From: Methanobacteriota archaeon
GTDB lineage: Archaea > Thermoplasmatota > Poseidoniia > Poseidoniales > Poseidoniaceae
Assembly (NCBI GenBank): GCA_949514915.1
Contig: CATFLP010000015.1
Coordinates: 1 to 38,754, forward strand
Length of the DNA: 38,754 nt
Direction: 5' to 3'
Shown here: positions 1-38,754 of the stretch, piece by piece
How the letters are laid out: each line of letters starts with the position of its first letter
Position numbering within the stretch: position 1 is the first letter of the stretch
The notes under the pieces: generated by a model
Seen by the model: only the letters and a program-made list of their open reading frames with translations
The model's database searches: none
What the model was told of the DNA's origin: nothing
Translations under genes and position numbers: made by a program

Positions 1-1856
1 ATGGTCCAGTTAGAGGTAATCACAAAATCGTTCAAGAATTAGAAGGTAAATTTAGAGGCGCAGGATGGAATGTAATCAAATTACTTTGGGGAAGAATGTG
101 GGATTCATTATTTGAAAAAGATATTAATGGAGAACTATGTTCAAGGTTGCAAGAACTTGTTGATGGTGATGAACAAAGAATCTTTACAGCAGAAGGTGCA
201 GTAATCAGAGAGGAATTATTTAATACAGCATCATTGAAAGAATTAGTTTCTGATTTTTCAGATACTGAATTAGAAAGCTTAACATCAAATCTTGGAGGCC
301 ATGATCCAATAAAAATTCATTCTGCTTATGAGGCAGCTAAGAACATCAAAGGGAAACCTACTGTGATTTTAGCTAGAACAGTAAAAGGATGGGGTTTAGG
401 GCCAACATTCGCAGGAAGAAATACAACACACCAAAAGAAAAAAGCAGATGAAGATGTATTAAAATGGATGCGAGACGATATTGGTTTACAATTTACAGAT
501 GAAGAATTGAATTCATATCCTTTTATTACTCCAGATATGGCTGTTTCTGAAATTGATTATTTGCAAGAACAAAGAAAAAAATATGACGGTTATGTTCCAG
601 AAAGGAGAGTGGCTGAATCTGATTATAAACCACCTAATATTGAAATTTTTGAAGAATTTAATACAGGAACCTCAGGAAAAATGCAAGTTAGTACAACCAT
701 GGTTTTTGTTAGTCTACTTAGAAAATTAATGAAATCTGAAGATATAGGAGATCGCATAACTCCAATAATACCAGATGAAGGCAGAACTTTTGGAATGGAT
801 CCTTTGTTTTCTGAATTTGGAATTTATTCACCGCTTGGCCAGTTGTATAAACCAGTAGATTACAAGGTATTAATGAAATATAAGGAAAGTAACACTGGTC
901 AAATACTACAGGAAGGAATTAATGAAGCAGGAGCAATGGGTTCATTTATTGCAAGTTCTATATCCTATTCTAATCATTCATGTACAACAATTCCTTTTTA
1001 TATATTTTATTCAATGTTTGGTTTTCAAAGAGTTGCAGATTTAATTTGGTCTGCAGCTGATGGTCGCTCAAGAGGATTTTTGATTGGAGCAACATCAGGT
1101 CGAACAACTTTGAATGGTGAAGGATTACAACATCAAGATGGACATTCATTATTGATGGCACATACAAATCCAGCAATTAGGGCTTGGGACCCAGCCTTTT
1201 CATATGAATTAAGCGCGATAATAAAATTTGGAATGCATGAAATGTATGAATTAAATAAAGATGTAATGCATTATATTGCTGTTTATAATGAAAACTACCC
1301 AATGCCAGCTAAACCAAAAGGAGTAGATGAAGGAATTGTAAAAGGTCTTTACTTGTTACGTAAAGCACCTAATGGAGATGCACCAATAGTTAGATTAATT
1401 GGTTCTGGGCCAATAATGTTACAATTGCTTGCTGCTGTTGAAATTTTAGAAAAATATGGTATTCGAAGTGAAATTTGGTCTGCAACATCTTATGGAGAAT
1501 TACGTAGAGATGCGATGGAATGCGAAAGGTGGAATAGATTAAATCCAGAAAAAGAACAAAAAACATCTTGGGTTGAAACTAATTTAGGTTCAAATGAATT
1601 TACAACAATTGCTGTATCTGATAATATTGCGGCTGTTCCAGGTTTAATTTATCCATGGGTCAAAGGAAATTTTGTAACACTTGGCACAGATGGGTTTGGC
1701 CGTTCAGATACCAGAGAGTCATTACGTAGATATTTTGAAATAGATTCGGAACATATTGCATTAGCAGCAATATCCTCATTGGTTAAAGAAAATAAATTAG
1801 ATAGTGAAATATTTATTCAAGCAAAAAAAGATCTTAAAGTTAAGATTGATTTTTAA
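1..1856 (+). CDS. aceE: Pyruvate dehydrogenase E1 component, homodimeric AceE type (5'-truncated by window)
   Basis: Thiamine-diphosphate-dependent pyruvate decarboxylase subunit of the pyruvate dehydrogenase complex, making acetyl-CoA from pyruvate with E2 and E3. The reading frame is open from base 3, so 617 C-terminal residues of a protein that is normally about 880 long are visible. The first visible residues, GPVRGN, followed by a GWNVIK motif, match the region just after the thiamine-diphosphate GDG motif of E. coli AceE; the GDG itself lies outside the window. Further matches are GGHDPIKIHSAY, GRTFGM, QEGINEAGAMGS, SGRTTLNGEGLQHQDGHS and, near the end, LGTDGFGRSDTRESLR. An ATG at 96 is internal to the conserved domain and is not the start. 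This single-chain E1 is the bacterial type, so ancient transfer into the lineage is likely (inference). It converges on the FEN1 gene 6 bp away. Confidence 0.96.
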   Translation, partial: GPVRGNHKIVQELEGKFRGAGWNVIKLLWGRMWDSLFEKDINGELCSRLQELVDGDEQRIFTAEGAVIREELFNTASLKELVSDFSDTELESLTSNLGGHDPIKIHSAYEAAKNIKGKPTVILARTVKGWGLGPTFAGRNTTHQKKKADEDVLKWMRDDIGLQFTDEELNSYPFITPDMAVSEIDYLQEQRKKYDGYVPERRVAESDYKPPNIEIFEEFNTGTSGKMQVSTTMVFVSLLRKLMKSEDIGDRITPIIPDEGRTFGMDPLFSEFGIYSPLGQLYKPVDYKVLMKYKESNTGQILQEGINEAGAMGSFIASSISYSNHSCTTIPFYIFYSMFGFQRVADLIWSAADGRSRGFLIGATSGRTTLNGEGLQHQDGHSLLMAHTNPAIRAWDPAFSYELSAIIKFGMHEMYELNKDVMHYIAVYNENYPMPAKPKGVDEGIVKGLYLLRKAPNGDAPIVRLIGSGPIMLQLLAAVEILEKYGIRSEIWSATSYGELRRDAMECERWNRLNPEKEQKTSWVETNLGSNEFTTIAVSDNIAAVPGLIYPWVKGNFVTLGTDGFGRSDTRESLRRYFEIDSEHIALAAISSLVKENKLDSEIFIQAKKDLKVKIDF

Positions 1857-1869
1857 TTAGAATTAAAAA
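1850..1869. terminator. Hairpin with A/T tracts between convergent aceE and FEN1 genes
   Basis: TTTTTAATT, a 2-base loop AG, then AATTAAAAA form a perfect 9-bp inverted repeat that covers both stop codons (aceE TAA at 1854-1856, FEN1 TAA at 1863-1865). Each strand ends in a T-run when transcribed, so it could end transcription in both directions. The 2-base loop makes a true RNA hairpin tight; the T-tracts alone could be the archaeal termination signal. Confidence 0.5.
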
Positions 1870-2885
1870 AAATCACTTAAACTTGATTGGCCAATATTGC
1901 GAACTTGTGATGCTTTTTCCAATTTTTTGAAATTTCTGTCAATTCTAGATTCACTAAAATCTCTTGATAATAGCCATTTTCTAAGAGATTCCAAATCAAC
2001 AGGTTTTAACTTTAAATCATAATCTTCGTTAATTGGGTGATTCAGAAAAATTTCTCTAATCAATTCAAGATTTTCGGGCACATCTATTTCCTTTTCGACA
2101 CATATATTTTCAATAGTCCCTAGTTTTTTAATTAATTTCAATCCTGTTTTTGGACCAATTCCTTTGATGCCAGGATGGAAATCAGTACCAATCATAATTC
2201 CCATGTCTACTAATTCTTCACGGGTTAAATTATTTTCATTTAATAATTCATTAAGGATTATTTTTTCTGCTTTTATTGTTCTTCCCATTCTTTTGCTTCC
2301 ATCACTCATCATATTTCTAATTAGAATTGGGGCGCCATATAGTAAAGCATCCCAATCTTGTGTAGCAACCACATCCAAATCTCCTTTTGCTGCCATTACA
2401 GCTGCTTGCGCTTCACCTTCTGCAGCAGCCCGAAATGCTGGGACCCCTAACAAATGTAACATTTCTATAGTATCTTCAACCATTTCTGGAGTATAGCGAA
2501 TACAACGTTGTGCCCATTTGTGCGCTTCTTTATAATCACCAATTTCCAAAGCCTCTTTCCATTTTTTTTCAGCATCTTGACTAGATTTTTTCCTAGAGGC
2601 AATGGTTTCAGCCTTCAAATCGGGATGCACTCCATCAAAAATAAAGACTGGAATAATACCTTTTTCTAGCAATCCAGTAGTGCGGTCAAGAAAACCCATT
2701 AAATGAGATACTGGACGACCTTGCGAGTCTTTTAATGGCCCTCCATCACCAGTTTCACTTCTATCACGAATTGAAGTTAAGAATTGAAAAGCAACTAAAA
2801 AAGCATCAATACCTACCTTCTTTCCTGATAAGGAATCCAAGTCAATTTTAACAGGGTTTGAAAGATCTTTAAGATTACAACCCAT
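1863..2885 (-). CDS. fen: Flap endonuclease 1 (FEN1/Rad2 family)
   Basis: Structure-specific 5' flap endonuclease for Okazaki-fragment maturation and base-excision repair. The 340 residues match the usual archaeal length. The N domain has D27 (GKKVGIDAF) and D84 (VFIFDG). The internal domain has E156 and E158 (AAAEGEAQAA), D177 and D179 (ATQDWDALLYG) and D235 (GTDFHPGIKGIGPKTG), which leads into the helix-hairpin-helix: the complete two-metal acidic set. The last eight residues, QSSLSDFF, are a PCNA-interacting (PIP) box. The start ATG is preceded by AGGTGA with good spacing, and the stop codon of the upstream DUF2892 gene is part of that site. It is the last gene of a three-gene operon. The N-terminus begins MGCNLKDL rather than the common MGVxLxDL, a minor difference. 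Confidence 0.97.
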   Translation of the reverse strand: MGCNLKDLSNPVKIDLDSLSGKKVGIDAFLVAFQFLTSIRDRSETGDGGPLKDSQGRPVSHLMGFLDRTTGLLEKGIIPVFIFDGVHPDLKAETIASRKKSSQDAEKKWKEALEIGDYKEAHKWAQRCIRYTPEMVEDTIEMLHLLGVPAFRAAAEGEAQAAVMAAKGDLDVVATQDWDALLYGAPILIRNMMSDGSKRMGRTIKAEKIILNELLNENNLTREELVDMGIMIGTDFHPGIKGIGPKTGLKLIKKLGTIENICVEKEIDVPENLELIREIFLNHPINEDYDLKLKPVDLESLRKWLLSRDFSESRIDRNFKKLEKASQVRNIGQSSLSDFF

Positions 2886-2893
2886 ATTTTCAC

Positions 2894-3139
2894 CTATTGA
2901 GAATCAATGTTTTCATTTTCTTCATTGTTATGTGGGCAAGTTGAGATACCAATTAATGTGTAAGTAGGACAATTACCTGATGTACCAGTTCCAATTAACC
3001 ATATGGCCATTCCAATTGCAAAGTAATGGAAATATTGTTCAATACCATCTAGATAGCCCCCTAGTTCTGCAATCGCAAGTCCTCCACCTGCAAATGCTCT
3101 TAATACACGATCATAAGAACCCACATTTTTTGCAACCAT
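2894..3139 (-). CDS. DUF2892 (YgaP-like) small membrane protein
   Basis: An 81-residue protein with the features of DUF2892: an N-terminal NVGSYDRVLRAFAG motif, two hydrophobic segments (about residues 14-30 and 36-52) and a conserved GNCPTYTLIGISTCP end, with cysteines at the membrane surface. Members are small inner-membrane proteins, sometimes fused to rhodanese; their molecular role is not established. The start codon and its site AGGTGAAAATATG are identical in arrangement to those of the next gene, FEN1. It sits 8 bp from both neighbours, so it is co-translated with them; no functional link to FEN1 is evident. Confidence 0.85.
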   Translation of the reverse strand: MVAKNVGSYDRVLRAFAGGGLAIAELGGYLDGIEQYFHYFAIGMAIWLIGTGTSGNCPTYTLIGISTCPHNNEENENIDSQ

Positions 3140-3147
3140 ATTTTCAC

Positions 3148-4746
3148 CTATTCAACATCTAAATATTCTTCATATTCTTCATCATCAGTTCCAAACCTAT
3201 TCATTTCTGCATAAATTCCGTAAGAAAGTAATCCGATTGCAGGCAATAATCCAAGTAATGGATATAGCCTCCAAGTTAATTTTTCACCAATTACGGTGAT
3301 TGATTCTTGAGGGATAACCCACCTTGGATTTCCTTCTTGTATGAATACCTTATTTCCTTTACTTTGAGTGGCAAAATCAGGAACTATTTGATTTGTAGTA
3401 GTATCATTTACCAATGTTACATTTATTAGAACCCCACTTCCTGCACTAGGATCAATATCAAGAATTGAAAAATAAAGTTGTAATATCATTCGTCCGTGTT
3501 TAGATGATTCAATTTCATTTTCTATAATGTCTTCATAATTTTCAAAACCTAAAGCAAAAACATCTTGTTGTTCATTTGTATTATTTTTTAGATTGTTTGT
3601 GAAGATATATGAATTATCTACCCATAAAACAAAATTATCTTCTGCAACTAAATCACCTATGAATGAACTTTTTTGAGTTTGCATTCCAATTAAATCTGGA
3701 ACAGAATAAAGATTTGGATCAGTATCTGTATTTTGATATTTATTTACTTCAGCATATGTTATGATTGGTGCAACCAATACTGGTACGACTAGTGAAAGAA
3801 TTATTAAAAGTACAGCAGGGATTTTTGCCCAGTTTAGTGGTGGACTTAATATTGAAAGAACTATAATTCCAGCAGTTAATAATGTAAATATTATTATTGG
3901 CATGACAATTGTATTTGATTGAACACTTTTAGAGGTAAAACCTGAACCACTAACTGCATACGGAGATTTCCAATCCCCTTCTACAGGATCAAAATCTGTT
4001 TCTGGTATTGGATAAACAACTTCTGGCATCATTGGGAATGTGATTGTGAATTCATCTTTCAAGTATAATTCGTAAAAGTCTAATGCTCCAGCAGGTTTTT
4101 GAAAAGAAACTCTAATATCAAATTCAGCACCTGCAGGAATTATATTGTCTGTAAATTTTGCTTGATCAAAAACAAATTCATATTTATCTTCATTTCCTTC
4201 AGCATTTCCACTTTCCATGTAAACAGATTGCAAATCATTACCATTCATACTTAATGTTACAGTCACGTCAGTTCTACAGCCCCCAGAATTACATCCAATA
4301 TTCAATATTAAGCTTCCAGTTACATATTCACCTTCAATTAATTGTATTGATTCATTATTTGGGCTGCAACTAGAGTCAATACATCCTTTAAATGTAAATT
4401 CTCTTGCCCCCCCGCCATTATTTGAGCCTCCAGGGACTGGAAGTCCATCTTCTGAAAAATAATTATCAGAATTCCCTTCATCAGCATTGTTTGCATGATT
4501 CCATGTAGGCCATTCATTTACAGGCCCTGTAGTTTGTTCTCCAAACATAAAGAGAGTAGGCCTCTCAAAACTGATAACTCTTTTTTCATTAAATCCAGGA
4601 TTATCTTGTAAATTATTACTTTCTGCTTGTATAGATGCACTTTGAATTGCAAAAATAAAAATTAAAATGAGCGTGAGAAATGCTTGCTTAACTGCAAATT
4701 TCTTGCGCCGCATAACCTCTGGAACTTTTTCATAAAAATATACCAT
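3148..4746 (-). CDS. Secreted/membrane protein of unknown function with three C-half membrane segments
   Basis: I do not recognise a family. There is an N-terminal signal or anchor segment (QAFLTLILIFIFAIQSASIQA), then an extracellular region of about 220 residues with paired cysteines (GCIDSSCSP, NIGCNSGGC). Two adjacent membrane helices lie at about residues 280-330, followed by a second outside domain of about 150 residues, a last helix (LYPLLGLLPAIGLLSYGIY) and an acidic tail ending DDEEYEEYLDVE. Two starts are possible: ATG at 4746, or ATG at 4713 (MRRKKFAVKQ) with GAGG directly before it; the second gives a more typical signal peptide. First gene of the operon with DUF2892 and FEN1; divergent from the methyltransferase gene 30 bp away. 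Confidence 0.75.
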   Translation of the reverse strand: MVYFYEKVPEVMRRKKFAVKQAFLTLILIFIFAIQSASIQAESNNLQDNPGFNEKRVISFERPTLFMFGEQTTGPVNEWPTWNHANNADEGNSDNYFSEDGLPVPGGSNNGGGAREFTFKGCIDSSCSPNNESIQLIEGEYVTGSLILNIGCNSGGCRTDVTVTLSMNGNDLQSVYMESGNAEGNEDKYEFVFDQAKFTDNIIPAGAEFDIRVSFQKPAGALDFYELYLKDEFTITFPMMPEVVYPIPETDFDPVEGDWKSPYAVSGSGFTSKSVQSNTIVMPIIIFTLLTAGIIVLSILSPPLNWAKIPAVLLIILSLVVPVLVAPIITYAEVNKYQNTDTDPNLYSVPDLIGMQTQKSSFIGDLVAEDNFVLWVDNSYIFTNNLKNNTNEQQDVFALGFENYEDIIENEIESSKHGRMILQLYFSILDIDPSAGSGVLINVTLVNDTTTNQIVPDFATQSKGNKVFIQEGNPRWVIPQESITVIGEKLTWRLYPLLGLLPAIGLLSYGIYAEMNRFGTDDEEYEEYLDVE

Positions 4747-4776
4747 TCGTTAGTTTGTTTTCCGATAAGATGAGTA

Positions 4777-5919
4777 ATGAGATGTATTACGGAAGATGTG
4801 GAAGCGATATTGGTTGGAAGCGGGTGGCATCCTAGTTTATTTAGATATGAAATGGAAATATTGTCTAAATCAAAGCCATATCGTTTTGGTACAAGGATTG
4901 TTTTAGCTAGTTCAGATTATGATTTTTTCAAATCACTTGAACGTTCTGCAACCTTAGATGAATGTTTATTTCCTTTTGGATTAACAACTGACGTATCTAC
5001 TTTGGAAGATGTAATTAAAGGTTGGATTGAAGATAATAATTTACAATTAAGAAGTGGAAAAAGTATTGCAGTTCGTTGGATACGTATTGAAGGAGGAATA
5101 AACGGAGTTAATGGACAAAAATTAGCAATGTTCTGTGGAGGGATCTTGAGTAAAATAGGTTGGAAAATAGATTTGGAATCTCCAGATGTAGAATTAATGA
5201 TAGTTTTAGATGGTATTTCAGAACATATTTTTTGGGGAAAAAGATTGTTTTCCAAGCACCCTAGAGAAGGATGGGTACAAAGAGCAGCAACTGAAAGACC
5301 ATTTTTCAAACCAATTAGTCTTGATCCAAGATTAGCCCGTGTTGCATTAAATTTTGTAATTGACAACTCTGATCAAATTATTTGTGATCCAATGTGTGGA
5401 ACTGGAGGAGTACTTTTAGAAGGGGCATTATTGAATCAAAAAATGGTTGGAATTGATTTAGATGAAGAAATGGTATTAGGTAGTAGGAAAAATTTGGATT
5501 GGTTAATTAGTGAACAAAAAAACCCCAATGCTCAAATTGTGCTTCATGGTAATGCTGTAAATATGGCTGAATTATTAAGAAAAAATAATATTAAAATTGA
5601 TGGATTAGTATTCGACCCTCCATATGGTAAAAATGCATGGAAAAGTGATGAGACTTGGAATTTATTTACGAATGTATTGAAGAATACTAGAACTGCAGAA
5701 GGGATTACATTAAATTCCCGTCTAGTATGTTTTCTACCTATCTTGCCTAAAATAAATGGAATAAATGAACCAATTAATGATGATTTAGATTTAGGAAATT
5801 TTACAACCAAGGAGATTAAATTGAAATTCAATAATGCGGGGTGGGAGATACTAAGTATGCATTCAATTCCAATACACAAATCACTAGCGAGAATGTTAGT
5901 TGTTGCCGTAGCATCCTAG
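4777..5919 (+). CDS. trmG10: tRNA (guanine-10-N2)-methyltransferase, Trm-G10/TRMT11 type
   Basis: SAM-dependent methyltransferase expected to make m2G/m2,2G at position 10 of tRNA. The N-terminal half (about residues 1-150) occupies the place of the THUMP-type RNA-binding region but is strongly diverged. The C-terminal half is a Rossmann-fold methylase with motif I DPMCGTGG at about residue 204, the acidic loop GIDLDEEM and the catalytic motif IV DPPYG at about residue 280, the N2-guanine/N6-adenine class signature. The 380 residues are close to archaeal family members. The start is the ATG in the short divergent promoter region. The stop codon overlaps the end of a small convergent gene by 4 bp. 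Other THUMP-methylases are the alternative, but motif order and partner domain favour Trm-G10. Confidence 0.85.
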   Translation: MRCITEDVEAILVGSGWHPSLFRYEMEILSKSKPYRFGTRIVLASSDYDFFKSLERSATLDECLFPFGLTTDVSTLEDVIKGWIEDNNLQLRSGKSIAVRWIRIEGGINGVNGQKLAMFCGGILSKIGWKIDLESPDVELMIVLDGISEHIFWGKRLFSKHPREGWVQRAATERPFFKPISLDPRLARVALNFVIDNSDQIICDPMCGTGGVLLEGALLNQKMVGIDLDEEMVLGSRKNLDWLISEQKNPNAQIVLHGNAVNMAELLRKNNIKIDGLVFDPPYGKNAWKSDETWNLFTNVLKNTRTAEGITLNSRLVCFLPILPKINGINEPINDDLDLGNFTTKEIKLKFNNAGWEILSMHSIPIHKSLARMLVVAVAS

Positions 5920-6134
5920 AAAATTTTATATTTTTCTCTCAGTACATTTTCTAATAATTTTTCTTTTTCTTCAATACTCATCCCCTCATATTCTATTTTT
6001 TTAAAAAAATCAATCCATTTATTTTTATTCTCGTTTGTAGTATTTACAATTTTAAGAATACTATTTCTTTTCTTTAAATTTTTATTAAGATGAAATCTAT
6101 AAGCATCCATAATTAAATCAATTACGTCTTTCAT
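5916..6134 (-). CDS. Small lysine-rich hypothetical protein (72 aa)
   Basis: No family recognised. It is a short basic, helical protein: an N-terminal stretch DVIDLIMDAYRFHLNKN, then several Lys/Asn-rich turns and a charged helix SIEEKEKLLENVLREKY. It starts with ATG and ends convergently with the methyltransferase gene, the two stops overlapping by 4 bp, an arrangement seen elsewhere in this window. No clear Shine-Dalgarno site precedes it. It could be a chance open frame in AT-rich DNA, but the amphipathic helix pattern and tight packing favour a real gene. Confidence 0.45.
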   Translation of the reverse strand: MKDVIDLIMDAYRFHLNKNLKKRNSILKIVNTTNENKNKWIDFFKKIEYEGMSIEEKEKLLENVLREKYKIF

Positions 6135-6217
6135 AATTTGAGTCAGATTAATCGTGTTACTTTAACCTGGTGAAATAGAAGGACAGGTTTGAATATGAAC
6201 TTCATTTAGCATTAGTA

Positions 6218-6291
6218 GGGCGCATGGGGTAGCTTGGATATCCTGTCGGGCTTCGGATCCGACGACGCGGGTTCGAATCCTGCTGCGCCCG
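6218..6291 (+). tRNA. tRNA-Arg (anticodon TCG)
   Basis: Cloverleaf read by eye: acceptor GGGCGCA pairs with TGCGCCC (6284-6290), discriminator G at 6291. The D arm has TAGCTTGGATA, the anticodon stem is TCGGG/TCCGA around the loop CTTCGGA, with anticodon TCG at 6253-6255. The T arm is GCGGG-TTCGAAT-CCTGC. CCA is not encoded; the next bases are CTT. A T-rich stretch (6302-6331) follows and could end transcription, although it lies inside the 3' end of the opposite gene. A TATA-like GAATATGAA lies about 25 bp upstream. Confidence 0.95.
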
Positions 6292-6298
6292 CTTAAGT

Positions 6299-6697
6299 TC
6301 AATTTTCTACATTTTCTCTCATTTTTTTTGCATGGATAAATGATTTGACGCAGATTCCCAAATATATTCCACCAATAATTAATAAGAAGAGTTGAGAAAT
6401 TGTTGACATGCTCCAATCATTATTCATAACTCCATTAACTGCCATTGCTCCACCTAATACGGATATTAAACCAAATGTAGATGATATGTGCATAAATAAA
6501 GATCTTTTTTCTGGTAATTTTCTTACTAATAATCCTGCTAAAACTATTGGAAGTCCAACAAATGAAGGAATTAATGATGTAAAACTAGACATATCTGTAA
6601 GAAGATATACAACAATACCCCACAAGACCATTATCGATCCAATTAGTTCTGAAATGCGTGGTACTGACATACCATAGACGTTAAACTCTTCACTCAT
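6299..6697 (-). CDS. Small four-helix membrane protein, unknown function
   Basis: About 132 residues with four hydrophobic segments: SELIGSIMVLWGIVVYLL, SLIPSFVGLPIVLAGLLV, ISSTFGLISVLGGAMAVNGV and TISQLFLLIIGGIYLGICV. Short loops and a basic C-terminus (HAKKMRENVEN) would be cytoplasmic. The layout suggests an integral membrane protein of the YgaP/DUF type, but I cannot assign a family. Starts at ATG 6697 (MSEEFNVYG) or ATG 6670 (MSVPRISE) are both possible; a longer TTG frame at 6727 is less likely. It ends 7 bp from the tRNA-Arg gene on the other strand. Confidence 0.7.
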   Translation of the reverse strand: MSEEFNVYGMSVPRISELIGSIMVLWGIVVYLLTDMSSFTSLIPSFVGLPIVLAGLLVRKLPEKRSLFMHISSTFGLISVLGGAMAVNGVMNNDWSMSTISQLFLLIIGGIYLGICVKSFIHAKKMRENVEN

Positions 6698-6749
6698 GAA
6701 ATAGGTCAACTGATTAGGGTAAATCAATCTTCTTCATTTGTTTTCTATT

Positions 6750-7874
6750 TCAAGGCCAATTTACTGAAGGCCAAGGAATTCTACTCCACCGTTCTAAACA
6801 ATCATCTTCATAATATATGTCTGATAATCTTTCTAATCCTAATCCTACAATTTCATGGCCTGTTAACCCCTTTACAGGTTCTTTAAATGAAATTGGACTC
6901 CGGAACATTAGGATTCTATCGATTAAATTTAATTCCACAAATCTTCTTGCAGTTTCAGTCCCTCCTTCAATAAGTAATTCTTGAATCCCTCTTTCTCCAA
7001 GATTTTTTAGTAAATCTTTAGGATTTATTCCTTGGCTTTCATTATCTTTTTTCATTTCCAATAATTCAATTCCATTTTTTGATTTTAATAATTCAATTGT
7101 ATTTTCATCACCGTTTAGATATACAATTAATGTAGACCCATCATCATTTAGTAATTTACTATCCAAGGGGATTCTTAAATTACTATCCAATATGATTCTG
7201 AGCGGGTTTTTTAAATGTTCTTTATTGATTCTTCTTACATTTAGTAATGGATCGTCTCTAATTACAGTATTTACTCCAACCAGTATGGCATCAGAAAAAG
7301 ATCTTAATTTATGAACAGTATCTAATGTTGTTTCTGATGAAAATCTTTGACTTGTTTTTGATTTATCATCGATATATCCATCACAATCAGTAGCCATTTT
7401 TAGAGTGACAAGAGGTATACTATTATTGCACCAATTTAGGAATGATTGCATTTGGATTGCTGCATTTTCTTCAAGTAAACCAACCTTTACCTTTATTTTT
7501 GCATCTTTTAATGCTTTTAATCCTCCTCCTTTGACTGTTGGATTCGGATCTATATGGGCAATTACCACTTCACTAATCCCAGCCCAAAGTAAAGCTTCAG
7601 TGCATGGAGGTGTTCTGCCGTGATGATTGCAAGGTTCCAATGTTATGTATGCTGTAGCTCCATTTGTATTGTTTCCATTTTCCTCAGCATTTGATATTGC
7701 CATTTGTTCTGCATGTAAACCACCCAAGTAATCATGCCAACCTTCTGAAATAACAACTCCATTTTTTACCAAGATACAACCCACTAAGGGGTTTGGATGT
7801 ACTTTGCCCCTTCCTCTTTCAGCAACTTCAAGTGCTCTTTGCATGAATACAATATCGGTTTCCGACCAATCCAT
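6750..7874 (-). CDS. ribD: Bifunctional riboflavin biosynthesis protein RibD (deaminase/reductase)
   Basis: Catalyses the second and third steps of riboflavin synthesis, deaminating the pyrimidine and reducing the ribose side chain with NADPH. The N-terminal zinc deaminase domain has HAE (H54, catalytic E56) and PC(x8)C (C82, C91) as zinc ligands. The C-terminal reductase domain (about residues 145-370) has VTLKMATDCDG, DAILVGVNTVIRDDP, PLRIILD and LIEGGTETA. The start is the ATG at 7874, preceded by AGGGGT 7 bases upstream; a longer frame from a TTG at 7973 would run into the divergent gene's start. The fused two-domain form is the bacterial architecture; many archaea keep the reductase separate, so transfer is likely (inference). 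Confidence 0.95.
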   Translation of the reverse strand: MDWSETDIVFMQRALEVAERGRGKVHPNPLVGCILVKNGVVISEGWHDYLGGLHAEQMAISNAEENGNNTNGATAYITLEPCNHHGRTPPCTEALLWAGISEVVIAHIDPNPTVKGGGLKALKDAKIKVKVGLLEENAAIQMQSFLNWCNNSIPLVTLKMATDCDGYIDDKSKTSQRFSSETTLDTVHKLRSFSDAILVGVNTVIRDDPLLNVRRINKEHLKNPLRIILDSNLRIPLDSKLLNDDGSTLIVYLNGDENTIELLKSKNGIELLEMKKDNESQGINPKDLLKNLGERGIQELLIEGGTETARRFVELNLIDRILMFRSPISFKEPVKGLTGHEIVGLGLERLSDIYYEDDCLERWSRIPWPSVNWP

Positions 7875-7965
7875 TGTTCTACCCCTAAAACTCTTACCTT
7901 TTTGTTTTGATGATAATTTACACATCAATAAGAAGCCTTTCAAGTTATGACTTCTCCCCAGACTT

Positions 7966-8991
7966 ATGGCCAAATTTGCTTGTATAGTAAATCCAGCGGG
8001 TAGGGATGGGCGCTCACTTAAAATTTGGAAGAAAAATGAAATGATTCTTCAAAAAGAAAATTTGGAGTACGAAGTACATTTTACTAAACATATTGGGCAT
8101 GCTTCTGAGATAGCATATTCACTTCGAGAAAGAGATGATATTGATTGTGTGATTGCTTGTGGAGGAGATGGAACTGTACATGAAGTTGCTTCAGGACTTC
8201 GAGGTTCTGAAAAAAAATTAGGAATAATCCCTGCAGGAACTGGAAATGATATTGCAAGAGCACATAATATACCATTGAATAATCCAAAGGAAATAGTTGA
8301 TATTTTGGTAAATGGTACTGATAGGCATGTGGGTGCATTTCGCCTCCAAGGAACCCCTGCACCTTCAGTAAAAAATTATCCAGAACCAAAAAATAATACA
8401 AAATGGGATGGAGAGCCAGATATTGATGGACGTATTGTAAGATGGGTATTTTTAGAGTCTGATTGTGGAGTAACTTCAGCAACATCCAGAGCTAAATTGA
8501 AGAGAGGAAAATGGATTAAAGGCTCATTAAAATATACTTATCTTGGAATTACAGAGATACTCCCTTGGAAAAAGAAAATGGCTTGGGTGAAAATTAATGA
8601 TGATGAGGGAGTAGTAGTTGATTTTTCAATGTTAGCTATCACAACCACAGAGATGTTTGGAGGAGGATACAAGGTTTGTCCTGGAGCCTCACCAATAGAA
8701 GAACATGGTCAATTATGTCATGCATGGGGACTTAGTAAAATTAAGATGTTGCTTCTTATGGGACCATTGAAGAAAGGAAAACATGTAGGTAAATGGGGAA
8801 TTGAACAAAAACCATGTAAAAGGTTAGAGATTAAATCTGTAAATGAAGAAGGAAATCCTACAGAAGAAGTACATTCTCCCCCATTAATAGTGCAAGCAGA
8901 TGGTGAACCATGCTTACAAACACCCGCACTTTTAGAATATCACGTTAAACAATTATGGATTAGAGGCTCTAATAAGGTGCCTTGGGATTAG
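7966..8991 (+). CDS. Diacylglycerol/sphingosine kinase-like lipid kinase (DAGK catalytic domain)
   Basis: Member of the DAGK/LCB5/YegS superfamily, which phosphorylates lipid alcohols or related substrates with ATP. The N-terminus CIVNPAGRDGRS is the typical nucleotide-site start; the hallmark GGDGTVHEVASGL follows at residues 66-78, then LGIIPAGTGNDIARA at about residues 86-100. The C-terminal part has the two-lobe features GGGYKVCPGASP and VQADGEP. The 341 residues exceed most bacterial members by about 40; the extra sequence is in the mid region (about residues 130-155). In an archaeon the lipid substrate cannot be a normal diacylglycerol, so the true substrate is open. It diverges from ribD with about 90 bp between starts, and its stop overlaps the next convergent gene by 4 bp. 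Confidence 0.85.
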   Translation: MAKFACIVNPAGRDGRSLKIWKKNEMILQKENLEYEVHFTKHIGHASEIAYSLRERDDIDCVIACGGDGTVHEVASGLRGSEKKLGIIPAGTGNDIARAHNIPLNNPKEIVDILVNGTDRHVGAFRLQGTPAPSVKNYPEPKNNTKWDGEPDIDGRIVRWVFLESDCGVTSATSRAKLKRGKWIKGSLKYTYLGITEILPWKKKMAWVKINDDEGVVVDFSMLAITTTEMFGGGYKVCPGASPIEEHGQLCHAWGLSKIKMLLLMGPLKKGKHVGKWGIEQKPCKRLEIKSVNEEGNPTEEVHSPPLIVQADGEPCLQTPALLEYHVKQLWIRGSNKVPWD

Positions 8992-10520
8992 AAAGAAAAG
9001 TCTGAAAAGTCCTCATCATCATTTACTGATGTTCTTTTCTCGGGCGATTTTCGAACTGGAGGACTTTTTCTAGAAGACTCTTGACTATCAGATCTAGGTT
9101 TAGTTTTACGTACACTTCTTCTTTTAGGAGGCCCTCTTTCAGCAGCCTCATTTTGATTATCTTCTGAAGATGCACTTTGCCTTCCTGACATACTTCTTCT
9201 TTCTTTAGGAGGACTTGAACTTCTCTGAGGAGTAGTGAATCCACCCTCATAGTATTCTTCCTCCTCTGCTTGAGGATTAAGAATATCATCAATATCAAAA
9301 GCAAGAGTATGCCCAATTCTTTCTGTAGATTCACCTAAGTTTACCCCTCCAGAATCTATTGATTCTTGTAATTGGTCTCCCATGTCATATGCATCATCAG
9401 TAAGTACAACTCCTCCACCTCCTAATTCTGCACCTTGGCCACGCCCTTCTCCAATAGAACTAAGGACACTTTCAACATCGAAATCATCTAATTTTTGAGT
9501 AACTTTATTTTTCTCTTCCTTTTTCTCATCATTTCCAATCATAGATCCAGCAGACATGTCAAGGCCATCTTTCTTGGCTTTCTTGACATCTTTACGAACT
9601 ACTTTTGCCATTTTCATTTGAGCATCGGTAAGCATTGATCTTGCAGCGGCTTTAGCACCATGTCTTTCCATTCCCATTGAGAATGTGAATAATAAAAATG
9701 CACCACCTCCACCAGCAATCAAAACCAATAGCATGTATAGATATGTTCCAATAAAAGGAATATCTCCTTTACTCCATTCTGATTTTGCTTTACCGTCCAT
9801 TGAAATAGCGTTATTATCAATATTTACACTTGTAACGACCATTGAAATTCCATTCGCTGCCAATGTAATTGCTCTACAATCTTCTCCAACAGTCCATTCA
9901 CCAACCATCACACCATTAGTTGGATTATTCGTATTAACCGCATATCCAACAAGTTCAATTGGTTGATGCCAATCATTTAAAGCAGCAAAACCATCTAAAA
10001 TATTTTCATTTGCAGGAATTAACCCTACGATTCCATATTTCGTGTGAGTAAGTGTTGCACTGTCTAATTTAGGCATTGTTGTTAGTGCTGTGGGCGTGTC
10101 CCATTCCTTTACAGTTAATTTATCATAATCTTCGAATGTTTTTCCTTTTGCCGTATCAAAATCATCTAGTGCAATTAATACAGATGTTGGAATCACTTGT
10201 TGGCTTGGTTGTCCTTTGACTCCCTCGGTGAAATGTTTACTTGAGATTAACCAACCTGAAACACGAACTTCTTGAGTTACTTCTCCAGTAGATCCTGCTT
10301 TTAATTCTCCACCATCATCATCACAACCTTGTGCTGTAAGTTCCATTTGTACAGTTTCATCAGAAATTTTTGAAGATACATTTACTAAATTTTCAGGGTT
10401 ACTATCCCAAGTTGTTTCGAATTCGCCATTATCATCTCCCCAATTCACAATTGGTTCTCCAAAACATCCTGCAATAAGCAGCGAAAATAACAAAATCGCT
10501 CCGAATTTGCCTCGGCCCAT
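8988..10520 (-). CDS. Lipoprotein-like membrane protein with long charged cytoplasmic tail
   Basis: No family recognised. With the ATG at 10520 the protein is 510 residues. A signal sequence ends in a lipobox LIAGC (C19). An extracellular region of about 240 residues follows, rich in Asp/Thr, with a GCDDDGG and an EDC cysteine. A glycine-rich helix FIGTYLYMLLVLIAGGGGAFLLFTF-type segment spans about residues 255-283. The roughly 225-residue cytoplasmic tail has a basic juxtamembrane stretch (KVVRKDVKKAKKDG), then an acidic middle, then a Ser/Pro/Arg/Lys-rich end and the acidic aromatic terminus DDEDFSDFSF. A longer frame to 10619 would overlap tRNA-Ser and is rejected. The lipid anchor plus an internal helix would tether both ends of the outside domain. 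Confidence 0.8.
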   Translation of the reverse strand: MGRGKFGAILLFSLLIAGCFGEPIVNWGDDNGEFETTWDSNPENLVNVSSKISDETVQMELTAQGCDDDGGELKAGSTGEVTQEVRVSGWLISSKHFTEGVKGQPSQQVIPTSVLIALDDFDTAKGKTFEDYDKLTVKEWDTPTALTTMPKLDSATLTHTKYGIVGLIPANENILDGFAALNDWHQPIELVGYAVNTNNPTNGVMVGEWTVGEDCRAITLAANGISMVVTSVNIDNNAISMDGKAKSEWSKGDIPFIGTYLYMLLVLIAGGGGAFLLFTFSMGMERHGAKAAARSMLTDAQMKMAKVVRKDVKKAKKDGLDMSAGSMIGNDEKKEEKNKVTQKLDDFDVESVLSSIGEGRGQGAELGGGGVVLTDDAYDMGDQLQESIDSGGVNLGESTERIGHTLAFDIDDILNPQAEEEEYYEGGFTTPQRSSSPPKERRSMSGRQSASSEDNQNEAAERGPPKRRSVRKTKPRSDSQESSRKSPPVRKSPEKRTSVNDDEDFSDFSF

Positions 10521-10606
10521 GTTGTTCCGATACCCTCTTACATTGAAAAAGAGACGGTTGAATACATACACAAATACTTGAAAGGAATTAGTCCTCGGAG
10601 GTTCAA

Positions 10607-10692
10607 GCGGCGGTCGCATAGCCTGGTATTGCGCCGGTCTTGAAAACCGGTGTCCCTCGGACTCGGGAGTTCAAATCTCTCCCGTCGCGCCA
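10607..10692 (+). tRNA. tRNA-Ser (anticodon TGA), class II, CCA encoded
   Basis: Acceptor GCGGCGG (10607-10613) pairs with CCGTCGC (10682-10688); discriminator G at 10689, then CCA at 10690-10692. The anticodon stem CCGGT/ACCGG closes the loop CTTGAAA, with anticodon TGA at 10641-10643. The long variable arm GTCC-CTC-GGAC is the class II mark of tRNA-Ser. T arm GGGAG-TTCAAAT-CTCTC. Unlike the tRNA-Arg gene in this window, its CCA end is encoded. A TATA-like CAAATACTT lies about 30 bp upstream. Confidence 0.96.
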
Positions 10693-10725
10693 TACTTAAT
10701 GTGCCAGTTTTGATTAGGATTGATT

Positions 10726-11088
10726 ATGAGACCTAGCATAAACGTACTTGGAGGTAAATTAGAAACTTGTTCACTAGACCCTGTTACAGGATGGTATAGG
10801 GACGGTTGTTGTAATACTGACAGCAACGATCATGGATTACACACAGTTTGTTGTATTGTTACAGACAAATTTCTGGAATTTGCAAAATCTAAAGGTAATG
10901 ATTTGATTACCCCAGCACCACAATATAATTTTCCAGGATTAAAAAATGGAGATCGATGGTGTGTCTGTGCTAGAACTTGGTTAGAAGCTGCTGAAAAAGG
11001 AGTTGCTTGCCCAATTAATCTTGAAGCGACACATGAAGAATCACTTCAAATAATCCCATTAGAATTAATGGAACTCCATGCATTGTAA
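10726..11088 (+). CDS. DUF2237 family cysteine-rich protein
   Basis: A 120-residue protein that matches DUF2237: NVLGGKLETCSLDPVTG near the start, then YRDGCCNT, HTVCCIVTDKFLEF, KGNDLITP, FPGLKNGDRWCVCA and a C-terminal EATHEE. At least seven cysteines sit in conserved positions (C15, C28-C29, C42-C43, the WCVC pair), which suggests metal or redox use, but the function of the family is unknown. It has no signal peptide. ATG at 10726 is the start; an in-frame TTG two codons earlier is unnecessary. It lies 33 bp after tRNA-Ser and could be co-transcribed with it. It is more often seen in bacteria and some algae. Confidence 0.9.
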   Translation: MRPSINVLGGKLETCSLDPVTGWYRDGCCNTDSNDHGLHTVCCIVTDKFLEFAKSKGNDLITPAPQYNFPGLKNGDRWCVCARTWLEAAEKGVACPINLEATHEESLQIIPLELMELHAL

Positions 11089-11104
11089 GATTTAGGATTA
11101 AATC
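11089..11104. terminator. Short inverted repeat between convergent DUF2237 and cupin genes
   Basis: GATTTA and TAAATC with a 4-base loop GGAT span the gap from just after the DUF2237 stop (11086-11088) into the cupin stop (11098-11100). Same placement as the hairpin at 1850-1869. The stem is only 6 bp and AT-rich, so this is a weak call. Confidence 0.3.
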
Positions 11105-11457
11105 CATACATCATTTGATGCTGTTAAATCACCTTTATGCTCTCCAGTATTAATGACTCCTTTAGGCTCAATCAACATAATTTTACATTCATCTTTTGCA
11201 TATGGTCTGTGTTCAATACCTTTTGGAACAACATACATTTCTCCTTCATTTAATTCAATAGTACCATCTTTAAATTCGATTTTCATATTTCCTTCAATAA
11301 CCAAAAAAAGTTCATCAGTATCTTCATGACTATGCCATACAAATGAATCTTTAATTTTCACTAATTTTATTTGATAATCATTTAATTCACTTATGACTTT
11401 TGGAGTCCAATATTCAGAGAACATTGATAACTTTTCTTTCAAATTTATTTTATCCAT
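11098..11457 (-). CDS. Cupin-domain protein
   Basis: Small single-domain cupin of 119 residues. Metal-ligand pattern H42-x-H44-x4-E49 (WHSHEDTDELFLVIEG) in motif 1 and H83 (VPKGIEHRP) in motif 2 form a complete cupin site, so it should bind a divalent metal. The substrate cannot be told from sequence; similar proteins include sugar isomerase-like and mannose-6-phosphate isomerase-like cupins. The ATG at 11457 is preceded by AGGGGATGATT; a TTG frame from 11523 would overlap the upstream exporter gene. It lies 43 bp downstream of the RND gene and is probably in the same transcript. Confidence 0.85.
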   Translation of the reverse strand: MDKINLKEKLSMFSEYWTPKVISELNDYQIKLVKIKDSFVWHSHEDTDELFLVIEGNMKIEFKDGTIELNEGEMYVVPKGIEHRPYAKDECKIMLIEPKGVINTGEHKGDLTASNDVWI

Positions 11458-11500
11458 ATAATCATCCCCTTTATTTGCTACAAAAGGTATTAGTTTTTGA

Positions 11501-13693
11501 TTATTCTTCTTCTTCTTTTTCAATATACGTTAATGAAAGACAAGTAGCTAATATGGCCGCAAAAAGAATACTTATTGTTAGTAATCTACCAGTATTTTGT
11601 GCTGGAGGAAATACTGAAAATCCAAGTAATAAGAAAATGGATATTGATGATATTGCAGCACCCCATCTTGCATAATTATCCTGTTTTGTTGAAGGATGTT
11701 CCCCACTTGCATGTGAAAGATAATCTGCAGCAAAACCCATTCCTAATAAAACGGCAGGGGCGGTATGAACTCCTCTAGTTCCAATTATACTAGCCATTCC
11801 GTCTACTGCAGCACCGATTGCAATGGTGCCTACAGCAATTCTAGAAGCACGAATCGGTGAACGTAATAATACAAAGCCCACAATGAATACAGCAATACCT
11901 GCAAATAATATTTGATATACTCTATTTTCTCCAAAATCTTTTGCTAATTGAGCACCAGAGATTAGTTGCCCACCAATTTCTCCATTTAGTTCATTTTCAG
12001 CCATTAATAATTTCACATCATCACCAAATTCAAGTGCAGCATCCGCAAAACTTCCATCAATTAAGACTGAAATTGCAACACCAGTTGTGACTCCCTCTTT
12101 TTCTAATTTAGGGTTTGAATGGATAAATGAATTATCAAAATCATCAAGTATTATGTTAATTGTTGCATTTTCTATTTCACCTTCATAATTCGGAACTCCC
12201 ATTATCAATGGAGTTTGATAGATGCCAGTATCAATTGAAATAATACTTGGATGATAAGATAGTTGTTTTTGGAAGGTTTGAATTTTAATTAAATCACTTG
12301 TTGAATCGCCATCGGCATCTATTATTATCCAAGCCATAGTTCCAGATGCAAGAAGATATTTTGATTGTAAATCATCTAATTTATCTAATGCAGGATCATC
12401 TTCTGGTAAAAATTGTTTAACATCTAGTATGTTAACACTAGTGGGGGAAATAACCGAAATTGATGCCAAGATTACTAATGCAATAGGCCAAAACATAGAA
12501 GTTTTATTATCAAATGACTTTTTTATTTTCAAATTTTCAAAATATTTACGTTTACTTAGATAGAAATCTTCAAGTAAAAATCTCGTAACAACCCAATCAA
12601 AAAATATTCCAATTATCATAACAACTGCTAATGATCTTTGAGCTCTAATGGGGGAAATCAAAGATAGAGAAACAGCGCTAATAGTTGTAATCATAGCAAT
12701 AAGTAGCATACTTCGAACTTCTTCTCTTTTTCTTGATGATTTGCAATACCAAAATGCGCCATCGACAGCAACACCCATAATTATTGGAATTGCAATAACA
12801 TCTACAATTGAAATTGTAAATCCAACAGCTGATAAAATCCCAACTTCGGCAAGAATAATTAATGTGACACTTGCAATTGTTACCAATGATATTTTCCAAT
12901 TTTGCAATCCAATAGTTAGAATGAATATTAGAAAGAATAGAGATGGAATTAATATTGATGAAAGATCATCTTCTGCAATTTTTTGTGCTTTTGCAAATAG
13001 CATATTTACTCCCGCAGATTCAATTTGGAATTCTGAATCTTCACTTATTTTTTCAGCCCAAGATAGAATCATCGACCATCTAACATCTGCTTCTAAATTA
13101 TTTGAATCTTTTACGGTAATTAACCAAATTAATTCATTTGATTGTGGTGCCTGAGATGCGGAAGATCCAGAAAAAGCTGGACATGCCACATTCATTTTCG
13201 CATCATTAGGAAGTAGTAATAATGTAGATTGAAATGCTAACCTCTCTTCAGATGTACTATTTTCTCCACACCATCCCTCTTCAAGTGTGGGTTGTAACAA
13301 ATCTGCCCATTTTGTAGCATTTTCAAGAGATCGATTTCTAGAATTAAAAGCATCAGACCATTTGTTTAGTGGAGATGAAACCGTGGCAATATAAGCAGAA
13401 TTATCATTTAAAAATGCAATATTATCTTCATTATTGATAATATCTTGTTCAAGAGATAATAGACTTTTTACCCGAGTTAAATTATTTGTTAAAGGTCCTT
13501 CATCATCATGATTAATTATCAAAATTAATTCATTTTCTTCTAAATGATTACTTTCTTCTTCAATTCTTTGAATAACTTTGTCATCGAATAACACTTCTGT
13601 AGTTAAAACTGGTTCTGTTGGAAAAATGAAAACTAGCCCTGAACATAATACTAAAACTAGTATTATGGAAATTCTGGCTTGTTTCGGGTTCAT
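11501..13693 (-). CDS. RND superfamily (MMPL-type) exporter
   Basis: A 730-residue protein with the classical RND double layout: helix 1 (residues 8-26), a large outside domain (about 30-235), five helices (about 237-375), helix 7 (about 402-420), a second outside domain (about 420-615) and five closing helices. Helix-4 type motifs are present in both halves (IMGVAVDGAFWYC and AIGAAVDGMAS / GMGFAADYLSHAS), with acidic residues as in proton-driven RND pumps and the sterol-sensing-domain group. Archaeal members of this size act alone, without a periplasmic adaptor. Substrate unknown. The ATG has GAGGGG just upstream. Downstream of the giant surface protein gene, so it may be read from the same transcript. 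Confidence 0.85.
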   Translation of the reverse strand: MNPKQARISIILVLVLCSGLVFIFPTEPVLTTEVLFDDKVIQRIEEESNHLEENELILIINHDDEGPLTNNLTRVKSLLSLEQDIINNEDNIAFLNDNSAYIATVSSPLNKWSDAFNSRNRSLENATKWADLLQPTLEEGWCGENSTSEERLAFQSTLLLLPNDAKMNVACPAFSGSSASQAPQSNELIWLITVKDSNNLEADVRWSMILSWAEKISEDSEFQIESAGVNMLFAKAQKIAEDDLSSILIPSLFFLIFILTIGLQNWKISLVTIASVTLIILAEVGILSAVGFTISIVDVIAIPIIMGVAVDGAFWYCKSSRKREEVRSMLLIAMITTISAVSLSLISPIRAQRSLAVVMIIGIFFDWVVTRFLLEDFYLSKRKYFENLKIKKSFDNKTSMFWPIALVILASISVISPTSVNILDVKQFLPEDDPALDKLDDLQSKYLLASGTMAWIIIDADGDSTSDLIKIQTFQKQLSYHPSIISIDTGIYQTPLIMGVPNYEGEIENATINIILDDFDNSFIHSNPKLEKEGVTTGVAISVLIDGSFADAALEFGDDVKLLMAENELNGEIGGQLISGAQLAKDFGENRVYQILFAGIAVFIVGFVLLRSPIRASRIAVGTIAIGAAVDGMASIIGTRGVHTAPAVLLGMGFAADYLSHASGEHPSTKQDNYARWGAAISSISIFLLLGFSVFPPAQNTGRLLTISILFAAILATCLSLTYIEKEEEE

Positions 13694-13699
13694 ATTCCC

Positions 13700-13743
13700 C
13701 TCTTAATAGTAAAACTAAATCAGTATTACTTAGTAATTAAGAG
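13700..13743. repeat. Interrupted inverted repeat between giant surface protein and RND genes
   Basis: CTCTTAAT (13700-13707) and ATTAAGAG (13736-13743) are perfect inverted 8-mers; inside them AGTAA (13708-13712) and TTACT (13726-13730) extend the stem with an asymmetric bulge. It fills almost the whole 52-bp gap, ending 3 bp from the surface-protein stop. It could be a terminator, an RNA processing site that sets the ratio of the two proteins, or a binding site. Confidence 0.4.
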
Positions 13744-13745
13744 TT

Positions 13746-16700
13746 TTATTTCCATTCCATCCATTGGCCAGTTCGACCATCTTTGTACCACCAAGCACCA
13801 CTTCCAGATGGGTATTCCAATACTTCGTATCCATCTCTCATTTGTCCTTCCATGTAATTTGGAGGCCTTCCATCTGATGGTGGTGCAGCTGCAGGTACAG
13901 AATCATAAGATACTGGAGCGTTTACAATGTCCTGATAATCATCCCATGCAGCACCATCATCTTGCCACTCATCACCATCTCTGCCTCTTAATTTCATAAC
14001 AGTTAGAAGCCCTAATATTACAACAACTAGAACAGCAATGATGATGATAAATATATTTTGATATTCTCCAAGAGCAGAACTTAATCCAGATCCTGTTCCT
14101 GTATCTTCATCATTATTATTCTCATCATTGTTATCCTCATTTGTATTGTCTAAAGTTTGGTTATCAGATCCTAGAGGGTTGTCTTCAGTTGGTAATGTCT
14201 CGCCATCTTCAGTAGTAACTCCTTCAGATGTAACAACGATTGTAATTGCTGCGGGATTGTAATTCCCTCCACTTACTAATACCTCGATAGTACCTTCTTG
14301 AACAATAAAGTCCGCTTGTCCAGCATCACTAGTTACCATACTAAAAATTGTCCAACTATCTCTTTTTCCAGTTACAGATAAACCTTCTACAGGAATATTG
14401 TCTTCATCTACAACTTGAATAGTTACAGTATCTCCAACTTGTGGGTTTGGAGGACTAAAGCTTAAGAATACGTCCTTAATTTCTGGAGGTTCAGGATTTG
14501 GTGTTGCTTCGACAACCATATTATTTATTGCTGAAATTATTTCAGCATTTTCTCCTTCACCTTTTTGTGCAATTGCAATAATTGTATATTCCCCTACAGG
14601 GGATGAAAGAATTGGCAGTTCTAAATCAGCACTAGATCCTTGTCCCCATGCAATCGAACCCATATTTGAAAGAAGAGAATCAATCAAGTCAAATATTTCT
14701 TCAGGAGTATCTACTTCTGAACCTTCACTGCTATGGTATCCATTTTCAATATAATTACAATCTTCTCCAACTGCTTCAATATACATATTATTTACATGAT
14801 CACCAAGAATTAATTCATAATCTCCACTTAAATCAATTTCATAGTTTGCATACCACTCACTTCCCCAATCTTGATACCAATCTCTAACTGGTGTAATTAA
14901 GAAACCGGAACTATCTTTTAGAACAGTATCTTTAGGATCTGGCATGGATGAACTCCATGGATTATTGTCAACATAAACCCTCATCCTGACATTTGATTTA
15001 CCATATTGAGTATCAGTCTCCCAATCATAGTCTTCTCTGTCTTCACACCATGCATCAGATGAAATGTATACATCCTCGATAGATTTATCATTAGCAACCC
15101 ATCCAATTTCTTCTCTAACTCCTTCACCATACAAAAATTCAGTTACTGCAGACAAATCAATAGTTGCAGGATCAAAACCTTCTTTTGGTGTTGCTACAGC
15201 AAGAATTCTTGATGCTGGCCCATCTTCATCGCTAAGAGCAATATTTGTTACTTGACCTGGCCCTAATTCTCCTGTTAATTTTAACGAAGCAGGATTATTT
15301 AATACAATTCCAATATGTAAAGCATTAGGGAATAAAATTAGGTCACCAGTTCCTACTGACTCACCAGGACAGAAAGATCCATCTTCCCATACATAATCGT
15401 CCCATTCCACCCAATGTTCTTCATTATTATCATATGGATAAAACCATCCATCATCATCGAAATATTCTCCTTCCTGAACATCATAGCATTCATCATTGTT
15501 TCCGTTATTGCCAGTGCTATCAACTGCTATAGCTGCTAACAGATACATTGGTGACTCTAAGTCAACTTCCCAGTTTTTGGCTGTTTCACCACATTCAAAT
15601 TCTAATTCTGTTTCAAATGAACCATCTCCGCCATCCTCATCATTTTGAGGCCCAGTCCATGCATCTTCGTCGACTCCTGGGAATGCCTCTCTAAGAACTA
15701 ATGGAACTAATCCCACAAGAATTCTATGACCATTCTCACAAGGAATATCTGTAGGTGCAATAGAAATTCCAGTGCTTAAATCACCTCTTTCTGAAGAATA
15801 TACAGGGATTCCTCCAAAAGTAGTTTCTTGATTTAAGTCGCCTCCAATTGAAATACTTCCTTCAGTAACTGCTGCAAGATTCATCCCAACTCCTATCATT
15901 TCACTACCATCCGCACGAGTTACTTTCACTTGTGCAATTGAGACATAAGCTCCAGGTAATGTTGGACTCACGGTCATTACCGCTTCTCCATTACTATCAG
16001 AAGTCATGATTTCTTCTTTCATTACTTCAAATGGTCCATCTGTAATGAAACTATCAATAATTACTGGACTTGGTGTCATACTTTCCCAAGAATTTAAACT
16101 ACAATAGTTGTACATACCCCATTCAAAACTTTGATCGTTGTACTCATAATATGTTACATCTTCACCAGTTTCTTCATCATAGTATGTTTTTTCAAACCCA
16201 TCATCATTTTTATATGTAAAATAATGATAATAATGATTATCATCAAAATCTTTGTAATCTACTGTAATTTGATTTTCATACCCTGGATCATTAGTATATT
16301 GATGATACAAGTAATTGTCGTAAGAATCAGATTCCCACGATCCTAGTTCAAGAGTCTCAGTTGTACCATCTCCCCAATTAATATTGATATTTTCAAAATT
16401 AGTAGTATCAAAATATTGATTCCCCTCCCAGGACTGTGTTTTTAAGTACAATTCAATATTATTATTTCCATCTAGCATATATCCCTCAGTATACATACAA
16501 TCAGGTGTTCCAGGCATAGGTATTTGTTCAGTAAATTCAAATTCAATACCTGAATTTGTTTTTCCAGTTGTGGTTACTTCTGCAATACCTATATCTCCAT
16601 TAGCACTAGAAATATCAACATACCATTCACTATTACCATTACCATCTTCTTGGAAAGTATCTTGGAATGTTAATTGATCATATAGATAGACATCTTCTCC

Positions 16701-18917
16701 ATCTCTATGCCCTCTTGGATTTATTTCAACAGTTAAATCACCATTTTCAAGATCATCAGCATTATAATGTCCAGAAATGCTATTTGAACTTGCCCATTCG
16801 TATTCAATTTCTCCTTCAACCTCAAAAGCTTCCACAGCACCTACTGCTGCTTGAGGAGAAACTCTGAGAACAGCTAAATCAACCTCAGCATTTTCAATAG
16901 GTCCACTGTGAGAATATGCTGTTGCCTTAATGTTATAATCATCATTTACATTTGTAGTTTCATCTTGAGTTACTAAAACACCAACGGCTGAAACAATAAA
17001 CATTTCATCATTATTCTCCCATGCCATTGATTCTAACAATGAGGGATTTAATTTTTGAAATTCAATTCTTGCTTCACTAACTTCACAATCATTACATGGT
17101 GGTTCAAAATTACTTAGAGCTTGTGTAAAACTCCATTTGGTATCTTCTATTGTTGATGCTGTTAATCGACCATAATATCTGTACTCATTCCCATCTCTTT
17201 CTAAGAACGTACTTTCAACATCTGCAGGAGTTTTATCATTAGTCATTGCAATTGAGAATTGATCTGGAACATCATCACGATATGGTTCCCATTGTCCCCA
17301 ATCACTTGGATAAAATTCCATAGTTATTCCAATATCCAGTACATTCCTATCATGAATACTAGTGACAACTTCTCTCATTTTACGAGAACTACAATCTTCT
17401 TCACCCTCTTCCTCGTCATATTCACACTCCCCGAAAATTATGGTTTCATCTTCACTATTCCAATCATACCAACTTTCTTCATGCCATGATCTAGATGAGT
17501 CTTCTATCCATTCTCCAAATTCTTCAGCTGATTCTCCAAAACTTTCCCAAACGGGATTAGTTAATGAGTCGAAAACATGTCCCAAAATATGTTCAGGCAT
17601 TGAATTAAATTCATCAAATGCATCATTTACCCATGAAGAACTAGATTCCATTTTCGCGGACCATGCTTGACCTTCTGAAGTATCTAATAATAATTCATAT
17701 TGCCAAGTAATTTCTCCTTCATCATCAGGAATGTCATCACCATTGTAGTCCTCAATGATAGGTTCTGGCATTTCAGCCATACGGACAATTAATTTTTGTA
17801 ATGGAGTCATGCTTTCCCAATCTCCATCAACTAAAGGTTGAGCCCATGCTTCCAAAGAATCAACTATTGCTTCTGGATGTATAGATACAGCCAGTAATGC
17901 AATATTATGCATGATGTTTTGTATAGATTGGAATGGTAATTGATTATTAGCAAGATTTTCAATTGATTCTTGTAAATCATTCCATTCATTACTTCCAAGT
18001 AATGCATTATATGCTGCTTCAAAGTCTCCAGTTCCTTCAAATCTTGTAAAATTCTCAATAGGATCAAATGCTTGCATATGATCTATAACATCACCAAAGT
18101 CTTCTATTACTCTAGGCAATGGAAATTCATCACCATATAGTAAGAAAGCAGCAACCATATCTAATCCCGCGTCTACATCTTCAGAATCTAGAAATTCCAT
18201 TAAAGCTTCTAAGAAATTTGCACCAGCTTCCATATCATATTGATCACGCCCAGCATCTAGCATATTATTCCAAAGTTGTGCACTACCTCCTGGTCCAGTG
18301 CCTTCAGTTGCAGTTTCAACAAAATTAGCCCATCCTCCATTTGATGTCCCTGCTGTTTCTAAACTAGCAAATTCATTTTTTATTTCACCTAATGGATTTG
18401 CAGTATCCCAAGCATTATCAAGAGGTTGTAGAACCTTTGTTTCAAATTTATTAAGTAGCAATTCTGTGATTTGTGTTGCATCATCAACAGCAATCATATT
18501 TCCATGTTCTGCTTTAATTGATGCAGCATAAGTACCGCCTAGGGAAGTAACAGGAACAGTATATACGCCCTTCCAAGTCATTGTATTAACATCATCAATG
18601 TGATAACCAGTATTCTGTAAAACTACAGTATCAACAATTACTCCATTTAATGGAAGTTGACCATTTATTATTTGAATAGGATCCATATCATATCTTAAAA
18701 TATCTGCAGTAACTTGAGTGTTACTTGTATGTCCTCTTGTATGTGCCATTATTTCTACATCAGAACCAACTGATGCAAATTTTGTTGTTACAAAACCATC
18801 AACGCTTAGAGTTTCCCCATTTACGGTTACTGAGTTTGGTGTTGCTATTTGTGCAATTACAGGTGTTAATGACATCCCAATTAGGATAAATATCATCAAA
18901 AACGTATTCCTTTTCAT
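13746..18917 (-). CDS. Giant surface-anchored protein (1723 aa) with PKD/Ig-like regions and C-terminal membrane anchor
   Basis: Secreted cell-surface protein. A signal peptide (MKRNTFLMIFILIGMSLTPVIA) is followed by about 1600 outside residues, very acidic and rich in Trp, Tyr, Asp and Asn. A PKD-like piece with WGDGTTE lies at about residue 847. An Ig/Big-like domain (VGDTVTIQVVDEDNIPVEGLSV) lies near residues 1490-1565. An Asp/Asn-rich spacer leads to a single helix (about 1617-1640) and a cytoplasmic tail of about 80 residues. The tail ends in a Trp-rich motif, GAWWYKDGRTGQWMEWK, of the kind many marine archaeal surface proteins share (from memory). The ATG at 18917 has GGATGA upstream; the GTG four codons earlier overlaps that site. 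It may be a cell-wall, adhesion or polymer-capture protein; no catalytic motif was seen. Confidence 0.85.
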   Translation of the reverse strand: MKRNTFLMIFILIGMSLTPVIAQIATPNSVTVNGETLSVDGFVTTKFASVGSDVEIMAHTRGHTSNTQVTADILRYDMDPIQIINGQLPLNGVIVDTVVLQNTGYHIDDVNTMTWKGVYTVPVTSLGGTYAASIKAEHGNMIAVDDATQITELLLNKFETKVLQPLDNAWDTANPLGEIKNEFASLETAGTSNGGWANFVETATEGTGPGGSAQLWNNMLDAGRDQYDMEAGANFLEALMEFLDSEDVDAGLDMVAAFLLYGDEFPLPRVIEDFGDVIDHMQAFDPIENFTRFEGTGDFEAAYNALLGSNEWNDLQESIENLANNQLPFQSIQNIMHNIALLAVSIHPEAIVDSLEAWAQPLVDGDWESMTPLQKLIVRMAEMPEPIIEDYNGDDIPDDEGEITWQYELLLDTSEGQAWSAKMESSSSWVNDAFDEFNSMPEHILGHVFDSLTNPVWESFGESAEEFGEWIEDSSRSWHEESWYDWNSEDETIIFGECEYDEEEGEEDCSSRKMREVVTSIHDRNVLDIGITMEFYPSDWGQWEPYRDDVPDQFSIAMTNDKTPADVESTFLERDGNEYRYYGRLTASTIEDTKWSFTQALSNFEPPCNDCEVSEARIEFQKLNPSLLESMAWENNDEMFIVSAVGVLVTQDETTNVNDDYNIKATAYSHSGPIENAEVDLAVLRVSPQAAVGAVEAFEVEGEIEYEWASSNSISGHYNADDLENGDLTVEINPRGHRDGEDVYLYDQLTFQDTFQEDGNGNSEWYVDISSANGDIGIAEVTTTGKTNSGIEFEFTEQIPMPGTPDCMYTEGYMLDGNNNIELYLKTQSWEGNQYFDTTNFENININWGDGTTETLELGSWESDSYDNYLYHQYTNDPGYENQITVDYKDFDDNHYYHYFTYKNDDGFEKTYYDEETGEDVTYYEYNDQSFEWGMYNYCSLNSWESMTPSPVIIDSFITDGPFEVMKEEIMTSDSNGEAVMTVSPTLPGAYVSIAQVKVTRADGSEMIGVGMNLAAVTEGSISIGGDLNQETTFGGIPVYSSERGDLSTGISIAPTDIPCENGHRILVGLVPLVLREAFPGVDEDAWTGPQNDEDGGDGSFETELEFECGETAKNWEVDLESPMYLLAAIAVDSTGNNGNNDECYDVQEGEYFDDDGWFYPYDNNEEHWVEWDDYVWEDGSFCPGESVGTGDLILFPNALHIGIVLNNPASLKLTGELGPGQVTNIALSDEDGPASRILAVATPKEGFDPATIDLSAVTEFLYGEGVREEIGWVANDKSIEDVYISSDAWCEDREDYDWETDTQYGKSNVRMRVYVDNNPWSSSMPDPKDTVLKDSSGFLITPVRDWYQDWGSEWYANYEIDLSGDYELILGDHVNNMYIEAVGEDCNYIENGYHSSEGSEVDTPEEIFDLIDSLLSNMGSIAWGQGSSADLELPILSSPVGEYTIIAIAQKGEGENAEIISAINNMVVEATPNPEPPEIKDVFLSFSPPNPQVGDTVTIQVVDEDNIPVEGLSVTGKRDSWTIFSMVTSDAGQADFIVQEGTIEVLVSGGNYNPAAITIVVTSEGVTTEDGETLPTEDNPLGSDNQTLDNTNEDNNDENNNDEDTGTGSGLSSALGEYQNIFIIIIAVLVVVILGLLTVMKLRGRDGDEWQDDGAAWDDYQDIVNAPVSYDSVPAAAPPSDGRPPNYMEGQMRDGYEVLEYPSGSGAWWYKDGRTGQWMEWK

Positions 18918-18983
18918 AAAGTCATCCACTAATCTTTTATTAATAGATGTATTTATTTAATGGATAAATTATTTTTAGTAAAT

Positions 18984-20045
18984 TTAAATAATTATTATAT
19001 TAAAAATCAAGTTTTTATTTTCATCAGAGATAGAAGCACATCCAGCATTATTGTAATCTATTTCTGACCAGATTCCATTTGTTTGCAAAAAAGAACTACT
19101 TGGTAGATTTAGTATATCTAGCCAAAGAGTCATAGGTGCAATTATATTATTGTTTGACATTTCAATATTCCAAGATTTTGTTGCAATTATATTTTCATCA
19201 TTTCCATTACACCAAATATTATGATTATTAGTTTCATTTTTTATTTCAAATAAATCACGAAAACCATCAACTTTAGAGGGAATATTTTCTGTACTTTCTA
19301 CATTGTTAATTTGTATTAATGAATTTGGATGTGGAATAGTTTTTGGAGAACCAATTGATTTTTCAACAGATGTTAAATTTATATCTGGATTTAATGATTT
19401 TTCACAAGAGATACTATTTGGAAAACAACCTTGTGCATTTATCGATCCCCCAATCAAAGTTTTAGCTAATAACCAAGGTCCAGTCCTACTTTCTTTTTCT
19501 TGTCCTGATGTAATAAAAGTAGCATCATAGCGATTTTCCAATTCTAATTTAGGTGGATTGTGTATTATTGTAATTTGAGTAAATTTATCTAATTCTGTGC
19601 CCCCACTAGCATTCCAATTAATTATGAACCATTCTTTAGAAATGAAATTCTCTTTAAGATACTCCTTTAGATAAGTTATACTTAGAATTCCTTCAATTCT
19701 CCCTAATCCTCCCATATCATTACGAATATTTTGAATTTCTACAAAACCTTCCATTTGCAGACCAGCAGGAATTTGTATGCAATCTTTACATCCTTCACTG
19801 ATAATAGAATTTACAGTAAGATTCATCGTTGCCTTGGCTCCAATTTTTGTATCTTCGCTTAAACCTAAGGCATTCATTGCAGTTCTAGTTGAAAGAGTTA
19901 CAGTTCCGTAAATATAATCAATTTCAGAAGATTTTTCGGGATTAATTGTTTTGGTATCTAATCCAATTGATGTTGATGCTAATACCACCATTGTCAAAAT
20001 AATACATTCGAATAAATGATTATATTGATTGATAGCCCTATTCAC
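18984..20045 (-). CDS. Secreted protein of unknown function with cysteine pairs
   Basis: A 353-residue protein I cannot place. An N-terminal hydrophobic segment (LFECIILTMVVLASTSIGL) is a signal peptide or anchor. The rest is beta-rich and Asn/Ile-rich, with cysteines in SEGCKDC, GCFPNSISC, WCNGN and AGCAS. It ends with the hydrophobic residues LIFNIIII. The start is a GTG with GGAG six bases before it. It lies between the rhomboid-like gene and the giant surface protein in a run of exported products, so it probably acts at the cell surface. Confidence 0.65.
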   Translation of the reverse strand: MNRAINQYNHLFECIILTMVVLASTSIGLDTKTINPEKSSEIDYIYGTVTLSTRTAMNALGLSEDTKIGAKATMNLTVNSIISEGCKDCIQIPAGLQMEGFVEIQNIRNDMGGLGRIEGILSITYLKEYLKENFISKEWFIINWNASGGTELDKFTQITIIHNPPKLELENRYDATFITSGQEKESRTGPWLLAKTLIGGSINAQGCFPNSISCEKSLNPDINLTSVEKSIGSPKTIPHPNSLIQINNVESTENIPSKVDGFRDLFEIKNETNNHNIWCNGNDENIIATKSWNIEMSNNNIIAPMTLWLDILNLPSSSFLQTNGIWSEIDYNNAGCASISDENKNLIFNIIII

Positions 20046-20099
20046 ATTATTCTCCTGAAGGCATTACTTCTTTGAGATTATCTATGTTTAGAGGGTTTA

Positions 20100-20807
20100 C
20101 TAGATAAGTTCTAAATGCTTCCTGCGATTAATTATTGCCCAAATGAAAAAACCAACAAAACAACTAATCACATGTGTAATACTAATGCTTATTGAAATAC
20201 CATTAATGAAAAAATTCCACGATTCAAATAAAATTACAATTCCTGGCAATAATGATTTATGTTTTGAGAAATGACTCATAGAACCAATAATTCCCATAAA
20301 ACCACTAGAAGCCCCCATCCAATTTCTTTCTAACATATATGGAAAAATTTCTAAATTAGGAAATAAAAAAAATCCAACATTAGATACAAACCCTCCAAGC
20401 AATGCGATAGAAATTACCGTACTAAAAAATACTAATATTGTATTTTTTGTACCTACTATTGCTTCAAATGATTGTACAAAAATAAGAAAGGAAATAGTTG
20501 TAAATCTGATGTGTTGCGAACTATTGTAAAAGAATGGAGCTGTAAAAAATGAGAAAAAATATTTTATTGGGCTTTTGAAATCTGTATGCCAAATTGCAGC
20601 TGAGCATCCAATTTTTTCATTAGCTGTAATACAATTATTTGAACTCATTTCACCTAAAAAATACCAAATCAACCAAATTATTATTAAAAATGTATATGTA
20701 AAAAATCTAGATAAATACATTTGAGAAAAACTTAACCTTTCTCTCCTATGATTTTCCCAAGGAAGAATTAATGGAATTAATGGTAATTTGTTATTTTCCT
20801 GAGCCAT
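20100..20807 (-). CDS. Rhomboid-like integral membrane protein
   Basis: A 235-residue polytopic membrane protein with the layout of rhomboid intramembrane serine proteases. The candidate nucleophile is S167 in NWMGASSGFMG (rhomboid GxSx motif at the start of a helix). The candidate base is H212 in THVISCFVGFF, in the last helix, with a small-residue spacing as in HxxxxxxG. About six hydrophobic segments. The ATG at 20807 is preceded by GGGTG; a GTG 9 bases upstream is possible. If active it would cleave membrane-anchored substrates; neighbours encode several single-helix surface proteins. The second residue after the serine is Ser-Gly instead of Gly, so activity is uncertain. Confidence 0.65.
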   Translation of the reverse strand: MAQENNKLPLIPLILPWENHRRERLSFSQMYLSRFFTYTFLIIIWLIWYFLGEMSSNNCITANEKIGCSAAIWHTDFKSPIKYFFSFFTAPFFYNSSQHIRFTTISFLIFVQSFEAIVGTKNTILVFFSTVISIALLGGFVSNVGFFLFPNLEIFPYMLERNWMGASSGFMGIIGSMSHFSKHKSLLPGIVILFESWNFFINGISISISITHVISCFVGFFIWAIINRRKHLELI

Positions 20808-20837
20808 CAATAACACCCAGGCTTATATTTTGATAAA

Positions 20838-22166
20838 TTACTCATCTAACAATAATTGGATGTCTTGTACAAATAAAAGAGGATCCCAATTAAATCCAGT
20901 CCAAGCAATTCTACGATGATGTTCTTTATCTAAAATATATGTAACCGTACTATGGCCTATATTATATGTATTGGAAGCACCACTTTCTTCTTCCCCAAGA
21001 CTTTGAATGTAATTTGTGATATGTGTAGAAACAGTTTCAAGCATTTTAGTATCATTTAAATTAAATTCACACCATTGGTATATTTCTTGAATAATTTCAT
21101 CATAATGTCCATTTTCGTGTATATATTCCTTCTCGCAAAGCTCATGATTTCTAATTTCAATAGGCAAATAATTAACCCTCTCAACCTCATTATTAATTAT
21201 CGCTATGTTTTTAATTTCGGAATTATACAATGTATTAAAATTTTCAGAATTAGGTTCTAATTGGCTATTTTCCCATTCTTTATTTGTTTCATTCCAAATC
21301 ATGAATTGCCAAGTTTCAAGTAAATCTCCATCAATTCCACTTAGAGTTTCAGTACCATTATTACTAGTAACTTCATAAGAGATATTTTCAGAATTTAACG
21401 AATCTAAAATAAGATTCCATCCCGTTGTATTTTCATCTAATTCGTTTGAATTAATAGTTAAAAATATTGATTCATTCCCGTTATCGATTGTTAACGAATA
21501 ATTTTCAGAATTTAGATAATCAGTATCATTAGTGCTTAAATTAGTATGTTGTGATAACATATTTTCAATATGATTTATTGCACTTGGTGTTTTTACATGT
21601 CTCTGCCCGTTTTCGCTAAACATATTCCAATGTTCTAAAACAATCCACAAGTCATCATACATATTGTCTGATGCATTAACTGGATTTTCATCTATTGTAT
21701 GTGCTTGAATAAAACTTTGATTAACTACAATCCCATAAGAATCCCATACAGATTTTGCAACATCATAATCTGGATGAGTTAAATGATCCCAATTATATCC
21801 TAAACCCTCATGCCAATATTCCTTCATTTTTTCAGTAGTATCCGTCAATGGATCAATAGAGATTGAAAGGAAAACCACCTCTTGCCCATAAGAATCCCCT
21901 AATGCTTCTTTTGCAAGATTCATATTATATTCAATCATTGGGCAAAAATCTGGACACGTAGTAAATGTAAAAGCAACCACAATAATTTTATCTTCAAAAT
22001 CAGATAGTGAAACGTTTTCTCCATCTTGATTAATTAATACAAAATCTGGTGCAGGCCCACCAGGCCATTCAGTGCCCTCAAATTGAGGCCAAGCATCATC
22101 AGATGGAGCCCCAAAACAGCCAGATAAAATAGATAATACAATTAAAGCAGAGATGAATTTCTTCAT
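20838..22166 (-). CDS. SCO1/SenC-like copper chaperone lipoprotein with large internal insertion
   Basis: Exported thioredoxin-fold protein of the SCO family, which delivers copper to the CuA site of cytochrome oxidase subunit II. A signal peptide with lipobox LSGC (C17) anchors it. The domain opens with PAPDFVLINQDGENVSLSDF and has the CxxxC copper pair C71 and C75 (TTCPDFCP). The third ligand, the histidine of the GHSTVTYILD motif, is at H405. In normal SCO proteins that histidine is about 85-90 residues after the second cysteine; here it is 330. The extra part of about 240 residues (roughly 155-395) is Asn/Glu-rich and contains a piece similar to a DUF4430-like beta fold (GWNLILDSLN, WQFMIWN). 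At least 442 residues versus about 200 usual. It lies in the same strand and area as the cox operon. Confidence 0.85.
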   Translation of the reverse strand: MKKFISALIVLSILSGCFGAPSDDAWPQFEGTEWPGGPAPDFVLINQDGENVSLSDFEDKIIVVAFTFTTCPDFCPMIEYNMNLAKEALGDSYGQEVVFLSISIDPLTDTTEKMKEYWHEGLGYNWDHLTHPDYDVAKSVWDSYGIVVNQSFIQAHTIDENPVNASDNMYDDLWIVLEHWNMFSENGQRHVKTPSAINHIENMLSQHTNLSTNDTDYLNSENYSLTIDNGNESIFLTINSNELDENTTGWNLILDSLNSENISYEVTSNNGTETLSGIDGDLLETWQFMIWNETNKEWENSQLEPNSENFNTLYNSEIKNIAIINNEVERVNYLPIEIRNHELCEKEYIHENGHYDEIIQEIYQWCEFNLNDTKMLETVSTHITNYIQSLGEEESGASNTYNIGHSTVTYILDKEHHRRIAWTGFNWDPLLFVQDIQLLLDE

Positions 22167-22187
22167 ATTCAGGTCTACAAATCATTA

Positions 22188-22205
22188 ATATTTAAATCTA
22201 ATATT
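22188..22205 (-). promoter_or_regulatory. Archaeal promoter box of the SCO-like gene
   Basis: The minus strand reads AATATTAGATTTAAATAT, containing a TATA element TTTAAATA with A-rich sequence upstream. The box ends 22 bases before the ATG at 22166, the spacing expected if transcription starts at or next to the start codon (leaderless mRNA). The same 18 bases occur at 23772-23789. Confidence 0.7.
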
Positions 22206-22225
22206 CATTTGAGTTGTGTAGTATA

Positions 22226-23749
22226 TTATTGCATAACGCCATCATAAAAAGTACCCATATATGCCCCCCAACTAATTTTACTTGGTACAGGTACATTCAG
22301 ATTTGTCCGATACATGTTCCATGTGCTTGTGGGAGAATCAAATGAGGAAGTAGAACTTGAAATCATATCAAGTATTCCATCATTATCAATATCAATAATC
22401 AATGGACTAGCAATACTTAACCCTTCACGATTGAAAAGTGTAGAATTAGTATAGTCACAAGAATTCCAAACTAATATTTCATGATATAGTTGAATGTTAT
22501 TTGGATTATTACTTTCCATTAACATATTTGCCCGAATCATAATTACTTCATCTATTCCATCCATGTTTAGATCTACTGCAAGTGGACTTGAAGCCGCAAT
22601 ATGATTAGTTTCTTCCATCCAAGAAACAACTCCCGTTTCTCCATCAATTTGAGCAGTCCAATATGAACTATATTCTGGCCATTCTCCAATAAGGTAATGG
22701 ATAAAAACATCAGGAATTAAGTCATCAGAAAAGAAACCTACTGCAGGACTAACCCATGTTTCAGCATTATTTGCAGTACCATTTAGTGCATAATCTCTTG
22801 CATCAACTTCCCAAATAGAATCATATCCATTGCCGTTTATGGCAATAGTTCTTCCATCAAACATTGAAACTATGATGTCTTGAATTCCATCTTTTGTTAA
22901 ATCAACAATCGTAGGAGGAGAGATTACGCCTTTGTTTACATTTTCAATCGGTGAAACGAGTTGTAATGATTCAGAAATATCATTGTTTAATAAATCATTT
23001 AAAGTTGTCATCCATAAACTTCCAGGCCATGTTTCTCCCCCCGTACCAAAGAGAATTTTTGTCTTTGATTGACCATTCACTAACTCATCATAGATAACTG
23101 GGGAAACATATGTTTCCATTCCATCAGGGGTATCTGCAATAGCTAATATTTCTCCAGTTGAACCAGACATTATCATTAGATATCCTTTTTCCCTTTCTTG
23201 TTCTGGAGTTTTAGTAGGGTCACCACCATTTGTAGTTAACCAATCAGACACACCGTCATTATCTATGTCTTGAATAAATTGTCCAGTGTAAAATTGATAC
23301 CATTCTTCACGTTCTGTTGAATTATGATTAAATGACCAAAGTAGTTCTCCAGTTTGTCCATTAATTGCTTGTAAATTGTGCCCTCTTCCTCCAAGAATTA
23401 CATCAAGCGAACCATCGCCGTTTAAATCTTCAAATTGTGCTGAAGCGAACATTTCTTGTGTAGTTTCAATATTCCAAAGAATTGTTCCATCATTTCCATT
23501 AACTGCAATTATAGATCCTTCTGCAGGCATTTCCATTCCCGTACCAAAGACAATGTCTAGAATCCCATCACCATTAAGATCAGCAGCATGTGGCGATGAA
23601 AATGTACGGGTTTCACCACTAATTTCCCAGATGTTCTCTAAGTTGTTTGGATTTATTGGAGAACAATCATTATTTTCTCCTTCATCACTTTTACCAAAAC
23701 ATCCACTCGTAATTAATATCACGACAAAAACAGAGAAGAGTTTCTTCAC
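22226..23749 (-). CDS. FG-GAP/VCBS beta-propeller lipoprotein
   Basis: Surface lipoprotein with signal peptide and lipobox TSGC (C17). Seven-bladed-propeller type repeats carry calcium-loop motifs: DLNGDGILDIV, DLNGDGSLDVI, DIDNDGVSDW, DLTKDGIQDII, DLNMDGIDEVI and DIDNDGILDM. Several blades also have the PQQ-like pattern AINGNDGTILWN / AINGQTGELLWS. Such propellers bind ligands or partner proteins; no enzyme site is visible. The 507 residues start at a GTG that lies 23 bases after an archaeal TATA box, so a leaderless mRNA is likely. Its promoter matches that of the SCO-like gene. Confidence 0.88.
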   Translation of the reverse strand: MKKLFSVFVVILITSGCFGKSDEGENNDCSPINPNNLENIWEISGETRTFSSPHAADLNGDGILDIVFGTGMEMPAEGSIIAVNGNDGTILWNIETTQEMFASAQFEDLNGDGSLDVILGGRGHNLQAINGQTGELLWSFNHNSTEREEWYQFYTGQFIQDIDNDGVSDWLTTNGGDPTKTPEQEREKGYLMIMSGSTGEILAIADTPDGMETYVSPVIYDELVNGQSKTKILFGTGGETWPGSLWMTTLNDLLNNDISESLQLVSPIENVNKGVISPPTIVDLTKDGIQDIIVSMFDGRTIAINGNGYDSIWEVDARDYALNGTANNAETWVSPAVGFFSDDLIPDVFIHYLIGEWPEYSSYWTAQIDGETGVVSWMEETNHIAASSPLAVDLNMDGIDEVIMIRANMLMESNNPNNIQLYHEILVWNSCDYTNSTLFNREGLSIASPLIIDIDNDGILDMISSSTSSFDSPTSTWNMYRTNLNVPVPSKISWGAYMGTFYDGVMQ

Positions 23750-23771
23750 AGTTACAACTTGGTTTTTTTAG

Positions 23772-23789
23772 ATATTTAAATCTAATATT
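23772..23789 (-). promoter_or_regulatory. Archaeal promoter box of the FG-GAP lipoprotein gene
   Basis: Identical 18-base box AATATTAGATTTAAATAT on the minus strand, ending 23 bases before the GTG at 23749. It falls in the 51-bp gap between coxD and the lipoprotein gene, so this gene has its own promoter and need not depend on the cox operon. Confidence 0.7.
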
Positions 23790-23800
23790 AGTTAAGGTGC

Positions 23801-24163
23801 TTATGGTGAATAACTACCGATGAATTCAGGAGAACACCACGCAGGTAAACCAGCAACTCCTCCAGGGGTTGTAAATGCAATTCCAAGGAATAATATTACA
23901 ACAAAAATAAATGGAAATACAAATGTATATGTCAATTCCCTTTCATCATCCCATAAATGCATGAAGAAAGCAGCAATTCCAAAGAATTTTACAATACCTA
24001 CACTTACTAAAGCAAAAACAGTTGCACCATAAGTTAGACTAAGATATACAGCACCAACTTCAATTGCAGTAAAGACCATTAAAAATACAAAATTCCAAAA
24101 ATATACATCTTGACCTGTTTTTTCATATAGTGCTTTTTGCCAGCCAGTTTGATGTTCGCCCAT
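23801..24163 (-). CDS. coxD: Cytochrome c oxidase subunit IV (CoxD-like)
   Basis: A small accessory subunit of the heme-copper oxidase with three membrane helices (FWNFVFLMVFTAIEVGAVYLS, VFALVSVGIVKFFGIAAFFMHL and FVFPFIFVVILFLGIAF) and the family pattern KFFGIAAFFMHLWDDER, similar to the prokaryotic subunit IV KxxxVxxxFMHL motif. 120 residues. ATG at 24163 has GGTGA placed before it, and the stop TAA of coxC is part of that site, so the two genes are translationally coupled. Last gene of the coxBACD operon. Confidence 0.85.
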   Translation of the reverse strand: MGEHQTGWQKALYEKTGQDVYFWNFVFLMVFTAIEVGAVYLSLTYGATVFALVSVGIVKFFGIAAFFMHLWDDERELTYTFVFPFIFVVILFLGIAFTTPGGVAGLPAWCSPEFIGSYSP

Positions 24164-24173
24164 TTTTTTCACC

Positions 24174-25175
24174 TTAATACAGATAGAATGCCGGGAATAT
24201 TATTACCCATGCTAAATCAACAAAGTGCCAATATAGCCCGTAATATTCAATACTTTGCGCGTTATTGTGATCCCAGCCACCAATATGCGCTTTGTAAATA
24301 AAATATGTTAGGAATACGAGTCCAACAAATACATGTACACCGTGAGCACCAGTAGTTACATAGAAAAAGCTACCAGCAAGTGTTGAAATTGTAAAATCAT
24401 AATCATGAATTAAGTGATTCCATTCCCATAACTTTAGAATTAAGAAAAGAGTACCTAGCATTAAAGTCATAGCTAAATAGTTTCTAACTTTCTTGTCACG
24501 AACTTTAGGATCTAAATCAACATTCTTTGCTGCTTTAAGTGCCAATACTACAGTAAAAGAGGACAGAATTAGAGCAAAGGTATTAATCGCACCAGGCAAT
24601 AATGTCATGAAATCTGCAGTGATATATTCAGCAGCTACATGTTGATAAACAGGAGTACTAGATTCTGTATGCCAAAATGTCTGATTAACTAACCCACCTG
24701 TTGCTTCTTCACATTGTGTTATCATCGGTGTGTGTTTTTCTGACAAACATTCTTTGTAAATTGATTTAGCCGTTGCTCCTGGTGCTGCTAGACTAGAATC
24801 TATTGCTTCCTGAGCCTTATCTAGAAGGGTCCAATGAGTGTTCCAATTTGTTCTCATTCTCATATATGCACCAAAGAATGAACCAAAAATCATAACTTCT
24901 GACATTAAGAAAAGCCAAATTCCAGCTTTACGAATATTCATTCCTCCAAATGGAGTACCGTAAGATTTCAATTCGCCCATTTTCTCGGAACCATCAAATG
25001 GAAGATCTCCTTTCCACCATGTAAATAATCCCCAAATGAGAACAACAAGACCAATTGCAGTAATCCCCATACTTGCTTCAGAAAATCCGTATAGGAATAT
25101 CATGGTTCCTAAAGAAGCGATTATTGGCGCCCAAGATCCATGGTGTCCATGGTCGTCATGATCACCATAACTCAT
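24174..25175 (-). CDS. coxC: Cytochrome c oxidase subunit III
   Basis: Integral membrane subunit of the aa3-type oxidase. Family features: KAGIWLFLMSEVMIFGSFFGAYM, LPGAINTFALILSSFTVVLAL, a GSFFYVTTGAHGVHVFVGL segment (the usual FxxTGFHGxHV motif) and the final YGLYWHFVDLAWVIIFPAFYLY. The N-terminus has a His/Asp/Gly-rich run (GDHDDHGHHG). The loop between helices 3 and 4 (about residues 110-180) is longer than usual and has two cysteines (KECLSEK and TQCEEA). Its ATG overlaps the coxA stop (ATGA). Confidence 0.95.
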   Translation of the reverse strand: MSYGDHDDHGHHGSWAPIIASLGTMIFLYGFSEASMGITAIGLVVLIWGLFTWWKGDLPFDGSEKMGELKSYGTPFGGMNIRKAGIWLFLMSEVMIFGSFFGAYMRMRTNWNTHWTLLDKAQEAIDSSLAAPGATAKSIYKECLSEKHTPMITQCEEATGGLVNQTFWHTESSTPVYQHVAAEYITADFMTLLPGAINTFALILSSFTVVLALKAAKNVDLDPKVRDKKVRNYLAMTLMLGTLFLILKLWEWNHLIHDYDFTISTLAGSFFYVTTGAHGVHVFVGLVFLTYFIYKAHIGGWDHNNAQSIEYYGLYWHFVDLAWVIIFPAFYLY

Positions 25176-27484
25176 TTTGGCTCAACCCCCTTCCACATTC
25201 TTGAGAACATCCCTCCACCAGTAGATTCCACATGGTGCAGGTTATCATCTTCTTGAGTAGGAATTTCATGGAAACTTGGAGTAGGTGGTGGGGATGTTGT
25301 AGTCCATTCTAGGCTCCATCCGCCCCATGGATCTTTTCCACATTTTTCTCCATATTTGTAACTTCTAATAATATTCCATGTTAATATTAATTGAGCAAAG
25401 CCCATAATGAGTGCTGACATTGTAATAAATGAATTTAATTCAGACCAACTATCTACTGAATATGTGTGATAACGTCTAGGCATTCCTTCTATTCCTAATT
25501 GATGCATAGGCCAAAATGTACCATTCATTGCAATAAATGTGATTATAAAGTGCAACAGACCTAATTTTTCATCTAATTTACGTCCAACTGCTTTAGGATA
25601 CCAATAATATATTGCAGAAAACATACCGAATAAGGTTCCACCAACTAAAACGTAATGGAAGTGAGCAACAACAAAATATGTATCGTGGAAATGAGTATCA
25701 AGTCCTGCTACTGGGAAGAACATTCCAGAAATACCTCCCATTGTGAAAGTTACTAAAAATCCTAAAGCCCACAAAGTATGCGTTTTAAACACTAATGATC
25801 CGCCCCATAGAGTGGCCAACCAATTGAATATTTTCACACCTGTAGGTATTGCAACTAACATAGTTGTTAACATCATTATTAATCTGAAAGTTGGGTCCAT
25901 TCCACTTGTTAACATATGGTGGCCCCATACAATGAATCCTAGTACTCCAATGCCTGCTAACGCATATACCATTGATTTATAGCCAAATATTGATCTTTTA
26001 GCGCTTGTTGAAAGAACTTCAGATACTACTCCAAATGCGGGCAAAATAACTACGTATACCTCAGGATGTCCAAAGTACCAAAAGAGATGTGCCCATAATA
26101 TAGGGTCTCCTCCAACTGCAGCATCATAAAAATGAGTACCAATAGTCCTATCAAAATATAGGTAAACTGTACCAATGATTAATGCAGGCAATGAGAGATA
26201 TAACATTGCATTAGCAACAAAAATTGACCATGTAAATAGAGGCATTTTCATCCAAGTTACTCCTGGTGCTCGCATAGTCATTACAGTTGCAATAAAGTTT
26301 ACACCAGATAGTGTAGATGAAATTCCTAACATAATTATTCCTGCAACGAATAGAGTTGTACCCGCGCTAGCACCTTTTTCTCCCAATGAATTAGAAAACG
26401 GAGCATACATTGTCCAAGTAATATCTGCGCCTTCTCCAGACATTACTCCTCCATAAAGCAAAACGCTAGAAAATGCAAGCATCCAGAATCCCATAGCATT
26501 AACTCTTGGAAATGCTAAATCCTTTGCACCAATTTGTAGAGGAATAATCCAATTTGCAAATGCAGCAATCATTGGCATTGCTGCTAAGAAAATCATCGTG
26601 GTACCATGAAGTGTAAAAAATGAATTATATTGATCTTGAGTTAAGAAGTCATTATCCGCTACTGCAAGCTGTAAACGGAATAACATTGCAAAAATTCCAC
26701 CAATCAATAGGAAAAGGAAACTAAATACAAAATAAAGAGTTCCAACTTCTTTATGGTCTGTAGTAGTCATCCATTTCTTTAACCATTCTGTCAATCCGTT
26801 TAGATTAAAACCATCAGGGTTATTTCTATAAAAGACATAAACTAACATTAATGAAAATAATGCAATACCAAAGGTTATTGCAGCAATAGCGACTTCATAT
26901 GGCTCTGCTTGTTCAATTAATATTGCTCCACCACCTAATGCAGCTGCACCAGGTATAGAAGCTTGAAAAGTGCTCCATTTGTCGCCAGAATTACCATCAG
27001 CAGGAATATTTCCAACAGCATTTCCGTTTACAGCATTTCCATGCACTGTAAAGTCTACAATTTGCCCTTCATTATCAGGAGCAGTCCAAACAACAACCCA
27101 ACTTCTCATATCATTTCCTGATTCTGTGTGAGTTATGCCCCCATCCATCACCTGAACTAAATCAGTATAATTTTCTCCAGCACTAAAAGTTCCATCAGTT
27201 GCAAATAATCTAAAACCACCCATATTGCTTGATAGTTCAGCACCTGCAATATTTGGATTTGAAATCGTGATATTCAATTCATAAGATGTTCCACCTACAA
27301 ATGAGTCAGGCATTCCATCAACAATTACAGTTGTAGTTCCTGCTCCTCCAGAGTGACACGCACATCCAGTGGTACCATTTGCTCTATTAACTCCTGTTGG
27401 ATAAGAGGTCATTTGAGGTGTAGCAGCTAAAGCAATAAAAATCACAAACAACAATGAAATCACTCGGATTTTATTTTTATTCAT
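25172..27484 (-). CDS. coxA: Cytochrome c oxidase subunit I with fused N-terminal extracellular CxCH domain
   Basis: Catalytic heme a/a3-CuB subunit that reduces oxygen to water and pumps protons. The oxidase core starts at about residue 239 (MTTTDHKEVG) and has TLHGTTMIF (heme a ligand), FGHPEVY (CuB H473, proton-path E475, cross-linked Y477), GHH (H522-H523) and AHFHYV (H608 and H610). This is the A-type pattern. Before it are about 235 extra residues: a signal-like helix, a GCACHSGG motif (C41-x-C43-H44), a beta-rich domain that resembles the choice-of-anchor V/reeler-like group, and an added helix (about 205-228). Normal subunit I is about 520-600 residues; this is 770. ATG 27484 has GGAAGTGA upstream. 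Confidence 0.95.
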   Translation of the reverse strand: MNKNKIRVISLLFVIFIALAATPQMTSYPTGVNRANGTTGCACHSGGAGTTTVIVDGMPDSFVGGTSYELNITISNPNIAGAELSSNMGGFRLFATDGTFSAGENYTDLVQVMDGGITHTESGNDMRSWVVVWTAPDNEGQIVDFTVHGNAVNGNAVGNIPADGNSGDKWSTFQASIPGAAALGGGAILIEQAEPYEVAIAAITFGIALFSLMLVYVFYRNNPDGFNLNGLTEWLKKWMTTTDHKEVGTLYFVFSFLFLLIGGIFAMLFRLQLAVADNDFLTQDQYNSFFTLHGTTMIFLAAMPMIAAFANWIIPLQIGAKDLAFPRVNAMGFWMLAFSSVLLYGGVMSGEGADITWTMYAPFSNSLGEKGASAGTTLFVAGIIMLGISSTLSGVNFIATVMTMRAPGVTWMKMPLFTWSIFVANAMLYLSLPALIIGTVYLYFDRTIGTHFYDAAVGGDPILWAHLFWYFGHPEVYVVILPAFGVVSEVLSTSAKRSIFGYKSMVYALAGIGVLGFIVWGHHMLTSGMDPTFRLIMMLTTMLVAIPTGVKIFNWLATLWGGSLVFKTHTLWALGFLVTFTMGGISGMFFPVAGLDTHFHDTYFVVAHFHYVLVGGTLFGMFSAIYYWYPKAVGRKLDEKLGLLHFIITFIAMNGTFWPMHQLGIEGMPRRYHTYSVDSWSELNSFITMSALIMGFAQLILTWNIIRSYKYGEKCGKDPWGGWSLEWTTTSPPPTPSFHEIPTQEDDNLHHVESTGGGMFSRMWKGVEPK

Positions 27485-27497
27485 CAATTCACTTCCT

Positions 27498-28217
27498 TTA
27501 ACCACATGCACCTACAACATGCACTTTTGCTAGCATTTTCGAATGTTGTTGGCCACAATATTCTGCACAAAACAAATCAAATGTTCCAGTTTCTTTCGGT
27601 GTGAATGACATGGACGTTTCTATTCCAGGAACAGTATCTTCTTTAATTCCCCATTCTGGAATAAACGGGGCATGCAAGACTGGTAATTCTCCTCCATCAT
27701 TTAATGTGACTAATTTTGCTTTAATTACACGATTACATGGCAAATATAAATTTCCATCGCCAGTATATGCTCCATCTACTATTTCAGTACCAGTCGGAGT
27801 AGTAAATGTGGATGTTGTAAAGTTACCAGTTTCATTTAGTTCAGTTATTAATATCTCATCATGGTAGTAAAAATTCCATCCCCATTGATATGCTTCGATA
27901 GTAATGTCCCATGTATCTTCATCTTCAGAATAAGGATCGACCCACACAGTAATCATTGATTGCCACGCAATAAAAGTAAGATAAAGTACTAGAATAGTAG
28001 GGACAATAAACCATGTTAATTCCAAAGTCAAATTGTCTCTTTCTTTTGGAAAAACTCCTGGTGTTAATTTTTCAGGAGTTTCTTCTTTTGGAGATATTTG
28101 TCTGAATCTAATAATCAAGTAAAATAAAAGAGCGAATGTTAAAATTCCTACCACTAATGACCAAAAATTCCAAGTTTTCATCAAACTTCTAAAAATTGTG
28201 TAATCGGCTGGACCCAT
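27498..28217 (-). CDS. coxB: Cytochrome c oxidase subunit II
   Basis: CuA-carrying subunit that takes electrons from cytochrome c or a copper protein. Two N-terminal membrane helices (about residues 18-38 and 75-95), then a periplasmic-side cupredoxin domain with EAYQWGWNF and the CuA site: the VLHAPF histidine and C217-x3-C221-x3-H225-x2-M228 (CAEYCGQQHSKM). 239 residues from the ATG at 28217, preceded by AGGGAG. A short linker insertion with ETGNFTTSTFTTPTGTE lies in the first beta strands. First gene of coxBACD; the next ATG lies 13 bp after its stop. Confidence 0.96.
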   Translation of the reverse strand: MGPADYTIFRSLMKTWNFWSLVVGILTFALLFYLIIRFRQISPKEETPEKLTPGVFPKERDNLTLELTWFIVPTILVLYLTFIAWQSMITVWVDPYSEDEDTWDITIEAYQWGWNFYYHDEILITELNETGNFTTSTFTTPTGTEIVDGAYTGDGNLYLPCNRVIKAKLVTLNDGGELPVLHAPFIPEWGIKEDTVPGIETSMSFTPKETGTFDLFCAEYCGQQHSKMLAKVHVVGACG

Positions 28218-28255
28218 ACCAATGAACTCCCTAACGTTTATCGGGCACTCATCCC

Positions 28256-28269
28256 AACTATTAATAGTT
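28256..28269. promoter_or_regulatory. Perfect 14-bp palindrome over the presumed coxB TATA box
   Basis: AACTATTAATAGTT is its own reverse complement. Its centre is 45 bp upstream of the coxB ATG; TATTAATA in it fits a TATA element, which would put transcription start about 20 bases before the ATG and leave AGGGAG in the leader. A regulator dimer binding here would block the promoter. Confidence 0.45.
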
Positions 28270-28358
28270 CTCAAGCAGCAATGAACATAGAAGCCATCAT
28301 GTAGGGAACACTACCCTTAATTAATGATGTAATTTTAGAAATTTTAGAGGGTTGTCTA

Positions 28359-28805
28359 TTGTCATCAAATTTTTCAGAAAACTGGTTGTTGAAAATAGCT
28401 AAGGATTTAGAAAATTCGCGCGAAATAAATTTGAATGGGTTGCCGTTGCTTGTTGAAGGAAGAAGAGATAAAGAATTACTTTTAGAATTAGGCTTCACAG
28501 GACCAATTGAAATATTAAATAGAGGAGTTAGTTTAGAAAATTTGGCAACACAATTACTAGAAAAATATAGCCGTTCAATGAAGTATAAAGAACCATTTAT
28601 ATCTATTCTTATGGATTGGGATAGAACGGGAGAAAGATTACAAAAAAAATTAACACAAATTTTTAATTCAATGGATGAACATATTGATGACACATTACGT
28701 AAAAATCTAATCAGGTCATTAAATGGTAGGACAAAAACAGTTGAAGGCTTTAGATTTCTTTTAGAAGATTTATTAAAATTAATGGATACTGATACTAATC
28801 CTTGA
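28359..28805 (+). CDS. Toprim-domain protein (UPF0292 type)
   Basis: A 148-residue protein with a small Toprim fold: the first motif LLVEGRRDKELLLELGF (catalytic-type E with following D) and the second motif ISILMDWDRTGERLQKKL (DxD-type metal motif). Small archaeal Toprim proteins of this kind are related to DnaG-type primases, OLD nucleases and RNase M5; the exact role is not known. The start appears to be a TTG at 28359 with GAGGG upstream, as no in-frame ATG exists after the upstream stop. Its last 11 bases overlap the convergent Lrp gene. Confidence 0.8.
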   Translation: MSSNFSENWLLKIAKDLENSREINLNGLPLLVEGRRDKELLLELGFTGPIEILNRGVSLENLATQLLEKYSRSMKYKEPFISILMDWDRTGERLQKKLTQIFNSMDEHIDDTLRKNLIRSLNGRTKTVEGFRFLLEDLLKLMDTDTNP

Positions 28806-29253
28806 GTATAGGCAATCCAATAACAGTTTCTTTTACAGTATTTAGAACAACATGAGTCAAAGATCTCTCAATACCCTTTGATGTTAAAACACCTTTCGTC
28901 AGATCATTTAAATCATCAGTATTTTGCACCTTTGCGATTACAAAACTATCGTAATCTCCAGTAACATCGTAGACAAGGAAAACACGAGGATCTTCTGCAA
29001 TTCTTTTTTGCACATCAATCATCTTTCCTTTAGTAATCCTTAGTCCTACGATTACAGTCATTTCCCAACCAACTTTCGCAGGGTCAAGAACAACGTTATA
29101 TCCCTTAATTACTCCTTCTTTCTCTAATCGTTCCAATCTATTTCTAATTGTTCCTAGAGCAACATCTAATTTAGCAGCTAATTGCCTCATTGAAGAACGA
29201 CTATTATTCATCAGAGACTCAATTAATTTCCTATCGATTTCGTCAAGTGACAT
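28795..29253 (-). CDS. Lrp/AsnC family transcriptional regulator
   Basis: 152 residues: an N-terminal winged helix-turn-helix (LDEIDRKLIESLMNNSRSSM... with LAAKLDVALGTIRNRLERLEKEGVI) and a C-terminal RAM ligand-binding/oligomer domain (about residues 70-150, with VYDVTGDYDSFVIAK). Archaeal Lrp proteins are octamers or dimers that sense amino acids or act as global regulators. ATG at 29253 has GAGGTGA upstream. The promoter holds inverted repeats that fit an autoregulatory operator. The coxB promoter is about 600 bp away in the same orientation, so oxidase genes are possible targets (inference). Confidence 0.93.
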   Translation of the reverse strand: MSLDEIDRKLIESLMNNSRSSMRQLAAKLDVALGTIRNRLERLEKEGVIKGYNVVLDPAKVGWEMTVIVGLRITKGKMIDVQKRIAEDPRVFLVYDVTGDYDSFVIAKVQNTDDLNDLTKGVLTSKGIERSLTHVVLNTVKETVIGLPILKD

Positions 29254-29283
29254 ATGTCCGCCTCACCTCTTGGAAATCTATTC

Positions 29284-29326
29284 AATGTTTGAACATTAAG
29301 GTAATTTTTTTAGAATAGAATGTTCA
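29284..29326 (-). promoter_or_regulatory. Candidate Lrp autoregulatory operator (three AATGTT half-sites)
   Basis: AATGTT/AACATT (29284-29297) form a near-perfect palindrome with a 2-base centre, and a third half-site AATGTTCA (29319-29326) is an inverted copy of TGAACATT at 29290-29297. The copies are 29 bp apart, close to three helical turns. The palindrome lies about 31-44 bp before the Lrp start codon. Confidence 0.55.
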
Positions 29327-29327
29327 T

Positions 29328-30578
29328 TTATTCATTTTTTTCTATAATCATATCAATATCCATCATCCATTGACCTAAATCTTCAACATCCGTTTTCACG
29401 GTTATTTGTAATGGTAATTGTTCAGAATCATCATTTCTTTTATTGATTACTTTGAAATCAAAGTCAAAATTTTCTTTTTGATTAATGACTGGAAGTTTTT
29501 TCAATCTAGAGGTCCGCCATCCTTTACTTACCTCTACTTTTATGATTTCTACTTTTTTATTTCCTGTTTTTATATTCAGATTTATTTTCTTTTCAGAATT
29601 CTTAGAGTGAATTATTTTACCTTCTATTAGGGGCAATCCTTTTTCTCTTATACGTTCTTGAATCACAATAAATGCTAATCCAGAAATTAGTATGACATTA
29701 CCTAATAATATTAAAGGAAAACTTCTCCATTCTCCCTGCTCATTTAAAGATGGCAAAAGGGCGCTATTAGCCATCAAAACACGCATTTCAGTATCATTTT
29801 CAAGACTTTCTCCATGAACAGAAATAATAACTGAATATTTGTTAGAATCACCCTTTTCAAAATTTATCCCAGCACTCTCGAGATATGTTTCTGATAGAGA
29901 ATATTCCCAGTCGGTGGAGTTATCTTTTTCAACTGAAAAATCCATTCTATGAACCCATTCTCTAAGAACATTAGAAACATATGATCTTGCACCCGAACCA
30001 TCGGAATCAACAAAATTTTCGATAATGTGGATGTGTATTGCAGTATCATTATGTAAATTTTGCAATGGAGTTATTTTTCCATATAGTTTAATTTCATCAA
30101 CATTGTTATCTCCAGTAGAATCGAGAAGATCAACGTTCATTGAAATATTTATCAAATCATCATTTTGATTACTATTTTTTATTGATTGCTCTAATTGTTT
30201 ACTCCATGTATCTACAGTATCATTTTCATTGATTGTTATTACATTTCCATTAACAACAAGAAGCGGTATTGAAGATTCATTTAACTGAATCATTCTTTTA
30301 TTGGTATCTGCTCTTGCCAAATTATTTATTTTATCATTTTGAGCATTAAACCAATTTATCCATATAATTTCTGAATTAATATTACTATTTTCAAAGTTTC
30401 TACAAGGTTCACAATCAGAGGGACTAAACCATTCAATTAGGTTTGCATTTTTTTCAAAATCAATGTTTTTTGTGGCTAATACTACATTTGAATTCTCAGC
30501 TGTAGTAATTGTAGAGAAAATTGTGAAAAATAGTGTTAAAAGCATTAGTTTAACAATAATTTTTTTATTATTTTTCAC
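29328..30578 (-). CDS. Exported thioredoxin-fold protein with membrane anchor
   Basis: 416 residues. Signal peptide (IVKLMLLTLFFTIFSTITTA), then a thioredoxin-like segment with the C56-x-x-C59 site in LIEWFSPSDCEPCRNFE and a following SSIPLLVVNG (cis-proline-type loop). A beta-rich outside part of about 150 residues follows, then one helix (about 285-305) and a basic cytoplasmic domain of about 110 residues. Likely a disulfide oxidoreductase or a thiol sensor on the outside of the membrane; its place near the oxidase genes could mean a role in copper or cytochrome maturation (inference). GTG start with GGGAGG upstream, overlapping the previous stop by 4 bp. Confidence 0.7.
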   Translation of the reverse strand: MKNNKKIIVKLMLLTLFFTIFSTITTAENSNVVLATKNIDFEKNANLIEWFSPSDCEPCRNFENSNINSEIIWINWFNAQNDKINNLARADTNKRMIQLNESSIPLLVVNGNVITINENDTVDTWSKQLEQSIKNSNQNDDLINISMNVDLLDSTGDNNVDEIKLYGKITPLQNLHNDTAIHIHIIENFVDSDGSGARSYVSNVLREWVHRMDFSVEKDNSTDWEYSLSETYLESAGINFEKGDSNKYSVIISVHGESLENDTEMRVLMANSALLPSLNEQGEWRSFPLILLGNVILISGLAFIVIQERIREKGLPLIEGKIIHSKNSEKKINLNIKTGNKKVEIIKVEVSKGWRTSRLKKLPVINQKENFDFDFKVINKRNDDSEQLPLQITVKTDVEDLGQWMMDIDMIIEKNE

Positions 30579-32215
30579 ATTAAATCCTCCCGTTGTTTTT
30601 GTAAAATTAATTTTTCATTATCGTCTAATAGTAATCGAAGTCCAGTTCCAAGCCACGCTGGCAATAATCTTCTTCCACTTATCCAATTTATATCAAGTAG
30701 TATTGCTCCAGAGCGCTCATTTCTTATTTCTTCATCTAATTCCCCAATTGGGATAACTCCTTCATCCAATAGTCTAAAAATCCACTTACAATCTAGTTTG
30801 AAAATATGTTTCTCTGGAAATGAAAAATGACCACGTAATAATTCCGCTTTAGGTCTTAATCCCTGTGAATTAGAATCTTTGAAAGCAACCCTACCTAATT
30901 GTCTAACTTTTAGAGGATGCCAATGTTTCCCAGGTAGTTCTTGACCTATTCCATCAATTCTTTTTGGCTCAAAAAAACATTTACTTAGTGCATCACTTGC
31001 CTCAATAATTGTCCTTCCCCGTTCCCATAATTTGCCTCTAAATCCTTGCCATTTCCCCCATTCATTTTCTAAAAGTTCCAACCTTTTATCAGAGATTGGA
31101 ATTGGTGCACCATGATCTTCTTTGGGGGCTGTTCTAATTCCAAGTGGCCAATCTTTTTTGTGCTTCAATGCATTAGCAGTTTCATCATCACCTACTTGAC
31201 GAAACATCGCTATAAAAAATCCTCCAGAATTATTCTGGCTTGGCTCAATTCGTATACATTTTTTCAATTGGGAAATTGATTCTTCAATTGAAAAATTTTC
31301 GAAAACGTCTTTTTCTATTAATGGTTCTAAATCATCAATTCCACAACTATATTTTGTTCCCAACTCATTTTCAATATTTATTTTTTCTAGTTCTAACCAT
31401 TCGTATTTTTCTAGTAATTTAGCGACAATAACCTCATTTTCGAGAGGATCTATTGAACAGGTAGAATAAATCATTCTTCCATTTGGCTTTAGTAGTGATG
31501 CACACCTTTCTGCAATTTTCAATTGTAGTTTATGAAGTGATTTTGAAATCGCAGGTTTCCATTTCCACCATAGGCCTTTGTTTTTTCTAATTGTACCTGT
31601 TCCACTACAAGGTACATCAGCTAGTACTGCATCGAACCCAGGGAGAGGAACTCTTGGAAAGTTTCTTGCATCATGTTGTGTAATAGCAATTGATCTTAAT
31701 CCGAGTCTAGAACGATTTGTAACTAACATGTTCATTCTTCCTTTATTCGGCTCATTGGCAATGATTGCAGCATCATCCATTGCTAATTCTGCTAGTTGTG
31801 TAGCCTTTGAACCCGGGGCGGCACAAGAATCTAAAATACATTCATCTTGTTTTGGATTAATTAACTCTGCAGGAATCATTGAAACTGCTTCTTGGCGAGT
31901 ATGTCGTCCAGAATTATGCATCGATTGTAATAATTTCTTTGTATCCTCATCTTCAGCACCTCCTTTAATCCAAGGCATTTGAAATGCTAGTGTTTTTGCA
32001 CCAACCCATTTAATTCTCTTCGCACCTAGATTTTCTAATTTAGAGATTGTCCAATTACAATCTTGATGAATTGGGTTAACTCTTATGGTTTCAGGAAGAG
32101 GTGAAGTACTATATTCAATCCATTTATCTAAATCATAATTTAAATTTTCAGCTAATTCAGTTAGGGGCGAATTTTTTGCAAAATCGATAAAATCAGAATC
32201 TTGATTTAGCCGCAT
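30575..32215 (-). CDS. NSUN/RsmB-family RNA m5C methyltransferase
   Basis: SAM-dependent RNA (cytosine-5) methyltransferase of 546 residues. Motif I is DSCAAPGSKATQLAEL, and the two catalytic cysteines are C203 in DVPCSGTGT and C253 in YSTCSIDPLENE. The N-terminal region (FQMPWIKGG... GRHTRQEAVSMIP) is as in archaeal and eukaryotic NSUN proteins. The C-terminal 200 residues extend beyond the catalytic core (GKHWHPLKVRQLGRVAFK... RRLLPAWLG) and resemble the extra domain of NSUN2/RsmF-like enzymes, probably for RNA binding. tRNA is the likely target. ATG at 32215; a longer TTG frame is not needed. Confidence 0.92.
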   Translation of the reverse strand: MRLNQDSDFIDFAKNSPLTELAENLNYDLDKWIEYSTSPLPETIRVNPIHQDCNWTISKLENLGAKRIKWVGAKTLAFQMPWIKGGAEDEDTKKLLQSMHNSGRHTRQEAVSMIPAELINPKQDECILDSCAAPGSKATQLAELAMDDAAIIANEPNKGRMNMLVTNRSRLGLRSIAITQHDARNFPRVPLPGFDAVLADVPCSGTGTIRKNKGLWWKWKPAISKSLHKLQLKIAERCASLLKPNGRMIYSTCSIDPLENEVIVAKLLEKYEWLELEKINIENELGTKYSCGIDDLEPLIEKDVFENFSIEESISQLKKCIRIEPSQNNSGGFFIAMFRQVGDDETANALKHKKDWPLGIRTAPKEDHGAPIPISDKRLELLENEWGKWQGFRGKLWERGRTIIEASDALSKCFFEPKRIDGIGQELPGKHWHPLKVRQLGRVAFKDSNSQGLRPKAELLRGHFSFPEKHIFKLDCKWIFRLLDEGVIPIGELDEEIRNERSGAILLDINWISGRRLLPAWLGTGLRLLLDDNEKLILQKQREDLM

Positions 32216-32307
32216 GAATGTTCCCAAACAATTTTCCGAGCAAAACAGCCCCAAAAAACCCTTACCTTAGGTTTGTTTGAAAAACTGATTCTTCTGACCT
32301 TGTTTTA

Positions 32308-33672
32308 ATGGAGACGGTAGAAAGCCCATTCGCGAATGTAATAGTTGCCTGTTCTTTATTGAGTTGCTTTGCCTTATTGTTGTCATCTCCTATAAGAAAA
32401 TTTTTTATTTCAAGGGGATGGAGCAACAATAGAATAATATTTATTGGAAAAAGTCTAAGGTTATTGCCAATAATATTATTCTTAATATTATTAATTAGAT
32501 ATATTATTGCACATTTTACTCTTGATTCTTCACATGTACATGTTGCCTTTCATCTTAATTCTGATTCTCAATATTCTCATCGAATAATGTCTCTATTCGC
32601 AGGTTATGATGGAGCATCAATAATGTTAATGAGTATATTATTAGCAACTCATTTAATTTTAAGTTTCAACCCTTCAATAATAATCATAAGAAATAAAGAT
32701 ATGGTAGATAGATGGTTTTCATTATTATGGATTATTTGTTTAACTGGAATATTACCAGAACAAACATTTGAAATTATAAATAGTAATGAATTTGCTCCAG
32801 TGAGTATTGATTTATTATTTATGTCTGCAAAAAACGGAATGTTATCATCTATGATATTTGGTATATTACTTGGTTTTGGACCACATGCAATGGAACTTGC
32901 CCCTAGTGAAAAATTAACAAGGCCTTTATTATTCACAATTGGAATCTTAGGAATGGTTTCAATATTGTTTGGTCCTTTAGAATCCTTAACTCCGTTAGCA
33001 AATAATGTATGGGATGTCACTATTTTTTCTGTACCAGAAATAATACGTATGAGTACAATAGTCACATCTTTAATGATATTTTGTTTAGTTCCAATAATTA
33101 TTCATTATTCAGAAAATATAGATTCTAAAATCCCTGCAGGTAAAAATCGTTCTACAGGTTTGGCAGTTAGTATTCTTGTAGGATTTATTAGTTTGACATG
33201 TTTTAGTTTTATTCTATTATCACCAGAATGGAGTAATGCTAGTATTTTTTATGAATTATTAACTGAACTATTTCCAATACTTCTTTTTGCTTTAATTTTT
33301 AGTTTATTGCCAATTATTGGATTAGATGAGAGATCAAGGCCTGAATTACATGGATGGAGATATGGTTTGTTTGTAGGTTTGTTAATTGGGTCTCTGAATT
33401 CTTCTTTAATCAGTTTAAGTTTACTAAATGGGTGGATTATCGCAGTATTTTTATCTTTAACAATACCAATAATTGTAGAATCATCTCCATTATTATCTGC
33501 GAAATTAAAAATGTTTAATGTCGTAACATCTATTATTATGTGTATTTCTGTAATAGTATCTATTAATTTATTTTCTGATATGCATTATGTATTACCTTCC
33601 TTAGGCATAATTAGTATTTTTTTAATGGAGATAAATAATTCACAACTGCCGAAACACATTCAACCAGCATAA
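32308..33672 (+). CDS. Polytopic membrane protein, possibly CcmF/CcsA-like cytochrome c assembly protein
   Basis: 454 residues with about 12 hydrophobic helices. Near residues 65-110 the pattern HFTLDSSHVHVAFHLN... HRIMSLFAGYDGASIMLMS resembles the CcmF segment DFSVxxVAxxS... LYKxxxxWGxHEGSxLLW, which in heme lyases comes before the WWD heme-handling loop. I do not see a clear WWD motif, and the length is below the usual 600-650, so this would be a shortened or strongly diverged member. The alternative is an unrelated transporter. It diverges from the NSUN gene and starts at an ATG with no evident Shine-Dalgarno site. Confidence 0.5.
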   Translation: METVESPFANVIVACSLLSCFALLLSSPIRKFFISRGWSNNRIIFIGKSLRLLPIILFLILLIRYIIAHFTLDSSHVHVAFHLNSDSQYSHRIMSLFAGYDGASIMLMSILLATHLILSFNPSIIIIRNKDMVDRWFSLLWIICLTGILPEQTFEIINSNEFAPVSIDLLFMSAKNGMLSSMIFGILLGFGPHAMELAPSEKLTRPLLFTIGILGMVSILFGPLESLTPLANNVWDVTIFSVPEIIRMSTIVTSLMIFCLVPIIIHYSENIDSKIPAGKNRSTGLAVSILVGFISLTCFSFILLSPEWSNASIFYELLTELFPILLFALIFSLLPIIGLDERSRPELHGWRYGLFVGLLIGSLNSSLISLSLLNGWIIAVFLSLTIPIIVESSPLLSAKLKMFNVVTSIIMCISVIVSINLFSDMHYVLPSLGIISIFLMEINNSQLPKHIQPA

Positions 33673-33704
33673 TCGCACTCTTTGCCAAATTTTTTCCCTT
33701 AAAC

Positions 33705-33711
33705 ATATAAA
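33705..33711 (+). promoter_or_regulatory. TATA box of the 131-residue hypothetical gene
   Basis: ATATAAA lies about 35 bp upstream of the ATG at 33746, in the 73-bp gap after the CcmF-like gene. The spacing allows a leader of about 10 bases. Confidence 0.45.
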
Positions 33712-33745
33712 GTAATGAGATTGAGAAAAATTTGGACATAAGTCC

Positions 33746-34141
33746 ATGGATGGGAAAAAGATGGGTAGAGCGTTTCGCGAAGGTAGAATAAATAATGGAA
33801 AATTAAAGCCAAGAGCACATCCTTTGTTAGCTAAAATGGTAAATCATGATAAAACGATTGCAGCATTGGCAGAAAGGGCAAAGTTTGCAAGATCTGTTGG
33901 TAATTATATGATGAACCAATCTTTATTGTTGACAATGGAAAATGATGAATGGGTTTGGCAAAATTTGAGAATTTCAAAAAACTTAGATGCATCTTATCGA
34001 TTAATGCTTCATGAACAGAATTGTGAACCATTTGAAATTTGTATGACTTTAGATTTTCAAACAGCAGTTGCTGCAGCAAATGAATTAGCAATCAAATGTG
34101 AACAAGTAGTTGAAATTGAACCTTTAGCAATTAAAAACTAA
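33746..34141 (+). CDS. Hypothetical soluble protein (131 aa)
   Basis: No family recognised. Basic N-terminus (MDGKKMGRAFREGRINNGKLKPRAHPLL), then a predicted alpha-helical region with several conserved-looking motifs: KTIAALAERAKFARSVGNYMMNQS, NDEWVWQNLRISKNLDAS and a C-terminal TAVAAANELAIKCEQ. No signal peptide or membrane segment. It has its own TATA box, and it ends 1 bp before the convergent SecG gene. The WVWQN and RISK motifs suggest an RNA- or membrane-surface-binding role, but that is a guess. Confidence 0.65.
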   Translation: MDGKKMGRAFREGRINNGKLKPRAHPLLAKMVNHDKTIAALAERAKFARSVGNYMMNQSLLLTMENDEWVWQNLRISKNLDASYRLMLHEQNCEPFEICMTLDFQTAVAAANELAIKCEQVVEIEPLAIKN

Positions 34142-34142
34142 T

Positions 34143-34343
34143 TTAGAATAATGTTTTTATTGCACTCCAGATGAATTGTATAACGCCATAATTTAGGAGG
34201 TAAATTCCTCCACCAAGTAATAGACATGCCATATACACTTGTGTTTTACTAATCTTCCAAGCATCTTCGGATTCCTCATCAAAGTATCTAATTAGACCTG
34301 CGGCTTGTTGAATTCCGCTACCCTTTTCTTTCTTGCCAGCCAT
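34143..34343 (-). CDS. secG: Preprotein translocase subunit SecG (Sec61-beta)
   Basis: Small tail-anchored subunit of the archaeal SecYEG channel. 66 residues: a basic N-terminus MAGKKEKGSG, the family signature QQAAGLIRYFDEESEDAWKI, then KTQVYMACLLLGGGIYLLNYG as the single membrane helix. The signature AGLIRYFDEE matches Sec61-beta. The start at ATG 34343 gives a normal length; a GTG at 34397 that overlaps the previous stop (GTGA) would add 18 residues and cannot be excluded, since such overlaps are common here. It follows the 283-residue unknown gene in the same operon. Confidence 0.88.
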   Translation of the reverse strand: MAGKKEKGSGIQQAAGLIRYFDEESEDAWKISKTQVYMACLLLGGGIYLLNYGVIQFIWSAIKTLF

Positions 34344-34393
34344 CTTATCAGTAATTCGGCGACCTACTCCCCCTATATCAAATAGACGTGTAA

Positions 34394-35245
34394 TCACTCA
34401 TCTTCGTTAACCAAATCAACAAAGGGAATTTCGTCTATTATCAACACCTTTGAATTCTCTTTTCCAATTAATTCTTCATTTTGCATTCCTACTAATGGAT
34501 CAGCTTCAATTAGTTTTGCCTCGGCTCTATCTAAGGCTCGTTTTAGGCCAGCCGCATTTTGATCATGTAATGCCTGTTTTGCTATATTGATATTTTTTTC
34601 AACCTCTTGTAAATTAGATTTTGAACTTTCTTGATTCCAATTTGGAGGGAATAGTTTTGGTTCATTTGCTCTTTTTTTAACTTCTAAATATCTAGAATTA
34701 ATTTCTTGAATTTCTTCTTCCATAGATTTAATTGCATAATTAAGTAATTCTAACCATTTTTCATGATGAGATTGAATGTTATGTTTAGTTGCCTTTTCCC
34801 AAAAATAATTAATTTTCGGTTCCCAAGGGTTTCTTCCTAAACCAGCAACAAGATCGTAAATTAATTTAGATCTTTTCAGTAAACTACCTCTTAATTCAAC
34901 CTTATTTAAGTAACAACTTGAAAATAACCCAAATCCCCAATACGGATAACTTTCTATGTTTATTCTTAGTTCTGGACAATTAATTTCTAAATTCCATTTT
35001 TGTTCGTCGAATGTTGGAGGAGTGGAAAATCGAACACTATCATGTGGGCCACTAATTCTTAATAATACGGAAGAAATATCTCCCAATAATACTTTAACAC
35101 CTTTTTCTGGAAATTCAAAAGGCCTTAATAAACCATCAATACATTTCACTTGAGGCTTTCCACTTTTAACTTGCATCCAAAGAATACTAACTTCTGGATC
35201 TGCTCCAATAAGTGTGATTTCTTCATCAGACACAGGAGATGCCAA
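34394..35245 (-). CDS. Unknown protein with N-terminal beta domain and C-terminal coiled coil
   Basis: 283 residues, no family recognised. The N-terminal half (about 1-130) is beta-rich (ILWMQVKSGKPQVKCIDGLL, WNLEINCPELRINIESYPYWGFG). The C-terminal half has two coiled-coil stretches (KWLELLNYAIKSMEEEIQEINSRYLEVKKRA and EVEKNINIAKQALHDQNAAGLKRALDRAEAKL) and ends acidic. No signal peptide. Start is TTG at 35245 or GTG at 35233: a stop lies 12 bases upstream of the TTG, so no ATG is available. A TATA-like TTTAAAC about 27 bp upstream fits a leaderless TTG start. It overlaps or abuts SecG, so the two may be co-translated; a role in protein export is possible. Confidence 0.6.
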   Translation of the reverse strand: MASPVSDEEITLIGADPEVSILWMQVKSGKPQVKCIDGLLRPFEFPEKGVKVLLGDISSVLLRISGPHDSVRFSTPPTFDEQKWNLEINCPELRINIESYPYWGFGLFSSCYLNKVELRGSLLKRSKLIYDLVAGLGRNPWEPKINYFWEKATKHNIQSHHEKWLELLNYAIKSMEEEIQEINSRYLEVKKRANEPKLFPPNWNQESSKSNLQEVEKNINIAKQALHDQNAAGLKRALDRAEAKLIEADPLVGMQNEELIGKENSKVLIIDEIPFVDLVNEDE

Positions 35246-35331
35246 AAAGAAATTTCATAAGATGTTGTTGATGTTTAAAAAACACCAAATTCATAGGTTC
35301 GTACATTACCCCCAGTTATACAGGGGATTAA

Positions 35332-35781
35332 TTGGCGGCAAAGAAATCTAAATCAAATAGTAAGAAATCAAAGGCTTCTCAGAAGTCTAAAAAGGCAACA
35401 TCGGCTAAGAAATCAGTAGCGGCAAAGAAAGCAGCAGCGACAAGAAAAGCAAATGCTGCTAAGAAAGTAGCAGCAGCTAAAGCAGCAGCAGCTAAGAAAG
35501 CAGCAGCGGCAAAGAAAGCAGCAGCGACAAGAAAAGCAAATGCTGCTAAGAAAGCAGCAGCAGCTAAAGCAGCAGCAGCTAAGAAAGCAGCAGCGGCAAA
35601 GAAAGCAGCAGCAACAAGAAAAGCAAATGCTGCTAAGAAAGCAGCAGCGGCAAAGAAAGCAGCAGCAGCTAAGAAAGCAGCAGCGGCCAAAAGAAAAGCC
35701 GCTGATTTAGCTAAAAAGGGAATCATTAAGTCACCAAAGTTAAGTGATGTACTTTCTAAAATAAATAAAAATAGAAAATAA
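35332..35781 (+). CDS. Histone H1-like Lys/Ala-rich protein with 29-residue repeats
   Basis: A 149-residue, extremely basic protein, mostly Ala and Lys, resembling the C-terminal tails of histone H1 and bacterial HctB/AlgP-type proteins that compact DNA. The N-terminal 25 residues are Ser/Lys-rich (KKSKSNSKKSK). Three copies of a 29-residue unit with AATRKANAAKK follow, the third shortened. The C-terminal 25 residues (DLAKKGIIKSPKLSDVLSKINKNRK) break the pattern and may be a separate interaction tail. It starts at TTG with AGGGGA 5 bases upstream. A nucleoid or RNA-binding role is inferred. Followed by the 59-residue zinc-finger-like gene. Confidence 0.85.
   Translation: MAAKKSKSNSKKSKASQKSKKATSAKKSVAAKKAAATRKANAAKKVAAAKAAAAKKAAAAKKAAATRKANAAKKAAAAKAAAAKKAAAAKKAAATRKANAAKKAAAAKKAAAAKKAAAAKRKAADLAKKGIIKSPKLSDVLSKINKNRK
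35419..35646 (+). repeat. 87-bp in-frame tandem repeat inside the Lys/Ala-rich gene
   Basis: The unit beginning GCGGCAAAGAAAGCAGCAGC starts at 35419, 35506 and 35593 (period 87 bp, 29 codons); the third copy is cut after 54 bp, where another GCGGCAAAG begins at 35647. Copies 1 and 2 differ by single bases (for example GTA versus GCA codons). In-frame expansion or contraction by slippage or recombination is expected. Confidence 0.95.
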
Positions 35782-35784
35782 AGT

Positions 35785-35802
35785 AATAACTATACTGTTA
35801 TT
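35785..35802 (+). terminator. Small hairpin between the Lys/Ala-rich gene and the zinc-finger-like gene
   Basis: AATAAC and GTTATT with loop TATACT (6-bp stem), followed by TTATTTG. It lies in the 37-bp gap between the two genes and could be a terminator or a spacer; the following T-rich stretch may instead be the TATA region of the next gene. Confidence 0.3.
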
Positions 35803-35818
35803 TTATTTGCTATGATTA

Positions 35819-35998
35819 ATGCCAAGACGCAAGTATGGTAGATTACGTAAAGTTGTAGAGGTACCTAACAAAGAAAAATGTAGTCGTTGTAGGAGTGGTA
35901 AGTATTGCCCAATCCCTGGTCATTTAGGTAATAAGATAGTTTCTTCAAAAAATTGGAAAGGGCCAGATACTACTTCTAAGAGAGCAGGTAAAAAATAA
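35819..35998 (+). CDS. Small basic zinc-finger-like protein (59 aa)
   Basis: ATG at 35819 to TAA at 35996-35998. A very basic N-terminus (MPRRKYGRLRKVVEV) is followed by KCSRCRSGKYCPIPGHLG: C21-x2-C24-x5-C30-x4-H35, a possible zinc site. The rest is KIVSSKNWKGPDTTSKRAGKK, again basic. Its size, charge and metal motif fit a nucleic-acid-binding or ribosome-associated protein. No family recognised. It follows the histone-like gene by 37 bp, and its end lies 1 bp from the convergent xerA gene. Codon use is like that of the neighbours. Confidence 0.75.
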   Translation: MPRRKYGRLRKVVEVPNKEKCSRCRSGKYCPIPGHLGNKIVSSKNWKGPDTTSKRAGKK

Positions 35999-35999
35999 T

Positions 36000-37007
36000 T
36001 TATTCTTCAATTCTTTCTAAATTACTTTGAGCACGACTATAGACTTCTCTAAGAGTTTGATCATTTATTTCTAGGTATACTCTTGTTGTTTGAATATTAG
36101 CGTGACCCAATAGACGTTGTATTGAAACAATGTCAGCACCCCTTTCTAGTAACCCAGTAGCAAAATTATGCCTTAATACGTGTGGAGAAAGTCGTTTTTT
36201 TGAGATATTTGCATCTTCAGCAATTCGATCCATCAATTTTTGAATTCCACGTGGAGTGATACGTTTACCTTTTGAATTAACCAATAAAGCATCTTCATCA
36301 ACAAGATGTAACTTTCCTCTTAATACAATCCAACAATCTAATACTTCAGCGGTTTGATCTGTATAAAGTACCATTCTGTCTTTGTTACCTTTCCCACCTA
36401 CAACCCTTGCACTTTTATCTGAAAAGTCAACATCATGAATATTTAATCCACATAATTCACTAACTCTTATTCCAGTTTCTAACAAAAAGGTGACAATTAA
36501 ATGTGCAAGAGGATTTTCACTATTGAATGCTGCAGTTCTAACGGATTTCAACTCATCATTTGAAAGTATTTTTGGTATTTGTTTACCTTTTCGAGGCCTA
36601 ATAATATGTTCAGGTAAATGATGACCAACCCATTCAATTAGATGACTTATAGCCGCAAGGCGAGCATTAACAGTAGATGGTTTCAACTCATTAATTGATT
36701 GTAACCAAATGTCTAATCTTCCATTATTCGGATTAACATAGGAATTTAATTCTTTTACAGTCAAACTTTCAATCTCGCCAATATCATTTTCATTGATTGA
36801 TATTTTTGTAGATAGGAACTTTTTTGCTGCACAAAGATATGATTTAATGGTGTTGTTACTTTTACCTTCTGTTTTTAGTTGTTGGATCCAACAAGGATAC
36901 CATGAAACATGAGATAAACGAATTATCCTATCTGGTAAGTTTACATCGTTTAATTTTTTTTGAAGGTCTAGTAATTGCTCTAATTCTTGATTACGTTCTA
37001 AAGACAT
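36000..37007 (-). CDS. xerA: Tyrosine recombinase, XerA/XerD type
   Basis: 335-residue tyrosine recombinase. N-terminal SAM-like core-binding domain (about residues 30-140; KSNNTIKSYLCAAKKFL), then the catalytic domain with R181 (ETGIRVSEL), the lysine in GGKGNKDRMV, HVLRHNFAT, LGHANIQTTRVYLEI and the nucleophile Y311. The full R-K-H-R-H-Y set is present, so it should be active. Archaeal XerA resolves chromosome dimers at a dif site; nothing here shows a mobile element. ATG at 37007 has GGGGAT upstream; a TTG frame 51 bases longer is not needed. Confidence 0.92.
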   Translation of the reverse strand: MSLERNQELEQLLDLQKKLNDVNLPDRIIRLSHVSWYPCWIQQLKTEGKSNNTIKSYLCAAKKFLSTKISINENDIGEIESLTVKELNSYVNPNNGRLDIWLQSINELKPSTVNARLAAISHLIEWVGHHLPEHIIRPRKGKQIPKILSNDELKSVRTAAFNSENPLAHLIVTFLLETGIRVSELCGLNIHDVDFSDKSARVVGGKGNKDRMVLYTDQTAEVLDCWIVLRGKLHLVDEDALLVNSKGKRITPRGIQKLMDRIAEDANISKKRLSPHVLRHNFATGLLERGADIVSIQRLLGHANIQTTRVYLEINDQTLREVYSRAQSNLERIEE

Positions 37008-37118
37008 AGTATCCCCTCTTTTTGTCGCAACGCGACTGCATCCCTGCCTAAATGGCAACAGCGCTTATAACTCAAGGGTTTTGAATGCTTCGTGAGAAAT
37101 GAACAAAAAATGATTAAA

Positions 37119-38336
37119 TTATGATGTTTCAAAATTTTCCGCTTTTTTACTTTGTGGATTTATTTTCCTATTATTATATTCTTCAAAATTCAAGATATTT
37201 CTCAAATTTATTCTTAATTGATGCAAATCTCCGTAGAAAATTAAAATATCATTATATCTTAATTTCAAATTATTTTCTGGAGCCCAAACTAATTGACGTG
37301 ATCGAGATAAAGCAAATGCATGAGTGCCAGAATCATTGAAAACTTCTCCAATTTCTTCACCAACTAACCATGGATGGTTAACTAAGTGAATTGGTAGAAT
37401 ACCATGCCCTGGAACAGTAAGCAGTAATTGATCCATACTTACTTTCACGAATTGTGCATCTTCTTCTAAGAAATCTATTATTTTCTCAGCAACATTTACT
37501 CCAGAAGCCATCTCTATACCCTCTAAACCTGGAGAGGAATTTATTTCAAGAACTAGTGGGCCATTTTTCCCTTCTAGTAAATCGACACCTGCAATGTTTA
37601 ATCCTAATACTCTTGCAGCTCTCAGCGCTACTTCTTCATATTCTTTAGGTAAATCAATAGATTCTACAGTCCCATTTAAATGGAAATTAGATCTAAATTC
37701 TCTTCCTCTAGCTCGCCTCCTCATACAAGCAACAACTTTGTCACCAACAACCAATGCTCTAATATCAGTACCATGACTTTCATGAATATATTGTTGAATT
37801 AAAACTTCATGTTCTAAATCTAATAATGCAGAAACAAGTCCAATTGCATCTTTGTATAAATGTCGAAGGTATACTCCTCGCCCCTGTGTTCCTTCTGAGA
37901 CTTTAATTACAACTGGAAGGCCTCCGACTAAATCAATTGCTCTTTTTACATCATTAATATTACGAACATATGCAGTTTTTGGAATTGGAACATTATTCCT
38001 GCCAAGTATTTGTGCAGCCAATAATTTATTCCTACTTTGCCTGATTCCTTCGCTAGTATTTGCTGTATAAATATCCAATTGTTCAAATTGTTTCAATAAT
38101 GCAACTCCATGTGAAGTAATAGAATGGCCAATTCTTGGCAATACAGCATCAAAAGTTACTTTGTTCCCTTTATGTAGTATTTGAGGAGCTTCTCTACTTA
38201 TTGATAATGAAAACTGTAAAGGATCTAAGATTGAGGTTTGAATTCCTCTTTTTAGTGCTTCTTCTTGCAATCTTCTTGTGCTGTATAGCCTTGGACCTCT
38301 AGAAAGAATTGCTAATCGCAAAGTGACCCCACCCAT
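37119..38336 (-). CDS. rimK: RimK-like ATP-grasp ligase with TrkA-C-like C-terminal domain
   Basis: ATP-grasp ligase of the RimK/LysX/MptN group, which adds glutamate or a related amino acid to a protein or cofactor. The N-terminal preATP-grasp part (residues 1-105) has LAILSRG and DAVLPRIG. The ATP-grasp part has IKVSEGTQGRGV (about 144-155), RALVVGDKVVACMRR and the metal-binding LEINSSPGLEGIE (E264, N266). Residues 300-382 form an extra domain with the pattern of TrkA-C/RCK-C (LVGEEIGEVFN, LRYNDILIFYGDLHQL), which is not in E. coli RimK. Targets could be ribosomal protein S6, a coenzyme F420-like cofactor or methanopterin-type molecules; the choice is open. Start ATG 38336 or a TTG at 38321 (with GGTGGGG before it). 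It diverges from the SAP-domain gene. Confidence 0.85.
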   Translation of the reverse strand: MGGVTLRLAILSRGPRLYSTRRLQEEALKRGIQTSILDPLQFSLSISREAPQILHKGNKVTFDAVLPRIGHSITSHGVALLKQFEQLDIYTANTSEGIRQSRNKLLAAQILGRNNVPIPKTAYVRNINDVKRAIDLVGGLPVVIKVSEGTQGRGVYLRHLYKDAIGLVSALLDLEHEVLIQQYIHESHGTDIRALVVGDKVVACMRRRARGREFRSNFHLNGTVESIDLPKEYEEVALRAARVLGLNIAGVDLLEGKNGPLVLEINSSPGLEGIEMASGVNVAEKIIDFLEEDAQFVKVSMDQLLLTVPGHGILPIHLVNHPWLVGEEIGEVFNDSGTHAFALSRSRQLVWAPENNLKLRYNDILIFYGDLHQLRINLRNILNFEEYNNRKINPQSKKAENFETS

Positions 38337-38453
38337 GCAAGGGAAATAAAGACCCCTTTTTCAGGTCTTGGGTAATTCTATAAGGTAATAAATCGTATCT
38401 TGAAGTGATGTTTTAAGCAACAGACTTGAAAGGTTAGTAATGTCCCAACATTA

Positions 38454-38754
38454 ATGTTACAGATGCCAGAACAAGACGAACCTAGTGTGGATTTACCTCC
38501 ATCATCCCTTTCACATAAGGAGTTAAGGATGCTTTGTTTAGATTCTGATTTATCAATTTCAGGTAAAAAATCTGTTTTAATTGAAAGGTTATTAGATGCA
38601 GGATTATCTTGGGAAGAATTAGGTTTAGAAACCACAGATGAAATTTCTGAAAATGTTGAAGAAGAATTAATTTTGGAAGAATCTGAGCCATTAGAAGAAT
38701 CTGAGCCATTAGAAGAATCTGAGCCATTAGAAGAATCTGAGCCATTAGAAGAAT
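38454..38754 (+). CDS. SAP-domain protein with acidic hexapeptide repeats (3'-truncated by window)
   Basis: Open frame from ATG 38454 (or ATG 38463) that runs off the window. Residues about 17-50 (SLSHKELRMLCLDSDLSISG followed by KKSVLIERLLDAG) match the SAP motif, a helix-extended loop-helix DNA/RNA-binding fold: Leu spacing, the Gly before Lys-Lys and the ERLL end all fit. An acidic linker follows (GLETTDEISENVEEELIL), then at least four copies of ESEPLE. The length of the full protein is unknown. A TATA-like CTATAAGG lies about 70 bp upstream. Confidence 0.8.
   Translation, partial: MLQMPEQDEPSVDLPPSSLSHKELRMLCLDSDLSISGKKSVLIERLLDAGLSWEELGLETTDEISENVEEELILEESEPLEESEPLEESEPLEESEPLEE
38679..38754 (+). 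repeat. 18-bp tandem repeat (ESEPLE coding), cut by window end
   Basis: The unit GAATCTGAGCCATTAGAA starts at 38679, 38697, 38715 and 38733, with a fifth beginning at 38751. All visible copies are identical in DNA, including third codon positions, so they arose recently by slippage or are kept equal by recombination. Confidence 0.97.

Follow-up and report, generated by a model that had tools for sequence, protein, structure and literature searches.

A predicted SLBB/DUF4430 module in the histidine-ligand loop of a Poseidoniales SCO protein, and its relatives in other metal-handling proteins

Introduction

How can a SCO-type copper chaperone keep its copper site when a whole domain stands between its ligands, and what would such a domain do there? 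The question is raised by a protein of a Poseidoniales (MGII) archaeon, encoded in the 38,754-nucleotide stretch of DNA analysed here, which we call the window. The Poseidoniales, which have not been cultivated, abound in ocean surface waters, and the way in which copper and zinc, both scarce, reach their extracellular proteins is, to our knowledge, not known. A sequence-only reading of the window had proposed that the CxxxC pair and the ligand histidine of this protein are kept apart by an insertion with a DUF4430-like segment, looped out from the SCO fold as a separate domain.

The SCO protein and the spacing of its copper ligands

The open reading frame encodes 442 amino acids from an ATG start on the minus strand (20838-22166), exactly at the coordinates given by the sequence-only reading, and begins with a signal peptide and a lipobox (LSGC17) that predict anchoring to the membrane by a lipid. 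Its assignment to the SCO family has held up. In particular, Pfam SCO1-SenC (PF02630) scores 78.5 bits against a cut-off of 22.8, over residues 40-150 only, and a profile of 43 bacterial SCO proteins, fetched by genome scan, matches in two collinear pieces, with profile positions 12-123 on residues 37-151 and positions 125-170 on about residues 395-441; the C-terminal piece alone reaches E = 2e-5 (Z = 1000). In this alignment C71 and C75 fall on the SCO cysteines and H405 on the SCO ligand histidine, the positions originally assigned to them, and the histidine of the SCO motif CXXXCXnH (PMC9145763) stands in a SCO-type strand-loop context. On sequence grounds, the 442-residue protein is a true SCO with the intact ligand set C71, C75 and H405.

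From the two-piece match the insertion is placed at residues 152-394, that is, about 243 residues, close to the 240 estimated beforehand. The CxxxC-to-His spacing is consequently 334 in the window protein versus a median of 89 in bacterial SCOs, which bears out the figures first proposed (about 330 versus 85-90). Specifically, 61 of the 64 bacterial spacings read by regular expression with the same query lie between 78 and 95, and the three higher values (106, 131 and 263) were judged to be matches of the expression to other histidines.

The AlphaFold2 model consists of a confident SCO core and a confident domain at about residues 220-330, with low-confidence linkers between them; together with the split of the SCO profile, this agrees with the separate, looped-out domain that had been envisaged. 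The C-terminal strands and helix adjoining H405 have pLDDT values of 84-96, the block 401-410 averaging only 59. A Foldseek search with the full model returned Sco1 structures with a probability of 1.00 over the N-terminal 110-130 columns, in keeping with a thioredoxin-like SCO fold; since these alignments did not extend across the insertion to the C-terminal part, they carry no information on H405. Linker 1 is modelled as disordered and is nevertheless about as well conserved within the genus as the SCO core, residues 152-219 being identical to those of the same-genus orthologues at 50 of 67 and 51 of 68 positions. In linker 2, pLDDT values are low at residues 340-355, 369-371 and 376-404, and both of its cysteines recur in L004 and L005.

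Among 32 aligned sequences there is no variation at C71, C75, H405, D105, P106, D109, W126 and a few other residues. H405 is the only invariant histidine and no histidine is conserved within the insertion, so that the alternative in which another histidine serves as ligand finds no counterpart among these sequences. The same layout, with 61-68% identity over the whole length, is found in two other genomes of the window's genus and, as inserted SCOs occur throughout the class, a chance reading frame or an assembly fusion can be discarded.

Table 1. Coordinates of the SCO gene features and of the neighbouring oxidase genes in the window
Feature	Coordinates	Strand	Evidence
Signal peptide and lipobox (residues 1-17, LSGC17)	22116..22166	-	sequence; G16/C17 nearly invariant (alignment)
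SCO core, N-terminal part (residues 28-151), with CxxxC	21714..22085	-	Pfam, bacterial SCO profile, AlphaFold2, Foldseek
C71	21954-21956	-	CxxxC of SCO
C75	21942-21944	-	CxxxC of SCO
Insertion (residues 152-394), His-ligand loop of SCO	20985..21713	-	between positions 123 and 125 of the bacterial SCO profile
Linker 1 (residues 158-215)	21522..21695	-	modelled disordered, pLDDT below 50; conserved within genus
Transcobalamin-like SLBB/DUF4430 domain (residues 220-330), predicted	21177..21509	-	profile, AlphaFold2, Foldseek
Linker 2 (residues 340-404), two Cys	20955..21149	-	mostly low confidence
Ligand His H405	20952-20954	-	invariant; within GHST motif
SCO core, C-terminal part (residues 395-442)	20841..20984	-	bacterial SCO profile 125-170
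FG-GAP/propeller-like lipoprotein, between coxIV and SCO	22226..23749	-	Pfam FG-GAP
Subunit IV (COX4_pro)	23801..24172	-	Pfam
coxC, oxidase subunit III	24174..25175	-	Pfam COX3
coxA, oxidase subunit I, N-terminal choice-of-anchor V domain	25172..27511	-	Pfam COX1; NF041895, TIGR02891
coxB, oxidase subunit II	27498..28274	-	NCBIfam CoxB 131.8 bits, cut-off 147.7; CuA motif CAEYCGQQHSKM

The inserted module

Scans of the window protein against Pfam and NCBIfam gave no name to the insertion. Across the inserted SCOs, iterated profiles define a W-rich module of about 100 residues, present in one, two or three copies per insertion. A module profile built without the window's genus matches residues 238-307 of the window SCO (E = 1.5e-10, Z = 1000), which bears out the DUF4430-like segment suspected beforehand. 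As for PF14478, the module of one relative, L035, scores 27.2 bits against a cut-off of 23.8 in the genome search and 23.3 in an hmmscan of the same protein; the window protein has no Pfam match to this family, and its module is linked through the profile of the module family.

The window domain is modelled with pLDDT mostly at 81-91 and a topology of bb-a-bb-bb-b, and the module of L007, modelled alone, reaches a pLDDT of 93.5 and a pTM of 0.87. The best PDB folds found by Foldseek are 3u7z (TM 0.78 over the target), entitled a putative metal-binding protein, and human intrinsic factor. Sequence identity to these solved folds is very low (10-13%), and neither the module profile nor a stand-alone DUF4430 protein retrieved anything from the PDB by sequence, the connection being made by the fold search only. 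The predicted order of elements, b-b-a-[hairpin]-b-b-b, is that described for the transcobalamin-like clade of the SLBB superfamily, whose members bind soluble ligands (PMC1796856).

Throughout the class the module shows good conservation, with a mean column identity of about 41%. Its two commonest histidine columns reach about 70%, and both histidines are missing from the window protein. No set of histidine, cysteine or methionine residues is conserved in the module alignment; the module, therefore, probably does not hold a metal by itself, and direct metal binding was ruled out as the default reading.

Oxidase genes next to the inserted SCO

The window SCO directly follows an operon for an aa3-type cytochrome c oxidase (Table 1), and the CuA site of subunit II is the expected target of its copper. 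Inserted SCO genes also come directly after coxII-coxI-coxIII-coxIV in L075, L076 and L078 and, at the end of the locus, after coxIII-coxIV in L005 and L079, with a COX4_pro gene adjoining the SCO gene in all five. An FG-GAP gene lies beside the SCO gene in the window, L004 and L008, and is absent there in L005. In the Thalassarchaeaceae loci L073, L077 and L080 the short and the inserted SCO are arranged in tandem, and no cox genes were found in the fetched stretch. An apparent COX4-SCO fusion in L191 was rejected as a read-through of masked bases.

The gene order and the invariant residues bear on whether the protein is still a copper chaperone. It might have become a thiol-disulfide redox protein or a copper sensor, its split site no longer binding copper, as some SCO relatives act in redox and thioredoxin-like reductants, too, score by fold in the Foldseek search. 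That change of function appears very improbable, however, given that all three copper ligands are invariant and that the gene follows those of a CuA oxidase.

Two further features of the window may be recorded. In coxA, the choice-of-anchor V domain (NF041895, 74 bits against a cut-off of 42), with its CACH motif, precedes the COX1 domain, an unusual fusion that is partly matched in L075. At 35332-35781 (+) there is an open reading frame of 149 amino acids, made almost only of KKAAAAK/TRKANAAKK repeats and resembling a histone H1-type tail protein.

SCO relatives in Poseidoniia

A SCO homologue was found in all 58 relatives searched. Inserted SCOs of 350-650 amino acids, with zero to three modules and insertions of varying length, extend across the class Poseidoniia, with orthologues in both families of the order (f1 and f2) and in a sister group (f3; L173, L174, L180 and L181), and the module is present in 243 of 293 genomes of the class. 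In many members, a four-Cys EGF-like stretch (CxGHG...HCMCDxGY...LSC) follows the modules. The copper site of SCO tolerates the presence of a domain of over 100 residues between its ligands, and of as many as three such domains. The sequence-only reading missed this class-wide layout with its varying module number, as well as the module in other metal-handling proteins described below.

In a tree of the SCO core the inserted type stands apart from a short paralogue, which the window genome also possesses (L002); support at the deepest fork is moderate, and the three-module protein of L046 forms a long, unplaced branch. Five members lacking the module (L009, L020, L021, L029 and L032) are nested among the inserted ones, which makes loss of the module likely; as members of the same clade do without it, the module is not essential for SCO function.

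Three modules were seen in the SCOs of L046:1225-3141(+) and L048:1324-3069(+), the former having the longest CxxxC-to-His spacing encountered (416). In the short paralogue of family f2, a thrombospondin-type-3-like stretch, DSDGDGVADGFDLCPDTPEGE, with a weak Pfam score, occupies the His-ligand loop, where the other paralogue has its SLBB module (L010:740-1468, L011:1995-2723, L015:715-1437 and other loci).

The variability of this loop lends itself to a simple interpretation, namely that the insertion decorates a tolerant, exposed site of a kind into which these archaea readily shuffle surface domains, the module taking no part in copper transfer. It is the main rival to the role proposed below. 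The number of modules, from zero to three with losses in nested members, fits it, as does the variety of what the same loop accepts: thrombospondin-type-3-like DxDxDG stretches (L010 and L011), His-containing linkers in place of the module (L020 and L021) and EGF-like pieces. Mere decoration is, however, hard to reconcile with the conservation of the module across the class and with that of linker 1 within the genus, or with the fact that the module's relatives in the class lie in SCO, ZnuA-type, cupredoxin and small DUF4430 lipoprotein sequences. On balance, we consider it rather unlikely.

The module in other proteins

A search with the module alone, with follow-up fetches, found relatives within the class in SCOs, ZnuA-type proteins, plastocyanin-like proteins and small DUF4430 lipoproteins. 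As the sample of other proteins was obtained with modules derived from SCO, it favours close copies.

ZnuA-type proteins with the module were found at 12 loci (L166, L167, L171, L172 and L183-L190), to which L210, with the same ZnuA motifs, can be added. They measure 690-1154 amino acids, some loci being incomplete, and contain His-rich repeats and, in some, EF-hands; the three module-bearing proteins that were scanned all match Pfam ZnuA, with up to 180 bits. Here the module sits between the HDY of the first lobe and the histidine of DPHSWL, within a stretch that is 430-880 residues long and includes 54-98 histidines. In known ZnuA, a His-rich loop (124-143), whose function is called enigmatic, precedes the ligand His147 (PMC8900738). 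The window genome's own ZnuA was recovered as two halves lying on separate contigs, G000:C99:20679-21287 (L193) and G000:C21:366-581 (L194), both ending in DHDDHG repeats.

Plastocyanin-like proteins carry one or two modules (L168:242-2080(-), L169:692-2572(-), L170:363-1862(-) and L178:931-2496(+)), and both of those scanned exceed the cut-off of Pfam Copper-bind. Cys repeats of the GCMDSTATNFN type are also present in these proteins. What is new here is that close relatives of the SCO module occur in plastocyanin-like proteins and also in ZnuA-type ones, where they too sit in the loop that precedes a metal-ligand histidine.

Outside the class, in other Thermoplasmatota, the module mostly precedes a PQQ-type propeller on its N-terminal side or occurs as tandem copies. 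The former arrangement was noted on beta-propeller surface proteins of L195, L196, L199-L202, L204, L206, L207 and L209, and tandem copies in L203 and L198. As these propellers have no evident link with metals, metal specificity of the module in general was rejected; its tie to metal proteins characterises the class Poseidoniia and is not universal.

These relatives also help in judging whether the module simply tethers SCO to subunit II of the oxidase, or else to a donor of copper, as a docking domain that binds no small ligand. In one Sco protein that has been modelled, subunit II is contacted by a face made up of the Cys loop and the His-ligand loop (PMC3994876), so that the module lies in a loop described as part of the docking face, and the module-bearing SCO is encoded in the cox operon. 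We nonetheless regard docking alone as unlikely: no interaction with CoxII is known for ZnuA or for cupredoxins with the same module, and in genus g2 the module is on the cupredoxin (L170 and L178) and not on the SCO (L021 and L032), which does not fit a simple module-to-module contact. Docking of SCO to cupredoxin through their modules was rejected on the same inconsistency.

Possible role of the module

The reading we favour, and hold to be fairly probable, is that the protein is the SCO chaperone for the CuA site of the neighbouring oxidase, and that its looped-out SLBB/DUF4430 module aids extracellular metal handling through a soluble ligand or a partner. A complete extra domain would have been spliced into the SCO loop just before the ligand histidine, with the copper site of C71, C75 and H405 kept; being on flexible linkers, the module would be looped out from the thioredoxin fold, next to the face from which copper is delivered. 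Placed next to the surface turned towards subunit II, it might bind a soluble ligand or a partner protein, and could thereby help to load or deliver the metal outside the cell. We infer such binding from the nature of SLBB domains, which are ligand binders, and from the presence of this module type in ZnuA and in a blue-copper protein; the sharing of the module with ZnuA and cupredoxins is also why a metal-handling role is preferred over pure docking to CoxII.

A bolder and quite doubtful version is that the module is a metal-acquisition adaptor of the Poseidoniia, gripping organically complexed copper or zinc, or a carrier partner, and presenting the metal to a neighbouring chelating site. 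Following this idea, it would have been spliced independently before the ligand histidine in SCO and in ZnuA, and fused to cupredoxins.

Our literature search found no paper on an SLBB domain with a copper chaperone, and the DUF4430 papers are not concerned with this combination. Three families of metal-handling proteins of the Poseidoniales share a small domain whose fold is known, and in two of them it is inserted right before a metal-ligand histidine. The occurrence of the same domain in zinc-uptake and blue-copper proteins suggests that it may be an unrecognised accessory part for extracellular metal handling in Poseidoniia, and this recurrence provides a concrete protein to test for metal acquisition by Poseidoniales.

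Comparison with known systems

With the SCO1/SenC family (Sco, PrrC and YpmQ) the window protein shares the CxxxC...H motif, the thioredoxin-like core, the lipoprotein anchor and the linkage to cox genes, but it carries about 243 residues, including a whole domain, in the His-ligand loop, with a spacing of 334 versus about 89. Like the transcobalamin-like SLBB/DUF4430 domains, represented by 3u7z and the beta domain of intrinsic factor, the module has their predicted fold and strand order and belongs to exported proteins; unlike them, it is inserted in a copper chaperone, and the sequence identity is only 10-13%. The zinc-binding proteins of the ZnuA/AztC type have a fold unrelated to that of SCO, yet in these archaea the loop before their ligand histidine bears the same type of module, the loop being packed, in addition, with His repeats and EF-hands. 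Finally, the plastocyanin-like cupredoxins of Poseidoniales also carry the module, but appended after the copper domain instead of inserted into it.

Follow-up and report, generated by a model that had tools for sequence, protein, structure and literature searches.

The window, by which we mean the whole 38,754-nucleotide stretch of Poseidoniaceae DNA that was analyzed, carries on its minus strand a cytochrome oxidase operon in the order coxB, coxA, coxC and coxD, followed by genes for an FG-GAP protein and a Sco1-like protein. The nearest named relatives of the source genome are Euryarchaeota UBA596 and Candidatus Poseidoniales MAGs. The features of this operon are listed below, with CoxA residues numbered as in the 770 amino acid protein.

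27498..28274, minus strand: CoxB with CuA ligands (CAEYCGQQHSKM) (PF00116; motif from the sequence)
25172..27484, minus strand: CoxA (CtaD) with an N-terminal choice-of-anchor V/Reeler domain, 770 amino acids
27407..27484, minus strand: signal-peptide-like segment of CoxA, residues 1-26, a hydrophobic stretch behind a K/R-rich start, read from the sequence
26969..27418, minus strand: choice-of-anchor V (Reeler-fold) domain, residues 23-172 (NF041895; Foldseek)
27353..27367, minus strand: GCACH motif (G40, C41, A42, C43, H44), predicted heme c attachment site
27128..27130, minus strand: second histidine, H119 (T-H-T), predicted distal axial ligand (55/55)
26822..26902, minus strand: extra membrane-spanning helix, residues 195-221 (numbered 169-195 in the AF2 model of the fragment)
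25409..26746, minus strand: COX1 catalytic core (PF00115, 494.8 bits)
24174..25175, minus strand: CoxC, subunit III (PF00510)
23801..24172, minus strand: CoxD, prokaryotic subunit IV (PF03626)
20838..22166, minus strand: SCO1/SenC CuA assembly factor with a C-terminal extension (PF02630, E=6e-22)

The coxA reading frame (25172-27511, minus strand) runs for 779 codons without a stop. The ATG at 27484 lies 13 bases past the CoxB stop codon and is preceded by AGGAAGTG, and on the strength of both it is probably the start of coxA. Downstream, the PF00115 alignment spans profile positions 2-432 of 436, so the full COX1 core is present, and TIGR02891 scores 669 against a cut-off of 671. These two profiles place the beginning of the core at about residues 238-247, and it is a complete A-type cytochrome oxidase subunit I. 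The neighboring CoxB has the CuA motif CxExCx3Hx2M, thus a CuA-bearing subunit II is encoded in the same operon (PF00116), and its profile matches are to COX2 only, with no fused heme c domain. The CuA center of CoxB is inferred to be the likely electron acceptor of the CoxA N-terminal domain. Elsewhere in the window, an FG-GAP/PQQ-like beta-propeller, lipoprotein-like gene (22226-23749) lies between coxD and the Sco1 gene, an open reading frame of 1727 amino acids (13746-18929) has no Pfam match at 1e-5, and a Phage-integrase-family (tyrosine recombinase) gene occupies 36000-37058.

The residues that precede the core form a domain with a recognizable family and fold. CoxA scores 77.6 bits with the NCBIfam choice-of-anchor V model NF041895, for which the cut-off is 42 (E=1e-21), and the N-terminal domain was modelled by AlphaFold with a mean pLDDT of 86. 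The best PDB matches of this model in Foldseek are all to the Reeler domain of F-spondin (3coo, 2zot; E=7.6e-7, probability 1.00), though with modest TM-scores (0.56 on the target). In a sequence search of the PDB, the F-spondin Reeler was again the top match, a weak one, and no homologous heme protein was recovered beside it. CoxA does not reach the gathering threshold of Pfam Reeler (PF02014); a paralog with the same CxCH motif (L115) clears it, with 21.5 against 21. Judged by charge, the added transmembrane helix is oriented N-out/C-in and leads the chain from the outside to the inside, where the N-terminus of a canonical CoxA starts, and the topology is consistent. An earlier note, made from the sequence alone, had described a signal-like segment, a beta-rich domain and an added helix ahead of a core from about residue 239, had taken 27484 as the start, had placed C41, C43 and H44 (27353-27364), and had likened the domain by eye to choice-of-anchor V/reeler proteins; all of these claims held, the start as the likely one and the family assignment by the NF041895 score.

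The fusion of this domain to CoxA is real, and both the fusion and its motif are conserved far above chance. With the first 230 residues of CoxA as a query, each of the 58 relatives gave a match, in most cases within an open frame of 760-800 amino acids. All 55 aligned fusions have CxCH and none has CxxCH, and G40, C41, C43, H44 (GCxCH), H119 and W129 are invariant at the 55 fused loci, as are Y68 and P136 among the other positions listed. The same architecture occurs in Marine Group II (Poseidoniales), in three genomes (G060, G126, G138) of a family of the same class, f3, which we take to be probably Marine Group III, and in a more distant Thermoplasmatota genome of another family (G081). In the CoxA tree, the main oxidase of Marine Group II and f3 falls into a single clade whose members all carry the fusion; L049 and L058, which are marked as unfused, are contig ends. 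Three genomes (L240, L268, L276) also have the domain fused to another, deeply divergent oxidase, and in G060 the CoxA of this second oxidase is unfused and the very next gene encodes a CxCH Reeler protein of 204 amino acids. A domain that is fused in some genomes and adjoining in another is a classical sign of a functional pair.

Two other explanations of the fusion were rejected. An assembly artefact is excluded by the identical fusion across many independent assemblies from several families. An internal start, or two separate genes, is contradicted by the only plausible internal start of coxA, the methionine at about 239, which is leucine in 49 of 55 sequences, and by a frame that is open in nearly all relatives. 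The earlier note had claimed the fusion, had proposed alignment as a check on it and on the CxCH spacing, and had named two observations that would refute it, a separate gene for the domain in relatives, with a stop or frameshift between, and an in-frame start near residue 230 with a strong ribosome signal. The fusion held, with conservation across relatives, as did the spacing (55/55), and the internal start is unsupported. A separate gene occurs once, beside the divergent second oxidase of G060; there it is an intact neighbor, which speaks for a functional link and not for a fault of assembly. The note's further claim, that relatives carry CxxCH at the same place, also held.

Beyond the oxidase, the domain belongs to a wider family in which the spacing of the motif varies. 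A plasmid search for bacterial choice-of-anchor V members found none; the bacterial members came from genomes behind earlier loci. These members, from acidobacterial and gemmatimonad genomes, have CTECH, CAECH or CATCH in the aligned motif column and retain the second histidine, and the equivalent of H119 is also present in the archaeal CxCH paralogs. Two archaeal members of the domain have CxxCH (CGGCH). The interchange of CxCH and CxxCH within one family is as expected for heme attachment. A whole-genome motif scan of a complete, single-contig relative (G014) recovered six exported CxCH Reeler proteins, and some members of the domain family sit on long PKD-like surface proteins. Among the individual members, a Poseidoniales surface-like protein (L245, L247; frames of about 1766 amino acids) has the same domain with the canonical CGGCH. 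In G014, an exported protein of 377 amino acids (284263-285396) has a signal peptide and a third motif spacing, CxxxCH (CGGACH), and directly follows a CxCH protein of 916 amino acids. Another CxCH Reeler membrane protein is encoded at a conserved position between the transhydrogenase gene pntB and tatC (L115:1417-2421; G014 1301299-1302282).

A complex III-like operon begins with a CxCH paralog, anchored at its C-terminus, in both the source genome (G000) and G014, located as follows.

Source genome, contig C104, L129:3071-8857: complex III-like operon
G014, 958779-964651: complex III-like operon

The gene order is CxCH Reeler, a DUF7318-like small membrane protein, Rieske, a cytochrome b6-like protein, a 915 amino acid protein and ferredoxin, the 915 amino acid protein being the C-half of cytochrome b joined to CCG and 4Fe-4S domains. 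Marine Group II is reported to have cytochrome b and Rieske proteins and no canonical bc1 (Tully 2019, PMC6336850). From its position in the operon, the CxCH paralog is inferred to occupy the place held elsewhere by cytochrome c1 or f. Cupredoxins are encoded in 46 of 54 genomes and adjoin CcmF in several; none was found in the draft source genome.

The same archaea possess heme c assembly genes. PF01578 (CcmC/CcmF) is present in all 56 Poseidoniales sampled and CcmE in 42 of 54 Poseidoniales genomes, that of G014 being of the CxxxY type, and the WWD motif of CcmF reads WGGYWAWDP. These Ccm proteins match with strong E-values, yet they are divergent, CcmF falling far under the NCBIfam cut-offs, and CcmH was not among the genes searched. 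An ordinary cytochrome c encoded at another place in the genome was considered as the client of this machinery and was not found: no Cytochrome_CBB3 (PF13442) match above the cut-off occurs in 390 Thermoplasmatota genomes, and the CxxCH scan of G014 revealed no exported CxxCH cytochrome, the inspected CxxCH proteins with a signal or transmembrane segment being thioredoxin-type. Cytochrome c of PF00034 and PF01322 is reported absent in Thermoplasmatota (Sheridan 2022, PMC9287336). The absence of cytochrome c thus rests on one Pfam family here, one paper and one complete genome. Outside the class, each of the 14 genomes that match choice-of-anchor V strongly also has PF01578, in comparison to 28 of 241 others (Fisher p=1e-12, uncorrected for kinship, about 11 families). 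Given that Ccm genes are universal in the group and that cytochrome c was not found, the CxCH Reeler proteins are one obvious candidate set of clients.

What is shown is how the domain is built, that it is conserved, and that it is linked in the genome to complexes III and IV and to the Ccm genes. With moderate confidence, we favor the interpretation that the CoxA N-terminal domain is a tethered heme c module of Reeler fold that feeds CuA and is matured by the divergent Ccm proteins, the attachment of heme being inferred. Once the domain is exported, the archaeal Ccm system (CcmA/C/E/F) would attach heme to C41 and C43 through one or two thioethers, with H44 as the proximal and H119 as the distal ligand, although this geometry is unmeasured and the model contains no heme. 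Heme on the outer face would then pass electrons to the CuA of CoxB, and from there to heme a and heme a3-CuB. The CxCH paralog encoded with Rieske and cytochrome b would correspond to cytochrome c1 or f, and a cupredoxin, often encoded beside CcmF, may be the mobile carrier between this paralog and the CoxA domain. The full predicted path would run from quinol through Rieske/cytochrome b, the CxCH protein, cupredoxin and the CxCH domain of CoxA to CuA, heme a and heme a3-CuB. The view of the domain as an electron conduit is supported because it adjoins both Rieske/cytochrome b and an unfused CoxA, because heme c assembly genes are conserved where no cytochrome c was found, and because CuA is retained in CoxB.

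Several known systems resemble this arrangement in part. Choice-of-anchor V proteins (NF041895) share the sequence family, a signal peptide followed by a Cys-His motif, the beta domain, a C-terminal anchor and the invariant second histidine; the bacterial members examined have CxxCH and no oxidase fusion, whereas CoxA has CxCH and is fused. In caa3-type oxidases, cytochrome c is fused to subunit II. These enzymes are alike in that heme c is covalently tethered to an A-type oxidase, as is predicted here for a donor to CuA, and differ in that the present domain is on the N-terminus of subunit I, is a Reeler beta domain rather than a helical cytochrome c, and has CxCH; the defining feature of caa3, a heme c domain fused to subunit II, is not met by this oxidase. 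Cytochrome f is a beta-fold heme c protein with its heme near the mature N-terminus and an N-terminal amine as a ligand. The complex III paralog resembles cytochromes f and c1 in having its heme site soon after the signal peptide, a C-terminal transmembrane anchor and a Rieske/cytochrome b operon, and cytochrome f also has a beta-rich lumenal domain. However, no homology to these cytochromes was found, the motif is CxCH, and bis-His ligation is predicted in place of the N-terminal amine of cytochrome f. The F-spondin Reeler is alike in fold (Foldseek) and weakly in sequence, but it belongs to the extracellular matrix, and no heme site is known in it. Regarding the criteria for a c-type cytochrome, the canonical CxxCH is not met (CxCH in 55/55), and heme c maturation genes are present in the host.

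Several points stand against heme. There is no experiment, the CxCH spacing may permit just one thioether, animal Reeler domains are without known heme, the structural similarity scores are modest, and the linkage to complexes III and IV is by itself also compatible with a copper site. In the literature searched, there is no precedent for covalent heme at CxCH, and nothing on CXCH heme, choice-of-anchor V or a CoxA fusion of this kind describes such an arrangement.

The main rival, which remains possible, is that copper is bound by C41, C43, H44 and H119, whether in a relay or assembly site loading CuA or CuB or in a mononuclear electron-transfer center on a beta-sandwich. In its favor are the invariant Cys2His2-like set on a beta sandwich, the Sco1 gene in the same cluster and the prevalence of cupredoxins across the group. 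Against it, the bacterial relatives and two archaeal members show CxxCH, the heme c signature, the universal Ccm genes without cytochrome c would be left unexplained, and the complex III paralog requires no copper delivery. The earlier note had left copper and heme as alternatives, and the choice remains undecided without experiment, with heme favored. A second alternative, a structural, adhesive or thiol-redox (C41-C43 disulfide) module that has no cofactor and docks partners like an animal Reeler, is suggested by the fold and by the family members on long PKD-like surface proteins; it is unlikely, as the histidines vary no more than the cysteines, with H119 distant in sequence, the co-occurrence with Ccm is strong, and the domain is found with both respiratory complexes. 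Least likely is a gas or redox sensor whose heme regulates the oxidase, offered in the earlier note as an alternative to electron entry and compatible with a predicted bis-His heme and the lack of a demonstrated carrier-docking face, since the same domain also exists as a separate anchored protein encoded with Rieske/cytochrome b, where a carrier is missing, and the retained CuA needs a donor; of the two, electron entry is the better supported, and that interpretation is supported overall.

Marine Group II, which is uncultured, is among the most abundant archaea of the surface ocean. If the tethered heme c reading is true, the domain would be a candidate for the electron carrier so far missing from complexes III and IV of these archaea, the otherwise orphan Ccm genes would gain a client, and the heme c motif would be extended to CxCH; it could also explain how these archaea respire when no ordinary cytochrome c is found. 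A bolder reading, which in our estimation could prove wrong as readily as right, is that the Poseidoniia, along with some of the other Thermoplasmatota, rely for respiration on a class of cytochrome c that has been overlooked. Its members would be Reeler-fold proteins with heme at CxCH, matured by an adapted Ccm system, that fill the c1/f position in complex III and also give oxidase subunit I a donor of its own. Each step is testable by expressing a single domain of 170 residues.

The source genome also encodes, on contig C89 (L002:1183-3267), a membrane protein of 694 amino acids with a weak COX1 match (7e-9), the C-terminal parts of which are EF-hand-like and SAP-like. This protein is possibly an unusual relative of the heme-copper oxidases.

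Follow-up and report, generated by a model that had tools for sequence, protein, structure and literature searches.

A SAP-domain membrane protein family of Poseidoniales, predicted from a gene that breaks off in a perfect 18-bp tandem array

The locus and the tandem array at the contig end

The window, i.e., the whole stretch of 38,754 nucleotides that was analysed, is the entire contig C15 (1 to 38754) of an assembly that has 130 contigs and is 85% complete. At its end an open reading frame on the plus strand, 38454 to 38754, stays open up to the last base. The features in this region are as follows.

35332 to 35781, plus strand: Lys/Ala-rich (H1-tail-like) protein, a conserved neighbour (synteny kept at 27 of 28 loci; the window copy matches nothing in Pfam)
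36000 to 37007, minus strand: XerA-like tyrosine recombinase (Pfam Phage_integrase, 2.4e-39; NCBIfam XerA_Arch, 210.5 bits, just below the cut-off of 220)
37119 to 38336, minus strand: RimK-like ATP-grasp ligase with a weak C-terminal TrkA_C match, divergent neighbour (Pfam; NCBIfam rimK_fam)
38337 to 38462, no strand: intergenic region between the divergent RimK-type gene and the SAP gene (open reading frame map)
38463 to 38754, plus strand: 5' part, open at its 3' end, of a gene for SAP domain, acidic linker, transmembrane helix and ectodomain (orthologue alignment; alternative ATG at 38454; rest on contig C93)
38502 to 38600, plus strand: segment coding for the SAP domain (PF02037; the orthologue profile hits the SAP domains of Tho1 and DEK in PDB)
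38619 to 38754, plus strand: start of the acidic linker, predicted to be disordered (orthologue linkers; pLDDT about 28 to 46 at residues 101 to 170 of the L065 model)
38676 to 38754, plus strand: 18-bp tandem array, 4.4 perfect EESEPL copies, reaching the contig end (Tandem Repeats Finder; LILEESEP motif in L033 and L035)

The start codon at 38463 is likelier than the one at 38454, because aligned relatives begin with M(S/A)(E/D). A promoter scan of 38337 to 38462 gave hits at chance level, with a bacterial consensus that is not meaningful for archaea.

The array has a period of 18 bp, each copy encoding EESEPL, and Tandem Repeats Finder gives it 4.4 copies, 100% matches and a score of 158, from which follows that it is not explicable by chance. 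The perfect identity of the copies at the DNA level and the acidic, Pro-containing repeats after a SAP motif, both claimed in the original prediction, are thus confirmed. Within this genome the repeat pattern occurs only at the window end, with three overlapping matches. Contig C15 stops within the array, so that the 4.4 copies are those up to the contig end. Two relatives of the same genus, L033 and L035, have LILEESEP followed by a different acidic sequence, so that the array looks like an expansion of this conserved LILEESEP / EESEP motif; L033 also carries an additional, diverged EESEP copy.

Tandem repeats with a score of at least 36 are present in 30 of 75 orthologue linkers, and the window array is by far the strongest among them, the next score being 92. 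The periods, among those listed, are all multiples of three. It is possible, if rather unlikely, that looping in the assembler graph has determined how many copies this real array seems to have and how perfect they look. The contig stops after exactly 79 bp of array, which by inference is about one k-mer of common assemblers; in L036 a run of N stands between identical 20-bp copies at the same linker position; and genome G016 has the SAP part on one contig and the ectodomain on another. Against such an origin, other linkers carry in-frame tandems within continuous contigs, e.g., L128 (15 bp, 2.5 copies, 100% matches) and L101 (27 bp, 3.1 copies).

From SAP head to ectodomain

Of 144 related genomes searched at the protein level, 100 give a match at E <= 0.001, with other SAP proteins among the weaker matches. 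The best-matching orthologues belong to the same genus and have 717 to 766 amino acids; across Poseidoniales (marine group II archaea) the orthologues have about 700 to 790. When the 766-residue orthologue is used as query, its residues 1 to 74 match C15 and its residues 393 to 764 match, at 75% identity, the end of C93, another contig of this genome, where 371 open codons make up the C-terminal part and are followed by genes for proteins of 149, about 200 and about 560 amino acids, as in relatives. Query residues 75 to 392 have no match in C15, in C93 or elsewhere in the genome. From the match on C93 and the conserved gene order we infer that the two parts belong to one gene, continuous in the organism and split by an assembly gap. 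The assembly does break within the repeat, as the original prediction had allowed for, while a stop or frameshift soon after the window, which it had also considered, is not supported, the C-terminal part being present on C93. Reading past position 38754 thus gave the C-terminal part, but not the full repeat number.

The SAP motif proposed in the original prediction stands. PF02037 matches residues 17 to 48 of the window protein with an E value of 7e-6 and 26.0 bits, above the curated Pfam cut-off of 23.9; of three orthologues, P0001 and P0003 are above the cut-off and P0002, with 23.5 bits, is just below it. The Pfam match and the orthologues rule out that the SAP call is due to chance or low complexity. 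Searched against PDB sequences, a profile built from the 72 orthologues finds SAP domains of solved structure, in Tho1 (E = 0.0023) and in DEK (E = 0.0086), and the DEK match covers the SAP part plus an acidic stretch. Three basic positions, K/R at residue 22, K36 and R42, are each kept in 72 of 72 orthologues. For the orthologue L065, AlphaFold2 predicts a helix-extension-helix fold with helices at 18 to 27 and 36 to 45 and a pLDDT of about 90. The domain is a probable DNA- or RNA-binding head.

The acidic stretch was originally taken as the tail of the protein. This is not borne out: it is an internal linker, and the orthologues continue to a transmembrane helix and an ectodomain of about 550 residues. 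The order SAP, acidic linker, hydrophobic helix, ectodomain is the same in alignments of 19 and of 72 orthologues. The latter set, on which the statistics below rest, contains 72 of 80 loci; L066, L094, L103, L106, L133, L137, L139 and L141 were dropped as gapped or truncated. In all 72 the linker has 69 to 145 residues and a net charge of -11 to -44, and the ectodomain has 546 to 563 residues. These values suggest that the length of the linker is loosely constrained and its acidity constrained. A motif of about 27 residues, PPIPxxGLPxGWTMEQWxxYGxxWL, for which no Pfam name was seen, lies within the linkers of L035, L046 and L047, and also near the C-terminus of several other proteins (L055 to L060), with six places in the window genome.

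Of 19 orthologues picked by hand, 18 show by hydropathy a transmembrane helix ahead of the ectodomain, and the 72-sequence alignment shows it too; in the remaining one of the 19, L050, the segment is below the threshold and yet aligns across the helix. A second hydrophobic peak, inside the ectodomain, is seen in 4 of the 19, and the model places it in the fold rather than in a membrane helix. The AlphaFold2 model of L065, built from 72 sequences, has a mean pLDDT of 78.5 and a pTM of 0.68, with the SAP part at about 90, residues 101 to 170 disordered at about 28 to 46, a transmembrane helix at 187 to 208, and a beta-rich ectodomain mostly above 85. No hydrophobic segment precedes the SAP domain, the mean net charge just before the helix is +1.6, and six ectodomain cysteines (C256, C327, C453, C489, C577 and C640) are each present in 71 to 72 of 72 orthologues. 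From these three cues we infer that the N-terminus is cytosolic and that the ectodomain is outside. The ectodomain has no excess of N-glycosylation sequons (mean of 3.0, against 4.0 in shuffled sequences), and an extracellular glycosylation signature is thus unsupported by the sequon counts.

The ectodomain belongs to no family in Pfam (E <= 1) or NCBIfam (E <= 0.1), and a profile search against PDB sequences matched only the SAP part and the linker. By structure, residues 213 to 528 of the full model match DUF1849 with Z = 11.7, outer-membrane barrels with Z up to 10.8 and RseB with Z = 9.3, a match that spans 212 to 758, while residues 564 to 760 match the lipoprotein CD1622 with Z = 8.8. 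When the first lobe is modelled alone (mean pLDDT 85.5), its matches are DUF1849 (Z = 11.0), OmpG (9.6), VioE (8.9), RseB (8.6), LolA (8.5) and LolB (8.5); the LolA and LolB entries range from 8.1 to 8.5, and outer-membrane barrels stand alongside at 9 to 10. With moderate confidence, the first lobe is modelled as an open barrel like those of LolA, RseB and DUF1849. This assignment is a resemblance only, because the lobe alone has no Foldseek match at E <= 0.001 and the outer-membrane barrels reach Z = 9 to 10. By analogy with the fold class, the outer barrel might take a lipid-like ligand.

A profile of the first lobe matches 33 of 145 genomes of the phylum, with one match each, and all 33 lie within the 34 genomes of two Poseidoniales families; the exception is G056, 88% complete, with no match. 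Outside Poseidoniales none of 111 genomes matches (three of a third family in the class and 108 others). Loci that are named in public records come from metagenome-assembled genomes or single cells of Poseidoniales/Euryarchaeota. This is, then, an order-wide, single-copy membrane protein family and a new combination of known parts. In the one literature library searched, no published account was found of a SAP membrane protein of Poseidoniales or marine group II.

SAP domains in the class and readings of the protein

Of 24 relatives, 23 have 4 to 11 PF02037 matches per genome, and the last, which is 58% complete, has 3. Genomes of the phylum outside the class have 0 to 2 such matches, and 14 control genomes have none. 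Seven other SAP proteins of the window genome and seven of G014, where there are nine matches, were surveyed. In the window genome the domain is fused to L32e, S3Ae, an AP-endonuclease-like barrel, an M28 peptidase with a transmembrane segment, a COX1-like protein with multiple transmembrane segments and two further transmembrane proteins; in G014 it is fused to L32e, S3Ae, FKBP, Pus10, an M28 peptidase and two other transmembrane proteins. Transmembrane segments are called by hydropathy in four of the seven and three of the seven, respectively. The SAP domain is C-terminal in S3Ae (L155, L147) and N-terminal in L32e (L154, L145), in both cases joined through an acidic stretch, and the COX1-like protein L158 (G000:C89) has EF-hands and a C-terminal SAP domain. 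For at least 18 of 19 S3Ae genes in the class, a SAP match lies on the same strand within a few hundred bases downstream (coordinates matched by hand), and the S3Ae fusion thus appears to be class-wide. No published account of a SAP domain on archaeal L32e or other ribosomal proteins was found in the library searched.

We tentatively favour, at somewhat less than an even chance, a reading in which the protein is a single-pass tether from nucleoid or RNA to the envelope, and possibly a sensor, as predicted from its SAP domain, linker, transmembrane helix and modelled ectodomain. The cytosolic SAP head would hold DNA (or RNA) near the membrane, and the acidic linker would serve as a flexible, self-repelling spacer that keeps this head off the membrane. 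The outer barrel would bind an envelope ligand, either lipid-like or a protein, so that the whole protein would link nucleoid and envelope and could signal the state of the envelope inward. The 18-bp repeat would be a recent in-frame expansion of the conserved EESEP motif in the linker.

That the head acts on DNA only is a view weakened by the presence of SAP domains on S3Ae and L32e. Because the same type of domain is fused to ribosomal proteins, FKBP and Pus10, it may bind RNA or protein just as well as DNA. The domain could instead be a general address tag that brings membrane and soluble proteins to ribosomes, to RNA or to some protein partner that they share, rather than part of a DNA tether. 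The expansion in the class, the diverse soluble and ribosomal fusion partners, among them the AP-endonuclease-like barrel, the M28 peptidases and the COX1-like protein, and the transmembrane segments in other SAP proteins of both surveyed genomes all point this way. Nevertheless, DEK and Tho1, the domains matched in PDB, act on chromatin or nucleic acid, and no common partner has been identified; we hold the address tag to be an unlikely, though serious, explanation.

Improbable is a third reading, a one-component transmembrane transcription regulator of the ToxR or CadC kind, where an outer LolA/RseB-like sensor would alter the action of the SAP domain at promoters. The order of parts (DNA-binding head, linker, one transmembrane helix, outer domain) is as expected for such a regulator, the structural matches include RseB, an envelope-stress sensor, and transmembrane regulators have been reported in 367 of 404 archaeal species (PMC10269533); the main text of that survey contains no word starting with SAP or Poseidon. 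The regulator is opposed by the absence of a winged-helix domain, only SAP families matching at E <= 1 in Pfam, and by the single-copy, order-wide presence of the protein, which fits a structural role at least equally well. Moreover, SAP is neither a winged helix nor a helix-turn-helix, and as a rule domains of this type have little preference for particular sequences.

As a wider speculation, which we rate as quite improbable, the SAP domain of Poseidoniia, carried by S3Ae, L32e, a peptidyl-prolyl isomerase, a Pus10-type RNA-modifying enzyme and, at their cytosolic ends, several membrane proteins, would be a cell-wide wiring module by which ribosomes and envelope are coupled to one nucleic-acid scaffold, and the present protein would be its order-wide envelope anchor, with a linker length tuned by in-frame minisatellite change.

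In the neighbourhood of the SAP gene, a divergent RimK-like gene stands upstream in 69 of 80 loci, a protein with two transmembrane segments between the RimK-like and SAP genes in 68 of 80, and a soluble protein of about 146 residues downstream in 43 of 80, where truncated contigs lower all three counts. Neither the downstream nor the two-segment protein has a Pfam match, and the latter is not found in the loci of the window genus (L065 to L067). In all of these 69 loci, a RimK-like glutamate ligase is divergent to a gene with a Glu-rich linker. The two-segment protein of other genera has a C-terminal GYFFRKMPDGTYDQ tail, similar in appearance to the Trp/Tyr-rich tail GYEVLEYPSGSGAWWYKDGRTGQWMEWK that follows the transmembrane segment of a large secreted-type protein at 13746 to 18929 (minus strand) of the window. 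Among the 28 loci that show both XerA and the gene beyond it, 27 have a Lys/Ala-rich reading frame in this place (hand count). In some other genera this neighbour has a helix-hairpin-helix head, with HHH_5 above the cut-off in two of four tested; in the window genus no Pfam match is found in L067 or the window copy, and the window protein seems to be without this head.

The conserved neighbourhood makes it plausible that the SAP protein and the Lys/Ala-rich protein share a process. That they form a charge-paired complex, an interaction raised in the original prediction, is very improbable in spite of this neighbourhood, since the genes are separate, with XerA and RimK between them and not in one operon, since unrelated SAP proteins also have acidic stretches, and since the helix-hairpin-helix head in other genera suggests that the Lys/Ala-rich neighbour itself binds DNA. 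Charge complementarity is not specific here, because acidic linkers also join SAP domains to other partners, e.g., ribosomal proteins. A gene for the nucleoid protein MC1 has been reported from marine group II archaea (PMC7613761), and the Lys/Ala-rich or the SAP protein would therefore act beside MC1.

Likeness to known systems

Although abundant, the marine group II archaea have not been brought into culture. For the tether reading, an order-specific, single-copy membrane protein with a SAP head would be a concrete candidate for a link between nucleoid and envelope, and its linkers of 69 to 145 residues are a natural series for probing the role of the acidic linker. The protein appears to be a new arrangement of components that are otherwise found in ToxR-type regulators and in SAP-like proteins of the inner nuclear membrane.

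With Tho1 and DEK it shares the sequence type of the SAP domain, a predicted two-helix fold and the conserved G-x-K-x-x-L-x-x-R core; those are nuclear proteins, whereas here the domain is at the end of a membrane protein. The first lobe of the ectodomain resembles in its topology class the open barrels of LolA, LolB, LppX, RseB and DUF1849, but is preceded by an N-terminal transmembrane anchor and followed by a second lobe of another kind, and no sequence similarity to these proteins is detected. A possible likeness is to the sensor RseB/MucB, which consists of a LolA-like lobe and a second lobe and binds an anti-sigma factor, as RseB is among the matches to the full model. ToxR and CadC have in common with the present protein, as predicted, a DNA-binding head, a linker, a single transmembrane helix and an extracytoplasmic domain, but their head is a winged helix, in the place of which a SAP domain is found here.

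The HeH/LEM proteins of the inner nuclear membrane have a long low-complexity linker. Among them, Src1/Heh1 and MAN1 have an N-terminal SAP-like domain that is able to touch DNA directly (PMC4810098). They share with the present protein the order of SAP-like head, linker and membrane anchor. Dictyostelium Src1 has two transmembrane segments, in contrast to the single one and the ectodomain of different fold here, and three orthologues searched in Pfam at E <= 1 give no match to the MSC (Man1-Src1 C-terminal) domain. For a membrane protein that bears a SAP-like head, the HeH inner nuclear membrane proteins are the nearest analogue, and the likeness is likely to be convergent.
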